From: an uncultured delta proteobacterium
GTDB taxonomy: Bacteria > Desulfobacterota > Syntrophia > Syntrophales > UBA8958
DNA length: 56,253 bases
Reading direction: 5' to 3'
NCBI GenBank assembly: GCA_903885795.1
Contig: CAISJV010000037.1
Location: forward strand, 1-56,253
Position 1 is the first letter of the stretch. The number at the start of each line of letters is the position of its first letter. Position numbers and translations under genes: made by a program. The notes beneath the pieces were generated by a model. The model had not been told where the DNA came from. It saw only the letters and a list, made by a program, of their open reading frames with translations, and searched no databases. This document shows, in pieces, positions 1 through 56,253 of this stretch.

Positions 1-1
1 T

Positions 2-199
2 AAGATAATCCCGAAAGCCATTTTTAACAATCAGGGTAATGATGAATTTGAGATGAGAAATGGGCCTTTAAAAGGATCAGGGTATTTGCCGTTGGAGATC
101 AGGCTTTGTCCTATGGAATATGGGAATGACGGCAGAGATTCAATCGCCTATAGGGATGGCGGCGCGAGCCGCAACCGGGATGATGGAAATAAGCGCTAA
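2..199 (+). CDS. 3' end of an unidentified gene (partial)
   Basis: An open frame runs from the left window edge to a TAA at 197-199, about 65 codons. It lacks a start and is probably the C-terminus of a gene that begins outside the window. The translated tail is charged and Arg/Gly/Asp rich near the stop (it ends RDDGNKR) and shows no motif I recognise. It could also be chance, since 65 codons is not decisive. From the stop to position 370 I see nothing coding. Confidence 0.3.
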   Translation, partial: KIIPKAIFNNQGNDEFEMRNGPLKGSGYLPLEIRLCPMEYGNDGRDSIAYRDGGASRNRDDGNKR

Positions 200-374
200 A
201 GGAATTTATCCGTCATTATGAATTTCATTTCCCATCGTTTCGTTCAAACAATTTTAAAGCTTCATTAAAAAACTCTCCTCATCCGCTCTGAAAATCCTCA
301 ATCAACCATATCCTTGTTTCTATTTTATCCTTTACATACATGCACTTGCGATGCTTCCATGTTCACCTCACACG

Positions 375-402
375 ACTTGGCACACTTTGCGCATAGTATA
401 AA
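375..402 (+). promoter_or_regulatory. candidate promoter for the small membrane protein
   Basis: A good -10 hexamer TATAAA lies at 397-402, 46 bases before the start codon at 449. The -35 region is ambiguous. The same stretch carries TGGCAC followed by GCGCA at the spacing of a sigma-54 -24/-12 element, but the -12 part matches poorly. Which sigma factor acts here cannot be settled by eye. Confidence 0.3.
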
Positions 403-448
403 GTCAAACGGAAACAAATTAAAAAATAGACATAGGAGGACACAGATC

Positions 449-724
449 ATGAAAAAGACATTAGGAACGATGGTAGCGGCTATGGTGGTTGTTCTTTTAA
501 CGGGAACTTTCGCGATGGCAGAATACGCAGCAGCCGGTGTGGCTAACTTCCCTTACTTCCAGCTTGGATGCCTCATTATCGGCGGGATGACCATCATCTC
601 CCTGAAGCACAAGTATGAGAAGATGTACACGGGAGAAGTCGCCGGAGTTTTCGCCCTCTACACAGTGTTGATTGCTCTTTTCACCAATCCGGTCATTGAA
701 GGGATCAAGAATCTGGTTGGCTAA
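449..724 (+). CDS. small secreted or membrane protein, two hydrophobic helices
   Basis: Encodes 91 residues. The ATG at 449 is chosen because AGGAGG lies about 10 bases upstream; an in-frame ATG at 314 has no ribosome-binding site. Residues 1-23 form a signal-peptide-like stretch (MKKT, hydrophobic core, then FAMAEYA, a plausible cleavage site). Two further hydrophobic segments follow (about residues 34-50 and 65-80), separated by a basic stretch with KHKYEK. I do not recognise the family. It sits 68 bases upstream of an AtpZ/AtpI-like gene in the same orientation, so the two may be co-transcribed and act in the membrane. No function is assigned. Confidence 0.65.
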   Translation: MKKTLGTMVAAMVVVLLTGTFAMAEYAAAGVANFPYFQLGCLIIGGMTIISLKHKYEKMYTGEVAGVFALYTVLIALFTNPVIEGIKNLVG

Positions 725-792
725 AAGTAGACGAAATTCAACGGCAGTACGGCTCATTAATTAAGATAAGACGAGGAAAGGAGGAACGGGTC

Positions 793-1032
793 ATGGCAAC
801 ACAGCAAAACACACAAAAACCGGTGTATAATCAGTATCAGCACATCATGGTCATCAGCAGCTGGGGATTCGTGATTGCCTTTGCATCCTTCCTCTTCCTG
901 TATCTGGGATTCAAGATTGACCAGTATTTCGGGACGGCGCCCAACTTCATGTTCGGGATGTTCTTCCTGGCCCTCTTCCTGACGATCGGCAGGCTCTATC
1001 AGGAAGCTTGGCTGAGACGAAACGAGGTTTGA
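793..1032 (+). CDS. AtpZ/AtpI-family ATP synthase accessory protein
   Basis: Encodes 79 residues with two transmembrane helices (about 21-40 and 52-70) joined by a short loop containing LGFKIDQYFG. This helix-GxxxDxxFGT-helix layout is typical of the AtpZ/AtpI family, small membrane proteins usually encoded at the head of F1Fo-ATP synthase operons and linked to c-ring assembly or Mg transport. A strong ribosome site (AAAGGAGGAA) precedes the ATG. No ATP synthase subunit genes follow; the next gene is on the opposite strand. The family call rests on topology and the loop motif. Confidence 0.6.
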   Translation: MATQQNTQKPVYNQYQHIMVISSWGFVIAFASFLFLYLGFKIDQYFGTAPNFMFGMFFLALFLTIGRLYQEAWLRRNEV

Positions 1033-1125
1033 TAATTCTACCGGATAAATAAAGACACGTCTTTTGCCGTCCTGCTTTCATATGCCGAGGCATAGTATTC
1101 CATTCACACCGTCTCGGATATTTTC

Positions 1126-1572
1126 TTACCAGAAACCCCTCTCCATGCAATTTTCAATAAACGCCAAGGATTTATTCTGCCCCTCATGGAAGTATCGATA
1201 GAGCTGTTTGCCCACATCGGGGTACAAAGGGCACTCACTTAGTTTAGGTACGGGGACCCAGACAATATCCAGAGAGTGGGTATGATCGGGTCTGACTTTT
1301 GGAATGCCATGGACCTCGGTGGCTAAGAAAATGATGTGCAGCGTTTGTGGGTGCCTTTTTGTCCCTGGCGCCTCCCCGATCAGGACGATATCGCTGACCT
1401 CAACTTTTACCCCCAGTTCGTTCTTCCATTCACTTTTGACAGCTTCCTGCAGCGGCACATCCCTGTCCACGCCCCCGCCTGGAAGGGCGAAGACTTCTTT
1501 CCCTCCATAGACGTACTTCATGCAGAGGATCTCGTTGGCCTGCTCAAAGACTGCGGATACCCGGACTCTCAT
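1126..1572 (-). CDS. Nudix hydrolase-like protein with a degenerate Nudix box
   Basis: Encodes 148 residues with the Nudix fold pattern: an N-terminal beta strand, LPGGGVDRD, then a helix ending SEWKNELGV (about residues 30-54). Nudix enzymes hydrolyse nucleoside diphosphates linked to another group, using glutamates of the consensus GX5EX7REUXEEXGU. Here the box keeps the glycines, the Glu of RE and the last Glu, but the first Glu is Val, the Arg is Ser and one of the EE pair is Asn. Activity may therefore be reduced or altered. The start at 1572 has AAGGAGGAACG in front. Substrate unknown. Confidence 0.75.
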   Translation of the reverse strand: MRVRVSAVFEQANEILCMKYVYGGKEVFALPGGGVDRDVPLQEAVKSEWKNELGVKVEVSDIVLIGEAPGTKRHPQTLHIIFLATEVHGIPKVRPDHTHSLDIVWVPVPKLSECPLYPDVGKQLYRYFHEGQNKSLAFIENCMERGFW

Positions 1573-1709
1573 CGTTCCTCCTTGGCTTTAAATAAACAGT
1601 AGTTCACTTCTACTCTGTAGTGCATCCTGCACATTGCAAACAATAGTAAAATCAATGACTAATACTACAAATAATTTTGCAGGAATGCAAATGATCTTTA
1701 TATGGCTTT

Positions 1710-2699
1710 TCAGGGTAGGGCGATCTTCAGGGTGCCCCCTCTGCCCAGAATATCGTGTAGATGGATATATCCTTTCAAGGTATTCTCACCATCGGCAACC
1801 ACCAGGGTGGTGATTTCGTCGCGCTGCATCGATTCGATGGTCTGGGCGAGAGAGATGTTTTCATCGATTGTCTTGGGATTGCGGGTCATGACTTCATCAA
1901 CGGTTTTATTATGAAAGGAGACGCCTCGTTTGACTAGACGACGGAGATCACCATCGGTAAAAATCCCCAGGAGGGTTTTTCCTTTGTCTATAACAAGGAC
2001 AAAACCCTTGTTGTTAGCATCCATTTCTTCAATAGCCCTGGTTACCGTTACGCCTGTAAGAACTTTCGGCGTTTGTGCGTAGCCGATTATTACCTCTTTG
2101 ACCTTTGCCCTCAGACGCATTCCGAGGTTGCCGCCGGGATGAAATTTGTAGAAGTCTTTTTCGTTAAACTTCCTTTTTTCTATCAGGGCCACGGCCAAGG
2201 CATCTCCCATGGCGAGGGCGGCGGTGGAGCTTGAGGTCGGGGCCAGACCAAAAGGGCAGGCCTCCCTTTCCACGCCGACATCAATGACAAGATTGCAGGA
2301 GCGGGCAAGGGAGGAATTTGTATCGCCGGTTAAGGCAATCAGGTTCGCCCCGATTTCGCGGACGCTCGCCACAATAAGGTTAAGTTCATGGGTTTCGCCG
2401 CTGTTGGAGATGGCAATGACAGTGTCATTTTTCGTTACAATCCCGAGATCTCCGTGCATTCCTTCGACAGGATGAAGAAAAATAGCCTGGGTACCCGTGC
2501 TTGTCAGGGTGGCGACAATCTTCTTGCCAATCAGGCCGGATTTCCCTATGCCGGTGACAATGACCCGGCCATTGGACTTATAGATCCCATCCACCGCTTT
2601 GGTGAAATTGCCGTCCAATTTGTCGATGAGGCCGGAGATGCTTTCGGCCTCGATTTTCAGTACATCCTTGGCAAGTTGTATGGATAAGTCTTTTTTCAT
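1710..2699 (-). CDS. kdsD: arabinose-5-phosphate isomerase (KdsD/KpsF family)
   Basis: Interconverts D-ribulose 5-phosphate and D-arabinose 5-phosphate, the first step of KDO synthesis for lipopolysaccharide. The 329-residue protein has an N-terminal SIS domain (about 35-185) with TGIGKSGLIGKKI and the sugar-phosphate-binding SNSGETHEL, followed by two CBS domains (about 205-329) with VMTRNP between them. Length and domain order match the family. The ATG at 2699 is preferred over an in-frame TTG three codons upstream; neither has a strong ribosome site. The gene is divergent from the transglutaminase-ABC operon. It supports a Gram-negative outer membrane. Confidence 0.93.
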   Translation of the reverse strand: MKKDLSIQLAKDVLKIEAESISGLIDKLDGNFTKAVDGIYKSNGRVIVTGIGKSGLIGKKIVATLTSTGTQAIFLHPVEGMHGDLGIVTKNDTVIAISNSGETHELNLIVASVREIGANLIALTGDTNSSLARSCNLVIDVGVEREACPFGLAPTSSSTAALAMGDALAVALIEKRKFNEKDFYKFHPGGNLGMRLRAKVKEVIIGYAQTPKVLTGVTVTRAIEEMDANNKGFVLVIDKGKTLLGIFTDGDLRRLVKRGVSFHNKTVDEVMTRNPKTIDENISLAQTIESMQRDEITTLVVADGENTLKGYIHLHDILGRGGTLKIALP

Positions 2700-2789
2700 A
2701 GTGATCAATTCTCGGCATTAATAACCGGGAAGGCGACGCTATCAGAATTTATTTTTTCTGACAAGGAAGTTTTTCCTGTTAATGTTTCA

Positions 2790-2818
2790 TTGACAGCGCA
2801 GGACTCCGCATTTATATA
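2790..2818 (+). promoter_or_regulatory. sigma-70-type promoter of the transglutaminase-ABC operon
   Basis: TTGACA at 2790-2795 and TATATA at 2813-2818 are separated by exactly 17 bases. The ATG at 2835 is only 17 bases downstream of the -10, so the leader is very short, with AGAGGAGG just before the start codon. Confidence 0.7.
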
Positions 2819-2834
2819 TGCTTGAAGAGGAGGA

Positions 2835-4313
2835 ATGATGACGGCAAATAGATTTCCCTGGTCCCGGCTCATAGGCGGAATCCTGATTGCCCTGTTCCTC
2901 GTGCTCCTGGCGTTCCGTATGGATATATTTACCCTGCGGGCAACAGTGGACAGGCAGTTGGAAAACCCCACCATCATACCCGGGGAGACCAAAGACACGT
3001 GGATGAATATCTACCAGCAGAGCCGTAAAATAGGCTACACCCATCGGACCTTCTCTCGTCATGAGCAAGGCTTTGGATTAAAAGAAGAAGTATTTATGAG
3101 GATTCAGACGATGGGTGTTGTCCAGGGCCTTTCCCTAAGGACCGAGGGCGTCTTGAATCAGGATATGACCTTGGCTGCTTTTGACTTTGATCTGAAGTCC
3201 AACCTTTTTAGTTTTCATGCCATGGGAAAGGTTGATGGGGACCGGATGTCCATTGTCACGAAGGTTGCGGGCGACGAGCGGCATTACGATTTGCCCCTGA
3301 AAGGGCAGGTTCAACTCTCCCAGGGCGTATTTGCAAGGGCTCTGCATGCGGATCTGAAACCGGGGCAGCAGCTCATTGTATCCGTGTTCGATCCCATGAC
3401 GATGGGTTCGCGGCCAGTTCGCCTGTCTTTCGCGGGGGCGGAAACCCTTACGATCATGGGCCGACGCCAGACGCTGAAAAAGTATGCCGTCGATTTCATG
3501 GGGTCCCGTCAATATGCCTGGCTAGATCCGGAAGGCGACGTGGTTCGAGAGGAGGGCATTCTGGGGATGGCCCTGGAGAAGACGACCAGGGAGGAGGCCC
3601 TTGCGGGTCTGGCCTCAAGTGGGTCGGCTGACCTGACCGATCTGGCCTCCGTAGATGCCCATGTCCAGATTCCCAACCCGTCGGGATTACGGGTGCTTAA
3701 GGTAAGACTCTCCAACATCGATGTTGGCTCCCTGATGCTTGCGGGGGGCAGACAAAGCTATGCGCAGGACCTGTTAACAATCACCAGGGAGGTTCGTGGG
3801 AAGGTCGGCGAGACCCTGAAAAACCGAGAGACCTACCTTGCTTCGACGCCTTTTATACAGACGTCAAATCACTCCATCCGCACCCAGGCCGAGACGATCG
3901 TTTCCAGAGACGATGCGGATGAGGAGAAGGCGCGTAAGATTGTCGTCTGGGTATTCAAAAATATTGAAAAACGCCCGATCCTGTCGGTTTCCAATGCCGT
4001 GGAGACCCTGAAGAACCGCGTCGGCGACTGCACGGAACATGCGGTCCTGGTAGCCGCTCTTGCCAGGGCGGCGGGTATTCCCACCCTCATCGAAACCGGT
4101 CTTGTCTATCAGCGGGGTCGATTTTACTACCATGCCTGGAATGCCTTCTGGCTGGATAAATGGGGAGGGTGGGTTACAGCCGATGCCGTGATGAATCAGC
4201 TTCCCGCCGACGTGACCCATCTGCGCTTCGTGAGGGGAGAGGTGGAAACACAACTTGACCTCATGGGGGTGGTGGGAAAGATCAAACTACAGGTAATAGG
4301 GATGTCGCAATGA
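2835..4313 (+). CDS. membrane-anchored transglutaminase-like cysteine protein
   Basis: Encodes 492 residues. One N-terminal transmembrane helix (about residues 10-28) anchors the protein, with the rest probably outside the cytoplasm. The C-terminal third is a transglutaminase-like (papain-fold) domain: catalytic Cys in RVGDCTEH, His in YYHAWN and Asp in WVTADAV form the expected triad in the right order. The middle region (about 40-290) has the beta-rich look of domains fused to bacterial transglutaminase-like proteins. The stop overlaps the ATG of the ABC ATPase by four bases, so the three genes are probably one operon. Whether it is a protease, an acyltransferase or a peptidoglycan enzyme cannot be decided from sequence. 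Confidence 0.8.
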   Translation: MMTANRFPWSRLIGGILIALFLVLLAFRMDIFTLRATVDRQLENPTIIPGETKDTWMNIYQQSRKIGYTHRTFSRHEQGFGLKEEVFMRIQTMGVVQGLSLRTEGVLNQDMTLAAFDFDLKSNLFSFHAMGKVDGDRMSIVTKVAGDERHYDLPLKGQVQLSQGVFARALHADLKPGQQLIVSVFDPMTMGSRPVRLSFAGAETLTIMGRRQTLKKYAVDFMGSRQYAWLDPEGDVVREEGILGMALEKTTREEALAGLASSGSADLTDLASVDAHVQIPNPSGLRVLKVRLSNIDVGSLMLAGGRQSYAQDLLTITREVRGKVGETLKNRETYLASTPFIQTSNHSIRTQAETIVSRDDADEEKARKIVVWVFKNIEKRPILSVSNAVETLKNRVGDCTEHAVLVAALARAAGIPTLIETGLVYQRGRFYYHAWNAFWLDKWGGWVTADAVMNQLPADVTHLRFVRGEVETQLDLMGVVGKIKLQVIGMSQ

Positions 4314-5044
4314 TCGAGCTTAAAGGTATTACCAAATACTATGATAAAACACTCGCAGTAAATAATCTTAATCTTGTTATCCCTAAAGGTGAACTCTTTG
4401 GATTCATCGGCCCCAACGGGGCGGGGAAAACAACCACGATCCGCATGATGGGCGGTATTTTGGCCCCCTCCTCAGGTGCCGTAATCATCGACGGTCAATC
4501 CCTCGCAGAACACCCGGTGGCGGTCAAAAGAAAGATCGGCTTTATCCCGGACCGGCCGTATCTCTATGAAAAACTGACGGGCTGGGAGTTCATGCGTTTT
4601 TCAGCCGATCTCTTCGGGGTCGAGGAAGGGACGTTCGCCTCCAAGGCGGCGGAACTCCTGAATACCTTTTCCCTTTTCAACTGGCGCCAGGAGCTGATCG
4701 AGGCCTACTCCCACGGCATGAAACAGCGCCTGATCATTGCGGCAGCCCTCCTCCATGATCCGGAGGTGATCATCGTCGATGAACCCATGGTCGGTCTCGA
4801 TCCAGGAGCCATACGGATGGTGAAAGACATTCTCCGGTCCTTGGCGGCTCAGGGGACGACGATCTTCATGTCCACCCACACCTTGGTAGTGGCCGAGGAC
4901 CTCTGTGACCGGATCGGTGTCATTCACAGGGGCGCCCTGATTGCCCTGGGTACTATGGGAGAGCTTAAACAGTCCGTCCGGATGCGGGAAGGGGATCTCG
5001 AAGATATTTTTTTACGACTGACCGCTGAGGGGGGTATGGAATGA
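4310..5044 (+). CDS. ABC transporter ATP-binding protein
   Basis: Encodes 244 residues, a single nucleotide-binding domain. Walker A is GPNGAGKTT near residue 36, the signature region is YSHGMKQRL, and Walker B is VIIVDEPMVGLDP, followed by a switch His in MSTHTL. All catalytic elements are intact. The 'Y-SHGMKQ' form of the signature is typical of ATPases serving ABC-2-type exporters. It overlaps its neighbours on both sides by four bases, pointing to translational coupling with the transglutaminase-like protein and the permease. It should energise export by the 562-aa permease; the substrate is unknown. Confidence 0.92.
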   Translation: MIELKGITKYYDKTLAVNNLNLVIPKGELFGFIGPNGAGKTTTIRMMGGILAPSSGAVIIDGQSLAEHPVAVKRKIGFIPDRPYLYEKLTGWEFMRFSADLFGVEEGTFASKAAELLNTFSLFNWRQELIEAYSHGMKQRLIIAAALLHDPEVIIVDEPMVGLDPGAIRMVKDILRSLAAQGTTIFMSTHTLVVAEDLCDRIGVIHRGALIALGTMGELKQSVRMREGDLEDIFLRLTAEGGME

Positions 5045-6729
5045 AGGTGGTCCTCACCCTAATGAAGCCGCGGCTCTGGGCTTTTTTGAACGGCAGGATC
5101 TCCCGGACGGCCTGGGACAGCCGGGCGAGGCTTTATTTTTTCAGCGTCATCGGTTTCGTCTTCTGGTTTGGAATCTTCATGATGTTTTACCGGGTCCTGA
5201 CCTATTTCAAGGGCGTCGAAGGGTTTGGCGATATCCTGGCGGCGAAGCTCATGTCCATGGTGGTGATGACCTTTTTTACCCTCCTCCTCTTCAGCAGCGT
5301 CATTGTGACACTCTCGAAGTTATACATCAGCCGGGACCTCCCCCTTGTTCATTCCCTCCCCGTCACGACGGGGCAGATCTTCCTTGCCCGCTGGCTGGAG
5401 AGCCTTATCGACAGCTCCTGGATGGTGATCATTTTCAGCCTGCCCATCCTTCTTTCCTACGGTATGGTTTTCAAGGCCGGGATTTTTTTCTACGGGATGT
5501 CGTTCTTGTCGATTTTTTCTCTCTGTCTCGTGGCCTCAGGATTGAGCACCATGGCCGTGATGGGGGCGGCGACGATCCTGCCGGCCGGGCGGATTCGCAC
5601 CATCTCGGTCTTCTTCGGGGTGCTGCTGATCCTGGTTGTGGTCATTGCCGTGCGGATGATGCGGCCGGAACAGCTTGTCAACCCCGAGGCCTTCAACTCC
5701 GTGGCTGTTTACCTCCAATCCCTGGAGACCACCGGATCGCCACTGCTCCCCACGACCTGGATCTATGACAGCATTCAGGCCAGCCTCCTGGGAAGGATGG
5801 GGGAGGCATTCTTTAATCTTGCCCTGTCCGTCAGCGGCGGTATGGCCCTCCTTTTTGTGAATGTGTGGATTTCGGAGAGGTGGTATTTTCGCGGCTATTC
5901 CCAAGCCCAGACAACGCCGGCCAGCATTTTTGACTCCTCCCCGGCGGGGAAGGGGTGGGATGGACTTCTAGCGTTTCTCCCGGCCCCGGTAAAGGCACTG
6001 GCCGTCAAGGAGATCAAGACCTTCTTCCGGGATCAGACCCAGTGGCCCCAGTTGTTTCTCCTCCTCGCACTGATCGTCGTGTATCTTTACAATTTTTCGG
6101 TCCTACCCCTCGACCGGACGCCGATAAAAACCGTTTACCTGCAGAATCTCTTTTCTTTCCTGAACATGGGGCTGGCGACATTTGTTCTGACGGCCATCGC
6201 GGCGCGCTTTGTTTTCCCGGCGGTAAGCCTGGAGGGACAGTCCTTCTGGATCGTCCGCTCCTCCCCGGTGTCCATCCGCACCTTCCTGTGGATAAAGTTT
6301 TTCATCTATTATCTTCCCCTGGTAATTCTTAGTGAGGTACTGATTGTGGTCTCCAACTTCCTCCTTGATGTGACCCCTTTCATGATGGCCCTTTCCGTGA
6401 TAACTGTTTTTTTAATGGTTCCGGGAATTGTGGCCTTGGGGATCGGCTTCGGGGCGGCGTATCCCGATTTCACATCGGAAAACCCCACCCAGACGGTAAC
6501 CAGCTTCGGGGGACTCCTGTATATGACCATCTGCGCAGGATTTATTGCCCTCGTCATCGTTCTTGAGGCGGGGCCGGTATATGCCGTTTTTATGGCCGGG
6601 ATCAGGGGTCAGGGCCTGGATGTGCTGCAATGGTTCTGGCTAGTCGGCTCCTTTTGTCTGGTCCTCATGCTATGTGCCTTGACAGTGGTGGTTCCCATGA
6701 AGATGGGGGAGAAGCGTCTAAGGAGATGA
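5041..6729 (+). CDS. ABC exporter permease, multi-spanning membrane protein
   Basis: Encodes 562 residues with about twelve hydrophobic helices spread over the whole length, for example around residues 30-50, 85-110, 130-155, 180-205, 340-360 and 500-550. There is no ATPase domain, so it relies on the upstream ATP-binding protein, whose stop codon its ATG overlaps. It resembles large two-bundle ABC-2-type permeases rather than the usual 250-aa type. Putative substrate-related partner: the transglutaminase-like protein at the head of the operon. Confidence 0.8.
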   Translation: MKVVLTLMKPRLWAFLNGRISRTAWDSRARLYFFSVIGFVFWFGIFMMFYRVLTYFKGVEGFGDILAAKLMSMVVMTFFTLLLFSSVIVTLSKLYISRDLPLVHSLPVTTGQIFLARWLESLIDSSWMVIIFSLPILLSYGMVFKAGIFFYGMSFLSIFSLCLVASGLSTMAVMGAATILPAGRIRTISVFFGVLLILVVVIAVRMMRPEQLVNPEAFNSVAVYLQSLETTGSPLLPTTWIYDSIQASLLGRMGEAFFNLALSVSGGMALLFVNVWISERWYFRGYSQAQTTPASIFDSSPAGKGWDGLLAFLPAPVKALAVKEIKTFFRDQTQWPQLFLLLALIVVYLYNFSVLPLDRTPIKTVYLQNLFSFLNMGLATFVLTAIAARFVFPAVSLEGQSFWIVRSSPVSIRTFLWIKFFIYYLPLVILSEVLIVVSNFLLDVTPFMMALSVITVFLMVPGIVALGIGFGAAYPDFTSENPTQTVTSFGGLLYMTICAGFIALVIVLEAGPVYAVFMAGIRGQGLDVLQWFWLVGSFCLVLMLCALTVVVPMKMGEKRLRR

Positions 6730-6851
6730 AAACTATGGATAATTGCGGACTCTGTGGTAACAAAAAGAAGAATTCGGTCATTCATGAAACATCAGGAAGA
6801 AGCGCCAAAAGACTTGTGCCGAAAGAGGAATGCAGGAAAGGGGCTGATTAG
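6726..6851 (+). CDS. 41-aa Cys-containing small protein
   Basis: A short frame of 41 codons starts with an ATG that overlaps the permease stop (ATGA) and ends with the TAG directly before the nitroreductase ATG. It is preceded by TAAGGAG, so it would be well translated. The product begins MDNCGLCGNKKK after four residues: a CxxC pair followed by a basic patch and one further Cys near the end. This could be a small metal-binding protein or a leader peptide. I recognise no family, and the length makes chance possible. Confidence 0.4.
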   Translation: MKTMDNCGLCGNKKKNSVIHETSGRSAKRLVPKEECRKGAD

Positions 6852-7694
6852 ATGTCAACTATAGAAATTATTAAAAGACGTTCTTCATGCCGAACGTATA
6901 GCGATAAAGGCATTGATCAAGACAAACTGGATGAACTGAGAAAATTTCTTGCCGACAATACCGACTCACCCTTTGGCAGCAGGATCCGCTTCCAGCTTCT
7001 TGATTTTACTACCGAGACGGAAGCATCAGAGATAAAGGCGCCCGGCACCTACGGCGTCATCAAAGGTGCAAAATATTTCATAGCTGGAGCAGTCGGAAAT
7101 CGGCCGAAATCCATGGAGGATTATGGATACTGCATGGAAAAGAATATTCTGAAAGCAACTGCTATGGAATTAGGAACCTGCTGGCTGGGAGGCACATTCA
7201 ACAGGAGCGGATTTGGAGAGAAGATGGGGCTTGCCAGTGAAGAATTATTGCCGGCTATCAGCCCTGTAGGGTATTCCGGCAATAAGAGATCCATCATAGA
7301 TAAACTGTTCAGATTAAGCGCTGGTTCAGATAAAAGAAAATCATGGCATGAACTGTTTTTCAAGGGAAATATCGGGACGCCTCTTCAACAAGATTCATCT
7401 TCGCCTTATGAAAAGCCTCTTGAATGTGTAAGGATCGGTCCTTCAGCATCAAATAAGCAGCCATGGCGAATTATCAAGGAGGGTGGAAACCTCCATTTCT
7501 GCCTTATTAGGACACCCGGTTATAATGCTGTCTTCGGAGACATCAAGATGCAAAACATTGATATGGGCATTGCTATGTGTCATTTCGAACTGTCGGCAAG
7601 AGAGCTTGGATTGAATGGCGATTGGCAGGTTAGCGATCCTCTTATGCAGACAGGAGATACTGAATATATTGTCAGTTGGATCGGCAGCGAATAA
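6852..7694 (+). CDS. nitroreductase-family protein
   Basis: Encodes 280 residues. The N-terminus IEIIKRRSSCRTYSDKGI is the classic FMN-binding start of the nitroreductase fold (RRSxRxY, flavin phosphate contacts). The later segment with VRIGPSASNKQPWRI matches the second flavin motif (PSxxNxQPW). Nitroreductase-fold enzymes are flavoproteins that reduce nitroaromatics, quinones or other electron acceptors with NAD(P)H; the physiological substrate here is unknown. At 280 residues it is longer than single-domain nitroreductases and probably holds the duplicated-half arrangement seen in some anaerobes. The gene follows the 41-aa frame without a gap. Confidence 0.85.
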   Translation: MSTIEIIKRRSSCRTYSDKGIDQDKLDELRKFLADNTDSPFGSRIRFQLLDFTTETEASEIKAPGTYGVIKGAKYFIAGAVGNRPKSMEDYGYCMEKNILKATAMELGTCWLGGTFNRSGFGEKMGLASEELLPAISPVGYSGNKRSIIDKLFRLSAGSDKRKSWHELFFKGNIGTPLQQDSSSPYEKPLECVRIGPSASNKQPWRIIKEGGNLHFCLIRTPGYNAVFGDIKMQNIDMGIAMCHFELSARELGLNGDWQVSDPLMQTGDTEYIVSWIGSE

Positions 7695-7711
7695 TGAAAG
7701 GAGAATCTCAT

Positions 7712-8629
7712 ATGTTTACCAATCGGATGCAACTAACGGTGGTCGCGCTCTTCGTCGCGCTCTTCCTGCTGGTAGGATCGTATTCTGAAGGGCAGGATTT
7801 TTCCAAGGTGCAGGTTGAGGCGATAAAAGTTTCCCGTAACGTATATATGGTCACGGGTGCGGGAGGAAACATCGGCATCTCGGCGGGGAAAGACGGTGTA
7901 TTTATGATTGATGCCTCCTACGCCCCTCTAACAGAAAAAATCAAGGCCGCAGTCGCAACATTCAGCCCTAAACCGACCAAGTTTGTTGTGACCACCCACT
8001 GGCATCAGGATCATACCGGCGGCAATGAAAATCTGTCCAGAGAGGGAGCGATCTTGGTGGCTCATGAGAATGTCCGTAAACGGCTTGGATCAGAACAGTT
8101 CGTGGAATTTTTTAATAGAAAGATACCACCCATCCCTGAATCAGCATTGCCCATAATCACCTTCAATCAGGACATTTCCTTTCACCTGAACGAAGATGAC
8201 ATTTTTATTTTTCATGTTGCACCAGCCCACACCGACGGAGATGCCATCGTTCACTTCAAACAATCCGGTGTCATTCACACGGGTGATCTCTATTTCAACG
8301 GTTTGTACCCTTTTATCGACCTTTCAGCCGGAGGTTCGGTAGATGGCGTTATAGTGGCTGTGAAGCAACTCATCTCCCTTTGTGACAGCAATATGAAGGT
8401 AATCCCTGGACATGGACCTCTGTCCGACAAGGACGGATTGGAAGCATACCTAAAGATGCTTGTAACGATAAGGGACAGAATTGCCAACGGGATCAAGGCA
8501 GGAAAAACTCTGGACGATATAATCGCCTCCAGACCCACCCGTGACTTCGATCCAATTTGGGGGAAAGGTTTTTTAAAGCCTGAACAGTTTGTAAAGATCG
8601 TATATGACAGTCTGGTCAAGAAAAAATAG
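7712..8629 (+). CDS. secreted metallo-beta-lactamase-fold hydrolase
   Basis: Encodes 305 residues. The ATG at 7712 is chosen because AAAGGAGA lies 7 bases upstream; it gives a clear signal peptide (MFTNRMQLTVVALFVALFLL). Metal ligands of the MBL fold are all visible: THWHQDHTGG (HxHxDH), a His in APAHTDGD, the bridging Asp region HTGDLYFNG and the last His in IPGHGP. The protein is therefore probably a periplasmic zinc hydrolase. Its spacing and sequence resemble the subclass B3/SoxH-like group, but antibiotic hydrolysis should not be assumed; many such proteins are esterases or have unknown substrates. Confidence 0.87.
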   Translation: MFTNRMQLTVVALFVALFLLVGSYSEGQDFSKVQVEAIKVSRNVYMVTGAGGNIGISAGKDGVFMIDASYAPLTEKIKAAVATFSPKPTKFVVTTHWHQDHTGGNENLSREGAILVAHENVRKRLGSEQFVEFFNRKIPPIPESALPIITFNQDISFHLNEDDIFIFHVAPAHTDGDAIVHFKQSGVIHTGDLYFNGLYPFIDLSAGGSVDGVIVAVKQLISLCDSNMKVIPGHGPLSDKDGLEAYLKMLVTIRDRIANGIKAGKTLDDIIASRPTRDFDPIWGKGFLKPEQFVKIVYDSLVKKK

Positions 8630-8664
8630 TTGAGGTGAAGGCGCATTGACAATCTCATGGTTGG

Positions 8665-9480
8665 TTATTTCTTGCTTTTCTGTTTCTCCATGGATTTCAC
8701 AAAGGCGTCCTGAATGTCCTTCGTATTGAAAAAGGCTGAATTCCAGGCGGCGACATATTTCAGGCCGTCATCCACAGTGTGATCTTCCATGTAGTTAAGA
8801 ATCTTCTTTGTCCCTTTGACCGCTGCGGAGGAGTTGTCGGCGATTTCTTCCGCCAGCTTCAGCGCCCCTGCCATCAGGCTTTCCTGATTTTCATAGAGCT
8901 CATTGAGGAGGCCCATGCGCAGGCACTCGTCGGCAGTGAAATCACGGCCCGTATAGGCCATCATGCGGGTGTTCCCCTGGCCGATAATCTGGGGCAGGCG
9001 GTTCAGGCTCCCCATATCGGCCACGATGGCGATCTTCGTTTCCCGGAGGGAGATGATCGTGTCTTTGGTGGCAAGGCGCAGATCGCAGGCGGACATGAGA
9101 TCGAGACCGGCTCCGATGCAATGGCGGTGGGCAGCGCCGATATAGATATTCTCCCCGTTTGCCATCCGGCTGAATCCTTCCTGCATCTGGAGGATCAGCT
9201 TATGAAACTCTCCCCTTTTATCCGGTGTGGCCCCCTGAATGATCTCCGAGAAGGCGGTAAAAAAATCGAAGACATCGATGCCGACACTGAAAGATTTGCC
9301 CTTTCCGGCGACAATGACAACCCGGACATCGGGATCTTTTTCCAGATCATCCACAACAAAATCGAGATCTCGCCAGAAGGGCCAGTTCATGGCATTGAGT
9401 TTATCCGCACGGTTCAGATACAGGATGGCTATTTTCTTGTCCGATGTTTTTTCGACTTCGAAGAATGGGTAATTGTTCAT
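8665..9480 (-). CDS. enoyl-CoA hydratase/isomerase, dienoyl-CoA isomerase-like
   Basis: Encodes 271 residues with the crotonase fold. The start at 9480 has AAAGGAG upstream; a longer frame to 9528 has no such site. Oxyanion-hole regions are KLNAMN...SVGIDVFDF and GAAHRHCIGAGLDLMSACD. The catalytic acids follow the pattern of delta(3,5)-delta(2,4)-dienoyl-CoA isomerase (ECH1): Glu in LRETKI and Asp in VADMGSLNRLP, both positioned as in that enzyme. It would shift double bonds during degradation of unsaturated or polyunsaturated acyl-CoAs. This fits a fatty- or aromatic-acid-degrading syntroph, though substrate assignment by motif is approximate. Confidence 0.85.
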   Translation of the reverse strand: MNNYPFFEVEKTSDKKIAILYLNRADKLNAMNWPFWRDLDFVVDDLEKDPDVRVVIVAGKGKSFSVGIDVFDFFTAFSEIIQGATPDKRGEFHKLILQMQEGFSRMANGENIYIGAAHRHCIGAGLDLMSACDLRLATKDTIISLRETKIAIVADMGSLNRLPQIIGQGNTRMMAYTGRDFTADECLRMGLLNELYENQESLMAGALKLAEEIADNSSAAVKGTKKILNYMEDHTVDDGLKYVAAWNSAFFNTKDIQDAFVKSMEKQKSKK

Positions 9481-9609
9481 CTCTTGCAAACTCCTTTCAA
9501 TATTGACGAAGATGGAGTTCCTTATCATGGTTTTCCTTTGATGGATAGAGAGAGTTTTTGAAGGTTATTGGAGGTTGATCATCGGGTATATCTTTGCTAT
9601 GAGATTCTC

Positions 9610-10470
9610 ATGATCCCAATTCAAGAAATCAAGCCCAAAAACTTGGAAACTCCCCTGCGTTGTTTTTTTCTCGCGGATTCCCACCTGATAGATGAACAGG
9701 ATGCCCATTATCAGGTCCTGCTGCAATTCCTTCTCCAGATTAGAGGACGAGGCTCAGAGCGGGAACCACAAGAAGTCGCACGGCAAAGCTCCCCTCCCGG
9801 GAGTGACATGGTCATCGACCACCTATTTATCCTCGGAGATTTTTTTGATTTTTGGTTTAGCCGCCAAGGCAGGATTTATCCGGGATTTCGGCCTATTGTC
9901 GACCGTTTGATTCACCTGAAAAAAGACGGTGTCATGATTCATTTCTGCGAAGGGAACCATGATTTCTTTATGACATCATATTTTTCCCGAGTCCTCGGCA
10001 TGAACGTCCATGAGGATTGGGCTGCCCTCAATCTTGAAGGCAGAAGAATACTCATCGGTCATGGCGATCTCGTTGACAAGACAAACCATCGGTATCTATT
10101 TTTAAGAAAAATCCTCAGGAGCAGGCCTTTTTTCTTTTTGCAGAAGGTGCTGCCCCTCACTGTTCTATGGGCTTTGGCCCGGAAGAGTTCCCTGGCAAGT
10201 CAGGAGCTGATGGGTGGTGCCCAGGATGCGATTATGGCCAGGATGGTTGCCTTTGCCCAGGATAGTTTCCAGAAAGGATACGACGCTGTGATTCTGGGAC
10301 ACTGCCACAAGCCGCAGCTTCGGGAGTTCGTCGCTGGGGGCGCCACGAAAACGTTCATTACCCTCGGCGACTGGATCGCTCATTACACTTATCTTCTTTA
10401 TGATGATAGTGGATTTCATCTGCTACGTTATCATGATATGGAAAAGGTGATAAAACTGGACATGGGATGA
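9610..10470 (+). CDS. LpxH-like UDP-2,3-diacylglucosamine diphosphatase / metallophosphoesterase
   Basis: Encodes 286 residues with a calcineurin-like phosphoesterase fold. The metal-binding motifs appear in order: FLADSHL (a variant of DxH), LGDFFDFWF, GNHDFF, GHGDLVD and LGHCHKP. The FDFWF segment and the overall arrangement are those of LpxH/YbbF, which removes UMP from UDP-2,3-diacylglucosamine to make lipid X in lipid A synthesis. Length is a little above the 240-aa norm, with an insertion at about residues 45-70. A start at 9610 (ATG) is used; an upstream TTG at 9568 is possible. LpxH paralogues of unknown role exist, so the symbol is left blank. Confidence 0.78.
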   Translation: MIPIQEIKPKNLETPLRCFFLADSHLIDEQDAHYQVLLQFLLQIRGRGSEREPQEVARQSSPPGSDMVIDHLFILGDFFDFWFSRQGRIYPGFRPIVDRLIHLKKDGVMIHFCEGNHDFFMTSYFSRVLGMNVHEDWAALNLEGRRILIGHGDLVDKTNHRYLFLRKILRSRPFFFLQKVLPLTVLWALARKSSLASQELMGGAQDAIMARMVAFAQDSFQKGYDAVILGHCHKPQLREFVAGGATKTFITLGDWIAHYTYLLYDDSGFHLLRYHDMEKVIKLDMG

Positions 10471-10512
10471 GGTGCGTGTTAAGCACAAATATCCTATCTT
10501 AAGGAGTCGCTT

Positions 10513-11361
10513 ATGAATTTCGGGGGCATTGAACCGGAATGTGCAGCTTATGACGGTGCAACGTTTGCCGTCATCCCCGTTCCCTATGATCTCACGTCAA
10601 CATACCAGTCCGGATCGCGTCAGGGGCCGGCAGCGATTTTGGCGGCGTCAGCCAACATGGAACTTTATGACGAGGAACTCCGGAAAGTTATCTACCGGGA
10701 GGGGATCTTTACTACCTCCCCGATTGAAGTGGACGCCCGGGGGCCGGACAGAATGGTCGGCGCCATCCGTCAGGTAGTCTCTGATGTCCTGCTGGACGGG
10801 AAGATCCCCATATTGTTAGGTGGAGAACACAGTATCACTTTGGGGGCCGTCCAGGCCGTCCAGGCCGCCTTTCCCGCTTTAACCGTCCTCCAACTGGATG
10901 CCCATGCGGATCTGCGTGACTCGTATCAAGGCACACCCTATAGCCATGCCTGTATCGCCCGCCGAATCCAGGAATTATGCCCCCTTGTCCAGGCGGGTAT
11001 TCGCAGCATGAGCGAGGAAGAGGCCGTCTTCATGAAAGAGCGGTCCATCAAGACATTTTCCGCCGATTTTGTCCTCGATGAACCCGCATGGATAGATAAA
11101 ATATGTGAACATCTCACCGGAGACATATATATAACCATCGACCTCGATGTGCTGGATCCTGCCTTTATGCCTTCAACGGGCACTCCTGAACCGGGGGGCA
11201 TCTCCTGGCGCGATGTGCTGAGGCTTATCCGGGGGGTATCGAAAAACTGCCGGATCCGTGGTTTTGATGTTGTTGAGCTCTCGCCCATTCCGGGGCATGT
11301 TGCTCCTGATTTTTTGGCGGCAAAACTGATCTATCGCATTATGGGTTATCTGACCGTTTAA
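10513..11361 (+). CDS. speB: agmatinase-family ureohydrolase
   Basis: Encodes 282 residues with the arginase/agmatinase fold. The dinuclear manganese ligands are all present: GGEHSIT, LDAHADLRDSY, and TIDLDVLDPAFMP. The AHADLRDSY form favours agmatinase (agmatine to putrescine and urea) over arginase. AAGGAG sits 8 bases before the ATG. Ureohydrolases acting on other guanidino compounds share these motifs, so the substrate is probable rather than certain. It lies between the LpxH-like gene and the sensor kinase without obvious functional ties to either. Confidence 0.85.
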   Translation: MNFGGIEPECAAYDGATFAVIPVPYDLTSTYQSGSRQGPAAILAASANMELYDEELRKVIYREGIFTTSPIEVDARGPDRMVGAIRQVVSDVLLDGKIPILLGGEHSITLGAVQAVQAAFPALTVLQLDAHADLRDSYQGTPYSHACIARRIQELCPLVQAGIRSMSEEEAVFMKERSIKTFSADFVLDEPAWIDKICEHLTGDIYITIDLDVLDPAFMPSTGTPEPGGISWRDVLRLIRGVSKNCRIRGFDVVELSPIPGHVAPDFLAAKLIYRIMGYLTV

Positions 11362-11418
11362 TCGGACATTTATTACCTTGCGGTCACTCACGTTTGACGG
11401 TTTGGCAAGGGGGCGATC

Positions 11419-13632
11419 ATGGACAGTCTGCAAATCTCAAATATCTCAGTCATTCCGCCGGTCCTCGGTTTCTTTGTCCTTACAAGTCTGTCCCTTCTCT
11501 CCATCTTCAGAGGGGGTCGGAAGCCGACAAACATCCTGTTTGCAGCCATCTGCTTCATGGGTGCCCTCATCAATGCTGATGTGGCCTTGGTGAACGTCAT
11601 TCCGGACAAGGATCTCGCCATTAAGGTTGACCGGTTCACATATATGGTTTTCGTCTTCAGTCTGCCCATCTACATCCAATTCGTGCATTATTTCCTGGGG
11701 ATATCGCGACGCCGCTGGCTGGAGTATGTGGCCTATGGTTTCAGCGCCGTATTTTTCGTCCTGACGCCGACGGACCTCTTCATCAAGGGGTTTGCCCAGT
11801 TTGATTTCGGAATCATTGCTCAGGCGGGTAAGGCCTTTCATTTCTTTACTGTCTTGGTCAGTTTTACCGTTTGTTACTGTCTCTATACCCTCTTCATGGG
11901 GATGAAGAAAACCCGGGATAACCAGAAGAAAAACCGCATCAAGTATATCCTGTGGGGATTGGGGCTCAGCTCATTTCTCATTTCTCTCAATATTCTCCCC
12001 GTCAGCGGGTTCAATGTTTACCCCATGGGGAATTTCAGTTTCATTCCCGCCATTGTTCTGGCTTTCGGTGTTTTGAAATACGATCTGTTGGATATGGGGG
12101 CGGTGATCCGCAGAGGGACCATCTATTTTCTCCTGACAATCGTCCTGACCTTCCTTTATGTCCTGATCATTGCCTTCTTCAATGCCCTGTTCATAAGGAG
12201 CGGACAAACTCATCCCCTGCTGTTACCGTTTATCCTCTCTCTGTTCATGGTCATTCTGTTCAACCCCATCAGGGAAAAGGTTCGGGTATTTATCGATCAA
12301 CTCTTCTTTCGGGGAAAATATGATTATCAGCGTTTGTTAAAGGAAGTTAGCGCTCAGATGACAACTCTCTTGCGAATTGACGAGGTGACCGACCTCCTCC
12401 TCCGATCGGTCGAAGAAACACTGCAGACCGACCATGTGACGTTGCTGGTCTTTGATGAAAAAAGCAATCGATTTCAAGTGAAGCAGTTGGGAGTAAACAT
12501 TGTTGAGAATTCCTTTGAAAAAATAGACCAACAGCATCCGCTGGTTGTCTATTTAGAGGAAATAAAAAGACCGCTGAATACTGCTCTGGTAGAATGTTCC
12601 GGATTATCGAAACATGATAAGGAGACCATCATTCATTTGATCAGGGCTTGGAGGTCGTCGCTGGTTGTGCCGATGTATTCCAAGGGTAAACTGATTGGAA
12701 TACTTGATCTTGGACAGAAGAAATCGGGCGAACTATACGTCCACGAGGATATGGAATTGTTGTCCACCCTGGCCAACCAGAGCGCCACGGCCTTGGATAA
12801 TGCCAGAATGTATAATGAGCTTGAAAAGTTGAATCAGGAACTCGAGAGGAAGGTCGAAGAGAGAACTGCTGACTTGCGGCAGGCCCTTGCCGAGAAGGAG
12901 AGGACGCAGAAGCAACTGATTCAATCCGAAAGCCTTGCGGCCATTGGTCAACTTGTCGCCGGAACAGCTCACGAATTGAACAACCCCCTCGCCAGCGCCA
13001 CAAGTCTTTTGCAGAACAGCACCGAAACAATCAGTGACTGGTCGGAGACGTTCAAGGAGCGAGAAGAAGTGATAGATGATTTGAACTTTTCTCTGAAAGA
13101 GCTGAAAAGGGCAGGGGATATCGTGAAGAGCCTCCTGGGGTTATCCCGCCAGACCCAGACCTATGTTGAGCCCGTTGATATCAATGTCGCCATTGATGAC
13201 GCCCTGCGGGTTCTCCACAACCAGTTCAAGACCCTTCCCATATCCATCGAGAAGGACTATGAAGAAGCACTGCCGCCGGTGGAGGGTAATTTTGCCAATC
13301 TGGGACAGGTTTTCATCAACATAATCAAGAATGCCCTGCAATCACTGCCGGAGGGAAAAGGGGTGATCAACCTCAAGACGTACTACCGAAGCGAAACCGA
13401 CTCCGTTTTTTTTGAATGCCGGGACACGGGAGAAGGAATACCGACGGCGTATATCAAAGACATATTTAAACCTTTCTATACATCGAAACCGACAGGAAAG
13501 GGAACGGGGTTGGGGTTATACATCTCCCATGAGATTATCCAACGACATGGTGGAGACATCTCCGTGTCCACTGAACCGGGGAAAGGATCGGTATTTGTAA
13601 TCGAGCTTCCCTGTAAAAGGAGAGAAAGATGA
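11419..13632 (+). CDS. membrane sensor histidine kinase with GAF domain
   Basis: Encodes 737 residues. About eight hydrophobic helices occupy residues 1-290, ending in a segment with LFFRGKYDYQRLLKEV, as in PrsK-type kinases. A GAF domain follows (about 305-465), then a coiled coil (about 468-505), a HisKA domain with the phosphorylated His in AGTAHELNNP (about 520), and a HATPase_c domain with N box NIIKNALQS, G1 DTGEGIP and G2 KGTGLGLYI. It should autophosphorylate in response to a membrane or small-molecule signal and pass the phosphate on. The stop codon overlaps the ATG of the response regulator-cyclase by four bases, marking that protein as its partner. Confidence 0.92.
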   Translation: MDSLQISNISVIPPVLGFFVLTSLSLLSIFRGGRKPTNILFAAICFMGALINADVALVNVIPDKDLAIKVDRFTYMVFVFSLPIYIQFVHYFLGISRRRWLEYVAYGFSAVFFVLTPTDLFIKGFAQFDFGIIAQAGKAFHFFTVLVSFTVCYCLYTLFMGMKKTRDNQKKNRIKYILWGLGLSSFLISLNILPVSGFNVYPMGNFSFIPAIVLAFGVLKYDLLDMGAVIRRGTIYFLLTIVLTFLYVLIIAFFNALFIRSGQTHPLLLPFILSLFMVILFNPIREKVRVFIDQLFFRGKYDYQRLLKEVSAQMTTLLRIDEVTDLLLRSVEETLQTDHVTLLVFDEKSNRFQVKQLGVNIVENSFEKIDQQHPLVVYLEEIKRPLNTALVECSGLSKHDKETIIHLIRAWRSSLVVPMYSKGKLIGILDLGQKKSGELYVHEDMELLSTLANQSATALDNARMYNELEKLNQELERKVEERTADLRQALAEKERTQKQLIQSESLAAIGQLVAGTAHELNNPLASATSLLQNSTETISDWSETFKEREEVIDDLNFSLKELKRAGDIVKSLLGLSRQTQTYVEPVDINVAIDDALRVLHNQFKTLPISIEKDYEEALPPVEGNFANLGQVFINIIKNALQSLPEGKGVINLKTYYRSETDSVFFECRDTGEGIPTAYIKDIFKPFYTSKPTGKGTGLGLYISHEIIQRHGGDISVSTEPGKGSVFVIELPCKRRER

Positions 13633-14630
13633 TCATTCTGGTCGTGGACGATGAGGAAGGCGTCAGAAGATCGCTGAAAAAGGTCCTGGAGAGGGATCAA
13701 TATTCGATTCTTCAGGCAGAAAGTGGGCAGGAGGCCATCGAGCTTGTGCGGACAAATGATCGTGATATTGAGACGGTCATCTCCGATTTCAAGATGCCCG
13801 GGCTCAATGGTCTTGAGACGCTTATCGAAATCGGGAGACTCAATCCGGAAGTCACGCGGATAATCCTGACCGGCTATGCCACAATGGAAAGCGCCATTGA
13901 GTCTGTAAATGCCGGAATCGACGGTTTTTTGACCAAGCCCTTTGACAATGCGGAACTACGAGCCAAGGTGAAAGAATATAATATCAAAAAAAGGCTCAAA
14001 CAGTTTGTGTCCGAACCTGTCCTCAATGAACTGCAGCGGGGAACAAGCGACATGTATCCCAGAAAACAGAGGGTAAGCGTCCTTTTTACAGATATCCGCG
14101 GTTTTGCAAAGATGGCGGAGGGTATGACACCGAAAGAGTTATCCGAACTTATCAATCGCCATTATTTTTCCCCTCTCGACCAGATTATCTATGACTATCG
14201 CGGGACCCTCGATAAACACATCGGGGACGGCATCATGGGCATATTTGGGGCGCCGAAATCCTCAGAAGACGATACGGTGCGGGCCGTCATGTCCGCCGTT
14301 CATATGCGGGACGAGATGGGAAAAATAAATGATAATCTTGCCGACCAGGGAAAACGTATTGCCGTGGGGATCGGCATCGGCACAGGGGAGGCGATGGTTG
14401 GTATTTTCGGGTCGGCAAAGAAAAAAGAATATACGGCCTTTGGACATCCCGTTAATGTAGCCTCTCGCCTGGAACACATGGCCCGGGAAGACCAGATTCT
14501 AATCTGCGAGCAGACCTATGAAAGAGTTAAAGATCTTGTTGACGTGGAAAGAATGGGGGCCTTTACCCTCAGAGGTATGGAGAAATCGGTCGAGGTATTC
14601 AATATCATTGCCATAAAACGACAAATCTGA
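13629..14630 (+). CDS. response regulator fused to a class III nucleotidyl cyclase
   Basis: Encodes 333 residues. Receiver domain (about 1-120): VVDDEEGV acidic pocket, phospho-acceptor Asp in ISDFKMPG, and the T/K switch in LTGY and TKPF. Class III cyclase domain (about 145-325): metal-binding Asps in FTDIRGF and HIGDGIMGIFG, the base-recognition Lys in LDKHIGD, and the Asn/Arg transition-state pair in NVASRLE. It probably makes cAMP when phosphorylated by the adjacent kinase. One oddity: the second base-specifying residue, usually Asp (or Thr) in GDxVN, is His here (FGHPVN). Nucleotide preference is therefore less certain than usual. Confidence 0.9.
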   Translation: MIILVVDDEEGVRRSLKKVLERDQYSILQAESGQEAIELVRTNDRDIETVISDFKMPGLNGLETLIEIGRLNPEVTRIILTGYATMESAIESVNAGIDGFLTKPFDNAELRAKVKEYNIKKRLKQFVSEPVLNELQRGTSDMYPRKQRVSVLFTDIRGFAKMAEGMTPKELSELINRHYFSPLDQIIYDYRGTLDKHIGDGIMGIFGAPKSSEDDTVRAVMSAVHMRDEMGKINDNLADQGKRIAVGIGIGTGEAMVGIFGSAKKKEYTAFGHPVNVASRLEHMAREDQILICEQTYERVKDLVDVERMGAFTLRGMEKSVEVFNIIAIKRQI

Positions 14631-14638
14631 AAAAGGAC

Positions 14639-14665
14639 TTGACTTTTCAAAGGCAGTGATATAGA
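14639..14665 (+). promoter_or_regulatory. candidate promoter of tRNA-fMet
   Basis: TTGACT at 14639-14644 and TATAGA at 14660-14665 are 15 bases apart, shorter than ideal, and end 26 bases before the tRNA. The region also overlaps the end of the cyclase gene's 3' flank, so read-through from that operon is an alternative source of transcript. Confidence 0.4.
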
Positions 14666-14691
14666 AATACAAATTCAAAACAATGCAATGA

Positions 14692-14768
<77 letters not shown>

Positions 14769-14781
14769 ATAATAAAATCAG

Positions 14782-14813
14782 GGGGTTAGCCAAGAATGGT
14801 TAGCCCCTTTTTT
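14782..14813 (+). terminator. intrinsic terminator after tRNA-fMet
   Basis: A 10-bp stem (14782-14791 with 14798-14807, two G-U pairs) closes a 6-base loop and is followed by six T residues. It lies 13 bases beyond the tRNA CCA. Confidence 0.85.
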
Positions 14814-14829
14814 CTTGCAAAATTCCCTA

Positions 14830-14851
14830 ATTTATACCCCATTTATACCCT
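14830..14851. repeat. tandem 11-bp repeat next to the tRNA
   Basis: ATTTATACCCC is followed directly by ATTTATACCCT. Short direct repeats close to a tRNA-borne attachment site are the usual position of recombinase arm-binding sites, so this may belong to the integration site of the element. No recombinase gene is in the window to test the link. Confidence 0.4.
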
Positions 14852-15510
14852 CCGGTGAGAAATGAGAGGTAATCTGGGGTAGCGTCCGTTGGAAAATCCC
14901 TTTCTGATACTTACTGTCGACAATAATTTACACGGATAAAGACGTCTGCTAGAAGGCTATTTCGACGGATTTCCCGTTGTTGAGGGATGCGAATTTCGGA
15001 ATTATTGATCAGACGGACTGCTGAGTGCCGAGGCTGCCGGTGGAGCTGCAATGATATTTCCTGCCAGCAATGGGGATAGTAGCGAAACAGAGGACCACTT
15101 TTGTATCCGGATTTGGCGGCAGAATAGCTTGGGGTGGACTTCGTCGTCAGTCGCGTTCGCACAAAAATATTATTTAGAAAACTGCTTGACTTTCCAGTAA
15201 GGATGGTTAGAATGAAGTCAACGATGAATAAAGAGGAGGAGAAAACAGCGTCGAGGAGAAAAAGAGAAGAAAAATAAATTAAGATTTCCCACCTCATTAT
15301 TTTGCTTCAAGAAAAGCCGTGAAACCCAAAGCGGCTTCTGGGTACCCTGCCCATATTAAAAAAATCAAAAATTGCTGTTCTGCTACAAATTTTACTATGT
15401 ACCTCTGCTACTATCCTAATTATCTAACGTAGTCGTTTTATTTCAAGAACTTTTAATCCGCCTGCACACTGGATTCACTGTGTGACGATTGGGCAAATCA
15501 AACAAGAAAA
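14852..15510. other. non-coding boundary region of the accessory element
   Basis: About 660 bases without a convincing gene. A 128-codon minus-strand frame spans part of it but lacks a ribosome site and has an atypical composition. A hairpin AAGCCG...CGGCTT lies at about 15314-15336. The rest shows no recognisable feature. It may hold decayed sequence or regulatory DNA for the excisionase-like gene that follows. Confidence 0.4.
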
Positions 15511-15523
15511 AGGAGACATGTCT

Positions 15524-15715
15524 ATGTCTGTAAAAATGTATCTCAAGGAAAGAGAAGTCGAGGTTTTATCGTCAATACCGACTCGAACCCTTCAAGGGGA
15601 TCGCTATTACAAGCGAGGAATTCCGTTTATTAAAAAAAATCGTAGTATATTCTATAAGTTAAGTGATGTGATTGAGTTCATGGAAAATAATAAAATTCGC
15701 ACAGAGGGGAACTAA
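15524..15715 (+). CDS. excisionase/AlpA-like helix-turn-helix protein
   Basis: Encodes 63 residues. The start at 15524 is set by AAAGGAG 8 bases upstream (an ATG at 15518 is too close to it). The protein follows the small winged-HTH pattern of excisionases and AlpA regulators: MYLKEREVEVL, then IPTRTLQGDRYYKRGIPFIK, then a wing SIFYKLSDVIEFMENN. Such proteins direct recombinase directionality or regulate element genes. Its place as the first gene after the tRNA junction fits that role. The next gene starts 3 bases later. Confidence 0.7.
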   Translation: MSVKMYLKEREVEVLSSIPTRTLQGDRYYKRGIPFIKKNRSIFYKLSDVIEFMENNKIRTEGN

Positions 15716-15718
15716 AAA

Positions 15719-16162
15719 ATGGAGAAAAATAAAGTCAAAAACCTCCCCCACCTCACGGACAGGGAGATAGAGGCGGGACTACGTCTGCGCAAGATTTCTA
15801 AACTCGCCTGCAAAGGGAATATGCTATCACCTTTCGCAGAATATGTCTATGATGACGCTGACCATCAAGAAACTGAAATAGCTAGGGAAGATATCATTGC
15901 GCGGGGTGTCGTATTCGAATCTGGATATCCTGATACCCGCGTTAGGGTTCTTGTGAGGCCCGACACACACCGCGATACAATGATCGAAGCCTTGTACGCG
16001 GTAATTCAGGTGATTGGCGATCGCAAAAGAAAAAACTGGTTGAAGGAATTGGCTGAGGCGGTGGACAGAGAGACCACCGAGGCTGGAATGCATTACTCCA
16101 GGGACGAAATTTCTCTTGCCGAAATGGCAAAGCAGGAGGGTCCAAGTGATGCACGACCATAA
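15719..16162 (+). CDS. hypothetical protein of the mobile element
   Basis: Encodes 147 residues, starting 3 bases after the HTH gene. The sequence is hydrophilic, with a probable helical N-terminus (LTDREIEAGLRLRKISK), a middle segment EIAREDIIARGVVFESG and a charged C-terminal helix. No family is recognised. There are no cysteine clusters or membrane segments. Its 3' end overlaps the next small gene by 14 bases, so the cluster is probably translated as one message. Confidence 0.6.
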   Translation: MEKNKVKNLPHLTDREIEAGLRLRKISKLACKGNMLSPFAEYVYDDADHQETEIAREDIIARGVVFESGYPDTRVRVLVRPDTHRDTMIEALYAVIQVIGDRKRKNWLKELAEAVDRETTEAGMHYSRDEISLAEMAKQEGPSDARP

Positions 16163-16322
16163 ACTGAAGGAAGCATGCAATCTTTGCATCATTTCTGATT
16201 GCCGTTTCAAGAATGATCCTGACCGTTATGAGCCGAATTGCCCTGGCGACCCCTGGCCCCACAGTTATCCCACTGGTTCAAGGCCACACGATGATCGCCA
16301 GAAGCAGCGGGAATCACGTTAA
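16149..16322 (+). CDS. 57-aa Cys-rich small protein
   Basis: Too short to be obvious, but it has a strong ribosome site (CAGGAGGG, 9 bases before the ATG) and overlaps the upstream gene by 14 bases. The product has four cysteines, two in ACNLCIISDC and one in EPNCPGDPW, suggesting a small metal-binding protein. The C-terminus is basic and polar (RQKQRESR). No family is recognised. Confidence 0.5.
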   Translation: MHDHKLKEACNLCIISDCRFKNDPDRYEPNCPGDPWPHSYPTGSRPHDDRQKQRESR

Positions 16323-16335
16323 GAAAGGATTCAAC

Positions 16336-16611
16336 ATGACAGGAGATAATCAGTCTTTCGACGAATTGATAAGAAATATCGACGTACATTCATGCCCCAC
16401 ATGCGGACATGTCAACAACAAAAATAGTATCTATCTGAATTTGCTACGGAATGCCTATGAACGACTTAGAATTACGGCGGCTTCCTGTCTCGATTGCCCA
16501 CGCCTGCTTCATGACTGCTTGGGCGAAACGGATGGGAGCGAAGAAGCCAAAATGGCGAAAAAATCCTTCGTCGGTGATCCACTTTGTGGGTCAAATGATA
16601 AGCAGTATTAA
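16336..16611 (+). CDS. zinc-ribbon-like small protein
   Basis: Encodes 91 residues. The start at 16336 follows GAAAGGA by 6 bases and lies 13 bases after the previous stop. Two cysteine pairs suggest a zinc site: HSCPTCGH near residue 20 and SCLDCPRLLHDC near residue 51. The remainder is helical and charged. It could bind DNA or another element protein. Not assigned to a family. A strong terminator follows, closing this small-gene transcript. Confidence 0.55.
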   Translation: MTGDNQSFDELIRNIDVHSCPTCGHVNNKNSIYLNLLRNAYERLRITAASCLDCPRLLHDCLGETDGSEEAKMAKKSFVGDPLCGSNDKQY

Positions 16612-16641
16612 AGCGTTTATCAAAATTTCACTTTTCTCACA

Positions 16642-16672
16642 GGGGGCGGTCTCTACCGCCGCCCCCTTTTTT
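16642..16672 (+). terminator. intrinsic terminator of the small-gene cluster
   Basis: A G+C-rich hairpin (GGGGGCGG paired with CCGCCCCC) followed by six T residues. It separates the excisionase-like cluster from the ATPase gene. Confidence 0.85.
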
Positions 16673-16694
16673 AATTACAAATAATGAGGTTTTC

Positions 16695-18278
16695 ATGAAC
16701 GACGAAGAAAAATCAACAACAGGGGCTGGGCCGCCCTCGCCAGCCCTCACCCTTGACCAGAAAATAGCCGCTGCGACCGGCGCCGACATAGAGAGTATAG
16801 AAAGCGAAATCGCAGCGATTAAAAACAACGCCATCCGAGCGATTCACATAAAGGCGTTGGCCTCCAGTCTGAAGATTCCAGCCAAAACAGTCGAGGCCGA
16901 CGTCAACGCTCTTCTGGAAGAATCAACAGATAACTCATCCGGCCCGAAAACAGTTCCGTCTGCACACTTCGACGGTCTTGTCGATCTGGCACTTAACAAG
17001 GGACAAGTTGTCTTTCTGGTTAAAGAGCCTCACCTTCTCGTGGAAGGTGAATACAGCCTAGTCATGAAAGAGAGCCACCAAGACGGACATCTGGTTCTTA
17101 TACCACCGCCGAAGAAGTCGCTACCCTTCTTATTGGTACAGGCAGAGGACGTGATTTCACTTTACAACGACGGCCCTGATACCACTCTCTTTCGCGACAT
17201 CTACCAATATTTCACAAGATTCTCATTCCTGACTCCAGGGCAAAATTTGATAATAACTCTTTATGTATTAGCAACATACGCACAGGATCACCCGCAACTT
17301 CATTATCTCGGGGTGATATTTTTCTATGGTGAATCGGAGCACGGGAAGTCGAGGACGGGCAAGGCTGCGACCTATATTTGTTACAGGGGTATCCACATTA
17401 TCACCATGCGGGAGCCGAATATTTTTCGGTTTTCGCAAGATCTACAGGCAACAATTTTTTTTGATATGAAAGACCTATGGCAGCAAGCCAGGAAAAATGG
17501 CTGTGAGGATGTTCTGTTAGGAAGATATGAGAAGGGTGCCTCGGTTGCCAGGGTGCTCTTCCCGGAAAAGGGAGCATTCGACGATACGAGATACTTCAAC
17601 ATTTTTGGACCAACGATCGCCGCGTCGAATGAGGCGGTCCATAAAATCCTAAATACAAGAACTATCCCCGTTACGATGCTAAACAAGCCAAATGGCTATG
17701 AGCAACCGACGCCTAGGCTAGGTCTGCCTCTGAAAACACGTCTGACGGCTTGGCGGGGGCATATGATGGGCACGGAACTTCCCACCGTTCAACAGATTCC
17801 CGGAGTTAGCGGCAGGCTGTGGGATATCAGCAAACCGCTCCTCCAGCTCTGCCACTTGTTGTGCCCGGAAGCGGCGATACCGGCCTTCCATGCCTATATT
17901 CAAGAGATAGCCGCAGAGCGAGCGCAAGACAATAGCAGTTCGTATGAAGCGGAGATCGTCCGGGTCATAAGGGATCTTTCTCCTACAGGGATGAACGAAT
18001 GGAAACTGTTGACTGTCGCAGTCGTTAACAATCTGAACCAGGACCGGACACCGGAATTTTACTCTCATGTCGGCCCGACGGGGAAAAAGATCAGGGGCAT
18101 GGGCTTTTCAGTGAAAACCATTAACGGGAAGTCGGTGATCTTTCTTAACCGTCAGGACTTTGATCTCGCTCTGAAACAGTATGGGCTTGACCTCATGCCC
18201 GAAAGGAAGGCAGGAACGGCGGGTATTGAGGATGCCGACAGCATCGTGGACGAAATCCTGAACAGCATCAATTCATAA
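16695..18278 (+). CDS. P-loop ATPase of a mobile element, helicase-like
   Basis: Encodes 527 residues. A helical N-terminus (about 1-80) is followed by an ATPase core: Walker A GESEHGKS at about residue 218 and a Walker B-like ATIFFDMKDLW near 256, then SNEAVHK, a possible sensor element. This arrangement is seen in replication or DNA-mobilising ATPases of phage-like and integrative elements, often with primases. A C-terminal winged-helix-like part carries VAVVNNLNQD. Starts after ATGAGG. Exact family unknown; a replicative helicase or plasmid-type ATPase is the best guess. No primase or relaxase lies next to it. Confidence 0.6.
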   Translation: MNDEEKSTTGAGPPSPALTLDQKIAAATGADIESIESEIAAIKNNAIRAIHIKALASSLKIPAKTVEADVNALLEESTDNSSGPKTVPSAHFDGLVDLALNKGQVVFLVKEPHLLVEGEYSLVMKESHQDGHLVLIPPPKKSLPFLLVQAEDVISLYNDGPDTTLFRDIYQYFTRFSFLTPGQNLIITLYVLATYAQDHPQLHYLGVIFFYGESEHGKSRTGKAATYICYRGIHIITMREPNIFRFSQDLQATIFFDMKDLWQQARKNGCEDVLLGRYEKGASVARVLFPEKGAFDDTRYFNIFGPTIAASNEAVHKILNTRTIPVTMLNKPNGYEQPTPRLGLPLKTRLTAWRGHMMGTELPTVQQIPGVSGRLWDISKPLLQLCHLLCPEAAIPAFHAYIQEIAAERAQDNSSSYEAEIVRVIRDLSPTGMNEWKLLTVAVVNNLNQDRTPEFYSHVGPTGKKIRGMGFSVKTINGKSVIFLNRQDFDLALKQYGLDLMPERKAGTAGIEDADSIVDEILNSINS

Positions 18279-18291
18279 ATTCGATTAACAA

Positions 18292-18319
18292 GCCGGTCAG
18301 GCCTAATAACCTGGCCGGC
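18292..18319 (+). promoter_or_regulatory. long RNA hairpin in the leader of the first paralogue
   Basis: GCCGGTCAGG, an 8-base loop CCTAATAA, then CCTGGCCGGC: a 10-bp stem with one G-U pair. No T tract follows, so it is not a standard terminator. It sits about 45 bases before the start codon of the gene at 18366. A near-identical hairpin precedes the paralogue at 19091. Confidence 0.7.
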
Positions 18320-18365
18320 ACTACAAAAACACCCGGCAAAGTCCGGCAATAAAGGAGGATATTTT

Positions 18366-19037
18366 ATGTCATCTAAGAACGAAACAATAGACTTCACGGA
18401 TATCGTGAATATTATCGAACATAATGAGGACAAACAAATGCTGCTTCATTACGCATTACACGCCAATTGCCTGGACATTGCCTTAGTCGCCGGCACCTTT
18501 AATAGCCATCAAAAGTACAAGTTTCCCATGCAGCATGAGGAAATCCTCGATCTCATTGAGACGGTGGGAGTAAACCATGTAGAGTTGAGTACGATTTTCA
18601 AGGCTGCCAAGGAGGATTCTTGCGACAACGTTTTGATGACACTGGTCGCCGTTGGGTTGTCTCTTGATGAAGAGTCCATGGCTTATTCTGCGCTGTTCCT
18701 GGTGCTGGTAAGCCTCTGGAACCAAAGTCTCAAGAAACATCACCCCAATATCAGCGATGCAGAATTGAGGAAAGCCATCGAGAAGAATATCGAACTCATG
18801 GTCCTACTTGAAAAACATCGGATGCCGTTTTTCCTGCTTGCTAACGACATCCTGCCAAAGCAACTGGCTAAGTTTCGGGATGCCATAATTGCCGATCCTG
18901 AGCGGGGGAGCAAGCAACTTTACGACGATACCCGGGAGCGTCTTGATCAGTTCTTCCAGACAGACGGTGTAAGTGAGATCAAGCAAAGAGACACGGAAAG
19001 GATCGTAGAGGATGACCTCACAAGCGATCAAAATTAA
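18366..19037 (+). CDS. hypothetical protein, paralogue A
   Basis: Encodes 223 residues, mostly helical and acidic. Ribosome site AAAGGAGG 7 bases before the ATG. The central block with LVAVGLSLDEESMAYSA and LVSLWNQSLKK aligns with TSIGLSISDNSIARNA and LARLWNNIIDK in the gene at 19091, so the two arose by duplication although overall similarity is low. No catalytic motif, membrane segment or cysteine cluster is visible. Each copy is preceded by the same hairpin, implying shared control. Family unknown. Confidence 0.65.
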   Translation: MSSKNETIDFTDIVNIIEHNEDKQMLLHYALHANCLDIALVAGTFNSHQKYKFPMQHEEILDLIETVGVNHVELSTIFKAAKEDSCDNVLMTLVAVGLSLDEESMAYSALFLVLVSLWNQSLKKHHPNISDAELRKAIEKNIELMVLLEKHRMPFFLLANDILPKQLAKFRDAIIADPERGSKQLYDDTRERLDQFFQTDGVSEIKQRDTERIVEDDLTSDQN

Positions 19038-19045
19038 ATGCACTA

Positions 19046-19077
19046 GAGCCGGCCAGGCCTAATAACCTGGCCGGCTC
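19046..19077 (+). promoter_or_regulatory. long RNA hairpin in the leader of the second paralogue
   Basis: A perfect 12-bp stem (GAGCCGGCCAGG with CCTGGCCGGCTC) around the loop CCTAATAA, identical in loop to the hairpin at 18292. It lies 13 bases before the start codon of the downstream gene and directly abuts its ribosome site (AAGGAG), with no T tract. Position suggests control of translation or RNA processing rather than termination. Confidence 0.75.
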
Positions 19078-19090
19078 CAAGGAGAAAAAA

Positions 19091-19759
19091 ATGAACCTAA
19101 AGAACATAAATGAGTCTAATCTGATCAACATCTTAACCATGAAAGTTAGGAATGACCAGAATCTTCATGAGCAAATTGCTTACAAGCTCTACGCCCTGTG
19201 TCAACGGATGGAATCATGCGAGCACAATGAACAAAACAGGTTTTACTTTCAGCTGCCTGTTCCAGAGGTTCTGTCATTTTCCGAAACATTAGGGATCGAT
19301 GAAGAAACCGGCCCTGTATTTTGGGCTGGCGGGGATGAGTATTATCGACTGACAATGGCATTGACCAGCATTGGGCTGTCTATTTCAGATAATTCGATCG
19401 CACGGAATGCGTATCAACTTATGCTCGCAAGATTATGGAACAATATAATAGACAAAAGCCTTCCGGAAGGCATTAATACATCGACAATGGACATCGTCAT
19501 AAAAGAAAGGCTCTCACAACAGCATTTGCTCAAAAAACGAACCATCTACGATCTGATCGGCCGTTACTATGTTTTAACAATACTCAGAAAATATGGACGT
19601 GATGTCACAGATAATCCGAGAGAAAATGCGGGACTTCTGTTAAGCCAAGGAAGGGATAGAATATACAGAATATTTCATGGAAACGTACCGTTTGCGCCAA
19701 ATTCCGCTGTGCGATTGTATAAGGAAGTTGAGGCAGAAATAAAGAATAAGACAGTATAA
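19091..19759 (+). CDS. hypothetical protein, paralogue B
   Basis: Encodes 222 residues, the same size as paralogue A and similar to it around residues 95-120 (TSIGLSISDNSIARNA, LWNNIIDK). It is predicted helical. AAGGAGAAAAAA precedes the ATG. A strong terminator follows, so the ATPase-paralogue transcript ends here. Function unknown. Retention of two diverged copies behind duplicated leaders suggests that both products are used, perhaps as a heteromeric pair. Confidence 0.65.
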   Translation: MNLKNINESNLINILTMKVRNDQNLHEQIAYKLYALCQRMESCEHNEQNRFYFQLPVPEVLSFSETLGIDEETGPVFWAGGDEYYRLTMALTSIGLSISDNSIARNAYQLMLARLWNNIIDKSLPEGINTSTMDIVIKERLSQQHLLKKRTIYDLIGRYYVLTILRKYGRDVTDNPRENAGLLLSQGRDRIYRIFHGNVPFAPNSAVRLYKEVEAEIKNKTV

Positions 19760-19799
19760 TTTTGGACTGAAGTCGGCAAGCTCCGGCGGGAAAATCAAC

Positions 19800-19834
19800 A
19801 AAAGCCTCTTCGCACCCTCGCGGAGGGGCTTTTT
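19800..19834 (+). terminator. intrinsic terminator at the end of the mobile-element module
   Basis: A 14-bp stem with two G-U pairs (19800-19813 with 19820-19833), a 6-base loop, and a run of T residues. It faces the convergent methyltransferase gene. Between 19835 and 20116 I see nothing coding. Confidence 0.88.
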
Positions 19835-20116
19835 CCTTATCTGAACGTGACGCCATTATCGAAAATAGCAGCATTTTACCTTTGAGCTTTTTTCTTTTTT
19901 TCTCGGTTACCGAGAATTCAAACCGCGATGGAGCAGCCTCTATAGTTTATTGAAAGCGTGAAATTGGGGGGAAGTCTTTGTGTAACAGCTTTCGTTCGGT
20001 AATGCTCATGGAAACTAAGGGAAAAGTGAATCGCCTTGACACACAATAACCCGCGTCCGTGAGAGCTTTTTTTACCGCATTCATTTGACTGAAGGAAGCG
20101 CTGTTTCCCTATATTT

Positions 20117-23100
20117 TCAAGAGTATTTGCCTTCCACGATGACGATTTCATCATCCGTCAAGCCGTAGAGGGCATGGACGAGACTGTCTATTTGCGCTTC
20201 AAGGGCAGGGATATCTGAAAGTTTATGGTTACGTCTCAATTCTAGTATATTTTCTACAAGCGCCACTATCGGCGCTTGTTTTTCCGGCGTCACATCGGGG
20301 ATGGGAAGTTGTTTCCAGTCGTCGGGGTAGAGATGGATGTTGCTACGACGATTAGCGCGAAGGAAATTTCTGGCAAAGGCGGAGTTCATCGCTGCCAGTA
20401 GGTATTTTACCGCAAAGCGGTTACTTGTCTTTTCAAGTTCTTCTCGCTGTGGCAAATCCGGTCGGAGTGGCATTTCCCCTTTATACCGGGCGGCCTTTTT
20501 TAATGAATTGTTTCGGACTTTAGTAAGGCTATGCCAAGGAATAAAACCAACGCTGCTTTCCGTAAAGTAAAGATGCTGGATATCATAACATGCTTTTGGG
20601 TCAGGTCCGGGGCTTCGCTGAACTAAGATTTTTTCGTCAACTGTATAAATCTCTGGGAATGTCGGTCTACTAAAAAGCTTGGGAGCCCGGTCAGTACCCC
20701 ATTCAAGCCACTTATTCGTTGCGGGTAGCCAAATATCTAAATGTTTCCCTTCGACAAAAGGTTTCGGATGCAAATCATCCTTTGTATCCGAAACAAGATC
20801 TTTCATTTCAAAAGCGCCTTGCTCTATTTTCTCGTTTGCGTGTACTACCATTCCTTTTGTAATGTAACATATTTCTGCCAAAGTTACTGACGGGACAGAC
20901 AAAGAAGTCGCTACTTCTTCCCCAGGGAAAAACGCTCGAAAGTTGAGATTACGCTGCTCATCAGTCGGCAGTTTCTTTATCTTTCCGAATTCAATCTCAT
21001 GCACAAATCGTTCAGGACAATTGTTTGTGCCGTCCGCCTTCTGGTAGAAATAGACAATGTTATGTACACCAGCATCGAATACCTTAATATTGCTCAGGAA
21101 GTCAAGGCGCATAACGCGGCTGTTACGAAGGAACCACTCTTGTGATTTCTGGGCATACTTGGAATGGCAATAGGCATCGGAAACTATCATGGTTGTGATA
21201 CCATTCGGCTTCAAAACCTTGTAACCAAGCTCGATGAACGGGATAAAGAGATCCCACTTTTCCCACAATGTCACGTATTGTTTCGATTCGAGAATTCGTT
21301 TCCGCTGGGCAAGATGTTCTTCCCCTGCATCTGCCCTTACATACGGAGGATTTCCAATTGAAATATCAAAACCATCCTCAACGCCAAACATCCATGCAGG
21401 GCTAAAAAAAATTGCCGCTTTGCTGTCATCAAAAGGGTTCCAGCCGGTGATTCGGGTGGTAAATGCCAAATCAATCAACTTATGCTTCAGCAGATCAAGC
21501 GATATCTTCAAAATCTCATCCTGAACCGCCAGAAACCTCTGCTTCAAATGTTGCTTGAGATTGTGATTGTGGGCTGAATCGAAATAGTCATGCCGTATCC
21601 GCTTCAGCTCATCCATCTTCCCTTCAAAATCCTGTAAGAACAAAAGACCATGCCGTTTTTCGCACTGATCCCGGAATGCCTGGTACCCCAGATCAATCAG
21701 TGAATCAGCGCAGACGAACTTGAAATCCAGATTGGGGAGGGGCTGCACCTTGTCCGGATCTTCATCCACGATCAGCGACAGCCAGCAGCGTAGTCGTGAA
21801 AGTTCTATCGCCATCGGCTGAATGTCCACGCCGTAGATGCTATTTTCAATGGTTTCCAGCTTTAGGTCATAAAGGGACGCTTTTGGATTGAGTGCCTGTT
21901 TGAGCATGATGACCTTTTGTAGCATCCCCATGGGAAAGGCACCGGAACCGGCAGCTATATCGATGGTCTTCAGACAATTCAGCTTGTTTAGCAAATCTGA
22001 TGGTTGTGATTTCAGATCGGCGGATAGTTCGCCGGTGTGGACAAAGTCGGCACACTCACTTCCCAAATACGAGATCAGGCTTTCTTCAACCATGTAATCC
22101 ACGATTGGGCGGGGGGTGTAGAAAGAACCGGTCTGTTTGCGGGCCGATGCGCCAGTTTCCGGATTCTGTTCGGCCAGCAGGTTTTCAAATATCCGCCCCA
22201 GCATCTCCGGGTCAATAGCTATTTCGGAATTTGCCGACGAGTTTTCATCCACTGTGAAATTGTAGCGCTCCAGGGTATCACCGAAGAATCCGGAAAACCA
22301 TTCATTGGGGATCCACAGTTGAAAGTTACCCTGGCAATCGTCAGTTTGTGGCTCGAACAGGCCGCCGTTCAGGAAACGCAATCCGGCAATGCTGGCAGGC
22401 AGGCCGGCCTTACGGTCATTTTGTGGGGTGTTGAATACATCGAAAAAGAGCGGTTCCAGAAGCTCGTGGTAGAAATTGACACAGGTTGTAACCGTGGCGC
22501 TGGAAAGGGCATCGCTCCCTACGATCCCCTTTTTCTTCAGAAACCAGCAGAATATGAGCCGACCCAGCAGGCGGACTGCGAACTGGGCGCGTTGTTCCGG
22601 TCTGGTCAGAATCCCCTTGCATTTGGAAAGCGCCGTTATCAGTGAATCAAAGGCAACCTTGATGTCAAGGTAGAAGTTCTTGTTAACGATGGAGATATCA
22701 AAGGCTTGCCAGAGGGCTTTCCAAAGCAGGGAAGGCTCGCTGACTGCGAACATATCCCGCTGGGCAGGCACGGCGTTTTGCTTGGCAACTGTATCCAAGA
22801 TGAAGTCGTAGGTCTTGTACCACTGACCCGCTTCCAGCGTCAGGGTCTTGCATACTGTCTTTTTACCTTCTCGACCGGCCAGTACAACCTTGAGTATGGT
22901 CTGTGACGGATTGCCGAAAAACCAGACGGTGTAACGCTCGGCGTCCAAACCGCCCACAAACCGGCGCGTAATCCGCTCTATCTGCGCCTTGGGGAGACGG
23001 TCGTCACTTAGCCGGAGAAAGAGAAAGAGAAGTTGGGATACAGTCCCCTTGGGCCAGCACAGGGCACGGATGTCGTGCTGCTGAGCCAGGGTAGGATGAT

Positions 23101-23266
23101 CGGCCACGATGCGAAGTAGTTCTCCGCCAAAGAGCTGTTGTTGCTGAGCGGTTGAAAGGGAGCTGTCCCATTTGACCGGCTCGGTCATGCCGAAAGTGCG
23201 GATCAGGGATTCGCACAATAGACGGTAGTCTAGTTTCGTGACCGGTTTGACGAATTGCTGTATCAT
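20117..23266 (-). CDS. Eco57I/PglX-like N6-adenine DNA methyltransferase
   Basis: Encodes 1049 residues. SAM-binding motif I is IDIAAGSGAFPMG (about 450) and catalytic motif IV is GNPPYVRAD (about 640), the signature of gamma-class N6-adenine methyltransferases. A C-terminal region with SNIHLYPDDWKQLPIPD resembles the target-recognition part of type IIG and BREX-type enzymes. The first 400 residues show no clear nuclease motif. It starts 16 bases after the PLD-SNF2 helicase gene, so methylation here probably protects host DNA from that protein. Requires SAM, which links it functionally to the SAM operon further right. Confidence 0.85.
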   Translation of the reverse strand: MIQQFVKPVTKLDYRLLCESLIRTFGMTEPVKWDSSLSTAQQQQLFGGELLRIVADHPTLAQQHDIRALCWPKGTVSQLLFLFLRLSDDRLPKAQIERITRRFVGGLDAERYTVWFFGNPSQTILKVVLAGREGKKTVCKTLTLEAGQWYKTYDFILDTVAKQNAVPAQRDMFAVSEPSLLWKALWQAFDISIVNKNFYLDIKVAFDSLITALSKCKGILTRPEQRAQFAVRLLGRLIFCWFLKKKGIVGSDALSSATVTTCVNFYHELLEPLFFDVFNTPQNDRKAGLPASIAGLRFLNGGLFEPQTDDCQGNFQLWIPNEWFSGFFGDTLERYNFTVDENSSANSEIAIDPEMLGRIFENLLAEQNPETGASARKQTGSFYTPRPIVDYMVEESLISYLGSECADFVHTGELSADLKSQPSDLLNKLNCLKTIDIAAGSGAFPMGMLQKVIMLKQALNPKASLYDLKLETIENSIYGVDIQPMAIELSRLRCWLSLIVDEDPDKVQPLPNLDFKFVCADSLIDLGYQAFRDQCEKRHGLLFLQDFEGKMDELKRIRHDYFDSAHNHNLKQHLKQRFLAVQDEILKISLDLLKHKLIDLAFTTRITGWNPFDDSKAAIFFSPAWMFGVEDGFDISIGNPPYVRADAGEEHLAQRKRILESKQYVTLWEKWDLFIPFIELGYKVLKPNGITTMIVSDAYCHSKYAQKSQEWFLRNSRVMRLDFLSNIKVFDAGVHNIVYFYQKADGTNNCPERFVHEIEFGKIKKLPTDEQRNLNFRAFFPGEEVATSLSVPSVTLAEICYITKGMVVHANEKIEQGAFEMKDLVSDTKDDLHPKPFVEGKHLDIWLPATNKWLEWGTDRAPKLFSRPTFPEIYTVDEKILVQRSPGPDPKACYDIQHLYFTESSVGFIPWHSLTKVRNNSLKKAARYKGEMPLRPDLPQREELEKTSNRFAVKYLLAAMNSAFARNFLRANRRSNIHLYPDDWKQLPIPDVTPEKQAPIVALVENILELRRNHKLSDIPALEAQIDSLVHALYGLTDDEIVIVEGKYS

Positions 23267-23282
23267 CAGATTATTTCATTGC

Positions 23283-26200
23283 CTATTCAGAAGAATAATA
23301 CCCGAACCATATAACCGGATCAGGCGCATTGTGCGGTTCGAGTTGCTTGACCAAGTGAACCGATTGTATAGCCAGCGAGTCCAAAAAATCAAGCGACACC
23401 CGGTTATCGTTTCGTCGCAAATAAGCCCGCAGACGGTTATCCACCGATAGGTTACGACCGGTGAGCAGACTTTGCATACGTCGTATATTGTCTTGAGAGT
23501 AGCGCTCGGCATTCTCAGACAACAGGCGCAAAAGATCCGTCTTTGCCTGTACGATGGGGTTTGCGCCACCACCTTTTCTTACACCTAAAAACTCTCCAAA
23601 GTCGCCACCATCCATGGTTTCCTGAACTGATCTTTCAGACGCAAAAAGCTCCTCAGCCTGCCGGATCGATGCCTGCTTTTCGATAAAGCCGATACGTTCT
23701 GTCTGCCGTTGCCTATCGAAAGAACGGATACGGCGCAAAGCTGCAAGCTGGTTGTCTACACGGCCAATTTTTACGCCATCGTGCGTTAGGTAATCAAACT
23801 CACCTTCACCGATATTGAACACTAGCAGCTTATCTTTTCCGGCTACTGTTGGGATGCCACACCATTTGTTAAAGTTCATGGAAAGCAGGCGCTCCCGCTC
23901 GACGTCGGTAGCACTACGCATAAAATCACGTAGATCATTCTCAAACACTTCATCAAAAGCCAAGTCGTTCTGCCGCTCCAGTTCTTCGGTGGCGCTTTGC
24001 TGCCTGTTCGTATCGCCGGAGTAAATATCTTCCATCAGTCCGAACTGGCGGTCACTGATCTGTTCGCCAAGTACGCTGCTGTCTATCCCCACGCTGCCAC
24101 CAATGATCCGTATCTTCTCTTGAAGCTTCTTCATCAACCGCAGGAACTTGTCAAGCTGGGCTTCGGGGCGGAAGTTTTTGATAAGTACCTCGTCAAAGGT
24201 TGAACCGAGGCGGCTGATTCTACCATTGCGCTGGATCATTTTGACTGGATTCCAGTGGAGGTCATAGTTGATGATAACGCCGCAATCCTGAAGGTTTTGC
24301 CCCTCGCTCAACACGTCTGTGGAGAAGAGCAGCTTCAATTCAGGCTTGTCATTGACTATGCCATTTACAACCATCTGCTGCTGGGCAACCGGAGAGAAAC
24401 GGCGCACATACTCCTGCTTGTACTCTCCATTCCGGCTTTTCAGAAATGCAATCTGTTCACGACTGATACCCAGTTCAGTTAGGAATGTATCGTCAATCTG
24501 CTGTTTGAGGTAATCGATGGTAGTGGCAAAATAGGAGAAGATGAGAACCTTGCTTCCATTGAGCTCGCCGCGCAATAACTGTTTCAGGGTCTCCAGTTTA
24601 CTGTCTTGTCTGATCTCTGCCAGTATTTCACGAACCAGAGCGATAATCTCTTTATCCTGCAGGATGAAGGCCCGAACCCGATCTATCCGATAATCATCGT
24701 GACGGATGGAAGCGTAGGGCGTTTTTATTAAGTAGGCGTTGTCACGTGCCTGCTTCCGCAGTTCCCGGTCAGTGAAGTGTGCAATCTCTTCTTCAATAAG
24801 ATCGATGATGTCGTCATCAGGCTGTTCATCATGGCGCGTCAATGCCTTCTGGATGATTTCCGGTCGGACAATTCGCGACTGATCGAAGAAGATGGTTTCA
24901 AAGGTTGCAAGATAGCCTGAGTAGCGCTCGATCCTTTGCCTGAAAGTATGGATAGATGAATCGAAAGACTTGAACATCGTGACCTTCATGACTCCGGTAA
25001 GGCTTCCACGGGCGCGGGCCTGAAGTTCTTCATCGGAAGTACGCTGCTTCTTTTCCGAAAGATAGCTATAGGGGATCAGTTTGAGACCATTGATGGCTCG
25101 ATCGATAAAATGGAAGATCGACTCGAACTCGACCGCCTTTTTGCGCTGCCTTGCAGTTGCCTTAGCAAAATTGAAGAAGTCCAGAATCCCCTCTTGTTCT
25201 TGCCGCTCTTCATCGGTCTGGTCCCGCTCTTCGGTAAATGCTGCATAGAGAGGTGGATTTTCATCGGCAAGATTTGCAAGACGCTTGTGAATGGTTTTTC
25301 TGATCTCCTTTCCATCCAGCTCATACAGGATGCTCTCAAGGCGCTCCTCCGGAAACTTAATCAGTTGTCCGTCGTTTATCGTCGCGTCAGGGAAATCTTT
25401 CTTGACTTGGTGCTTGGTGCGTTTGACCATTATCTTATGCAGAATCGGATAAAGGTCAACGAAGGTATCATCCCTGCCAGTTGCGCTGAACTGACGCTGT
25501 ATGTTGCCGAAAAACGACTCCAAGTCCTGAATGCCGAAGTGTGAGAAGAATTGACCGTTGCCACCTTTGGAAAGGATTATCTGGTTCGCCAGGTCTTTGA
25601 TGCCATTATTGACCGGGGTTGCGGTCAGCAGCAACACACGGGGGATTGTACTGCAGAAGTCAAGGCTGGTGAGGGTTTCCTGGAGGTTCTGAAATGACTG
25701 GCTCCCCTGTGTTTTCAGATTGTGGCTTTCATCAATCACCAGGAGGTCAATGGCGTTTGCCGCTTTGGATGCCTCTTTACGTCGTTTAAGTTCATCCCTG
25801 ACACCTTCCAGGCTATGTTCGTTGCCGAATTCGGTGATGGAAAAGACAGGGGCATTGACGGTGATCTCTTCAAGGTGTTGTTTCCAATCGTCTCGTAATG
25901 AGGCAGGACAAACAACGACAACATTCTTGCGCTGAAAATAGCCGTATTCCTCAATAACCCGCCGCGCTATGTATGACTTTCCCAGTCCAACGCTGTCGCC
26001 TACAAGGCACATTCCTATCTTGGGATTATCCAGACGTGACTTGACCTTGCGGTAACTCTCCTCCTGAAAAAGTGTCAGGTCCGTCCGACTCTCAAAGCGT
26101 TCCTCATGTTTCAGCGTTTCTTCAATTTCGATGTCGTCGCCATAAGTCTCATACAGGATGCGGATATACATCTCATAGGGGGAATAACTGATATCTCCAA

Positions 26201-26837
26201 ATTTACTAAGTCCCAGTACCTCCAGGGTAAACCGTTCATTCCAGTCAACGCTGGCCGGATCATTCCACATCTTTTCAAACCAGCTCAAATGACTTGGGTT
26301 CTGACATTGGGATGTTGGGCGGAAATTGACAATCCGGTGGTCGTCCTCAACTGCGTTCAGCTCAGTATTGCCCATGAGACCGGCGCGAGTGAAGTTGGAA
26401 CTGCCTATAATTCCGATGGCATTTTCACTTTCGGCACCGATGATGTAGCATTTGGCATGGAGAAAATCTCCCTTGTAGAGTTTGACCTTAAGTGTACCCT
26501 TCTGTATCGCCTCGATCATGAAGCTGACGACATCACGATATTCTTGAGAGAAGGGAAGTTCTGAAAGATCGGCATTGAGGTATTTTTCAGGGAAAGCGGG
26601 ATCAAGCTGGTTGACGCGGATTTTTGGCTCTTCGCCAATCAAGATGCATATATTATTGAACATCCGTTGAGATAAAAAGTCCTTGAGCGCCGGGAGTATT
26701 TCGCGCATGGCCGGAAGATCCCAATAACCAGTTGCAACAGAAAAGCGTGTGTAGTTGCCGGATTCCAGCAAATCGCTAAGAATTGTCTTTAGCAGGACGT
26801 TTTCAGTGGAATTGTCTAATATGGATGGAATGGCCAT
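23283..26837 (-). CDS. PLD-nuclease/SNF2-helicase fusion (restriction subunit)
   Basis: Encodes 1184 residues. N-terminal phospholipase-D-like nuclease (about 20-180) with the HxK motif in LHAKCYIIG and GSSNFTRAG. The SNF2-type helicase has Walker A GDSVGLGKSYIARR (about 280), DEAH-like LLVIDESHNLKT, motif III LLLTATPVNN, and motifs V-VI in STDVLSEGQNLQ and MIQRNGRISRLGS. Helicases with an attached PLD nuclease are used in DISARM-like and related restriction systems to translocate on and cut unmodified DNA. Together with the adjacent methyltransferase this makes a two-gene restriction-modification-type module. Confidence 0.87.
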   Translation of the reverse strand: MAIPSILDNSTENVLLKTILSDLLESGNYTRFSVATGYWDLPAMREILPALKDFLSQRMFNNICILIGEEPKIRVNQLDPAFPEKYLNADLSELPFSQEYRDVVSFMIEAIQKGTLKVKLYKGDFLHAKCYIIGAESENAIGIIGSSNFTRAGLMGNTELNAVEDDHRIVNFRPTSQCQNPSHLSWFEKMWNDPASVDWNERFTLEVLGLSKFGDISYSPYEMYIRILYETYGDDIEIEETLKHEERFESRTDLTLFQEESYRKVKSRLDNPKIGMCLVGDSVGLGKSYIARRVIEEYGYFQRKNVVVVCPASLRDDWKQHLEEITVNAPVFSITEFGNEHSLEGVRDELKRRKEASKAANAIDLLVIDESHNLKTQGSQSFQNLQETLTSLDFCSTIPRVLLLTATPVNNGIKDLANQIILSKGGNGQFFSHFGIQDLESFFGNIQRQFSATGRDDTFVDLYPILHKIMVKRTKHQVKKDFPDATINDGQLIKFPEERLESILYELDGKEIRKTIHKRLANLADENPPLYAAFTEERDQTDEERQEQEGILDFFNFAKATARQRKKAVEFESIFHFIDRAINGLKLIPYSYLSEKKQRTSDEELQARARGSLTGVMKVTMFKSFDSSIHTFRQRIERYSGYLATFETIFFDQSRIVRPEIIQKALTRHDEQPDDDIIDLIEEEIAHFTDRELRKQARDNAYLIKTPYASIRHDDYRIDRVRAFILQDKEIIALVREILAEIRQDSKLETLKQLLRGELNGSKVLIFSYFATTIDYLKQQIDDTFLTELGISREQIAFLKSRNGEYKQEYVRRFSPVAQQQMVVNGIVNDKPELKLLFSTDVLSEGQNLQDCGVIINYDLHWNPVKMIQRNGRISRLGSTFDEVLIKNFRPEAQLDKFLRLMKKLQEKIRIIGGSVGIDSSVLGEQISDRQFGLMEDIYSGDTNRQQSATEELERQNDLAFDEVFENDLRDFMRSATDVERERLLSMNFNKWCGIPTVAGKDKLLVFNIGEGEFDYLTHDGVKIGRVDNQLAALRRIRSFDRQRQTERIGFIEKQASIRQAEELFASERSVQETMDGGDFGEFLGVRKGGGANPIVQAKTDLLRLLSENAERYSQDNIRRMQSLLTGRNLSVDNRLRAYLRRNDNRVSLDFLDSLAIQSVHLVKQLEPHNAPDPVIWFGYYSSE

Positions 26838-27118
26838 GGTTTAATCCACGTTATAATCTTGCATAGCTCTCAAAATGACTCAAGCAAACAAGGAAGATAC
26901 GAATACCCCCGATCATCGGAAAAAGCAACCTCCAAAATCTGCATGTATTGATCGCAATTCAATAATTTGAGAGATGCGGGCCACTGAAGGTTTGCATTTG
27001 CAACCGAATGATTGAGGTCTATACAAAAACGTCGTGTGACCAAGTTAGCTCCACCCAGAAACAAATGCTTTGGAATATATTTAAGAATCTAATATTTACG
27101 TTAGAAATGATGAGAAAC
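26838..27118. other. intergenic spacer between two defence modules
   Basis: About 280 bases. A 64-codon minus-strand frame lacks a ribosome site. I see no hairpin with a T tract and no clear promoter. It separates the PLD-SNF2 module from the SIR2 module. Confidence 0.35.
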
Positions 27119-29962
27119 TTATATCGTCCCTTCTGTCAATTGCTTGAATAACTGGTCAGTACCGGGAAGCCTTCTTACGCGGTCGAGATAACGAAGAACA
27201 TCGTCACGTCTCCCGCTTCGAGCTAGTTTTATCAGAAGATTCTTCAATCGATCTTCATAGTCGAAGTCTGGCTGATATGCATCGAGAACCTTTCCGAGCA
27301 CAAGACTGACTGTTGCAGGATCTTGCTCCAGCAAGCGATCGAGTTCTTCGATAAACGTGTCGGCATGATACTCAACATCTATGAACGGTGCCACCGCCAG
27401 CAAAAGTTTGATTTCTCTATCTGCAAGTGCGGATACATAACAAATCAATCGGCTTAATCTCGAAAGAAGCACCTTTGGAGGCTTGGCCAGAGCTTCCGCC
27501 CAAGTAACACATTTTTCCCAAAAACAGAGTATCCGTTCGATTTGTTCTTTCGTCAACTCCTGCCTTCTTGCATTTGAGAAAAACCCGATGGCGTATTGAA
27601 GATCCTCAATCTGCTCCCCTTCGAACAGATAAGATAACCTCGGTGAATTCAGCGTTTCATCGCCCCAGAGATAAGCAAGCGCGATCCGTTCAATGATTTT
27701 TTCGTGAGCTTGCTTTCGGGTTCGATTTAGACGCAAAGCCCTGTCCAGCACTCCATGCTCAAGTAACAGCCGATAGATTGATCGAGATGCTGATGCATAA
27801 GCTAATCCGTCTATGGCACATGCAAAATTTTCCGGGAAGTCTTTAGGGAAAATATTATCAATACTTGGCAACAGCCAGTCGCGGCTAATGTAGTCGATAT
27901 TCGCAAGATAAGCCGCAGCCAGAGTGGAGAATTCGTAATTGGTGTTCTCGCACTTTGCCATTTCTGCATCAAAGGCTGGCTTGATAACTTTCCAAGCCTC
28001 CGTATGATCTCCCCGCTCTTTGTCGCTGATACGGCACACCCTGAGCGTATGGCTGAAAAGTGCTTCAATCGCTTTACCCCTGGGTGAATTGATTGCCTGA
28101 AACATGGCATCCTCTTTCGCATCATCAGCAGGTTCCAATTTCTCTAATAGAATTGATATTAACGCGAACGTACTCGTGAGAAATTCTGGTGGATAGGCTT
28201 TATTGTCATCTCTCGTACCAGCATGCAGAAATTCAGCAATTATCGGTGGGATCCAGTTTCGAGTAGGGGTCAAATCATGATCATTGACTACATCTTCCGT
28301 CCAGAAATCAGGTTTATCCAGCAATTGCGCAAAAAAAACGATTAATCGGCCCCATGCGACTTCCCAGTCAAGATCCTGCTGTTTATCCTTGGATTTATCC
28401 CAAATACTTTTAAAACCATTGATGATACCATACTGATATGGCCTTTTGGCATCGAGGAATGCCGGCAGGAGCTGAAGAAATTTTCGGGGATTGCTTCCTA
28501 CAATTTCCTCAAGTGTATCGACGAGAGCTTTTATTGATGGGGTTGACGGGCCTTGCCAGGCACTTGATTGTTGAAACTCGTTTAGCCTTTTTATTAAGCT
28601 GCCGTCCTCTGCAAACGCAAGCAGTTCTTGGGTGGAATAGGGTGAAGGGCCTGGACCGGACCATGTCTCCATATAGGAGTGAAAATCAGGATGCTCTGAC
28701 AGTCTGCCAATGCTCGGGTCAGCATCAAGCTCCCTAAACCAGCTGTCAGCTGGTTCATATCCCTTTCCCGCGATCGCTGACAACCAGTTTCGCTGCGTGT
28801 GCTTCAGGAGCAGGTCCGGCTCTTCATGGTCTGGTGGTGGTGACAAACGGCTAATAGGCTCAAGAGTTGAGGCCTTTTCTGACTCACTGAATTCAGCAAA
28901 GCGATCTTTGAGCAAATGGTAAGTTTCGTGAATGTTTCTCGAATCAAAGAGGTGGGTGCTAATAATATTCTTATAGAGACTTTTCAGCACAGACCATCGC
29001 TGATCAAGAATATAAATGGCGATCCGACGAACCATCTCGTTCTTATCTTCAAGGCTCTCGGCAACAAATGCAGAAGCACCCTCTGGCTCATTATCAGTCC
29101 ACGACAATAGGACATCTCGAAGCCCTTCGATAATTCCGTTGACAACATCATCCCACGAATGGTTCTGCGGATGATCCTCAACGGCGGGTCGACTCAAGTA
29201 GGTCGGAAGATCGCCAAATTCTTTGCCAAAAATATCGTAAACCCTGCCACGGAATATCTTAGCTGCTTCCCCGCCTGTTTTAGCGCCGAAGGTCTTTGCA
29301 TGGTGTTTGATCAGCTTCTTAAACCAGTAATCCTCAATAACTGCTTCTGGCTTCTTCCGCCCTTTATCAAAGCCTTCTTCCTCAGTCCAAAGAATGGCCG
29401 TGCAATGGTCAAGTATTATGACGGCTTTCTTCCAGTCGTCAGGCGCATTGCTCGCCAGCAATTGCCTTAGTGCTCCTATATCAAGGGAATGACCAACCAT
29501 GCCTCGGTCGTATTTACTGCTCAGCCAGATTGGTATAAAACCGAGATCCTCTTCTGCAATCGATGCTGTTGGCAGAAGACCAAGAATTTCGGCAAATTTA
29601 CGATACGTATGATAATTATCACGACTTCTACCATCAGAGCCACGAAAGCTGCTTACGGAACGGATGACTTCCATGACCTTTTGTGCTAATGGGACATCAT
29701 TGTTGACCCCAGCCTGCTTAGCAACGGCCTCTAAATAGTCAAGCGCGCTCCAATATGGGATTCGCACGAACCTACTGTCCTCGGACGGTATCGGATCCAA
29801 ATTATGTTCAGGAGCGAACAGGCCGGCATCTTTTAAGTGGCCAAAATATTCAGCAAAATTTTGCTGTTTGAGTAGAATCTCAAAACCCCATTTCGCTTGT
29901 TCTGGATTTTCGGTCATCCGTTTAACAAACAACGCTTGCTTTGTCGTTAATACGAGGCTCAC
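27119..29962 (-). CDS. large helical-repeat protein, partner of SIR2
   Basis: Encodes 947 residues. The sequence is rich in amphipathic helices and Leu/Trp, in the manner of HEAT-like or solenoid proteins, with no nuclease, ATPase or cysteine motif I can identify. It overlaps the SIR2 gene by four bases (ATGA), so the pair is translated together, SIR2 first. In known SIR2 defence systems the partner senses phage and licenses NAD depletion; that role is inferred here from arrangement only. It may match families such as DUF4020 that occur beside SIR2, which I cannot confirm. The composition is uniform and there is no sign of frameshift. Confidence 0.65.
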   Translation of the reverse strand: MSLVLTTKQALFVKRMTENPEQAKWGFEILLKQQNFAEYFGHLKDAGLFAPEHNLDPIPSEDSRFVRIPYWSALDYLEAVAKQAGVNNDVPLAQKVMEVIRSVSSFRGSDGRSRDNYHTYRKFAEILGLLPTASIAEEDLGFIPIWLSSKYDRGMVGHSLDIGALRQLLASNAPDDWKKAVIILDHCTAILWTEEEGFDKGRKKPEAVIEDYWFKKLIKHHAKTFGAKTGGEAAKIFRGRVYDIFGKEFGDLPTYLSRPAVEDHPQNHSWDDVVNGIIEGLRDVLLSWTDNEPEGASAFVAESLEDKNEMVRRIAIYILDQRWSVLKSLYKNIISTHLFDSRNIHETYHLLKDRFAEFSESEKASTLEPISRLSPPPDHEEPDLLLKHTQRNWLSAIAGKGYEPADSWFRELDADPSIGRLSEHPDFHSYMETWSGPGPSPYSTQELLAFAEDGSLIKRLNEFQQSSAWQGPSTPSIKALVDTLEEIVGSNPRKFLQLLPAFLDAKRPYQYGIINGFKSIWDKSKDKQQDLDWEVAWGRLIVFFAQLLDKPDFWTEDVVNDHDLTPTRNWIPPIIAEFLHAGTRDDNKAYPPEFLTSTFALISILLEKLEPADDAKEDAMFQAINSPRGKAIEALFSHTLRVCRISDKERGDHTEAWKVIKPAFDAEMAKCENTNYEFSTLAAAYLANIDYISRDWLLPSIDNIFPKDFPENFACAIDGLAYASASRSIYRLLLEHGVLDRALRLNRTRKQAHEKIIERIALAYLWGDETLNSPRLSYLFEGEQIEDLQYAIGFFSNARRQELTKEQIERILCFWEKCVTWAEALAKPPKVLLSRLSRLICYVSALADREIKLLLAVAPFIDVEYHADTFIEELDRLLEQDPATVSLVLGKVLDAYQPDFDYEDRLKNLLIKLARSGRRDDVLRYLDRVRRLPGTDQLFKQLTEGTI

Positions 29963-30948
29963 GATAGTAACTCCTCCATTTCGAGGCGTTTTGGCAAAGC
30001 CAATGGTGGACCAGGGGGAATCTCTCGGGCAAGGTAGTCAATGACTTTAATCAGTTGATCCCAATTTCGGTCGTCACGTGAAAATGGAAGTAATCCGATC
30101 CCGAACTCGCGAAAATAGCTCTCCAGACTACGTGCGAGCTCCAAGTCGTGCGTGAAAAATCCCTGCAGAACATAGTGTCTTGGTTCCTCATCAGTTTTCG
30201 GCTTCTGAATCCCCTTCTGAACTATGTACTCAAGGACTTCCATCTCATTGAGGCCGTAACCAATGAATAGGACGTTCTTCAACTGGAAAAGAGTCTGCAG
30301 AAATGTCAGAAACGCATTCTCGTGATTCTCTCTTCCATTCATTCGATGGCTCGAATAACAATCGAGGTAGTCGACAGTCCTGAGCACCATGCTGTCTCGA
30401 TCACGGATTGAACCATGTACGTGGAACACTGCATTCGGGACGTCCAGGTTTCCAACAGAGATATCGTTGCGCTTATAAAAGCAATGGCGCGATGTACCCA
30501 GTGGCAGTGACTGAGAAGACGCCGGCTCATCGGCCTGCAAAGGTTCTGGTGGAATTTGGTCCAGCCAATCATCATAATTTGTCGTAACAAAAGTGGTTGC
30601 CAGTCTTGAGAGGTTCGCATAGACCTCATCCCCGATTTTTTTCTTAGCATCCGACGGCGTCAGCAGTTTCTTGAAGTCGATACGAAGATTGTGCTGCTTT
30701 TCAAGCTCCAGAGCCACAGACAACTTCACCCGAGAAGAAAGAGGCTCAATTTGGGTGAGTTGGGCATGATTCAACTTCCCTTTTTCAACGAAAAAATTGA
30801 GGGAGGCATCGGCAAATTCGCTCCAGTTTGGGCAGCCTCCGAGTTGAGAAACCCCCGCCCCAATAAACGGAATGAGCTTCCTCTGAATCGCTGCGAGGCG
30901 GAGCGGTTCAGGGATATTTTTAGGGATAGGTTCGATCTTTTCTATCAT
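29959..30948 (-). CDS. SIR2-family NAD-hydrolase (defence-type)
   Basis: Encodes 329 residues. SIR2 NAD-binding motif IGAGVSQLGG (about 29-38), catalytic Asn/Asp in TTNYDDWL (122-129) and catalytic His in FHVHGS (175-180) are all intact, and LFIGYGLNEMEVLEY forms the late part of the fold. Defence-associated SIR2 proteins destroy NAD+ in infected cells, causing abortive infection. It is the first gene of a two-gene operon whose second gene is the 947-aa helical protein. Upstream of the start, AAGGTAT is a weak ribosome site. Confidence 0.85.
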   Translation of the reverse strand: MIEKIEPIPKNIPEPLRLAAIQRKLIPFIGAGVSQLGGCPNWSEFADASLNFFVEKGKLNHAQLTQIEPLSSRVKLSVALELEKQHNLRIDFKKLLTPSDAKKKIGDEVYANLSRLATTFVTTNYDDWLDQIPPEPLQADEPASSQSLPLGTSRHCFYKRNDISVGNLDVPNAVFHVHGSIRDRDSMVLRTVDYLDCYSSHRMNGRENHENAFLTFLQTLFQLKNVLFIGYGLNEMEVLEYIVQKGIQKPKTDEEPRHYVLQGFFTHDLELARSLESYFREFGIGLLPFSRDDRNWDQLIKVIDYLAREIPPGPPLALPKRLEMEELLS

Positions 30949-31159
30949 ATCAGAATGTTATACCTTAAGTTACTTTCTTGTCCCGCAGCTTTATCACAGC
31001 AACAATGGCCAGCTCAGCAGATAGAGCGTACCCAATAATCGGTATGCTAGTCGGATTTTGCACCTTTTCGCCCCGAAGTCAATATAATCAGACGATTAAT
31101 GTATGTGAAGAGTTGTATTTGGACACAGGTATTGTAACCGGCTACGGCCCGGTAACCTC

Positions 31160-31233
31160 TGTGAACCGCCCGGTGCGGACCCGCATGCCGGGTGGTGTGG
31201 GGGCTGGGGGAAAAAAACCCCCGGCTACCCGAT
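31160..31233 (+). ncRNA. 3' end (domains V-VI) of a group II intron, remnant
   Basis: GAACCGCCCGGTGCGGA, the complementary GCATGCCGGGTGGTGT, and a second hairpin GGGG/CCCC with a bulged A in GGCTACCCGAT give the domain V and VI folds and the typical intron 3' end. No reverse transcriptase lies immediately upstream, so this is a truncated or 5'-deleted copy. Its last base coincides with the stop codon of the cassette gene on the other strand, placing the insertion at the end of that cassette. Confidence 0.7.
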
Positions 31234-31733
31234 TAAATGTTCTTTTCAGCCTTTTGTATTAGTCGCTTGACACCCTCATCTGCTGTCTCCGTTATATCTA
31301 ATTTTTTCATTGCGCTTTCATAGATTTTTGTAAGATGAGCATCTAATTTTGAAAAATAATCAGACAGGCTTGTAAGTTCTTCTATCATTTTCTTTTTGCC
31401 TTTTGGCGTCATCATTTGTATCCCCCTTTCCAAGAAATAGTCGTGAGCAAGCCAATTTCTTTTTTCCAGACTCTCAGAAAGTGTTTTGTCAAGATTTGGT
31501 GGGATTGTAATTTGCTTCTTAAGTCGCTTGAGAAGGCGTCCCATAGTTTTTGAAAATTCTTCATTTTGTATTTCTTCACGTCGATCGCGAGTACTTTGCA
31601 GGAACTCTTTGTTGAAAACGCATGATACAAGCATGGCAAGGCTTTTTTCAACACACTGAGCATGATACATTGCAAGTCCATACCGAGCAAATGTCTCACG
31701 GTTCTGATATGAATCATCATCCAATTCTTTCAT
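31233..31733 (-). CDS. HEPN-like cassette protein with RX4H motif
   Basis: Encodes 166 residues, all helical. Residues 92-97 read RNWLAH, the RX4H motif of HEPN-fold RNases, placed in a helix at the right distance from an N-terminal helix pair. HEPN proteins are common toxin or abortive-infection RNases. The ribosome site AAGGATT follows directly after the attC site to its right, as expected for an integron cassette. Its own downstream attC is not visible, the intron tail standing there instead. Toxin activity is inferred. Confidence 0.6.
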   Translation of the reverse strand: MKELDDDSYQNRETFARYGLAMYHAQCVEKSLAMLVSCVFNKEFLQSTRDRREEIQNEEFSKTMGRLLKRLKKQITIPPNLDKTLSESLEKRNWLAHDYFLERGIQMMTPKGKKKMIEELTSLSDYFSKLDAHLTKIYESAMKKLDITETADEGVKRLIQKAEKNI

Positions 31734-31744
31734 TTTTGTAATCC

Positions 31745-31811
31745 TTATTTAACGCTGCGCTTCAGCGGCGCGGGGCTTTTTGCGCGTCTGACTGCAAGCG
31801 TCTTGTTAGCA
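31745..31811 (-). other. integron attC recombination site
   Basis: On the minus strand the site begins GCTAACA (R''), continues AGACGCTTGCAG, has a variable centre, then AAGCGCAGC and ends GTTAAAT (R', matching GTTRRRY). The two ends are imperfectly complementary and can fold as the single-stranded cruciform that IntI recognises. It lies between two cassette genes of the same orientation. Confidence 0.75.
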
Positions 31812-31820
31812 GTTGTTCAC

Positions 31821-32516
31821 TCATTTCTCAAACAGGTTTAAAAATTGCTTCCGGCTTTCTTTTTCATTTGCTAGTCGTTCTCTGAATCGACCAAGAAACA
31901 TATCTCTAAGATCACGACCGTATTGTGAAATTTTAGTTCCAAGCTTTGGCAATTCCTCCCCTGGTTCCGGTTCAGCAATTCCAAATTCAAGAAGCCCACA
32001 AGCAACGGCAACACCACTGCTCCCAAATAGAATTCTCTGATTATCAGGAACTGAAAGAGCCTTTAAATATGAGAGAGGCGTCCGCTCTACGACATGGGAC
32101 AAATCGATGAAATATTCATGATCAATGTGTCCGGTCAAAAAATGATCAAAGCACCTTGCAAGTAGGAAGGCTTTTTCGAAAGCGTCTATCTTATCTATCA
32201 GAACCAGTAAGTGCTCACCTACTTTTCTTCTATATTTGTTATCATCTCTGACCTTCGCACGAAATAACTCCCGGTCACCTTCTCCGATCTCTTCGAGAGC
32301 AATAAGGAATCTAAGGATTTTGTGGTAAAACATTCTATCTGAAATTGAACGTTTAAATGAGACTCCTTTTGCTATCCAACCGACTACGGGAATGTCTTTC
32401 AGAATACCTTCGTCAAGAACTTGGTCAATTGAGAACTCGAGAATTTCGCCAGGGAGCTCCATGCAGCCAGTCTCTGCAACTGTCATCGCAAGATTATCAG
32501 AAAGGTTTTCTTTCAT
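31821..32516 (-). CDS. hypothetical cassette protein
   Basis: Encodes 231 residues from an ATG at 32516; an in-frame upstream extension lies inside the neighbouring attC and is rejected. A weakly hydrophobic stretch (IPVVGWIAKGVSF) near residue 42 and helical, charged remainder. No motif is recognised. It is a full integron cassette: attC sites flank it on both sides and the gene fills nearly all of the space. Such cassettes usually carry their own weak promoter or rely on upstream transcription. Function unknown. Confidence 0.6.
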   Translation of the reverse strand: MKENLSDNLAMTVAETGCMELPGEILEFSIDQVLDEGILKDIPVVGWIAKGVSFKRSISDRMFYHKILRFLIALEEIGEGDRELFRAKVRDDNKYRRKVGEHLLVLIDKIDAFEKAFLLARCFDHFLTGHIDHEYFIDLSHVVERTPLSYLKALSVPDNQRILFGSSGVAVACGLLEFGIAEPEPGEELPKLGTKISQYGRDLRDMFLGRFRERLANEKESRKQFLNLFEK

Positions 32517-32537
32517 TTTTTTTCTTTCACTTTGAAA

Positions 32538-32614
32538 TGCTAACGTTGGGGCTGAGACGCGCACAAAACGCGACAGCGTTTTTGGGCGTCGATTCTCCAG
32601 CGATTTGTTATGGC
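32538..32614 (-). other. integron attC recombination site
   Basis: On the minus strand: GCCATAAC (R''), AAATCGCTGGAG, a central imperfect palindrome, CTCAGCCCCAAC and GTTAGCA (R'). The stop codon of the upstream cassette gene (32608-32610) lies within R'', as is common for integron cassettes. Confidence 0.75.
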
Positions 32615-33120
32615 AAAATTTTATATAGTTGTATCAAATGGCCCTGAATTATAGCCTTTGCTGACGAAAAACCTTTAACAACTGCATTTATTTCTGACAT
32701 TTTGACAAATTTCGTATGATCATCAAATGTTTCTATATTTTCTCTCATAATGAGTAAATCGTAATTACCGTGTCCTTTTGTGATATCGACAGCAAAATAA
32801 GGTGCAGCCTCATGCATAAAGAAGTTTCTCTGATTATCGAGTTCTTGGAACCAGTTCCATGATTCACCAGCCTCTTCAATTATTCTTTTAATTGTTAATC
32901 CTACATTTTTCTTTTTCAGTTGCTTCCCAACATTGGTGTAAAGTACGTGAAAAAGGCTTGTTATTAGCTCGCAAACCGAATTTAATTCAAAAAGAAGCGA
33001 ATCAATATCGATCAGTAAACTGTATTTTAAATTGTCGTCTATATCAAATGCATACCCCTCTTTTTGTAAGGTGAAGACGTGTTCTTCTTTGTGAGTTTCT
33101 GTTACTTTAATATACTTCAA
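32608..33120 (-). CDS. HEPN-like cassette protein, second RX4H copy
   Basis: Encodes 170 residues from a TTG that overlaps the upstream 70-aa gene by 14 bases. Residues 98-103 are RNFFMH, an RX4H motif at the end of a helix, and the protein is helical throughout, consistent with a HEPN fold. It shares no obvious sequence identity with the other RX4H protein beyond this motif. Overlap with a small upstream gene is the layout of toxin-antitoxin pairs, though which partner is which cannot be shown. Start codon uncertain. Confidence 0.55.
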   Translation of the reverse strand: MKYIKVTETHKEEHVFTLQKEGYAFDIDDNLKYSLLIDIDSLLFELNSVCELITSLFHVLYTNVGKQLKKKNVGLTIKRIIEEAGESWNWFQELDNQRNFFMHEAAPYFAVDITKGHGNYDLLIMRENIETFDDHTKFVKMSEINAVVKGFSSAKAIIQGHLIQLYKILP

Positions 33121-33319
33121 GAACTTCAGAATTTATTCTTTTTACGACTCGTGGAAGCATATCAAGGCGTGTAGATATCGACAAACCAAATTGGGAAGCG
33201 ATTTCTTTTGGAATTGGTGACACCTTGTTAGAGGAGACCGCACTGTTTACAGCAGACCAAATTGGTAAAATCCATGGGTCACCAACAGAATCATTTATGT
33301 GAATCCATTTTTTAGGCAT
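33107..33319 (-). CDS. 70-aa cassette protein, possible antitoxin
   Basis: Encodes 70 residues. A good ribosome site (AGAGGAAATT) lies directly after the attC sequence, and the start is clear. A region IPKEIASQFGLSISTRLD resembles a helix-turn-helix, so the protein could bind DNA. It overlaps the downstream HEPN-like gene by 14 bases and the two share one cassette, the arrangement expected of an antitoxin-toxin pair. The role is inferred from position only. Confidence 0.5.
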   Translation of the reverse strand: MPKKWIHINDSVGDPWILPIWSAVNSAVSSNKVSPIPKEIASQFGLSISTRLDMLPRVVKRINSEVLEVY

Positions 33320-33332
33320 TTAATTTCCTCTA

Positions 33333-33428
33333 GAGCCATAACGCTGCGCTCACCCGCCGGGGGAACTGCCAAAGCTACGACAGGAGCGGCGGCAGTTCCC
33401 CCGGTCGGGTGCAGCGGCATTGTTGACA
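33333..33428 (-). other. integron attC recombination site (long)
   Basis: On the minus strand: GTCAACA (R''), ATGCCGCTGCACCCGACC, an inner palindrome (GGGGGAACTGCC with GGCAGTTCCCCC), GGGTGAGCGCAGC and GTTATGG (R'). At about 96 bases and with nearly full complementarity it is the clearest of the three sites. It separates the HNH-like gene from the next cassette. Confidence 0.8.
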
Positions 33429-33439
33429 CTCTTCATATC

Positions 33440-34270
33440 TCAGGGCTCAATCGTGGGTGATCCCCAAATGGCTCTCGACATCTCGTAGAGGCTTCTTCCA
33501 TCGACTGAGATCAGACTTGGCGAACCAATGACAAGCCAGCTCATTCCCTCGCCTATATTGCGCCTGGTGTAGAAATGCAGAGAACTTGAGATCATTCCCC
33601 CGACTCCGTTGTCAGGATGGCCGACTGTGTAGCGTGCGATGAACCTGTCACCCCAGTTGAGATCAGCATGGGTTGTCTTCAAGTGCTTCGCGATGAAGTG
33701 CTCCTTTGAAGTATCGATATCGGTTCGAATCCACCAGCCGGGACGGTGGCGCTGCAATATGTCGCCGCCCGTGTGTAGCCAGTAAATTGACTTCACGATC
33801 TTGGTGAGTGTTTGGCTTACTGGTAGATGATCCAAATCGATAGCGTCCCTTCCCGTGCGGGGATCCGTTCCCATGAAGGGTCGGAGGAGGTCGGCACGAT
33901 GGCTGCCCTTCTCAGAATCCTGCAAATGCATCTGCATCTGTCGGTCCAGCGCAAGCAGATCGGGGTCAGTGGGCTCTCGGTTCTGCAAGATTGATTCCTG
34001 TTTGAGGCGAAGCGACAGCAGGACACTGAAGAGGAAGTCCTCATCGGATGATGAGTTGTTGCACTGTTTGCAGACGGGAAAGGTGAAGAACTCCGTGTCT
34101 TGAGTCCTAATTGCTGCGGGGAGTATTACTTTAGGAGGGAGATGGTCTCTGTCTTTCCCCTCGCACTGGGCACAGACTATGCAGGGAGCCTTCTTGCGTT
34201 TCCAGTCGCGGTGTAGCTGTTGATGTGTCCGCTTCAGAACGCGATATCTCTCGTCATCTTGCGCCGTCAT
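33440..34270 (-). CDS. HNH-endonuclease-like protein
   Basis: Encodes 276 residues from an ATG at 34270; a TTG-led extension to 34300 is possible. Zinc pairs in CIVCAQC (about 30) and CKQCNNSSSDED (about 67) bracket RDHLPPKVIL, the DH of an HNH/McrA-like beta-beta-alpha metal site. Such proteins nick or cut DNA. The remaining two thirds show no known domain. As the first cassette in the array it has an attC downstream; just upstream of the start is GTTGGCA, close to the recombination core, so it may also be a captured cassette. Confidence 0.6.
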   Translation of the reverse strand: MTAQDDERYRVLKRTHQQLHRDWKRKKAPCIVCAQCEGKDRDHLPPKVILPAAIRTQDTEFFTFPVCKQCNNSSSDEDFLFSVLLSLRLKQESILQNREPTDPDLLALDRQMQMHLQDSEKGSHRADLLRPFMGTDPRTGRDAIDLDHLPVSQTLTKIVKSIYWLHTGGDILQRHRPGWWIRTDIDTSKEHFIAKHLKTTHADLNWGDRFIARYTVGHPDNGVGGMISSSLHFYTRRNIGEGMSWLVIGSPSLISVDGRSLYEMSRAIWGSPTIEP

Positions 34271-34300
34271 ATGGTCTCGTGTTCTCTTCGGTGCCAACAA

Positions 34301-34747
34301 TTAATATACGGAATAGATCTTTCCCCACTTAGGCAATGGCCTACATTATGTCATCGATATATATGTATCAGTCGTTAATAATTATAAATCTCACGATTTC
34401 CGTATTCGTTCCGTAATATCATGATAGACGGAATCCATATATCATCAAAAGTTGATTGTGAGAGAGAAAATGGACCCCTCCCACCCTCTGACAAAGCTTG
34501 AATTCAAAGAAATTTATCATCCATATCGTGATCTCCGAGAGATCAACATCACTTGTTTCTGTTTGTAAGTCTCGGATGCCGACGAAAAAAATAATTTTAA
34601 GACTTTCAGGAAGCTAGTGCCGCAATCGAGCCCAACAAACTACCTAACATTAACTATACAAGTTGAATGATCAGCAAAGGCAAGAAAAACTTTCTATGCC
34701 TCTCATGGACTATATTTGGTGTAGGGGAACATGATCCTTTCGGATCA
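34301..34747. other. non-coding, A+T-rich spacer
   Basis: About 450 bases between the cassette array and the MBL gene. It is A+T-rich, with a small hairpin TGATCC/GGATCA at about 34730-34745 that lacks a T tract. No gene, integrase or attI could be identified. A 111-codon plus-strand frame from 34667 is the complement of the MBL gene for most of its length. Confidence 0.4.
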
Positions 34748-35317
34748 TCACCTGAAAAATGGATTTCTCAGTCTCTCCTGACCTATAGTAGAGGAAGGCC
34801 CATGCCCTGGATATATTCGCAAATCGTCTCCAAGGGGAAATATCTTTTCCATTACCCCCTTAATCAGTTTCTTTTGATCGCCTCCGGGAAAGTCGGTGCG
34901 TCCTATAGAACCGGAAAAAAGTGTATCCCCAGTAAAGACAACACCTGGGGCGCAAAGACATACACCGCCAGGAGAATGCCCAGGTGTATGGATCACCTTT
35001 AGCTTATATGTGCCAACTTCAATTTCCTGTCCGTCAAAAAGCGTCCCATCAGGCGGGAAACCCAGACCGGGAGAATCCAGACTATGTATCCATACAGGGG
35101 CCTTTATAATATCCTTTAGCTCCTTCGCCGCACCTGTGTGATCCATATGGCCATGGGTGATTAGGATATATTTGATCCTGAGACAAGCATTGGATACCTC
35201 TTTCACAATGCGAAACGCCTCATCCCCAGGGTCAATGACAACCCCCTCCATGGTCTTTTTACATCCCAGTATATAACAGTTGGCCTGAAATGAGCCAACA
35301 GCCATCATCTTAAGCAT
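34748..35317 (-). CDS. glyoxalase II-like metallo-beta-lactamase-fold hydrolase
   Basis: Encodes 189 residues, a compact single-domain MBL fold. Metal motifs in order: THGHMDHTG, TPGHSPGG, FTGDTLFSGSIGRTDFPGGD and YPGHGP. The GSIGRTDFPGG segment is typical of the small hydroxyacylglutathione-hydrolase-like proteins widespread in anaerobes, which hydrolyse thioesters or related bonds. No signal peptide, so cytoplasmic. It looks like a house-keeping gene inside accessory DNA; either captured or part of an old chromosome segment. Confidence 0.85.
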   Translation of the reverse strand: MLKMMAVGSFQANCYILGCKKTMEGVVIDPGDEAFRIVKEVSNACLRIKYILITHGHMDHTGAAKELKDIIKAPVWIHSLDSPGLGFPPDGTLFDGQEIEVGTYKLKVIHTPGHSPGGVCLCAPGVVFTGDTLFSGSIGRTDFPGGDQKKLIKGVMEKIFPLGDDLRIYPGHGPSSTIGQERLRNPFFR

Positions 35318-35483
35318 TGCCGTTTGTGCTCTCTAATAATTCTCGAAATCCGACCACCATTTATTTCAGGGATAATTCTGTTTTTAAGAAAATACACGTT
35401 ATCTAAAGTATATAATTATTGGCGAAATGCATTAAAATATTTCATGTCCTTTTTCGGCCAAAATTGCGGTTGAACATTCTGTC

Positions 35484-38400
35484 TTAGCTCGTGATCTCTG
35501 AGGATTCCTTCTTAACGATTTTCTTAATGATGTATGATCGTTGACCACGTCCATCCTTAATCGTCACTTCGTCCTCAACCGTTGCCCCCAGCATGGCTTG
35601 TGCAAGAGGGTGCACTTTAGAAATGAGTCCGGTATCCGGGTTGTTTTGGTTTGTGGTGATGCGAACTTTAAGCTCATGATTTGGATGGCCCAATGGGAAA
35701 TAGAATATTGTATCGCCTACTTCCACTTCTTGCTCGTCGTCTTCTGTTTCAACAACTGAAACACCAAGGTTTTTCAGCGTTAGCTGTTCAGATGGCTCTG
35801 TTTGTAGTGCAGTGGGAACAATAGTATCATCAGGCAATACGAAGTAGGCGCCATCAAGCGGTATGCCCTTTAGTTCATTCAGAAACGCGATGAGATTTGC
35901 GGTCTCGCGTATAGGGTTCCTGAACCAATCTGTTGACCAGATGCGCCAGATGCGGTTTTTCCAGCCAAGACTTTCCAGAATCTCCTGCCGTATACGGTCA
36001 CGGTCTCGTACCGAAACGCCAGAATGGTACGTAGCACCGTCACACTCGATGGCGGCAAGGTAGGCTGAACTGTAGTTAGGGTGTTTGACTGCAATATCGA
36101 TTCGGAAACCAGCGACCCCAAGCTGTGGCACAACCTCAAAATTATGTTTATGGAGAACGTCGGCGACCGAAATTTCGAAATCACTATCGGGCTCGCCTCC
36201 TGTTGGCTTTATATCAGCAAGAATTCCACTACGCGCATACTCAAGGTAGTCGTGAAGAATCTTGGTTCCATATGGGGTATTGGTATCTACTACTATATCT
36301 TCAGGCCTCATGGACGTGAATAAATGGACAGCTTTGCGTGCGCGGGTAAATAAAACATTTAGTCTGCGCCAACCGTCCGCGCGTGCGACAGGACCAAAGT
36401 TTTGTCTCGTAACATTGGTACCCTTTGCTTTGCCGAACGTGACAGATATAAAGATGACGTCCCGTTCGTCGCCCTGAACGCTCTCGAGGTTCTTTACGAA
36501 GAACCCCATTCCTTCTCGTTCCCAGTAATTTCGGTATTCTTCCGTTTTATCTAAGTATCGGAAGCGTTGCTCAAGCAACTCATCAATGAGATCGCGCTGC
36601 TTAAGATTAAGCGTTACTACACCCAAGGAATCCTCTGGGTGGTTTAGCATGTGATCAATGACTGCATCTGTTACGTTCTTTGCTTCCACAATATTCATCT
36701 GATCATGGTAGATGCCGTTTCCGATATAGCGATAATGCACACCTAGGAGTTTTCCCATTGGGTAAGGGGACGGAAATATGAATAGGTTCTTGTAGAAATT
36801 GTGGTTTGAAAATGCAATCAACGACTCATGCTTGGAACGGTAGTGCCAGCGTAAAGTTCGTACCGGTTGAAAATGGCCCATACATACGTCAAGAATGCTT
36901 TGCGACATGAGGGCTGCGGCCTGCTGACCATCATCCTCTCCGTCTTCCGATGTGAGGCTTAACCTGTCGAAGAAAGTTGTAGGCGGAAGCTGTTTTGGGT
37001 CACCAACGACAATAAGTTGCTTACCGCGGGCAATGGCACCAAGGGCTTCTTCTGGCTTCAACTGAGAAGCCTCGTCCATAATCACGATGTCAAATTTAAC
37101 CGCTCCTGGTTCGAGAAATTGGGCAACAGCTTGAGGTCCCATCATAAAACATGGCTTGAATGCCTGGATGGCGCGACCTGCCTGACGCATCATTTTGCGA
37201 ATCGACATTCTTGGCCGGATCTGTGGCAACAAATAATTTAGTAAGGACAGTTCCGTCTTATCATCGACTCGCGTACCTCCCGTACCCTGAGGTGGAAAAC
37301 ATTTCTGCGCCGTTTTATGAGCGCATTCTAGTCCACGTAGCTTGATAATATCGTGGTCAAGGATAGCGAATTCCGCCCTAATTGTCTCGTGAGTTGTGCC
37401 CGCGAACTGCTCGAGGGTCGGGTAAGAGCGGAAAAGGCGCGCTGCAATGGAGCTATAAAAACGGTAGCCGAACGTGTTGGGTAGATGATCAGGGCTAACT
37501 TTTCCTGATTCCATTACCGAAATGAGGTCCCCAAGACCGCGTGAGTGTGCCCGTGCAGATTGCTGCAGGTATTGCACCCATGAAAGTAGAGCATTAATGT
37601 TTTTTATTGCATTCTCTGTACGCGCAACCAATGTGGGTGGGAAGTCGGCATCACTAAGTTCCTTACCCACCCAACATGCAAGTTCAAAGTTGCCAAACTC
37701 GGTCATTTCCTTTATGAAGCCGTCAACGATATTCCAGCCGCCCTGTATTGCCTTAATGTAATCTGTAATCTTATTAAAGTTAGCATCGACCCTATCTGAT
37801 ATGAGTTTACAGTTGATTGCCGGGGGCATCTTGAGCAACATGATATTCCTGCCATAGGCCAGTGCATCCCACGCAGGCTTTGTGTCAGTTTCGGTAGATC
37901 GGAATTCTTTATCAAGCAATGTCTTTGATGCAATATCTTCGTCCACTGAATTTATTGCGGTCGGGAGTGCAAGGTAAGACGTCACAGCTCGCAGAGATTC
38001 CGCAGCAGAGATATTGCCAGGCGACCAAGCAAATAACTTACCCGCAGCATCCTTGATAAGTAAACCCAACTCATTAAGGAGGTCTGCGAACAATGGCCAA
38101 CTCGTAGCTGCGAGTAGCTTCTCATTGACAACCTTCGACATTTGGAACCAATTTTTCAGAGACTCTCTTCCTGTGGTAAGATCATTAATAGCATATTCAA
38201 GCTTGGATTGGCATCCAGCTATCTCCATGAGGTGCAACTCCGTGGCCTCAAGTGAATTGAAAATGTTCTCATCCAGTCCAGCTTCAAGTAATCTGCACTG
38301 AGTTGTAGCAATCCATGACCCAAGCTTCATCGCCTTATCGAAAGACGTATCTTCTCCCTGATACAATGGACCGAGAGCTTCCCTATAGGACTGGTTTGAA

Positions 38401-40976
38401 TTCCAGGTTATTGCAGCATTCTGAAGGGTAATTAGTCTTTCGAGCTCTTGCAATCGAAGTGCACTGGTCTTTTTTGCCTTAGTCTTGTCTATGGTGCGAT
38501 GAAGGCGACAAGCACGACGCCATCTGCCCTGAAAAATGCGATACCAAGTATCACCTTCTCTCAAAACAAGTATTGCTTCTCTAAGTTCACTATCAACAGG
38601 AACCACATCCAGATAAAGTATTTTCGATATTACTTCTCGTTCTTCCATAATGCGCTGTAAATCTGCACATGCTTTTCCGATAATAGAGTTTACATCGGGA
38701 TTTTTCAGGCCCAAGTGTCGGTATTGCAATAGATCGCGTGGAGCTTGTAAAGCAATATCAACAATTGCATGAATTTTCTCCACTGATGCGTCTGAGCCAT
38801 CGAACTCAATTCCAACAATCTGTCCGCATTCATTGATTTTTGCGAGCGCACGACTAACGCTAGCAGCGATTTGAAGTATTTCGTTGGCCAAATCTTCGAC
38901 AGTCTGGCACGATTTTTCAAGCAATATTAGTTGTGAGAGATTATTTTTTAGTGCCTCAGCATTATCACCATCAGCTTTCGTTAATGTGTCTTGTTGCTTG
39001 AGTCGGTTTCCAACATCTGATCGAAGTTCACTAACGCGTTTTAATCTCTCGTCGAATCGACGCAGGGTTGCTTCGGCTGTCTTCGCTTCTGGGTCCTTAT
39101 CGGAAAAGAGCCCAGGCAGAACTGTGCGCGACATCCCTGGAGGGAATTTAGTCGGGTCGATGGAAACCAAGGCATTCATTAACGCTTCTGTTTCCTCAGG
39201 ACTGAGATAAAACTTCTCTTCACCCAGGAATGCTGCTGCTTCTTGAAGTGTTTTCTGAAATTCTTCAAAATGAGGAAGAGCGTCTTGCATATTGCGATCG
39301 ATCATCAATTCTGAACCTGGCATCAGTTCCGTAGGGTAAAATCCCCAGAATGGATGATCTGGACCGAACGATCCGATGAGCTTGTATTGCCTGCAGGTAT
39401 GTGTGAGTGTGTCGCGTAACGACGTGAATTCTGCATGGGTCAATGAATGCGCTTTCGGAATGGTGATTTCTTGGGCGGCTTTCCATTCGCTACCACAGTC
39501 AATCCGGTTGCGCTCTGCTCGCCAAAGGACGGAATGGACAGAGAGCCCCTGTGCGTTGCCTACGACGCTATTTAAGAGATCAGCGTAGGCTTTAAGTGCT
39601 TTCCGCTTTTCTTCAAGTGCTTCCAGTTGGGGGCTCAAAGCGCGTGGCAATGGAAAATAATTATCCTTTCTAATTGCTATGGCATCAAGTACCCGTTTCT
39701 TATGAGTTTTGTTGCTATGAAGTTCGAGACAGAAGTCATCGAGTCCGGCAAGTAATAGTCGCTTTTTGACAACCTCAAGTGCTGCCATTTTCTCAGACAG
39801 GAACAGCACTTTTTTGCCCTCTACAATGGCTACTGCAATCAGATTCGTAATTGTCTGGGACTTGCCAGTACCTGGTGGGCCTTCAATGACCATGTTGCGA
39901 CCCGAAAGGGAATCAATGAGCGCACTGTGTTGGGAGCTGTCTGCGTCATAAATCAGAGGAATGTTGCTTAGCGGATGCTCGTCGATATTATAATCTTTGC
40001 CCAAGTCCAGTCCGTTCCCTACACCATCTTTATGCCGAACGCCCTCAAATACCATGCGCACGATAGGATGGTCGGTGAGCCCTGACAAGCCCTTGCCGAG
40101 GGAAGGCCATTTCGACGGATCAATGTCCCTGACGAGCAACATCTTGGTAAAGGACAGAAGCGCCAGCGTCATCTGCCGCTTGATCTTCCAACCATGCTTG
40201 TGTTGGATTGCTTTCTGAATTTCCTTAAAATATTCATCTGGAGTCGTTTCGTCTTCGTCGAACACCGGAAGTTCGAATCCATGGTCCTGTCTCAGCTTTT
40301 CCCTCAATGAAAGATTTTCAGAAAGCTCTTCGCCAGTATAAGAGAGATAATAGCGGTAGTGGCGTGTCTCTCGATCCAAGTCTCCTTTTTCGATGATGAC
40401 GGGGACAGAGATTAGTGGTGCTGAAATTGTCCGGTCGGTCGGAGTTTTATCTGGAAAATCGAGGAAGCCGAACACAAGAAAGAGCATGTGAGCTCCAGTT
40501 TCCTCGATTGCAGATTTCATCTCACGATGAAGCTTTCGACAACGCCGCTCCAAGTCCTCGGAGTAGTAAAGTGCACGAACGCTGATAGCCCCATTAGACC
40601 GGGTACCTTCGTGAGGCAACTCGAAGGATGGGTCTATCCCGAGAGTCTTTGCGTAATCTCTGGCTTCTGGTTTTGTCAGGCGGCCAGCAATGGTTACCAT
40701 TTCACTGCGGTGAGGGTCTGGTATTGGGTTCAAGCAAATTTTTCTGTCGGTACTCTCCATAAGCCTGCGAAATACTGGGTTCGGCTGTGCATCCACAAAC
40801 TGAATGCACTTCCCTGGTGAATGCTTGAAATTCAGCAGGCGGTTACGCGATGTTAAATCAAGCAACCGAAGACGTAGTGTTTCCAATGCTTTCAAGATTG
40901 GAACACGCCCGGAATAGAGATCATCAGCTTCAGGGGCTGGGGCGACTTGGCCTGTCATCTGGTCAGTTTGTGGCAC
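35484..40976 (-). CDS. giant DUF4011-type helicase with Vsr-like nuclease and Gre-like C-terminus
   Basis: Encodes 1830 residues. The N-terminus (about 25-260) matches DUF4011 helicase proteins (LLDLTSRNRLLNF). The SF1 helicase has Walker A GPPGTGKS at 366-373, Walker B IMDEASQL, QLPPTTF and the late motifs with GDERDVIF and FTRARKAV. A Vsr/DUF559-like nuclease follows (about 1610-1700) with FRIDIAVKHP and AAIECDGATYH. The last 85 residues look like the GreA/GreB C-terminal domain (HPLAQAMLGATVEDEV). DUF4011-helicase-Vsr proteins are an experimentally reported anti-phage type (Hhe). The initiation codon is GTG at 40976 or ATG at 40958. A single-gene defence system is likely. Confidence 0.82.
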   Translation of the reverse strand: MPQTDQMTGQVAPAPEADDLYSGRVPILKALETLRLRLLDLTSRNRLLNFKHSPGKCIQFVDAQPNPVFRRLMESTDRKICLNPIPDPHRSEMVTIAGRLTKPEARDYAKTLGIDPSFELPHEGTRSNGAISVRALYYSEDLERRCRKLHREMKSAIEETGAHMLFLVFGFLDFPDKTPTDRTISAPLISVPVIIEKGDLDRETRHYRYYLSYTGEELSENLSLREKLRQDHGFELPVFDEDETTPDEYFKEIQKAIQHKHGWKIKRQMTLALLSFTKMLLVRDIDPSKWPSLGKGLSGLTDHPIVRMVFEGVRHKDGVGNGLDLGKDYNIDEHPLSNIPLIYDADSSQHSALIDSLSGRNMVIEGPPGTGKSQTITNLIAVAIVEGKKVLFLSEKMAALEVVKKRLLLAGLDDFCLELHSNKTHKKRVLDAIAIRKDNYFPLPRALSPQLEALEEKRKALKAYADLLNSVVGNAQGLSVHSVLWRAERNRIDCGSEWKAAQEITIPKAHSLTHAEFTSLRDTLTHTCRQYKLIGSFGPDHPFWGFYPTELMPGSELMIDRNMQDALPHFEEFQKTLQEAAAFLGEEKFYLSPEETEALMNALVSIDPTKFPPGMSRTVLPGLFSDKDPEAKTAEATLRRFDERLKRVSELRSDVGNRLKQQDTLTKADGDNAEALKNNLSQLILLEKSCQTVEDLANEILQIAASVSRALAKINECGQIVGIEFDGSDASVEKIHAIVDIALQAPRDLLQYRHLGLKNPDVNSIIGKACADLQRIMEEREVISKILYLDVVPVDSELREAILVLREGDTWYRIFQGRWRRACRLHRTIDKTKAKKTSALRLQELERLITLQNAAITWNSNQSYREALGPLYQGEDTSFDKAMKLGSWIATTQCRLLEAGLDENIFNSLEATELHLMEIAGCQSKLEYAINDLTTGRESLKNWFQMSKVVNEKLLAATSWPLFADLLNELGLLIKDAAGKLFAWSPGNISAAESLRAVTSYLALPTAINSVDEDIASKTLLDKEFRSTETDTKPAWDALAYGRNIMLLKMPPAINCKLISDRVDANFNKITDYIKAIQGGWNIVDGFIKEMTEFGNFELACWVGKELSDADFPPTLVARTENAIKNINALLSWVQYLQQSARAHSRGLGDLISVMESGKVSPDHLPNTFGYRFYSSIAARLFRSYPTLEQFAGTTHETIRAEFAILDHDIIKLRGLECAHKTAQKCFPPQGTGGTRVDDKTELSLLNYLLPQIRPRMSIRKMMRQAGRAIQAFKPCFMMGPQAVAQFLEPGAVKFDIVIMDEASQLKPEEALGAIARGKQLIVVGDPKQLPPTTFFDRLSLTSEDGEDDGQQAAALMSQSILDVCMGHFQPVRTLRWHYRSKHESLIAFSNHNFYKNLFIFPSPYPMGKLLGVHYRYIGNGIYHDQMNIVEAKNVTDAVIDHMLNHPEDSLGVVTLNLKQRDLIDELLEQRFRYLDKTEEYRNYWEREGMGFFVKNLESVQGDERDVIFISVTFGKAKGTNVTRQNFGPVARADGWRRLNVLFTRARKAVHLFTSMRPEDIVVDTNTPYGTKILHDYLEYARSGILADIKPTGGEPDSDFEISVADVLHKHNFEVVPQLGVAGFRIDIAVKHPNYSSAYLAAIECDGATYHSGVSVRDRDRIRQEILESLGWKNRIWRIWSTDWFRNPIRETANLIAFLNELKGIPLDGAYFVLPDDTIVPTALQTEPSEQLTLKNLGVSVVETEDDEQEVEVGDTIFYFPLGHPNHELKVRITTNQNNPDTGLISKVHPLAQAMLGATVEDEVTIKDGRGQRSYIIKKIVKKESSEITS

Positions 40977-41032
40977 AATTCACCAAGCATAATTGAATAT
41001 AAGTCAGATCTGTTTTGACATGTAAGTAATCA

Positions 41033-41072
41033 TAAAAAAAACAAAGCCCCGTTATCTTCCTGAGATACGGGG
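41033..41072 (-). terminator. intrinsic terminator, minus strand
   Basis: On the minus strand CCCCGTATCT, a short loop and AGATAACGGGG form a stem with one bulge, followed by CTTTG and a long T run. No gene lies directly upstream on this strand because an insertion sequence is in between; it may be the original end of the SAM operon. Confidence 0.6.
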
Positions 41073-41655
41073 TCTTAGTTATCAGCCCATGGTTCCCTCA
41101 CACATGGTTATTGATCCATAAATTATAACACCGGTAATATACAACGATCTTATTATCACGCTTTTCTCAAGAATGCTACTATGAAATGAATAATTTGTGG
41201 AAATTAGCTATGGAAATTAGTCGGACTCGAGAGAATAAACGGGCTCTTCGGTGTCGAAACTCTGCACCTTTCATCATATCGCATTCAATAAATTCGTCCT
41301 AATGATTACGGTGTAGATTTGTATTTGAAGGGATTGACTGCAATCCATGAAATAATGACATGCGGCGGACCTTGTGTCCATCTACAATTCAAGGTTTTGC
41401 CTTGACTGACGTTCGCCTCCATGATTATCTCCTCCTGTTCGCTAATTTCTATTGGCTGGTAACATGTTAAGCATATGGCGGCATATCCTCCTTAGGATAA
41501 GCTGACGTTCGACAGTGTAGGCACATTTTGGCCTTTGGAATGGCGTAAGTCATTGAAATCTCGTGGTGGGGTCTCCGAAAAACTGGAAAACGTGTAGGCA
41601 TGCGAATCAAATAATTGTTCTTGACATAATGGTAGTATTTGTTATCTGAGTAGGC
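41073..41655. other. left flank of the insertion sequence
   Basis: About 580 bases without a gene. GTAGGCA occurs three times in direct orientation (41517, 41594, 41650), and once more after the transposase (about 43315). A possible transposase promoter, TTGACA at 41621-41626 with TATCTG 16 bases later, lies near the right end. Inverted termini of the element could not be fixed by eye. Confidence 0.4.
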
Positions 41656-43311
41656 ATGTACGTTAGAACAATTTCTCGGAAAAATAAAAGCGGATCCACC
41701 ACGACCTATGTCCAGTTGGCCCATAATGTTCGTGATCCTCAAACCGGGCAGCCCAGGGCGGATGTTCTTTACAGTTTCGGGCGCGCCGACACCCTGGATG
41801 TTGATGCGATCAGGCGACTGACCAAGAGCCTCTCCCGCTTTCTCTCTCCCGGGGAGGCTTTGCAGATTCAGGGGGCGGCAGATGGCGACACGCCGCTTCG
41901 ATTTATCAGGAGTTACCCCATGGGAGGCGCCTATCTTCTGCGGGCGCTGTGGGAACAGTTGGGAATACCCGAAGCTCTTTCTCAATGCATGAAGGATCGG
42001 TCGTTTACGTCTCCTGTGGAGTGGGCAGCCTTTGCCATGCTGGCCAATCGCGCCTTGGCCCCGGATTCCAAAAGAGGAGCTGAGGAGTGGGTCAGACAAG
42101 ATGTGGCCCTGGGGAATCCAGAACCTATCGAGCTTCAGCATCTGTACCGGGCGATGGATGTTCTTCTGGAGTATTGGGAGATCATTCACAAAGAGGTCTT
42201 CTTTGCCGTGGCGGATCTTTTGAACCTGGAGGTGGATCTGATCTTCTTTGACACCACCAGCACCTACTTCGAGATGGATGAAGAGGATGAAGCGGGACTG
42301 CGGCAGTATGGTCATTCCAAGGATCACCGGCCGGACCTCCCCCAGGTTGTGATTGGTCTGGCGGTGACGAAGGAGGGCATCCCGGTCAAGTGCTGGACCA
42401 TGCCGGGGAACACGTCGGATATGAAGACGGTGGAGACGGTCAAAAAGGAGCTTCTCGGATGGAAGCTGGGCCGCTGCATCTGGGTCATGGACCGGGGAAT
42501 GAACTCGGAAGATAACCGCCTGATCCTTCAGAAGACCGGCGGACATTATATTATCGGAGAGAAACTCCGGGACAACCAAGAGGTCCACAAGGAGGTCCTG
42601 GCCAAGCGGGGAAGGTTTACCGCCGTCCGGGAGAATCTGGAGATCAAGGAAGTGATTGTCGGCGATGGTGAGCGCCGCCGCCGGTTTATATTGGTTCACA
42701 ATCCCGAAGAGGCCAGGAAGGATAAGGCCACCCGTGAGAAGACTCTCAAAAAGATTGAGGAGGCCCTTAAGTCCATCAAGGAACAAAAGGGGCAATGTCA
42801 CAAGAAAAACGTATGCGCCCTTCTGTCTCACCGGACGATGGGGAGATTCCTGCGGCAGCTGAAAACCGGCGCGATCAAGATTGACAAGGGCAAAATCAAA
42901 GAAGAGGCCCATCTGGACGGGAAGTATATCATCTCCACCAGTGACGATACCCTGACTCCTGAGGATGTGGCCTTGGGTTACAAGCAACTGATGGAAGTGG
43001 AACGGGCCTTCCGGACCCTGAAGACGACCTTGGACCTGAGACCTGTCTATCACCGGAAGGATGAACGGATTCAGGCGCACGTTTTTCTCTGTTTCCTGGC
43101 GCTCCTTTTGGTGAGGATTGCCGAGAGGAAAACCAACATGACCTGGGACAGGATTAGAACCCAAATGGAGCGTCTTCATCTTGGAGAATTTTTTTCAAAA
43201 GAAGGACGGGTTTTACAGGCCACCGAACTGAGTCCTGAACAGTTGAACATCCTGAAACAACTTAAAATATCACCGCCGCAACGGATCAGGCACATCCAAA
43301 TGCCCCCCTGA
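41656..43311 (+). mobile_element. IS1634-family (IS4-like) DDE transposase
   Basis: Encodes 551 residues, full length for the family. DDE core: first Asp in LIFFDTTSTYFE (about 200), second in WVMDRGMNSEDN (about 282), the Glu in LMEVERAFRTLKT (about 448, the YREK-like region). The length and the motif forms are those of IS1634-family enzymes. It is intact and could be active. The only plus-strand gene between 19.8 and 55.6 kb, it separates the SAM operon from the terminator at 41033. Confidence 0.88.
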
Positions 43312-43382
43312 ATCTGTAGGCAAACGCCTAAAAATCGAGCACGACTTATGTCCACAATTTTACTTAACAATCTCAATCACGC

Positions 43383-43805
43383 TTACCTACCGCTGTCGAA
43401 GGGGAGATAAGGTTCGGGCTCATCCCACTTCTTCCTCCCATCTACTCCGATCTTGTCCATGATCCCTTTGAGATACGCTCGCCATATTCCATCCTCATCG
43501 CCCCAACGGTCAGTCTCTTCTTCAATGAGCATTAATTTCGTGTTTAGGGAGTGATAAATTTCGATCCAGTCTTTTTTTGTTAGTGTTAAACTTTCCTTTC
43601 TTTCTCTACATTCCTGAACAATTACTTTTTCCAATGCTTTACCAGCATCTGCTATCTTCCCAGTCGACAGGCAATAGGGACAAGTTATAATCTTACTAAC
43701 CTCATTCAATAAATATACGTCCATTATTAAAAGCCCATGACATTCTTCACATTCAAATGGCCCTATCAATTCACGTTGGTCAGGATTTATCTTCTTGAAG
43801 TTCAT
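43383..43805 (-). CDS. zinc-finger-like protein at the end of the SAM operon
   Basis: Encodes 140 residues from an ATG at 43805, which has AAGGGG 9 bases upstream; the frame could run up to 43970 but with only a TTG start. Two cysteine pairs, FECEECHG (about 18-25) and ITCPYCLS (about 45-52), suggest a zinc ribbon. The C-terminal half is helical and charged. It is the last gene of the minus-strand operon and just left of it lies the insertion sequence. Family unknown. Confidence 0.55.
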   Translation of the reverse strand: MNFKKINPDQRELIGPFECEECHGLLIMDVYLLNEVSKIITCPYCLSTGKIADAGKALEKVIVQECRERKESLTLTKKDWIEIYHSLNTKLMLIEEETDRWGDEDGIWRAYLKGIMDKIGVDGRKKWDEPEPYLPFDSGR

Positions 43806-43950
43806 TATTTTCATCCCCTTACCCTTTCCAGCCCATCTATCACATGGGCTTATTGGCTCCTTCTTTCTTAGTGGACTACTAAAGGTCTCCCCATAGTCAA
43901 GACAAAAAATTGGGTTGTATTTGAACCTCAGATTAGTATTTTTAACCCTA

Positions 43951-44388
43951 TCACAGCAAAATTGGTTCAATTACCGCTTTTTTCAAATCAAACTCAATCC
44001 AATCTTCATAATTAGCTAATTCTCTCAAGAATTTTATGATTTTTTTAATTCCATCTTCTGCCTGTCCCAAACCAAAAAACGAACGTAACTCATTATTTTT
44101 GTCAATGATATCAAACCTGATCGAATAATGGTTTCCGCATCCTATGCTTTTGCAATAATCGGACAATGCCACGCATGTAAAATTTCCTTCTTTAAGTTGA
44201 ATGGGGTTCAATTCAGACGAAAAAAAATCATATTTGAACAAGCACGTATTGGCATCGTATTGACGATCGAAATATTTGTGGATCCAAATTGACGCATTTT
44301 CACCCTTGACTGGGTTGTTGAATTTTTTTCCCTTCAGGTCTTTTGAAATGGATATCCAAAGGTCCTTTTTTTGATCAGATTTTTTCAT
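43951..44388 (-). CDS. hypothetical protein of the SAM operon
   Basis: Encodes 145 residues from an ATG at 44388 with AGAGG upstream, overlapping the SAM synthetase-like gene by 14 bases. Contains CGNHYSIRFDII and a C-terminal helix. No family or catalytic motif is recognised. Cysteines are scattered, not paired. The overlap implies that it is co-translated with the divergent SAM synthetase and may work with it. Confidence 0.55.
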   Translation of the reverse strand: MKKSDQKKDLWISISKDLKGKKFNNPVKGENASIWIHKYFDRQYDANTCLFKYDFFSSELNPIQLKEGNFTCVALSDYCKSIGCGNHYSIRFDIIDKNNELRSFFGLGQAEDGIKKIIKFLRELANYEDWIEFDLKKAVIEPILL

Positions 44389-45466
44389 AAAGACCTCTGT
44401 TCCATGGCAGTGATGGATTGTAGAAATGACTGCCTGTCCCAATATTTCCAGTATTCTTAAAACCAGCGAAGCATTTTCTCATATTTTTGTGATGAAAATA
44501 ATCCGGCGGTACGGGACGCCCCCGGCCCTCGATATCATATAGGATATCCAGAGGTTCATTTCGATTCGGAGCATAGACAACAGTTACCTGACAGGATTTT
44601 GCTCCTGAAAGCACGATTTTCAGGGCTGCGTGGCGGGCGGTGTATGCGCCAAGGCGGTCAATGTGAGACATGTCCTTTCCGCTCAGCGCCCCGCCACCTA
44701 TTGGGATCCTCGGTCCGTAATAATCCATGACTAGTTTTCTGCCCGTCTGGCCGTTGTCCCCGTCACTTCCGCCGTTCAAGAGTGGACCATTAGGATTGAC
44801 AAGCAGTTCCACATCCTCCCAATTCTGGGCCCAGCGTGAATCAAGCATTCGGATATCTCTGTATGCCGTTTGCATGACTGAGCTTAAAATAACCGCCAAG
44901 TCTATCAGTGGCGTTTCCGCCTTCTGCTGAAGGGTTGCAAGGATGTGTTCCAATAACCATCTATTCTGTTCTTCCCTCATTCTGATCAGCAATTTTCCAT
45001 CCGGGCCTTGCCCTGAAAGTTTGCCAGTTTGAAACGATTTGATAACCGCCTCCCTTAATGAATGAGCCAGGAATTGCTCCGGCGGCAGAAAATGTGTATT
45101 TGCATCGTATCCGGCCCACCCAATTACGATGCATTGATCGTTCACATGTGTAGTATAGGGAGTTGGATCTCCTACCTGAAAACATATTTCGTTTAAGACT
45201 CTGTATTTTGCGGCGTCAGTATAATTATCTGGGGTGTAGCCAATATGACACCCGACATCCATGACGATCTGCTCAGCGCTTTTGGTTAACGGTTTCCTTG
45301 TAACGATGCCGCCGCTTAACCATACAACGTCCGACCAGACGCCGACTTCGATCTGCCCATAGGCATCTGCGTCTGCTTTGTAAGCTTCTTCAATCATATG
45401 ATCAGCCAGAATATCGCAAAACTTGTCTGGATGACCGTTAAAAACCGCTTCTGCGTAACGAATCAT
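44375..45466 (-). CDS. divergent S-adenosylmethionine synthetase paralogue
   Basis: Encodes 363 residues with the full SAM synthetase fold. FNGHPDK (9-15) matches the SEGHPDK motif with its His and metal-binding Asp. Also conserved are VNDQ (108-111, the DQ of GAGDQ), GPDGK (154-158, phosphate Lys), TGRK (241-244) and GGGALSGKD (257-265). Departures: SKVDR is SHIDR, replacing a phosphate-binding Lys with His; the GAGDQG loop is lost; and the C-terminus is remodelled. A second, canonical enzyme is encoded in the same operon, so this copy probably makes something other than ordinary SAM, or acts as a sensor. The start overlaps the vWA gene's stop (ATGA). Confidence 0.82.
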   Translation of the reverse strand: MIRYAEAVFNGHPDKFCDILADHMIEEAYKADADAYGQIEVGVWSDVVWLSGGIVTRKPLTKSAEQIVMDVGCHIGYTPDNYTDAAKYRVLNEICFQVGDPTPYTTHVNDQCIVIGWAGYDANTHFLPPEQFLAHSLREAVIKSFQTGKLSGQGPDGKLLIRMREEQNRWLLEHILATLQQKAETPLIDLAVILSSVMQTAYRDIRMLDSRWAQNWEDVELLVNPNGPLLNGGSDGDNGQTGRKLVMDYYGPRIPIGGGALSGKDMSHIDRLGAYTARHAALKIVLSGAKSCQVTVVYAPNRNEPLDILYDIEGRGRPVPPDYFHHKNMRKCFAGFKNTGNIGTGSHFYNPSLPWNRGLYEKI

Positions 45467-46791
45467 GTTGGATATTTCTCCAGTTGGGTATAGGGAATCC
45501 TCGCCCTTTGAATCTCAGCAGGTGATCCATCACGTGAAAGAAGCACATGAATCATCTGACCCGCTATTCGTCCTAAAAGATTTTTGTCGCATTGCTCAAT
45601 ATAACCGTCCGTGATGACTAGGGCCTTACCGGGGCCCGTGTCAGCCACATGCTTTAAAACACTGTTTATTGATGTCCCTCCGCTGGTTTGAGTTTTTAAT
45701 ATTCCCTTTTCAATGATGGCAGGTTTTACTTCATCGCTGAAGGCCCAGAAGGGCATACGCATGAAGCGCCGCATCCGGTTCAATAAGGCGACCAAGGCTT
45801 GCATCTCTGCGTTCATTGAGCCGCTGACATCAAGATAAATCTGGGTGGTAGATGCCCTATGTGGGATTGCCGTTTGCCAAACCGCATCTGGAATGATGGG
45901 ACTCCAAATGGCTTTAAGGTAGCTTCTCTTATCCCTCTCTGTCAAAATTGGTAGGGATGTTTCTCGCTCTATCCATTCTCTCTGTGGTGCATTCCGGTCA
46001 GGCGTCAACAATTTCATCAGGACCTGCCAGGTGGTCCTCTCCCACCTGGTCATCTTTTCGTTCTTTTGTACAAAGAGCGCATCATAAGGGTTGGCACCGA
46101 TACCTCTACTCTTTGGTGACCGCCAGATACCATCACCATTCATTTCCGACAATGCCCGTTCAAGAGCCTTGTATGCCTCATCCGAAAGTTTCTTTCCATT
46201 CCACTTGCCATGTCCACCGATGAGAAATTTCCCCTTGAGTAACTGAAAGATTGATTTGGGCAACACGAATTCTTCAAGTGCCCTAGCTGCATCAAGAATA
46301 TCATCGACAACGAGCCGCCCTTCATAAATATCCCACCACAGTCTCTGCACATCTGTAGAATCGGTCAGCTTATAACCATCTTTCTTTGGCGGACGAAGAA
46401 TGCTGGAAATACCTTTCGCGTTGGCGTAATAACGGGTCATGAAAGCACTGTATTCCGTGCCTAATGACCGGTGGATGATGGCATTTATGACGCTATCCAG
46501 AGCGATGTTCGTCACAGTATCCATACGGGTATATTGCTCTGTGTGGTTCAGGAGAATATGCAGGAATTCATGAAGAAGGACAGCCTTGACATCCGTTTCC
46601 GTCTCGGCATTCTGATTCAGAAAATTCAGGTTGACCATGAGCAGGGGACGGTCCGACAGGCTTACAGACAGCGTGTCAACATCCTCTGTAAAGACAACGT
46701 CAAGAATTGAAAGAACCGCCTGGCAGGCGAGTGGGTTCTCGTCGATCAGCTCTTTTAGGATTTGATTGAAATGCGTTTCAGTCACCTGCAT
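45463..46791 (-). CDS. DUF2201-type metallopeptidase-vWA protein
   Basis: Encodes 442 residues. The N-terminal half has a zinc-peptidase motif LLHEFLHILLNH (HEFLH, 74-78). The C-terminal half is a von Willebrand A domain with an intact MIDAS: DVSGS (321-325), Thr in SGGTS (about 373) and Asp in VITDG (about 395). This two-part protein is the usual companion of MoxR-type AAA+ ATPases, which act as chaperones or remodelers on it. The start at 46791 overlaps the upstream gene by 14 bases; an upstream extension to 46869 is possible. Cytoplasmic. Confidence 0.85.
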   Translation of the reverse strand: MQVTETHFNQILKELIDENPLACQAVLSILDVVFTEDVDTLSVSLSDRPLLMVNLNFLNQNAETETDVKAVLLHEFLHILLNHTEQYTRMDTVTNIALDSVINAIIHRSLGTEYSAFMTRYYANAKGISSILRPPKKDGYKLTDSTDVQRLWWDIYEGRLVVDDILDAARALEEFVLPKSIFQLLKGKFLIGGHGKWNGKKLSDEAYKALERALSEMNGDGIWRSPKSRGIGANPYDALFVQKNEKMTRWERTTWQVLMKLLTPDRNAPQREWIERETSLPILTERDKRSYLKAIWSPIIPDAVWQTAIPHRASTTQIYLDVSGSMNAEMQALVALLNRMRRFMRMPFWAFSDEVKPAIIEKGILKTQTSGGTSINSVLKHVADTGPGKALVITDGYIEQCDKNLLGRIAGQMIHVLLSRDGSPAEIQRARIPYTQLEKYPT

Positions 46792-47287
46792 AAAAATTAC
46801 CGACCCTATAGAGGGTGAGTTTGCGCTGTAACCGGTTTGCCGTCCAGATGACGGAGTGTCCGGAGTCATAAAAGTATTTATTGCACAGGCACAGAATTAT
46901 TGCTGTTTTTAGTATCTCATCGGCAGAGGCTGTCAGGACATCAAGGATTGACTCATTTTCAACCTGCTCCGGTTCTTTGACGGTTCTGCAGAATTGTATG
47001 CCAGCTGGCAGATCGTATGCACCTTTTGCCTGATCTGCCTCGCTGAAGCCTTTCTTGTTCAGTATTTCACCCAAGACCTGCAAAGGATTTGCGTTGTCGG
47101 GGAATATAAGCCCATACTGTTTAATTTTTGGGAAAAAAATTGAAGCGGACGGATCACCCAAGATGCTTGATTTAACGATTTCTCTGCGCGTCCGGGACCT
47201 AGGGCCGCCGCTGTTGAAAAAAACATTTTTCAGCCAGTCCCAGCAAACCGGCTTTATTGGGAAATTGCGCGCAACGCTATAATACAC
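46778..47287 (-). CDS. hypothetical protein between MoxR and vWA genes
   Basis: Encodes 169 residues, starting with GTG at 47287 behind AAGGAG at 8 bases, and overlapping the MoxR gene by 34 bases and the vWA gene by 14. No motif is recognised; one basic patch (RSRTRREIVKSS) lies near residue 35. Being sandwiched between the ATPase and the vWA protein, it could be an adaptor. Overlaps on both sides argue for a real, tightly coupled gene. Confidence 0.6.
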   Translation of the reverse strand: MYYSVARNFPIKPVCWDWLKNVFFNSGGPRSRTRREIVKSSILGDPSASIFFPKIKQYGLIFPDNANPLQVLGEILNKKGFSEADQAKGAYDLPAGIQFCRTVKEPEQVENESILDVLTASADEILKTAIILCLCNKYFYDSGHSVIWTANRLQRKLTLYRVGNFYAGD

Positions 47288-48648
47288 CGGTCAAACTCCT
47301 TTTCATATTCTGCCGGAGAATCCAGAACAATCTTGTTAACCAGGAGGTAGTAGAAGAGCTGTTTTGCCCTTTCCTGGCGTTTACCCTTCAAACCGGAAAG
47401 CACGCCTGCTAAACGTGTATATTCAGGATGGATTGTGTTGGTATCGTTAAGACGCTCCTGCCATTGAATTTCTCCTTCGAGATCCAGGATACCGCTCGCG
47501 ATCTTTCCCAATTCGTTTATTGCCTCTCGTCCTATCTGTAAACATTCTTTTATTGCCAAAGGGAATAGGGCAAAGGCAAAGGCGGCCGCATTATCATTCT
47601 TTTCTCTCGCAAGGGTCTGCGTTACCGCCAGCGTTCCCGTGTCTTTATCCGGACATTTATCAATAAGTAGTTTGACCTTCTTGCTTATGGTACGTTCGAG
47701 GTGGAAGCGATTGAGCCAAAGGATTTTCTCATCCGCCTGTATCGCCTGCCATGCCATTTGGTGAGCCGCGTGAATAATTTCCTTTTTGGGGGTGACGCCC
47801 CATGCTCGATGCGGAAGGCTCCATTGCAACGTCATCTCAAAGGTGCGATCCTGCAAAGAACATCCGGTCACTGCCGACACGGCCAACAGGTTTCTGACCA
47901 GTTGTCGTGCACGTCTCGGCGATATCCTGAGATCGGCCTCGCCCAACATGGTTGCCGCTACGCAGGCATAGTTTATCAACGCCTCGGGAACGTCTACCAT
48001 TAATTGACAATATTCCTTCTTCCAATGATTAAGTCTACTGGCCAGTTGCCCTCCGTCATTTGAGATAGTGCCATCCCCCCGAGGATCTGCAATCAACTTT
48101 CGAGTATTGTCATCGAGCTCCTCCCAGTCTGGAACTTCTAAGACAAAGGCAAACCGGTCGGCAAGAGCTTGATCCAGCGGTACGGAACCTTCGTAAAAAT
48201 CGGCTATTCCTTGGTCAGATGAACATGGATTCATGGCTGCCCACCGGTAACGAAGCTTTTCGAGAAGCAATCCCTGAATCCGTCTTTCATAGATGAGTGA
48301 GAACAAGCGGTTCTGATGTTCCGGTTTGCAGCGACTGATCTCGTCAACCAGGACGGACTCAGCGGCCCATACAGTCGCCGGCGTTTCCAAATAACGGATT
48401 CCTGAAAAATCGGGATTCGGATAAGGAAAGCCTATAAGGTCGTCGAAAGAGATCAGACTGGCATTGATGTGACGGTGTTCCAGAACAAGCGCCTCTGAGA
48501 GACTGTTCAGGAGAAAAGTCTTACCGGTTCCAGCCTTGCCGATAAGGAGTAATGGGTCTTCTGTTACTAGGCTGGCCAGAATAATCGGTTCAACGTGATT
48601 GTATCCATAAACTCCCAAGGGCTCGATGTATGATGTTTGATTTTGCAT
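47254..48648 (-). CDS. MoxR-family AAA+ ATPase
   Basis: Encodes 464 residues. Walker A GKAGTGKT (37-44), Walker B VLVDEIS (99-105), sensor 1 in WAAMNPCSS and the arginine finger region ALADRFAF are all present, as in MoxR/RavA ATPases. These proteins remodel vWA-containing partners and assemble metal centres or complexes. The vWA partner is two genes downstream. The C-terminal 180 residues are helical and unassigned. GAGG lies before the ATG. Confidence 0.9.
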   Translation of the reverse strand: MQNQTSYIEPLGVYGYNHVEPIILASLVTEDPLLLIGKAGTGKTFLLNSLSEALVLEHRHINASLISFDDLIGFPYPNPDFSGIRYLETPATVWAAESVLVDEISRCKPEHQNRLFSLIYERRIQGLLLEKLRYRWAAMNPCSSDQGIADFYEGSVPLDQALADRFAFVLEVPDWEELDDNTRKLIADPRGDGTISNDGGQLASRLNHWKKEYCQLMVDVPEALINYACVAATMLGEADLRISPRRARQLVRNLLAVSAVTGCSLQDRTFEMTLQWSLPHRAWGVTPKKEIIHAAHQMAWQAIQADEKILWLNRFHLERTISKKVKLLIDKCPDKDTGTLAVTQTLAREKNDNAAAFAFALFPLAIKECLQIGREAINELGKIASGILDLEGEIQWQERLNDTNTIHPEYTRLAGVLSGLKGKRQERAKQLFYYLLVNKIVLDSPAEYEKEFDRCIIALRAISQ

Positions 48649-48673
48649 ATGTGCCTCACGGTAAGGATGAACG

Positions 48674-49588
48674 TTATTTGATGACTTTTGTGTTTCCCTT
48701 TGTCTTTATCCCATCGGAATACGCAAGGCCCCTAAAGAGCCAGGATAATCTGTTTGATAGTTCATGTATTTGTTTTAGCGCTTCCTGTACATCTTCAGCA
48801 AAGTAGACCTTATCTTTTTCAAAAGGCTTGTGGCTGTATTTGCATGTCACTTTCTTCATAAGTTTTTCAAAATAGACCACTTTATCAGGATTTTCAAAAT
48901 AGCCTTTGTTGTATGCCTTAAGGGAGTCATATAAATCTCCGAACAAGCTCATCAATAATTGTTTATCCCATTTGCTGTTTATTAATTTATCTGGCAGCTT
49001 AGGGTAATCTAAATTGATTGTAAAACTCTCGGGGTTTGTATCCGTCAAATAATGTGTGCATCCCTCTGATTTGTCTCCAGTCTTACAGTAAGGACACTTC
49101 ATCATTTTTTTAAGGTATTTAAAACACTGGTCTACTTTAAAGATGGTTGCTTTGAGATTCTTATCTACTTCATTGGTGGCTCTAGCAAAATACACGTCTC
49201 CTTCAAAAATATCATTAGTCGGCCATTGATCTAAAATTTCAGACTCGAATTCCAACGATAATTTCTTCATAATCTTTTTAAAATACTCCCGCATATCAAA
49301 ACTTTTTATTCTCCTGCTTTTATAAGCTTCAAGAATATCGTAGAAATCTTGGAAAACATCTTTTAGTGTTTCCTCGGAACAAATGCTGAAATCGGTGAGT
49401 TTTTGTTTTCTCGCCGGATTATCTATGTCTGAGAAGGCGATATCAATACTAAACCACGTAGGATTCCAGCCGTCATAGGTGTTGGTTACCCATCCAACAA
49501 CGTGTTCACATCCACCAGTAAAACCTCGCATATGATCAAAAACTACTCTTGCTTCACAGTAAGGACATGCTACAGAGTCGCTACTCAT
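48674..49588 (-). CDS. protein with two CPYC...CxH modules (paralogue 1)
   Basis: Encodes 304 residues. Two zinc-type modules: CPYC at 8-11 with CEH at 27-29, and CPYC at 165-168 with CTH at 177-179. Each is followed by an acidic, aromatic stretch and a long helix. The C-terminal LSWLFRGLAY is almost identical to LAWLFRGLAY in the next gene upstream, so the two are paralogues. AGAGGAG precedes the ATG. Function unknown; a metal-bound scaffold or sensor is possible. Confidence 0.65.
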   Translation of the reverse strand: MSSDSVACPYCEARVVFDHMRGFTGGCEHVVGWVTNTYDGWNPTWFSIDIAFSDIDNPARKQKLTDFSICSEETLKDVFQDFYDILEAYKSRRIKSFDMREYFKKIMKKLSLEFESEILDQWPTNDIFEGDVYFARATNEVDKNLKATIFKVDQCFKYLKKMMKCPYCKTGDKSEGCTHYLTDTNPESFTINLDYPKLPDKLINSKWDKQLLMSLFGDLYDSLKAYNKGYFENPDKVVYFEKLMKKVTCKYSHKPFEKDKVYFAEDVQEALKQIHELSNRLSWLFRGLAYSDGIKTKGNTKVIK

Positions 49589-49631
49589 AATAGATCTCCT
49601 CTTAAAGGTGATGACATTTTTTGAAGCGCCT

Positions 49632-50897
49632 TCATGTTTTTTTCTCTTTCTTTGCCTTCATGTTTTCAGCATACGCAAGGCCCCTAAAGAGCCAGGCTAA
49701 CATCTTTTCCAGTTCACTCAGCTTTTCTAGTACCGGTTCTTTCTCATTGGCAAAAACAACAAGACTTTCCTTTTGCTCATAATATTTAAATTCGCAATGG
49801 CCAAGTTTTTCTAGTAATTTCTTTAGATAAACGATCCGATTGGGTTCCTTGGTCAATCCGTGTTCGTAGGCATCGAGCAGATCATATAATTCACCAAAAG
49901 TCTTTCTTAAATTCTCTTGTAACCATTTTTTGTCTTTTAATTTCTCAGGCAGTCTCGGGTAATTCACCAGATCCGTGTGCGTTACATAATGCATACATTT
50001 TGTTTTTTTATAGTCTACGCCACAGTAAGGGCATCCCATGTGCTCTTTATTGATTTTATCTTCAAGTTTTTTAAAACCACGTTCCAATCTTCTTATGATT
50101 TTCTTAAGCTGCTTATGCACTTCACGAGGATTTTCGGCAAAGTAATAATAGCCGCAAACGCTTGATCCGGGACCACCTGAGAATTCATGGTATCTTGTTT
50201 CAAAATCACACGTGATTTTTTCCATTAATTCTTCAAAATATCTAATTATGTCTGGTTTTTCAGTTAACTCTATTGTGTCTTCATCAGCATCTCCGTAAGC
50301 TTTGAGAATATCACGTATATTACCAAATATTTTACATAAGATTTCTTCGGGCCATTCGAAATTGACACAGGTTTTTGGCATGAGTGGGTATTTTAAATCC
50401 AAAATAAAACAATCTGGGTCAGTATAGGCAATTACATGTTCGCACCCCTCACTAGATTTTGAATTACAGTATGGACAAACAAGATCTGATTCGTCCTCCT
50501 CATCTTCTTCTTCAACCTCCTGATGAATTTTCTTGTATCTAAAAGCGTTCCATCGGGCTTTTGCATTATCGTGTTTATTAATGCCTTTTGATGTACAGGA
50601 ACCAAATATCGACCATTCATCTATGATATCTCCATGAAAATTTCTAACTGAATGGTCATCAGCGGTAACATCAAAGGTTATGGTGCCTATATTAAACGGG
50701 CCATTAGAAGCGTATCCGGCGAGAACTTTGAAAGAAGCACTGCTCTGCTGCTGAATGATTGACCCTTCAAAATAGGTATTGTTAAACCATTTGATCGTTG
50801 CCTGGTGGGGCACACTTTGAAAACTGCCATCGATCATTTTCTGCTTGATCGTCAAATACCAATACTCAATCAAGTCGTAGTAGTTAATATCATCCAT
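49632..50897 (-). CDS. protein with two CPYC...CxH modules (paralogue 2)
   Basis: Encodes 421 residues. The first 130 residues form a separate domain, ending in an acidic run (VEEEDEEDES). Then come CPYC 141-144 with CEH 152-154 and CPYC 289-292 with CMH 301-303, with the same following helices as the 304-aa neighbour. The C-terminus LAWLFRGLAYAENMKAKK matches that neighbour. The gene overlaps the nucleosidase-like gene by 8 bases. Extra N-terminal domain unknown; it may provide specificity. Confidence 0.65.
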   Translation of the reverse strand: MDDINYYDLIEYWYLTIKQKMIDGSFQSVPHQATIKWFNNTYFEGSIIQQQSSASFKVLAGYASNGPFNIGTITFDVTADDHSVRNFHGDIIDEWSIFGSCTSKGINKHDNAKARWNAFRYKKIHQEVEEEDEEDESDLVCPYCNSKSSEGCEHVIAYTDPDCFILDLKYPLMPKTCVNFEWPEEILCKIFGNIRDILKAYGDADEDTIELTEKPDIIRYFEELMEKITCDFETRYHEFSGGPGSSVCGYYYFAENPREVHKQLKKIIRRLERGFKKLEDKINKEHMGCPYCGVDYKKTKCMHYVTHTDLVNYPRLPEKLKDKKWLQENLRKTFGELYDLLDAYEHGLTKEPNRIVYLKKLLEKLGHCEFKYYEQKESLVVFANEKEPVLEKLSELEKMLAWLFRGLAYAENMKAKKEKKT

Positions 50898-51600
50898 CAC
50901 CAGCCATCCTCAACCACTCCGGCAGTGTTTTGAGTAAAGGGGGCATTACCTTGCTGACTTGGCGCTCGAAGACGATGTTGGACCCATAGATGGGGCTGCC
51001 GGTATGTCCCACAACATCGGAGACAGTCCTAAGGATGAGACAGTCGATCTTGTTGATAGTCCGAACAACGTGCGCCACGGCAGCCGACTCCCAATCTGCT
51101 GCCATCGCTCCGAATTTCTCACGTAGGCTTGGGATCTCTACAGGGACCAGGTCACGATCGGCTGAAACGATGACCCCGGGTTTCGCATTCAATGGATACG
51201 GGGGATTCTGCCAAGGCAGCTTCAAATCCGTTGTGAACCGGAGCTCCATGTTTTGCTGTCCACCTGACTGTTCGCAGATGTCGTATACAGCAGTTCGTTC
51301 AGCGAGAATTACGTCGCCCTCTGTGACATCTCCATCGAATCCTCCGCATGTGCCTACATTGACGAGGAGCGGTGGACACCAGTGGTCGAGGGCGAACTGA
51401 GAAGCTGCTGCGGCTGCTATTTTACCTGACCCGCTATACACAAAGACAACCGGCTGGGTTCGGTTGGAGACCTGGATGGTCTTACGGAACGATGCATATG
51501 GGCCATTATCGGAATTCTTCACTCCATAGCACCCCATCGTCACCTTCCACTCCGCTTCTGCCGTGATTATTATAACGATACATCCTGATGGAGATGCCAT
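50890..51600 (-). CDS. MTA/SAH nucleosidase-like protein (nucleoside phosphorylase superfamily)
   Basis: Encodes 236 residues. The start at 51600 follows AGGGGA. N-terminal IIITAEAEW is the strand-loop of the fold. Near the end ADWESAAVAHV (168-178) matches the MEMEAAAIAHV region of MTAN with its catalytic Glu, and RTVSDVVG (191-198) carries the purine-binding Asp. MTA/SAH nucleosidase cleaves methylthioadenosine and S-adenosylhomocysteine, by-products of SAM use. In an operon with two SAM synthetases it would clear those inhibitors. A phosphorylase or other nucleoside substrate is not excluded. Confidence 0.75.
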   Translation of the reverse strand: MASPSGCIVIIITAEAEWKVTMGCYGVKNSDNGPYASFRKTIQVSNRTQPVVFVYSGSGKIAAAAASQFALDHWCPPLLVNVGTCGGFDGDVTEGDVILAERTAVYDICEQSGGQQNMELRFTTDLKLPWQNPPYPLNAKPGVIVSADRDLVPVEIPSLREKFGAMAADWESAAVAHVVRTINKIDCLILRTVSDVVGHTGSPIYGSNIVFERQVSKVMPPLLKTLPEWLRMAGDG

Positions 51601-51663
51601 ATTCAAAGTTCCCCTTTAGGTCTGCTTGAACCAATACGCTGCAATTACCTCGATTACTGCGAA

Positions 51664-52248
51664 TCACACGAGCCCATTCTCACGTTTAAAGTCTGATAGG
51701 CACCGAGCCAGTTTGTCCTTAAGCTTGGCGGCAGCCGCGCTGGCATCACTGCAGTACCATATTGCGTAACGGGATGAGGACATCGATGTTTCGGTGAACG
51801 CCTCTTCTTCATAAACGTCGCAGTCAAGTATTTCCAGAAGCGCCAGTCGAACCAATACGGCATATCTTTCTATGTTGACCCTGAAGTCCCAGCAGTAGTC
51901 CTCTTCAGAATCGTAGGCCTTTGCATCGAGCCGTACTTCCTTAAGTGCCTGAACGTAAGTGCGAAATACAGTGCCCTTTGGCGCTTTTGGTAGTTTGGCG
52001 CTCTTGCCTTTATATCTGGCACGAGCGTAGCAGTAAGCGATCGATTCAAAGAACTCGCCGATCACGTCGATTTCATAGAGCGCTCCACCACCGAGACCGA
52101 TCGCGTACTTTCCTTGTCCGTCGAAAGTGCAATCGAAATCGGCGAGAAAGTGACTGCATCGGGTTTCGCGCTGGCCGCATAAAGGACAAGGGATTTCTTC
52201 GGGACTTAACTCACTGTCGCCATTATAGTCAGAATCGTTGTCATTCAT
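51664..52248 (-). CDS. protein with one CPLC...CxH module
   Basis: Encodes 194 residues, starting at 52248 behind AAAAGG. CPLC at 21-24 and CSH at 31-33 reproduce the zinc module of the two larger operon proteins, with an acidic leader (NDNDSDYNGDSELSPEE) before it. The rest is helical (ALKEVRLDAKAY, LARCLSDF). It lacks the LSWLFRGLAY tail. It is a third, single-module member of the same set. Function unknown. Confidence 0.6.
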   Translation of the reverse strand: MNDNDSDYNGDSELSPEEIPCPLCGQRETRCSHFLADFDCTFDGQGKYAIGLGGGALYEIDVIGEFFESIAYCYARARYKGKSAKLPKAPKGTVFRTYVQALKEVRLDAKAYDSEEDYCWDFRVNIERYAVLVRLALLEILDCDVYEEEAFTETSMSSSRYAIWYCSDASAAAAKLKDKLARCLSDFKRENGLV

Positions 52249-52328
52249 GGGGCACCTTTTTATTATTCTAAGTTGTTGCCATTTTCTGAATCTCACAGCA
52301 AACTTTATCTGTCCTTATAACCGGTTAA

Positions 52329-53513
52329 TTATTTTAGCTCAGCCGCTGTACGAAGCTGGTCCACCCGATCTGTCTTTTCCCAGGGAAATCCTTCGCGACC
52401 AAAGTGGCCGTAGTTGCAACTCTCGCGATAGCTCCAGCCTTTGGGTGTGGTGAGTCCCATATCCTTAATCATCATAGCTGGACGAAAATCGAAAATTGCA
52501 CCATCCATAAGGATATGGTCAATCTTATCCTCATCAATTTTCGCTGTACCATAGGTACTGACGTTGATGCTGAGCGGTTTTGAGACGCCAATCGCATAGG
52601 CGACTTGAATCTCGCATTTGTCGGCCAGTTTTGCGGCAACAATATTCTTGGCGACATAACGGGCATAATAAGCAGCAGAACGATCCACCTTTGACGGATC
52701 TTTACCGGAGAAAGCGCCACCACCATGTGATCCTACGCCACCATAAGAATCTACAATAATTTTACGGCCTGTGACACCGGAATCACCGCACGGTCCACCA
52801 ATCACGAACCTTCCTGTCGGGTTGACAAAAAACTCAGTTCGGTTGGTCAACAGCCCGGTTTTATCGAGCACTTCATGTGCAACTTGTATCAGATCTTTGC
52901 GAATTAGTTCCATCGGAACATCCCGGGTCTGATGCGAAATCACCACCGATGTGATTTCGATAGCTTTACCATTTTCGTGTAACACACTAACCTGCGACTT
53001 GGAATCAGGGCGGAGATATTCGATTACCTTCTCTTTGCGGAGGCGGGTCAGCTCTTCCAATAAATGGTGTGCGAAGATGATTGAAGCAGGCATCAATTGA
53101 TGTGTGGCGCGGGATGCATACCCGAACATCATTCCTTGATCTCCCGCACCCTGATCCTCATAGCGTTCACGGTTTACACCCATAGCAATATCCGGGGCCT
53201 GGCCATGAATAGCGCATATATAATTGAATGTGTCGTAGCTGAATCCTTCCGAAGGATCATCGTATCCGATATCCTTCACGACTTCACGCGCGATTACCTG
53301 TGGATTGATTTTATCCCAGTTTTCGCACGTGATTTCACCAAGATTAACCACAAGATTTGGACCTACAGCAGTCTCGCAACCCACGTGGGCCTTGGGGTCT
53401 TGGGCCAGACATGCATCCAGAATGGCGTCAGAAATCTGATCGCATACTTTATCGGGGTGGCCTTCGGAAACCGATTCCGAGGTGTAAACGTGACGTGTCA
53501 TCAATTTGCTCAT
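52329..53513 (-). CDS. metK: S-adenosylmethionine synthetase
   Basis: Encodes 394 residues, canonical MetK. Makes SAM from methionine and ATP. The signatures SEGHPDK, GAGDQGMMFGYA, RPDSKSQV, TGRKIIVDSYGG, GGGAFSGKDPSKVDR and GHFGREGFPWE are intact. GAAAGGA sits before the start. It is the third gene of the riboswitch-led operon. Riboswitch control of metK is usual in many bacteria, but placing it in an accessory operon with a MoxR-vWA module and a second SAM synthetase is not. Confidence 0.97.
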   Translation of the reverse strand: MSKLMTRHVYTSESVSEGHPDKVCDQISDAILDACLAQDPKAHVGCETAVGPNLVVNLGEITCENWDKINPQVIAREVVKDIGYDDPSEGFSYDTFNYICAIHGQAPDIAMGVNRERYEDQGAGDQGMMFGYASRATHQLMPASIIFAHHLLEELTRLRKEKVIEYLRPDSKSQVSVLHENGKAIEITSVVISHQTRDVPMELIRKDLIQVAHEVLDKTGLLTNRTEFFVNPTGRFVIGGPCGDSGVTGRKIIVDSYGGVGSHGGGAFSGKDPSKVDRSAAYYARYVAKNIVAAKLADKCEIQVAYAIGVSKPLSINVSTYGTAKIDEDKIDHILMDGAIFDFRPAMMIKDMGLTTPKGWSYRESCNYGHFGREGFPWEKTDRVDQLRTAAELK

Positions 53514-53594
53514 TTTGTAATCCTTTCTATATTACTGTTTTATGATTAACTATACTAGGATAATGATAAAGCGCCTTTAGGATTCAAGCTGGTC

Positions 53595-53795
53595 CTATTC
53601 CTTCCGGCGTCTTTGCTTCCAGGGCCGCATCTGCAAATACCTCATTTCTCTAAATAGCTTGCGTAGCATTGCTTCTTCTTCGCTGAAATCACCTACATAA
53701 GCATCAATACGGTGTGCTTGCATGCAGTAGAAACAGTTTTCATCAGGTCTGTCATGTCGTCTGCATCGCCTGGTGAACCGCTTGTAAGTGATCAT
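53595..53795 (-). CDS. small basic Cys-containing protein
   Basis: Encodes 66 residues from an ATG at 53795 with GGAGG 5 bases before it. Residues form a basic, Arg-rich protein (FTRRCRRH, and PWKQRRRKE at the C-terminus) with CFYC in the middle, possibly a metal site or nucleic-acid binder. It precedes metK by 81 bases. Unassigned family. Confidence 0.5.
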   Translation of the reverse strand: MITYKRFTRRCRRHDRPDENCFYCMQAHRIDAYVGDFSEEEAMLRKLFREMRYLQMRPWKQRRRKE

Positions 53796-54037
53796 GTTTG
53801 CCTCCAAAAGAGAGGTGGTTGACTTCCATTACTACCGATCAAAGTCAGTCATACATTGAGCAGAGTGTTGAGTTTTCATGTTTCACTCTTGATTCTTGAG
53901 AATTTGAAAGTTTAGATTTGAGGCTCCTCACGGAGTTTATCTTTCTCCTTCTCTGGAAGGCGGGGGCCCCAATTGTTCCCCTTGTACTCTGTATGAACCT
54001 ATTTGACTGTCTTCACTTCCATCAACCACCCCTTGTA

Positions 54038-54487
54038 TCATGCATCTATATGCGTTTTGTTGTTGTATTCATCGACCTCGTCCTGCATTTCTTCGATCTG
54101 CTTCTGGAGCATGGACACCATACCATCCAGTTGTTCACGATTGATGAATGCGTCCCATTGGTAAACCACTTTTGCCGGATCGCTTCCGCCGTAAAATAGC
54201 GCTTCCTCGCCTTCTCTTGTTTCCAATCTGTTGAGAAATGCGATGCGGGATTTCAGTTCCGCCATACGTTCAAGATTGACATAGATGGGAACGTTTGCTT
54301 CCGCAATTTTGGCCTTCACGAGACCCAGTCGATCAGAAGTTGCGAGAATCTGATCCCATACTTCCTGGCGATTCACTTTGGAAACGTTATCGCTCCTGCG
54401 GGAGTTTTCCCGTGTCAAAATGTGCTGTAAGCGATTCAGTTCACCAGCCAGACTGTTTTTCAGCTTTAATGCTTTGGCTAAATTCAT
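54038..54487 (-). CDS. helical protein, possibly DIP1984/septicolysin-like
   Basis: Encodes 149 residues, the first gene after the riboswitch region. MNLAKALKLKNSLAGELNRLQ, then a conserved-looking KIAEANVPIYVNLERMAELKSRI, and a C-terminal coiled coil resemble the DIP1984 (septicolysin) family, a long helical protein of unknown function. GAAAGGA lies 7 bases before the ATG. A 7-bp hairpin is 31 bases upstream (54518-54536). Confidence in the family is only moderate. Confidence 0.55.
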   Translation of the reverse strand: MNLAKALKLKNSLAGELNRLQHILTRENSRRSDNVSKVNRQEVWDQILATSDRLGLVKAKIAEANVPIYVNLERMAELKSRIAFLNRLETREGEEALFYGGSDPAKVVYQWDAFINREQLDGMVSMLQKQIEEMQDEVDEYNNKTHIDA

Positions 54488-54663
54488 TCTTAGTTCCTTT
54501 CTTGTCTTATATATCCTCCCTCACGGATGGTGAGGGCATTCATTCTTCAATTTGACGTCTATATTCATGCCATTCTTTTCTAAATAGCATGGTTCGGAGT
54601 GTACATGCTTGTTTGTGCATCCCCGAAGTTGTCAATGAGCAATCCTGCTGAGTTGCCTACAAC

Positions 54664-54693
54664 GCAAAAAGCCCATGCTTAGCGGCACGGGCT
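54664..54693 (-). terminator. intrinsic terminator linked to aptamers B and C
   Basis: On the minus strand AGCCCGTGC, loop CGCTAA, GCATGGGCT (one G-U pair) and then a run of T: a 9-bp terminator stem. It lies between aptamer C and the first gene of the SAM operon, so it can act as the expression platform. Confidence 0.85.
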
Positions 54694-54712
54694 ACGAATG
54701 GTCTTCATCTGT

Positions 54713-54766
54713 CCGGCCTTTAGCGAATTGTTTAGAGCGGCTGCAAGTAACTGGTTAAATCACCGC
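54713..54766 (-). ncRNA. SAM-II-like riboswitch aptamer C
   Basis: Minus strand GCGGTGATTTAACC, then CTTGCAGCCGC, then TAAACAATTCGCTAAAGG. P1 is GCGG with CCGC; the loop GATTTAAC and the 3' GCTAAA can pair to form the pseudoknot. This follows the SAM-II order CGCxGAUUUA...UUGCA...AUAAAU...GCUAAA. It is the last aptamer before the terminator at 54664. Confidence 0.82.
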
Positions 54767-54769
54767 TCA

Positions 54770-54820
54770 GTTGTTTAGCACATTTATATCGCGGAGCAAT
54801 TTATCTGAATAAATCACCGC
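54770..54820 (-). ncRNA. SAM-II-like riboswitch aptamer B
   Basis: Minus strand GCGGTGATTTATTC, AAATTGCTCCGC, GATATAAATGTGCTAAAC. P1 is GCGG/CCGC. GATATAAATGTGCTAAA is nearly the SAM-II consensus GUGAUAAAUGUAGCUAAA. It is four bases upstream of aptamer C, so B and C form a tandem. Confidence 0.85.
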
Positions 54821-54863
54821 TTGCTTATTATCTCGAAATTTATCCTCCTCTATGTCCAAAACT

Positions 54864-54893
54864 AAAAAACCCTGCACTCTATTCAGCGCAGGG
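54864..54893 (-). terminator. intrinsic terminator linked to aptamer A
   Basis: Minus strand CCCTGC, a 12-base loop, GCAGGG, then six T residues. It lies just downstream of aptamer A, giving that aptamer its own termination platform. Confidence 0.85.
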
Positions 54894-54902
54894 CCAACTA
54901 CC

Positions 54903-54958
54903 CGGCGCTTTAAGCAGATTTTATATCCCGACCTGCAAGTTGCTCGTTAAATCGCCGG
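54903..54958 (-). ncRNA. SAM-II-like riboswitch aptamer A
   Basis: Minus strand CCGGCGATTTAACGAG, AACTTGCAGGTCGG, GATATAAAATCTGCTTAAAG. P1 is CCGGC paired with GUCGG (one G-U). Compared with B and C the 3' pairing strand has one extra U (GCUUAAA), so it is the least regular of the three. It is the first aptamer transcribed. Confidence 0.75.
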
Positions 54959-54966
54959 TAACTGTT

Positions 54967-54994
54967 ATCGTACGCCTTATTGACAAGAAGTCAA
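54967..54994 (-). promoter_or_regulatory. promoter of the SAM operon
   Basis: Minus strand TTGACT (54994-54989) and TACGAT (54972-54967) spaced by 16 bases. Transcription would begin about 54960, at the first base of aptamer A, so all three aptamers would be in the leader. Confidence 0.6.
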
Positions 54995-55026
54995 GGATTA
55001 TTTTTTGACAGGATTATTTTTTGACA
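54995..55026. repeat. tandem 16-bp direct repeat
   Basis: GGATTATTTTTTGACA occurs twice in immediate succession. It lies between the SAM operon promoter and the group II intron and could be a regulator-binding site, or a trace of strand slippage. Confidence 0.6.
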
Positions 55027-55129
55027 GCACCTCTTTCCCAACGTCGGAAAATGCATCGTCAAGACTTCGCACCTTTCAAACCGGATTCAATAAGCTCTCA
55101 GCAAACGTGGCCTCTCGCTTTGTATTGTA

Positions 55130-55645
55130 TGCCGTGGAAAACGTATGACTTGTCGGTTAAAGTCCGATCATGGGAGTTCGGTAGTTCGCCCATGTAGCTT
55201 GAGGGAGGTGTAAAGGGTAACCTGAAACGCTAAGTTCCCTGACAAAGGCTCCTTTAGGGAGTCGAGCAAACCTGCGGGTCGCAGCGCGAGCGAACCCAGA
55301 TGTAGCCTCGAAAGAGACAATGGAGTTGTCGACCCCGTAATACAAGGGGGAAGACCGGAGCATCTATCCTGACGAAAACTACCAGAACCGATAGATGGGC
55401 TTCCGGGGTAACAGGGGTGACACGCAGAGGCAGCCATACGACAATAAACACGGGAGACCCTTGTCGATGCTCTACAGGAGGGCAACCGGTAGATATAAGG
55501 AAACGAAATTCTACGGGGTCGGCAAGGGAGTCGGAGTTGCCCATATTACCGTTTGTATCCCAAGGACAGCATAACCTTGGGAGAGGGAAGGGGCAATACT
55601 TTTATCAGGTTTCAGAAGAAGTAAAGGAAAGGGGATTGCACGGAA
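55130..55645 (+). ncRNA. 5' part of a group II intron (domain I region)
   Basis: About 500 non-coding bases that precede a maturase gene. The run is G-rich and structured, with repeated phrases of the type GCGAGCGAACCCAGATGTAG and GGGGGAAGACC that accompany reverse-transcriptase introns of this family. The exact 5' end is not visible, since no unambiguous GUGYG start could be placed. Frames seen on the minus strand here are short and lack support. Confidence 0.55.
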
Positions 55646-56253
55646 GTGCTGAAAACTCCAGATAACATCCGGGAACTTCAGAGGAAACTATACCGGAAGG
55701 CCAAGCATGAGAAGGAGTACCGATTCTATCTTCTCTATGACAAGATATACAGGCTGGAAATCCTGAGCCACGCCTACAGACTTGTCAAAGCGAACAAGGG
55801 AGCACCGGGAATCGACGGTGAAACCTTCGGTAGCATTGAGGAGAGAGAAGGAGGAGCCGAGAAGTATCTCGAAGAGATCGCCGGGGCACTGAAGCGGAAA
55901 GATTACAAGCCGCAGGCTGTTCGTAGGGTTAATATCCCCAAGCCAGCAGGCGGCAAAAGACCGCTGGGAATACCGGTAATCAAGGACAGAGTAGTGCAGA
56001 TGGCAGTGAAGATAGTAATCGAGCCTATCTTCGAAGCCGACTTTCAGGAAAACTCTTACGGATTCAGACCGAAACGGAGTTCCCATCAGGCGGTGGAAGA
56101 TGTGAGAAATCATCTCCTTAAAGGTAAGACAGATGTAATCGACGCCGACATTTCCAAGTATTTCGACACCATACCTCATGACAGACTGATGCAGTTGGTA
56201 GCCAAACGCATCGTTGATAAGCAGATACTGAAACTTATCAAGATGTGGCTCAA
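55646..56253 (+). CDS. ltrA: group II intron reverse transcriptase/maturase (partial, cut by the window)
   Basis: A GTG at 55646 (AGGAAAGGGG upstream) opens a frame to the right window edge, about 202 codons. The N-terminus has IRELQRKLYRKAK and LLYDKIYRLEILSHAY. RT blocks follow: NKGAPGIDGE, RRVNIPKPAGGKRPLGIPV, SYGFRPKRSSHQA, and the palm strand DADISKYFDTIPHDRL. The catalytic YADD, maturase X domain and endonuclease part lie outside the window. It is therefore complete only in its first third. Confidence 0.92.
   Translation, partial: MLKTPDNIRELQRKLYRKAKHEKEYRFYLLYDKIYRLEILSHAYRLVKANKGAPGIDGETFGSIEEREGGAEKYLEEIAGALKRKDYKPQAVRRVNIPKPAGGKRPLGIPVIKDRVVQMAVKIVIEPIFEADFQENSYGFRPKRSSHQAVEDVRNHLLKGKTDVIDADISKYFDTIPHDRLMQLVAKRIVDKQILKLIKMWL

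Follow-up and report, generated by a model that had tools for sequence, protein, structure and literature searches.

A divergent SAM-synthetase-like protein encoded with a MoxR/VWA gene pair: candidate enzyme of a rare, possibly mobile and perhaps conflict-related cassette

We identified a divergent relative of SAM synthetase, here called MetKL, in a stretch of 56,253 nucleotides from an uncultured delta proteobacterium (contig CAISJV010000037.1; this whole stretch is referred to as the window). MetKL is not a loose duplicate of metK; it ends a block of four genes that recurs in distantly related bacteria and encodes, in the same order and on the same strand, a MoxR-type AAA+ ATPase, a small protein, a VWA protein with an HExxH stretch, and MetKL itself. 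SAM synthetases are generally regarded as one-reaction enzymes. The distinct MetKL branch has kept the ATP machinery and dropped most of the usual methionine contacts, and it is associated with an AAA+/VWA machine. This combination suggests a second chemistry on the SAM-synthetase fold and a conflict cassette of a new kind. The reading that we tentatively favour, at somewhat less than even probability, is that MetKL is catalytically active on a different acceptor and that the MoxR-VWA pair controls it within a mobile conflict cassette. The set is compact: it consists of four proteins and a few diagnostic residues, to which two of the genomes add a leader of SAM-sensing type. For the coordinates of all elements of the run see Table 1.

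Table 1. Elements of the metK-to-MetKL run and its leader, in order of reading on the reverse strand (positions in the window)
Feature	Position	Strand	Remarks
Further SAM-II-like element	54890..54968	-	20.4 bits, below gathering
Intrinsic-terminator-like hairpin	54868..54895	-	after upstream SAM-II-like element
Degenerate SAM-II-like element	54773..54821	-	pattern match only
SAM-II (SAM_alpha, RF00521) riboswitch	54701..54776	-	Rfam 43.6 bits, gathering 36
Intrinsic-terminator-like hairpin	54670..54693	-	after downstream riboswitch
149-aa ORF between leader and metK	54038..54487	-	no Pfam match, E<=0.001
Canonical metK	52329..53513	-	heads the run; TIGR01034 501.8 bits
Protein with one CPxC..CxH unit, otherwise uncharacterised	51664..52296	-	sequence motif
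Nucleoside phosphorylase superfamily protein	50890..51606	-	Pfam/NCBIfam
Zinc-ribbon-like repeat protein B, CPxC..CxH	49632..50900	-	not found at relatives
Zinc-ribbon-like repeat protein A, CPxC..CxH	48674..49588	-	not found at relatives
MoxR-type AAA+ ATPase	47254..48648	-	AAA_5 33 bits (Pfam)
Small protein	46778..47287	-	about 150 aa conserved, NSGGPRSR motif in window; start codon uncertain
VWA protein	45463..46791	-	HExxHxxxxH stretch and VWA part; start from alignment (ORF runs to 46869)
MetKL	44375..45466	-	divergent SAM-synthetase-like enzyme; last gene in core block

The MetKL reading frame starts with ATG and encodes 363 amino acids. Its score with the NCBIfam metK equivalog TIGR01034 was 152.7 bits, below the cut-off of 309.4 bits. 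All three MetK domains of Pfam were matched, weakly: the C domain (78.1 bits, cut-off 25) and the N domain (45.6 bits, cut-off 33.1) lie above their cut-offs and the M domain (27.8 bits, cut-off 29) slightly under. The corresponding values for the canonical metK of the window are 205.9 (C), 122.7 (N) and 123.5 bits (M). A first AlphaFold model of MetKL, built from six sequences, was poor (pLDDT 60.1; Foldseek matches to MATs at E about 5e-15 but with a TM of 0.37) and was replaced by a model from a 37-sequence alignment. This second model reached a pLDDT of 86.6 and a pTM of 0.88, the alignment containing canonical MetKs, which favours a MetK-like look. A superposition with a MAT crystal structure resulted in a VIA-align Z of 38.5 and an rmsd of 2.4 for 351 residues, which is nearly the full length. 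Confidence falls below a pLDDT of 60 around residues 241-260, where active-site motifs are included, as well as at 341-350 and at the C-terminus (361-363). The complex of T3 SAM lyase (PDB 8bb1) was among the best-matching chains, and a BFVD search with the same model gave a single, weak match under E 0.001.

An earlier note, made from the letters of the window, had described a divergent SAM synthetase paralogue beside a canonical one and had suggested comparing its predicted structure with MetK. The confident fold and the score far below the MetK cut-off bear out the first part. The two genes lie in one co-directional run with small gaps, and "beside" stands here for a distance of about 6.9 kb with seven ORFs between. 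Two other MetK genes of the host genome are located on other contigs, so that with the window metK there are three besides MetKL.

The first protein of the block is an AAA+ ATPase with a Walker A motif (GxxGTGKT) and a DE pair, both invariant in six sequences. The family name MoxR is our reading of its AAA_5/AAA_3 match; the bpMoxR profile PF20030 was matched in the core block only at E 0.095. The VWA protein carries an HEFLH..LL.H stretch and MIDAS residues (DxSxS..T..D), likewise invariant in six sequences, so an ATPase with Walker A/B motifs adjoins a VWA protein with a MIDAS. Pfam matches of the latter to Peptidase_M48, DUF2201_N and VWA_CoxE were sub-threshold. The small protein had no match in Pfam (E<=0.1), NCBIfam or PADLOC. 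The VWA and MetKL genes share a 4-nt overlap in the window and in all but one of the five relatives found first; in the exception (L007) they are 22 nt apart.

These five relatives (51-55% identity) were found by a scan of an 84,980-species genome collection with the single MetKL sequence, a query that detects close relatives only. Their source records, all metagenome-assembled, bear the titles Proteobacteria, Flavobacteriales, Roseibacillus, Caulobacteraceae and Alphaproteobacteria. MoxR, the small protein and VWA precede MetKL in all five, the small protein of L005 being recognised from translation and tblastn, and the same order was found in G352 and G1513. The shared gene order at this level of identity, together with a dN/dS of 0.112 in one pair, argues that MetKL is real beyond chance. 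A canonical metK is present somewhere in the genome of each of the five.

Searches based on MetKL are biased, and we therefore used an alignment of the VWA protein as query (E <= 1e-25). It matched 2 of 155 genomes of the window's own class and then 3 of 345, 6 of 288, 1 of 170 and 4 of 164 genomes in further, overlapping sets, which amounts to 14 different genomes. Four of these (G000, G298, G299 and G301) were search centres already having MetKL; among the remaining ten, G352 had been met earlier through the MetKL search. Nine of the ten could be resolved. MetKL is adjacent in five: G352, G1513 and G1363, and across a contig break also G977 and G1465, where the second contig bears both MetKL and the end of a VWA gene. 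In two more (G1326 and G1346) a canonical metK precedes the block and no MetKL follows it; a MetKL-level match was sought in the whole genome of G1326 and was not found, while G1346 was read across its 14.7-kb contig. The two weak VWA hits, G1413 and G1549, have no MetK gene within the 18-19 kb examined. A MetK-family gene thus accompanies the block in seven of nine resolvable genomes. In the tenth genome (G1140) the contig is cut inside the VWA gene, and its one match to the MetK family, a canonical MetK, lies on a different contig. The loci L072 and L073, where MoxR, the small protein and VWA follow a canonical metK and MetKL is absent downstream, appear as a second version of the cassette.

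Overall, the cassette is rare and its distribution is scattered. At E <= 1e-70, MetKL was found in 2 of the 155 genomes from the window's own class and in 1 of 398 genomes of the phylum of G300, namely the search centre itself. A sample of 297 genomes from the window's phylum contained no close copy besides that of the own genome, the next best match being 33% identical, and seven genomes of the same genus gave no match to the MetKL or VWA queries. The cassette may be horizontally mobile: an integrase lies upstream of the block in L009 and a Y1 transposase upstream in L057.

In a tree of ten MetKLs and 23 other MetKs, the MetKLs fall on one side of a single branch (support 99/96, 100% of 200 bootstrap trees). 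This branch is long, and L074 and L208 form a deep pair within the group. For the one close pair L005/L009, dN/dS was 0.112 for MetKL, 0.147 for MoxR and 0.09 for VWA, and MetKL is under purifying selection in this pair. Active-site motifs are invariant across six MetKL sequences that are about 50% identical. Relaxed pressure, which the earlier note had offered as one explanation of the divergence, is not supported by these data.

In order to locate the changes in the active site, we compared ten MetKLs with eleven canonical MetKs (E. coli numbering; L009, L105 and C2_metK left out). H14, D16, E42, D118, D163, K165, D238, K245, K265 and D271 are kept in all ten MetKLs, K17 in seven (Arg in three) and R244 in eight (Lys in two). 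We take D16, K17, E42, D118, K165, R244, K245, K265 and D271 to have ATP/metal roles. MetKL thereby resembles bacterial MetK (TIGR01034; PF00438/PF02772/PF02773) in its whole fold and in the residues for ATP, triphosphate, Mg and K. Unlike bacterial MetK, it has E55, I102 and I302, the last presumably a methionine-side position, replaced in ten of ten sequences (Pro302 in all), Q98 in nine (the window's MetKL keeps it) and K269 in eight. These eight close members have His at 269, and the two most divergent ones, L074 and L208, retain the Lys. Further differences are a shortened loop, the score under the NCBIfam cut-off, the separate tree group and the gene neighbourhood with MoxR/VWA. The adenine-stacking F230 is kept in four of ten.

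According to the available part of PMC3853416, H14 is thought to be the catalytic acid, D163 and D238 are positioned on the ribose, E55 and D238 contact the methionine amino group, Q98 and K269 the carboxylate and I102 the side chain; the available part of PMC1282579 agrees on the amino group contacts and on Q98. Of 78 columns invariant in the canonical set, 53 are kept in at least seven of ten MetKLs. By the same measure all 12 ATP/metal positions are kept (hypergeometric P 0.006) and none of the five methionine-side positions E55, Q98, I102, K269 and I302 (P 0.0025); both P values ignore the relatedness within the set of sequences, and the positions were partly chosen on general background.

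The retained metal- and ATP-contacting motifs had been recognised in the earlier note, as had the rebuilt GAGDQG loop, which reads xxNDQC; the loop leading up to D118 is shorter by about 10 residues. The note had also pointed to a phosphate-contacting Lys replaced by His. SKVDR indeed reads SHIDR, but this Lys corresponds to E. coli K269 and hence to a contact of the methionine carboxylate (PMC3853416, available part). Its suggestion of a new substrate gains from the kept ATP/metal side and the five lost methionine-side positions. It stays short of proof, because D238 is kept in all ten sequences and archaeal MATs, which do not have E55, Q98 and K269, still bind methionine (PMC3853416, available part).

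In the window and in L055 the run opens with the canonical metK, which is preceded by SAM-II-like elements. The window metK is 84% identical to the one heading the block in G352 (L055), whereas ten genomes of the same family gave no match above 51% identity; it was therefore probably acquired, perhaps together with the cassette. Its position relative to the block varies. In the window the phosphorylase, zinc-ribbon and uncharacterised genes lie in between, in L055 metK stands directly before MoxR, and in L005/L056 a DUF3293 gene (L056 6814-7488 (-)) separates the two. We rejected canonical metK as a core part, since it is adjacent at some loci only, and likewise the phosphorylase and zinc-ribbon genes, which had no tblastn match at the relatives. 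The best NCBIfam models for the nucleoside phosphorylase-like protein were MTA/SAH nucleosidase and futalosine hydrolase, all below cut-off, and a tblastn search for it at other block loci gave no match. A zinc-ribbon profile matched only window ORFs among 14 sources (none at the 13 other loci). The zinc-ribbon units between MoxR and metK appear as an unrecognised family, and L072 contains two loose matches to the CPxC..CxH pattern.

One riboswitch in the leader of the window lies above the Rfam gathering threshold. A scan of 20 loci with the SAM-II core pattern yielded three copies each in the window and L055 and a pair of copies in both L109 and L110, while the other 16 loci had none; no copy was found in 20 mononucleotide shuffles of window plus L055. 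With 13.7 for L055 and 21.1 for L109, the Rfam scores stay below gathering, and at gathering no SAM-II was found in L109, L055, L056, L072 or L073. L109 and L110 are contigs from a viral collection whose metK is 85% identical to that of the window, with SAM-II-like elements before and after it. The DNA of about 1.3 kb after metK in L109 does not read as MoxR, and the SAM-II-like leader may thus belong to the metK lineage and not to the core block. By analogy with the known behaviour of SAM-II, the leader would allow more transcription at low SAM. The gaps of 25-57 nt or overlaps between metK and MetKL in the window would be consistent with a single transcript from leader to MetKL. Several short-stem terminator-like sites lie on that strand between metK and MetKL; in the window region 16 terminator-like sites were counted, 10.5 being expected.

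Based on these results we propose the following working scheme. MetKL would bind ATP with Mg/K and its triphosphate, the usual recognition of free methionine being lost, and would move the adenosyl group of ATP to an acceptor other than free methionine. The MoxR AAA+ ATPase and its VWA/HExxH partner, with the small accessory protein, would switch or remodel MetKL. MetKL would then be the enzymatic output of a mobile cassette that most likely acts in cellular conflict, i.e. in defence against phages or mobile elements. Some versions of the cassette would add a canonical MetK, in two genomes with tandem SAM-II-like elements presumably raising expression at low SAM. A more specific form of this scheme is unlikely in our estimate: MetKL as the enzyme that synthesises a novel signal or toxin of low molecular weight, made under MoxR-VWA control by transfer of adenosyl onto a non-methionine acceptor, in an undescribed type of defence. 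Candidate acceptors would be another thioether, SAM itself, a nucleotide or the methionine of a peptide, the last since it is without the free amino and carboxyl groups whose contacts MetKL has lost. A SAM analogue used for signalling, as conceived in the earlier note, might conceivably be the product.

MoxR-VWA activation pairs, among them CbbQO and NorQD, resemble the cassette in that an AAA+ ATPase is encoded next to a VWA protein together with a possible client enzyme; they differ in that the client here would be a SAM-synthetase relative and that there is an extra small protein. RavA-ViaA and CoxD-CoxE are further such pairs and appear in the available part of PMC7159879, where several MoxR-vWA pairs are listed as assembly or insertion factors. 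In the way that these two serve their clients, MoxR-VWA might serve as activase or assembly chaperone for SAM synthetases, with MetK or MetKL as client, and buffer the SAM supply with no role in defence. Such a function would suit the position of metK ahead of the block in the window, L055 and L005/L056, the SAM-II-like elements upstream in the window and L055, and the genomes G1326 and G1346, where canonical metK and not MetKL accompanies the block. We nevertheless regard it as rather unlikely, because the distribution is sporadic (2/155 genomes of the own class), the MetKL pocket is changed and not kept, and at least four MetKL blocks (L057, L058, L009 and L074), each with at least 4 kb of upstream DNA, have no adjoining metK.

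The remaining alternatives concern the chemistry of MetKL. MATs show side hydrolysis of ATP. An effector in which water attacks and ATP is destroyed to adenosine and tripolyphosphate, stopping the growth of infected cells upon release by MoxR-VWA, would retain the ATP/PPPi residues and lose the methionine side just as observed, and in the window a nucleoside-phosphorylase-like gene accompanies MetKL. It is quite improbable, however, as that gene had no match at the other block loci searched, and the residues found at 269 (His, the eight close members) and 302 (Pro, all ten) speak for a specific ligand and not for an empty pocket. Still less credit is due to a non-catalytic partner or decoy of MetK, which would form mixed dimers or trap phage proteins such as T3 SAM lyase: the fold is the same, the SAM-lyase complex 8bb1 is among the best chains, and MetKL genomes carry canonical metK (5/5), sometimes in the same run, yet such a protein would not need the 12 catalytic positions that are kept, and blocks without adjacent metK exist. 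Lowest of all we rank an ordinary SAM synthetase kept as a spare, in which drift has left other residues to bind methionine, as in the archaeal precedent (PMC3853416, available part). The same fold and catalytic residues and the kept D238 would fit this, but the host already has three other MetK genes, and the recurring MoxR/VWA linkage and the long separate branch also speak against it.

Among the closest known systems are the MoxR-vWA ternary conflict systems with VMAP or iSTAND, which likewise join a MoxR AAA+/VWA pair to a further component and in which nucleoside-phosphorylase-type domains also occur (PMC7159879, available part). The cassette differs from them in that its other genes are the small protein and MetKL and that its VWA protein has an HExxH stretch. 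No VMAP, iSTAND or similar third component was recognised among the four block genes with Pfam, PADLOC and NCBIfam, and a term search within the available part of PMC7159879 did not find SAM synthetase.

SAM-AMP of type III CRISPR is made by Cas10, a fold different from that of MetKL. The likeness lies in the use of ATP and SAM chemistry in defence (PMC11055957, available part); no Cas10 is among the PADLOC matches listed for 10 window proteins. PMC12783734, in its available part, concerns carboxy-SAM and not MetK paralogues. Among the full-text matches listed, a scope that excludes bioRxiv and most subscription papers, we found no earlier description of a MoxR/VWA/SAM-synthetase cassette or of MetK in defence.

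A defence role of the cassette is plausible from mixed neighbourhood evidence. In a raw tally, defence-type neighbours include a PDC-M26A match upstream in L055, where a DUF2357/PD-(D/E)XK protein is also encoded, a WYL regulator beside the block in L058 and a KAP NTPase in L056. Eight of ten flank genes had no match in PADLOC (in L009, L057, L058, L070 and L075, and three in L074). The two matched genes, of UvrD type in L055 and of RecD type in L072, encode helicases, which are widely shared by such models. PADLOC gave no match for four window proteins and for L055 5551-6321. In the window a tRNA-Met gene (14692-14768) is followed further on by PADLOC matches to type IIG, HKD-Snf2, a two-gene Dsr1 and Hhe, and an IS1634 transposase (NCBIfam) also lies past the tRNA. 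Eight loci contained a single tRNA gene between them, for tRNA-Met; it lies in L009 at a distance of about 3.4 kb from MetKL.

A phage origin of MetKL was considered and rejected, as six MetKs from phage collections (29-36% identity) retain methionine contacts. Five of them keep E55, Q98, K269 and I302; the sixth, L105, keeps E55 and Q98, its other positions being unreadable. The tree includes five phage-collection MetKs, all of which branch outside the MetKL group. On viral contigs we found no confirmed MetKL with the single-sequence query and no confirmed VWA relative. The best MetKL matches in plasmid and phage records are all below 60% identity and, among the matches listed, reach at most 33%.

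Further observations concern the surroundings of the run and the host genome. Two ORFs without assigned function lie downstream of MetKL on the same strand (43951-44442 and 43383-43970 (-)); a tblastn search for them at the relatives' loci gave no match. The Dsr1 genes (29959-30948 and 27119-29962 (-)) overlap; the first covers the N-terminal part of a single Dsr1 model and the second its C-terminal part, which looks like a two-gene version. One MetK of the host on another contig (G000:C2:3449-3853, locus L002) departs from the canonical residues, with K17 changed to Met, Q188 to Ala, F230 to Trp and R272 to Cys. Upstream of the metK run, a match to group II intron D1-D4 was observed at 55150-55289 (+) of the window with 90 bits.
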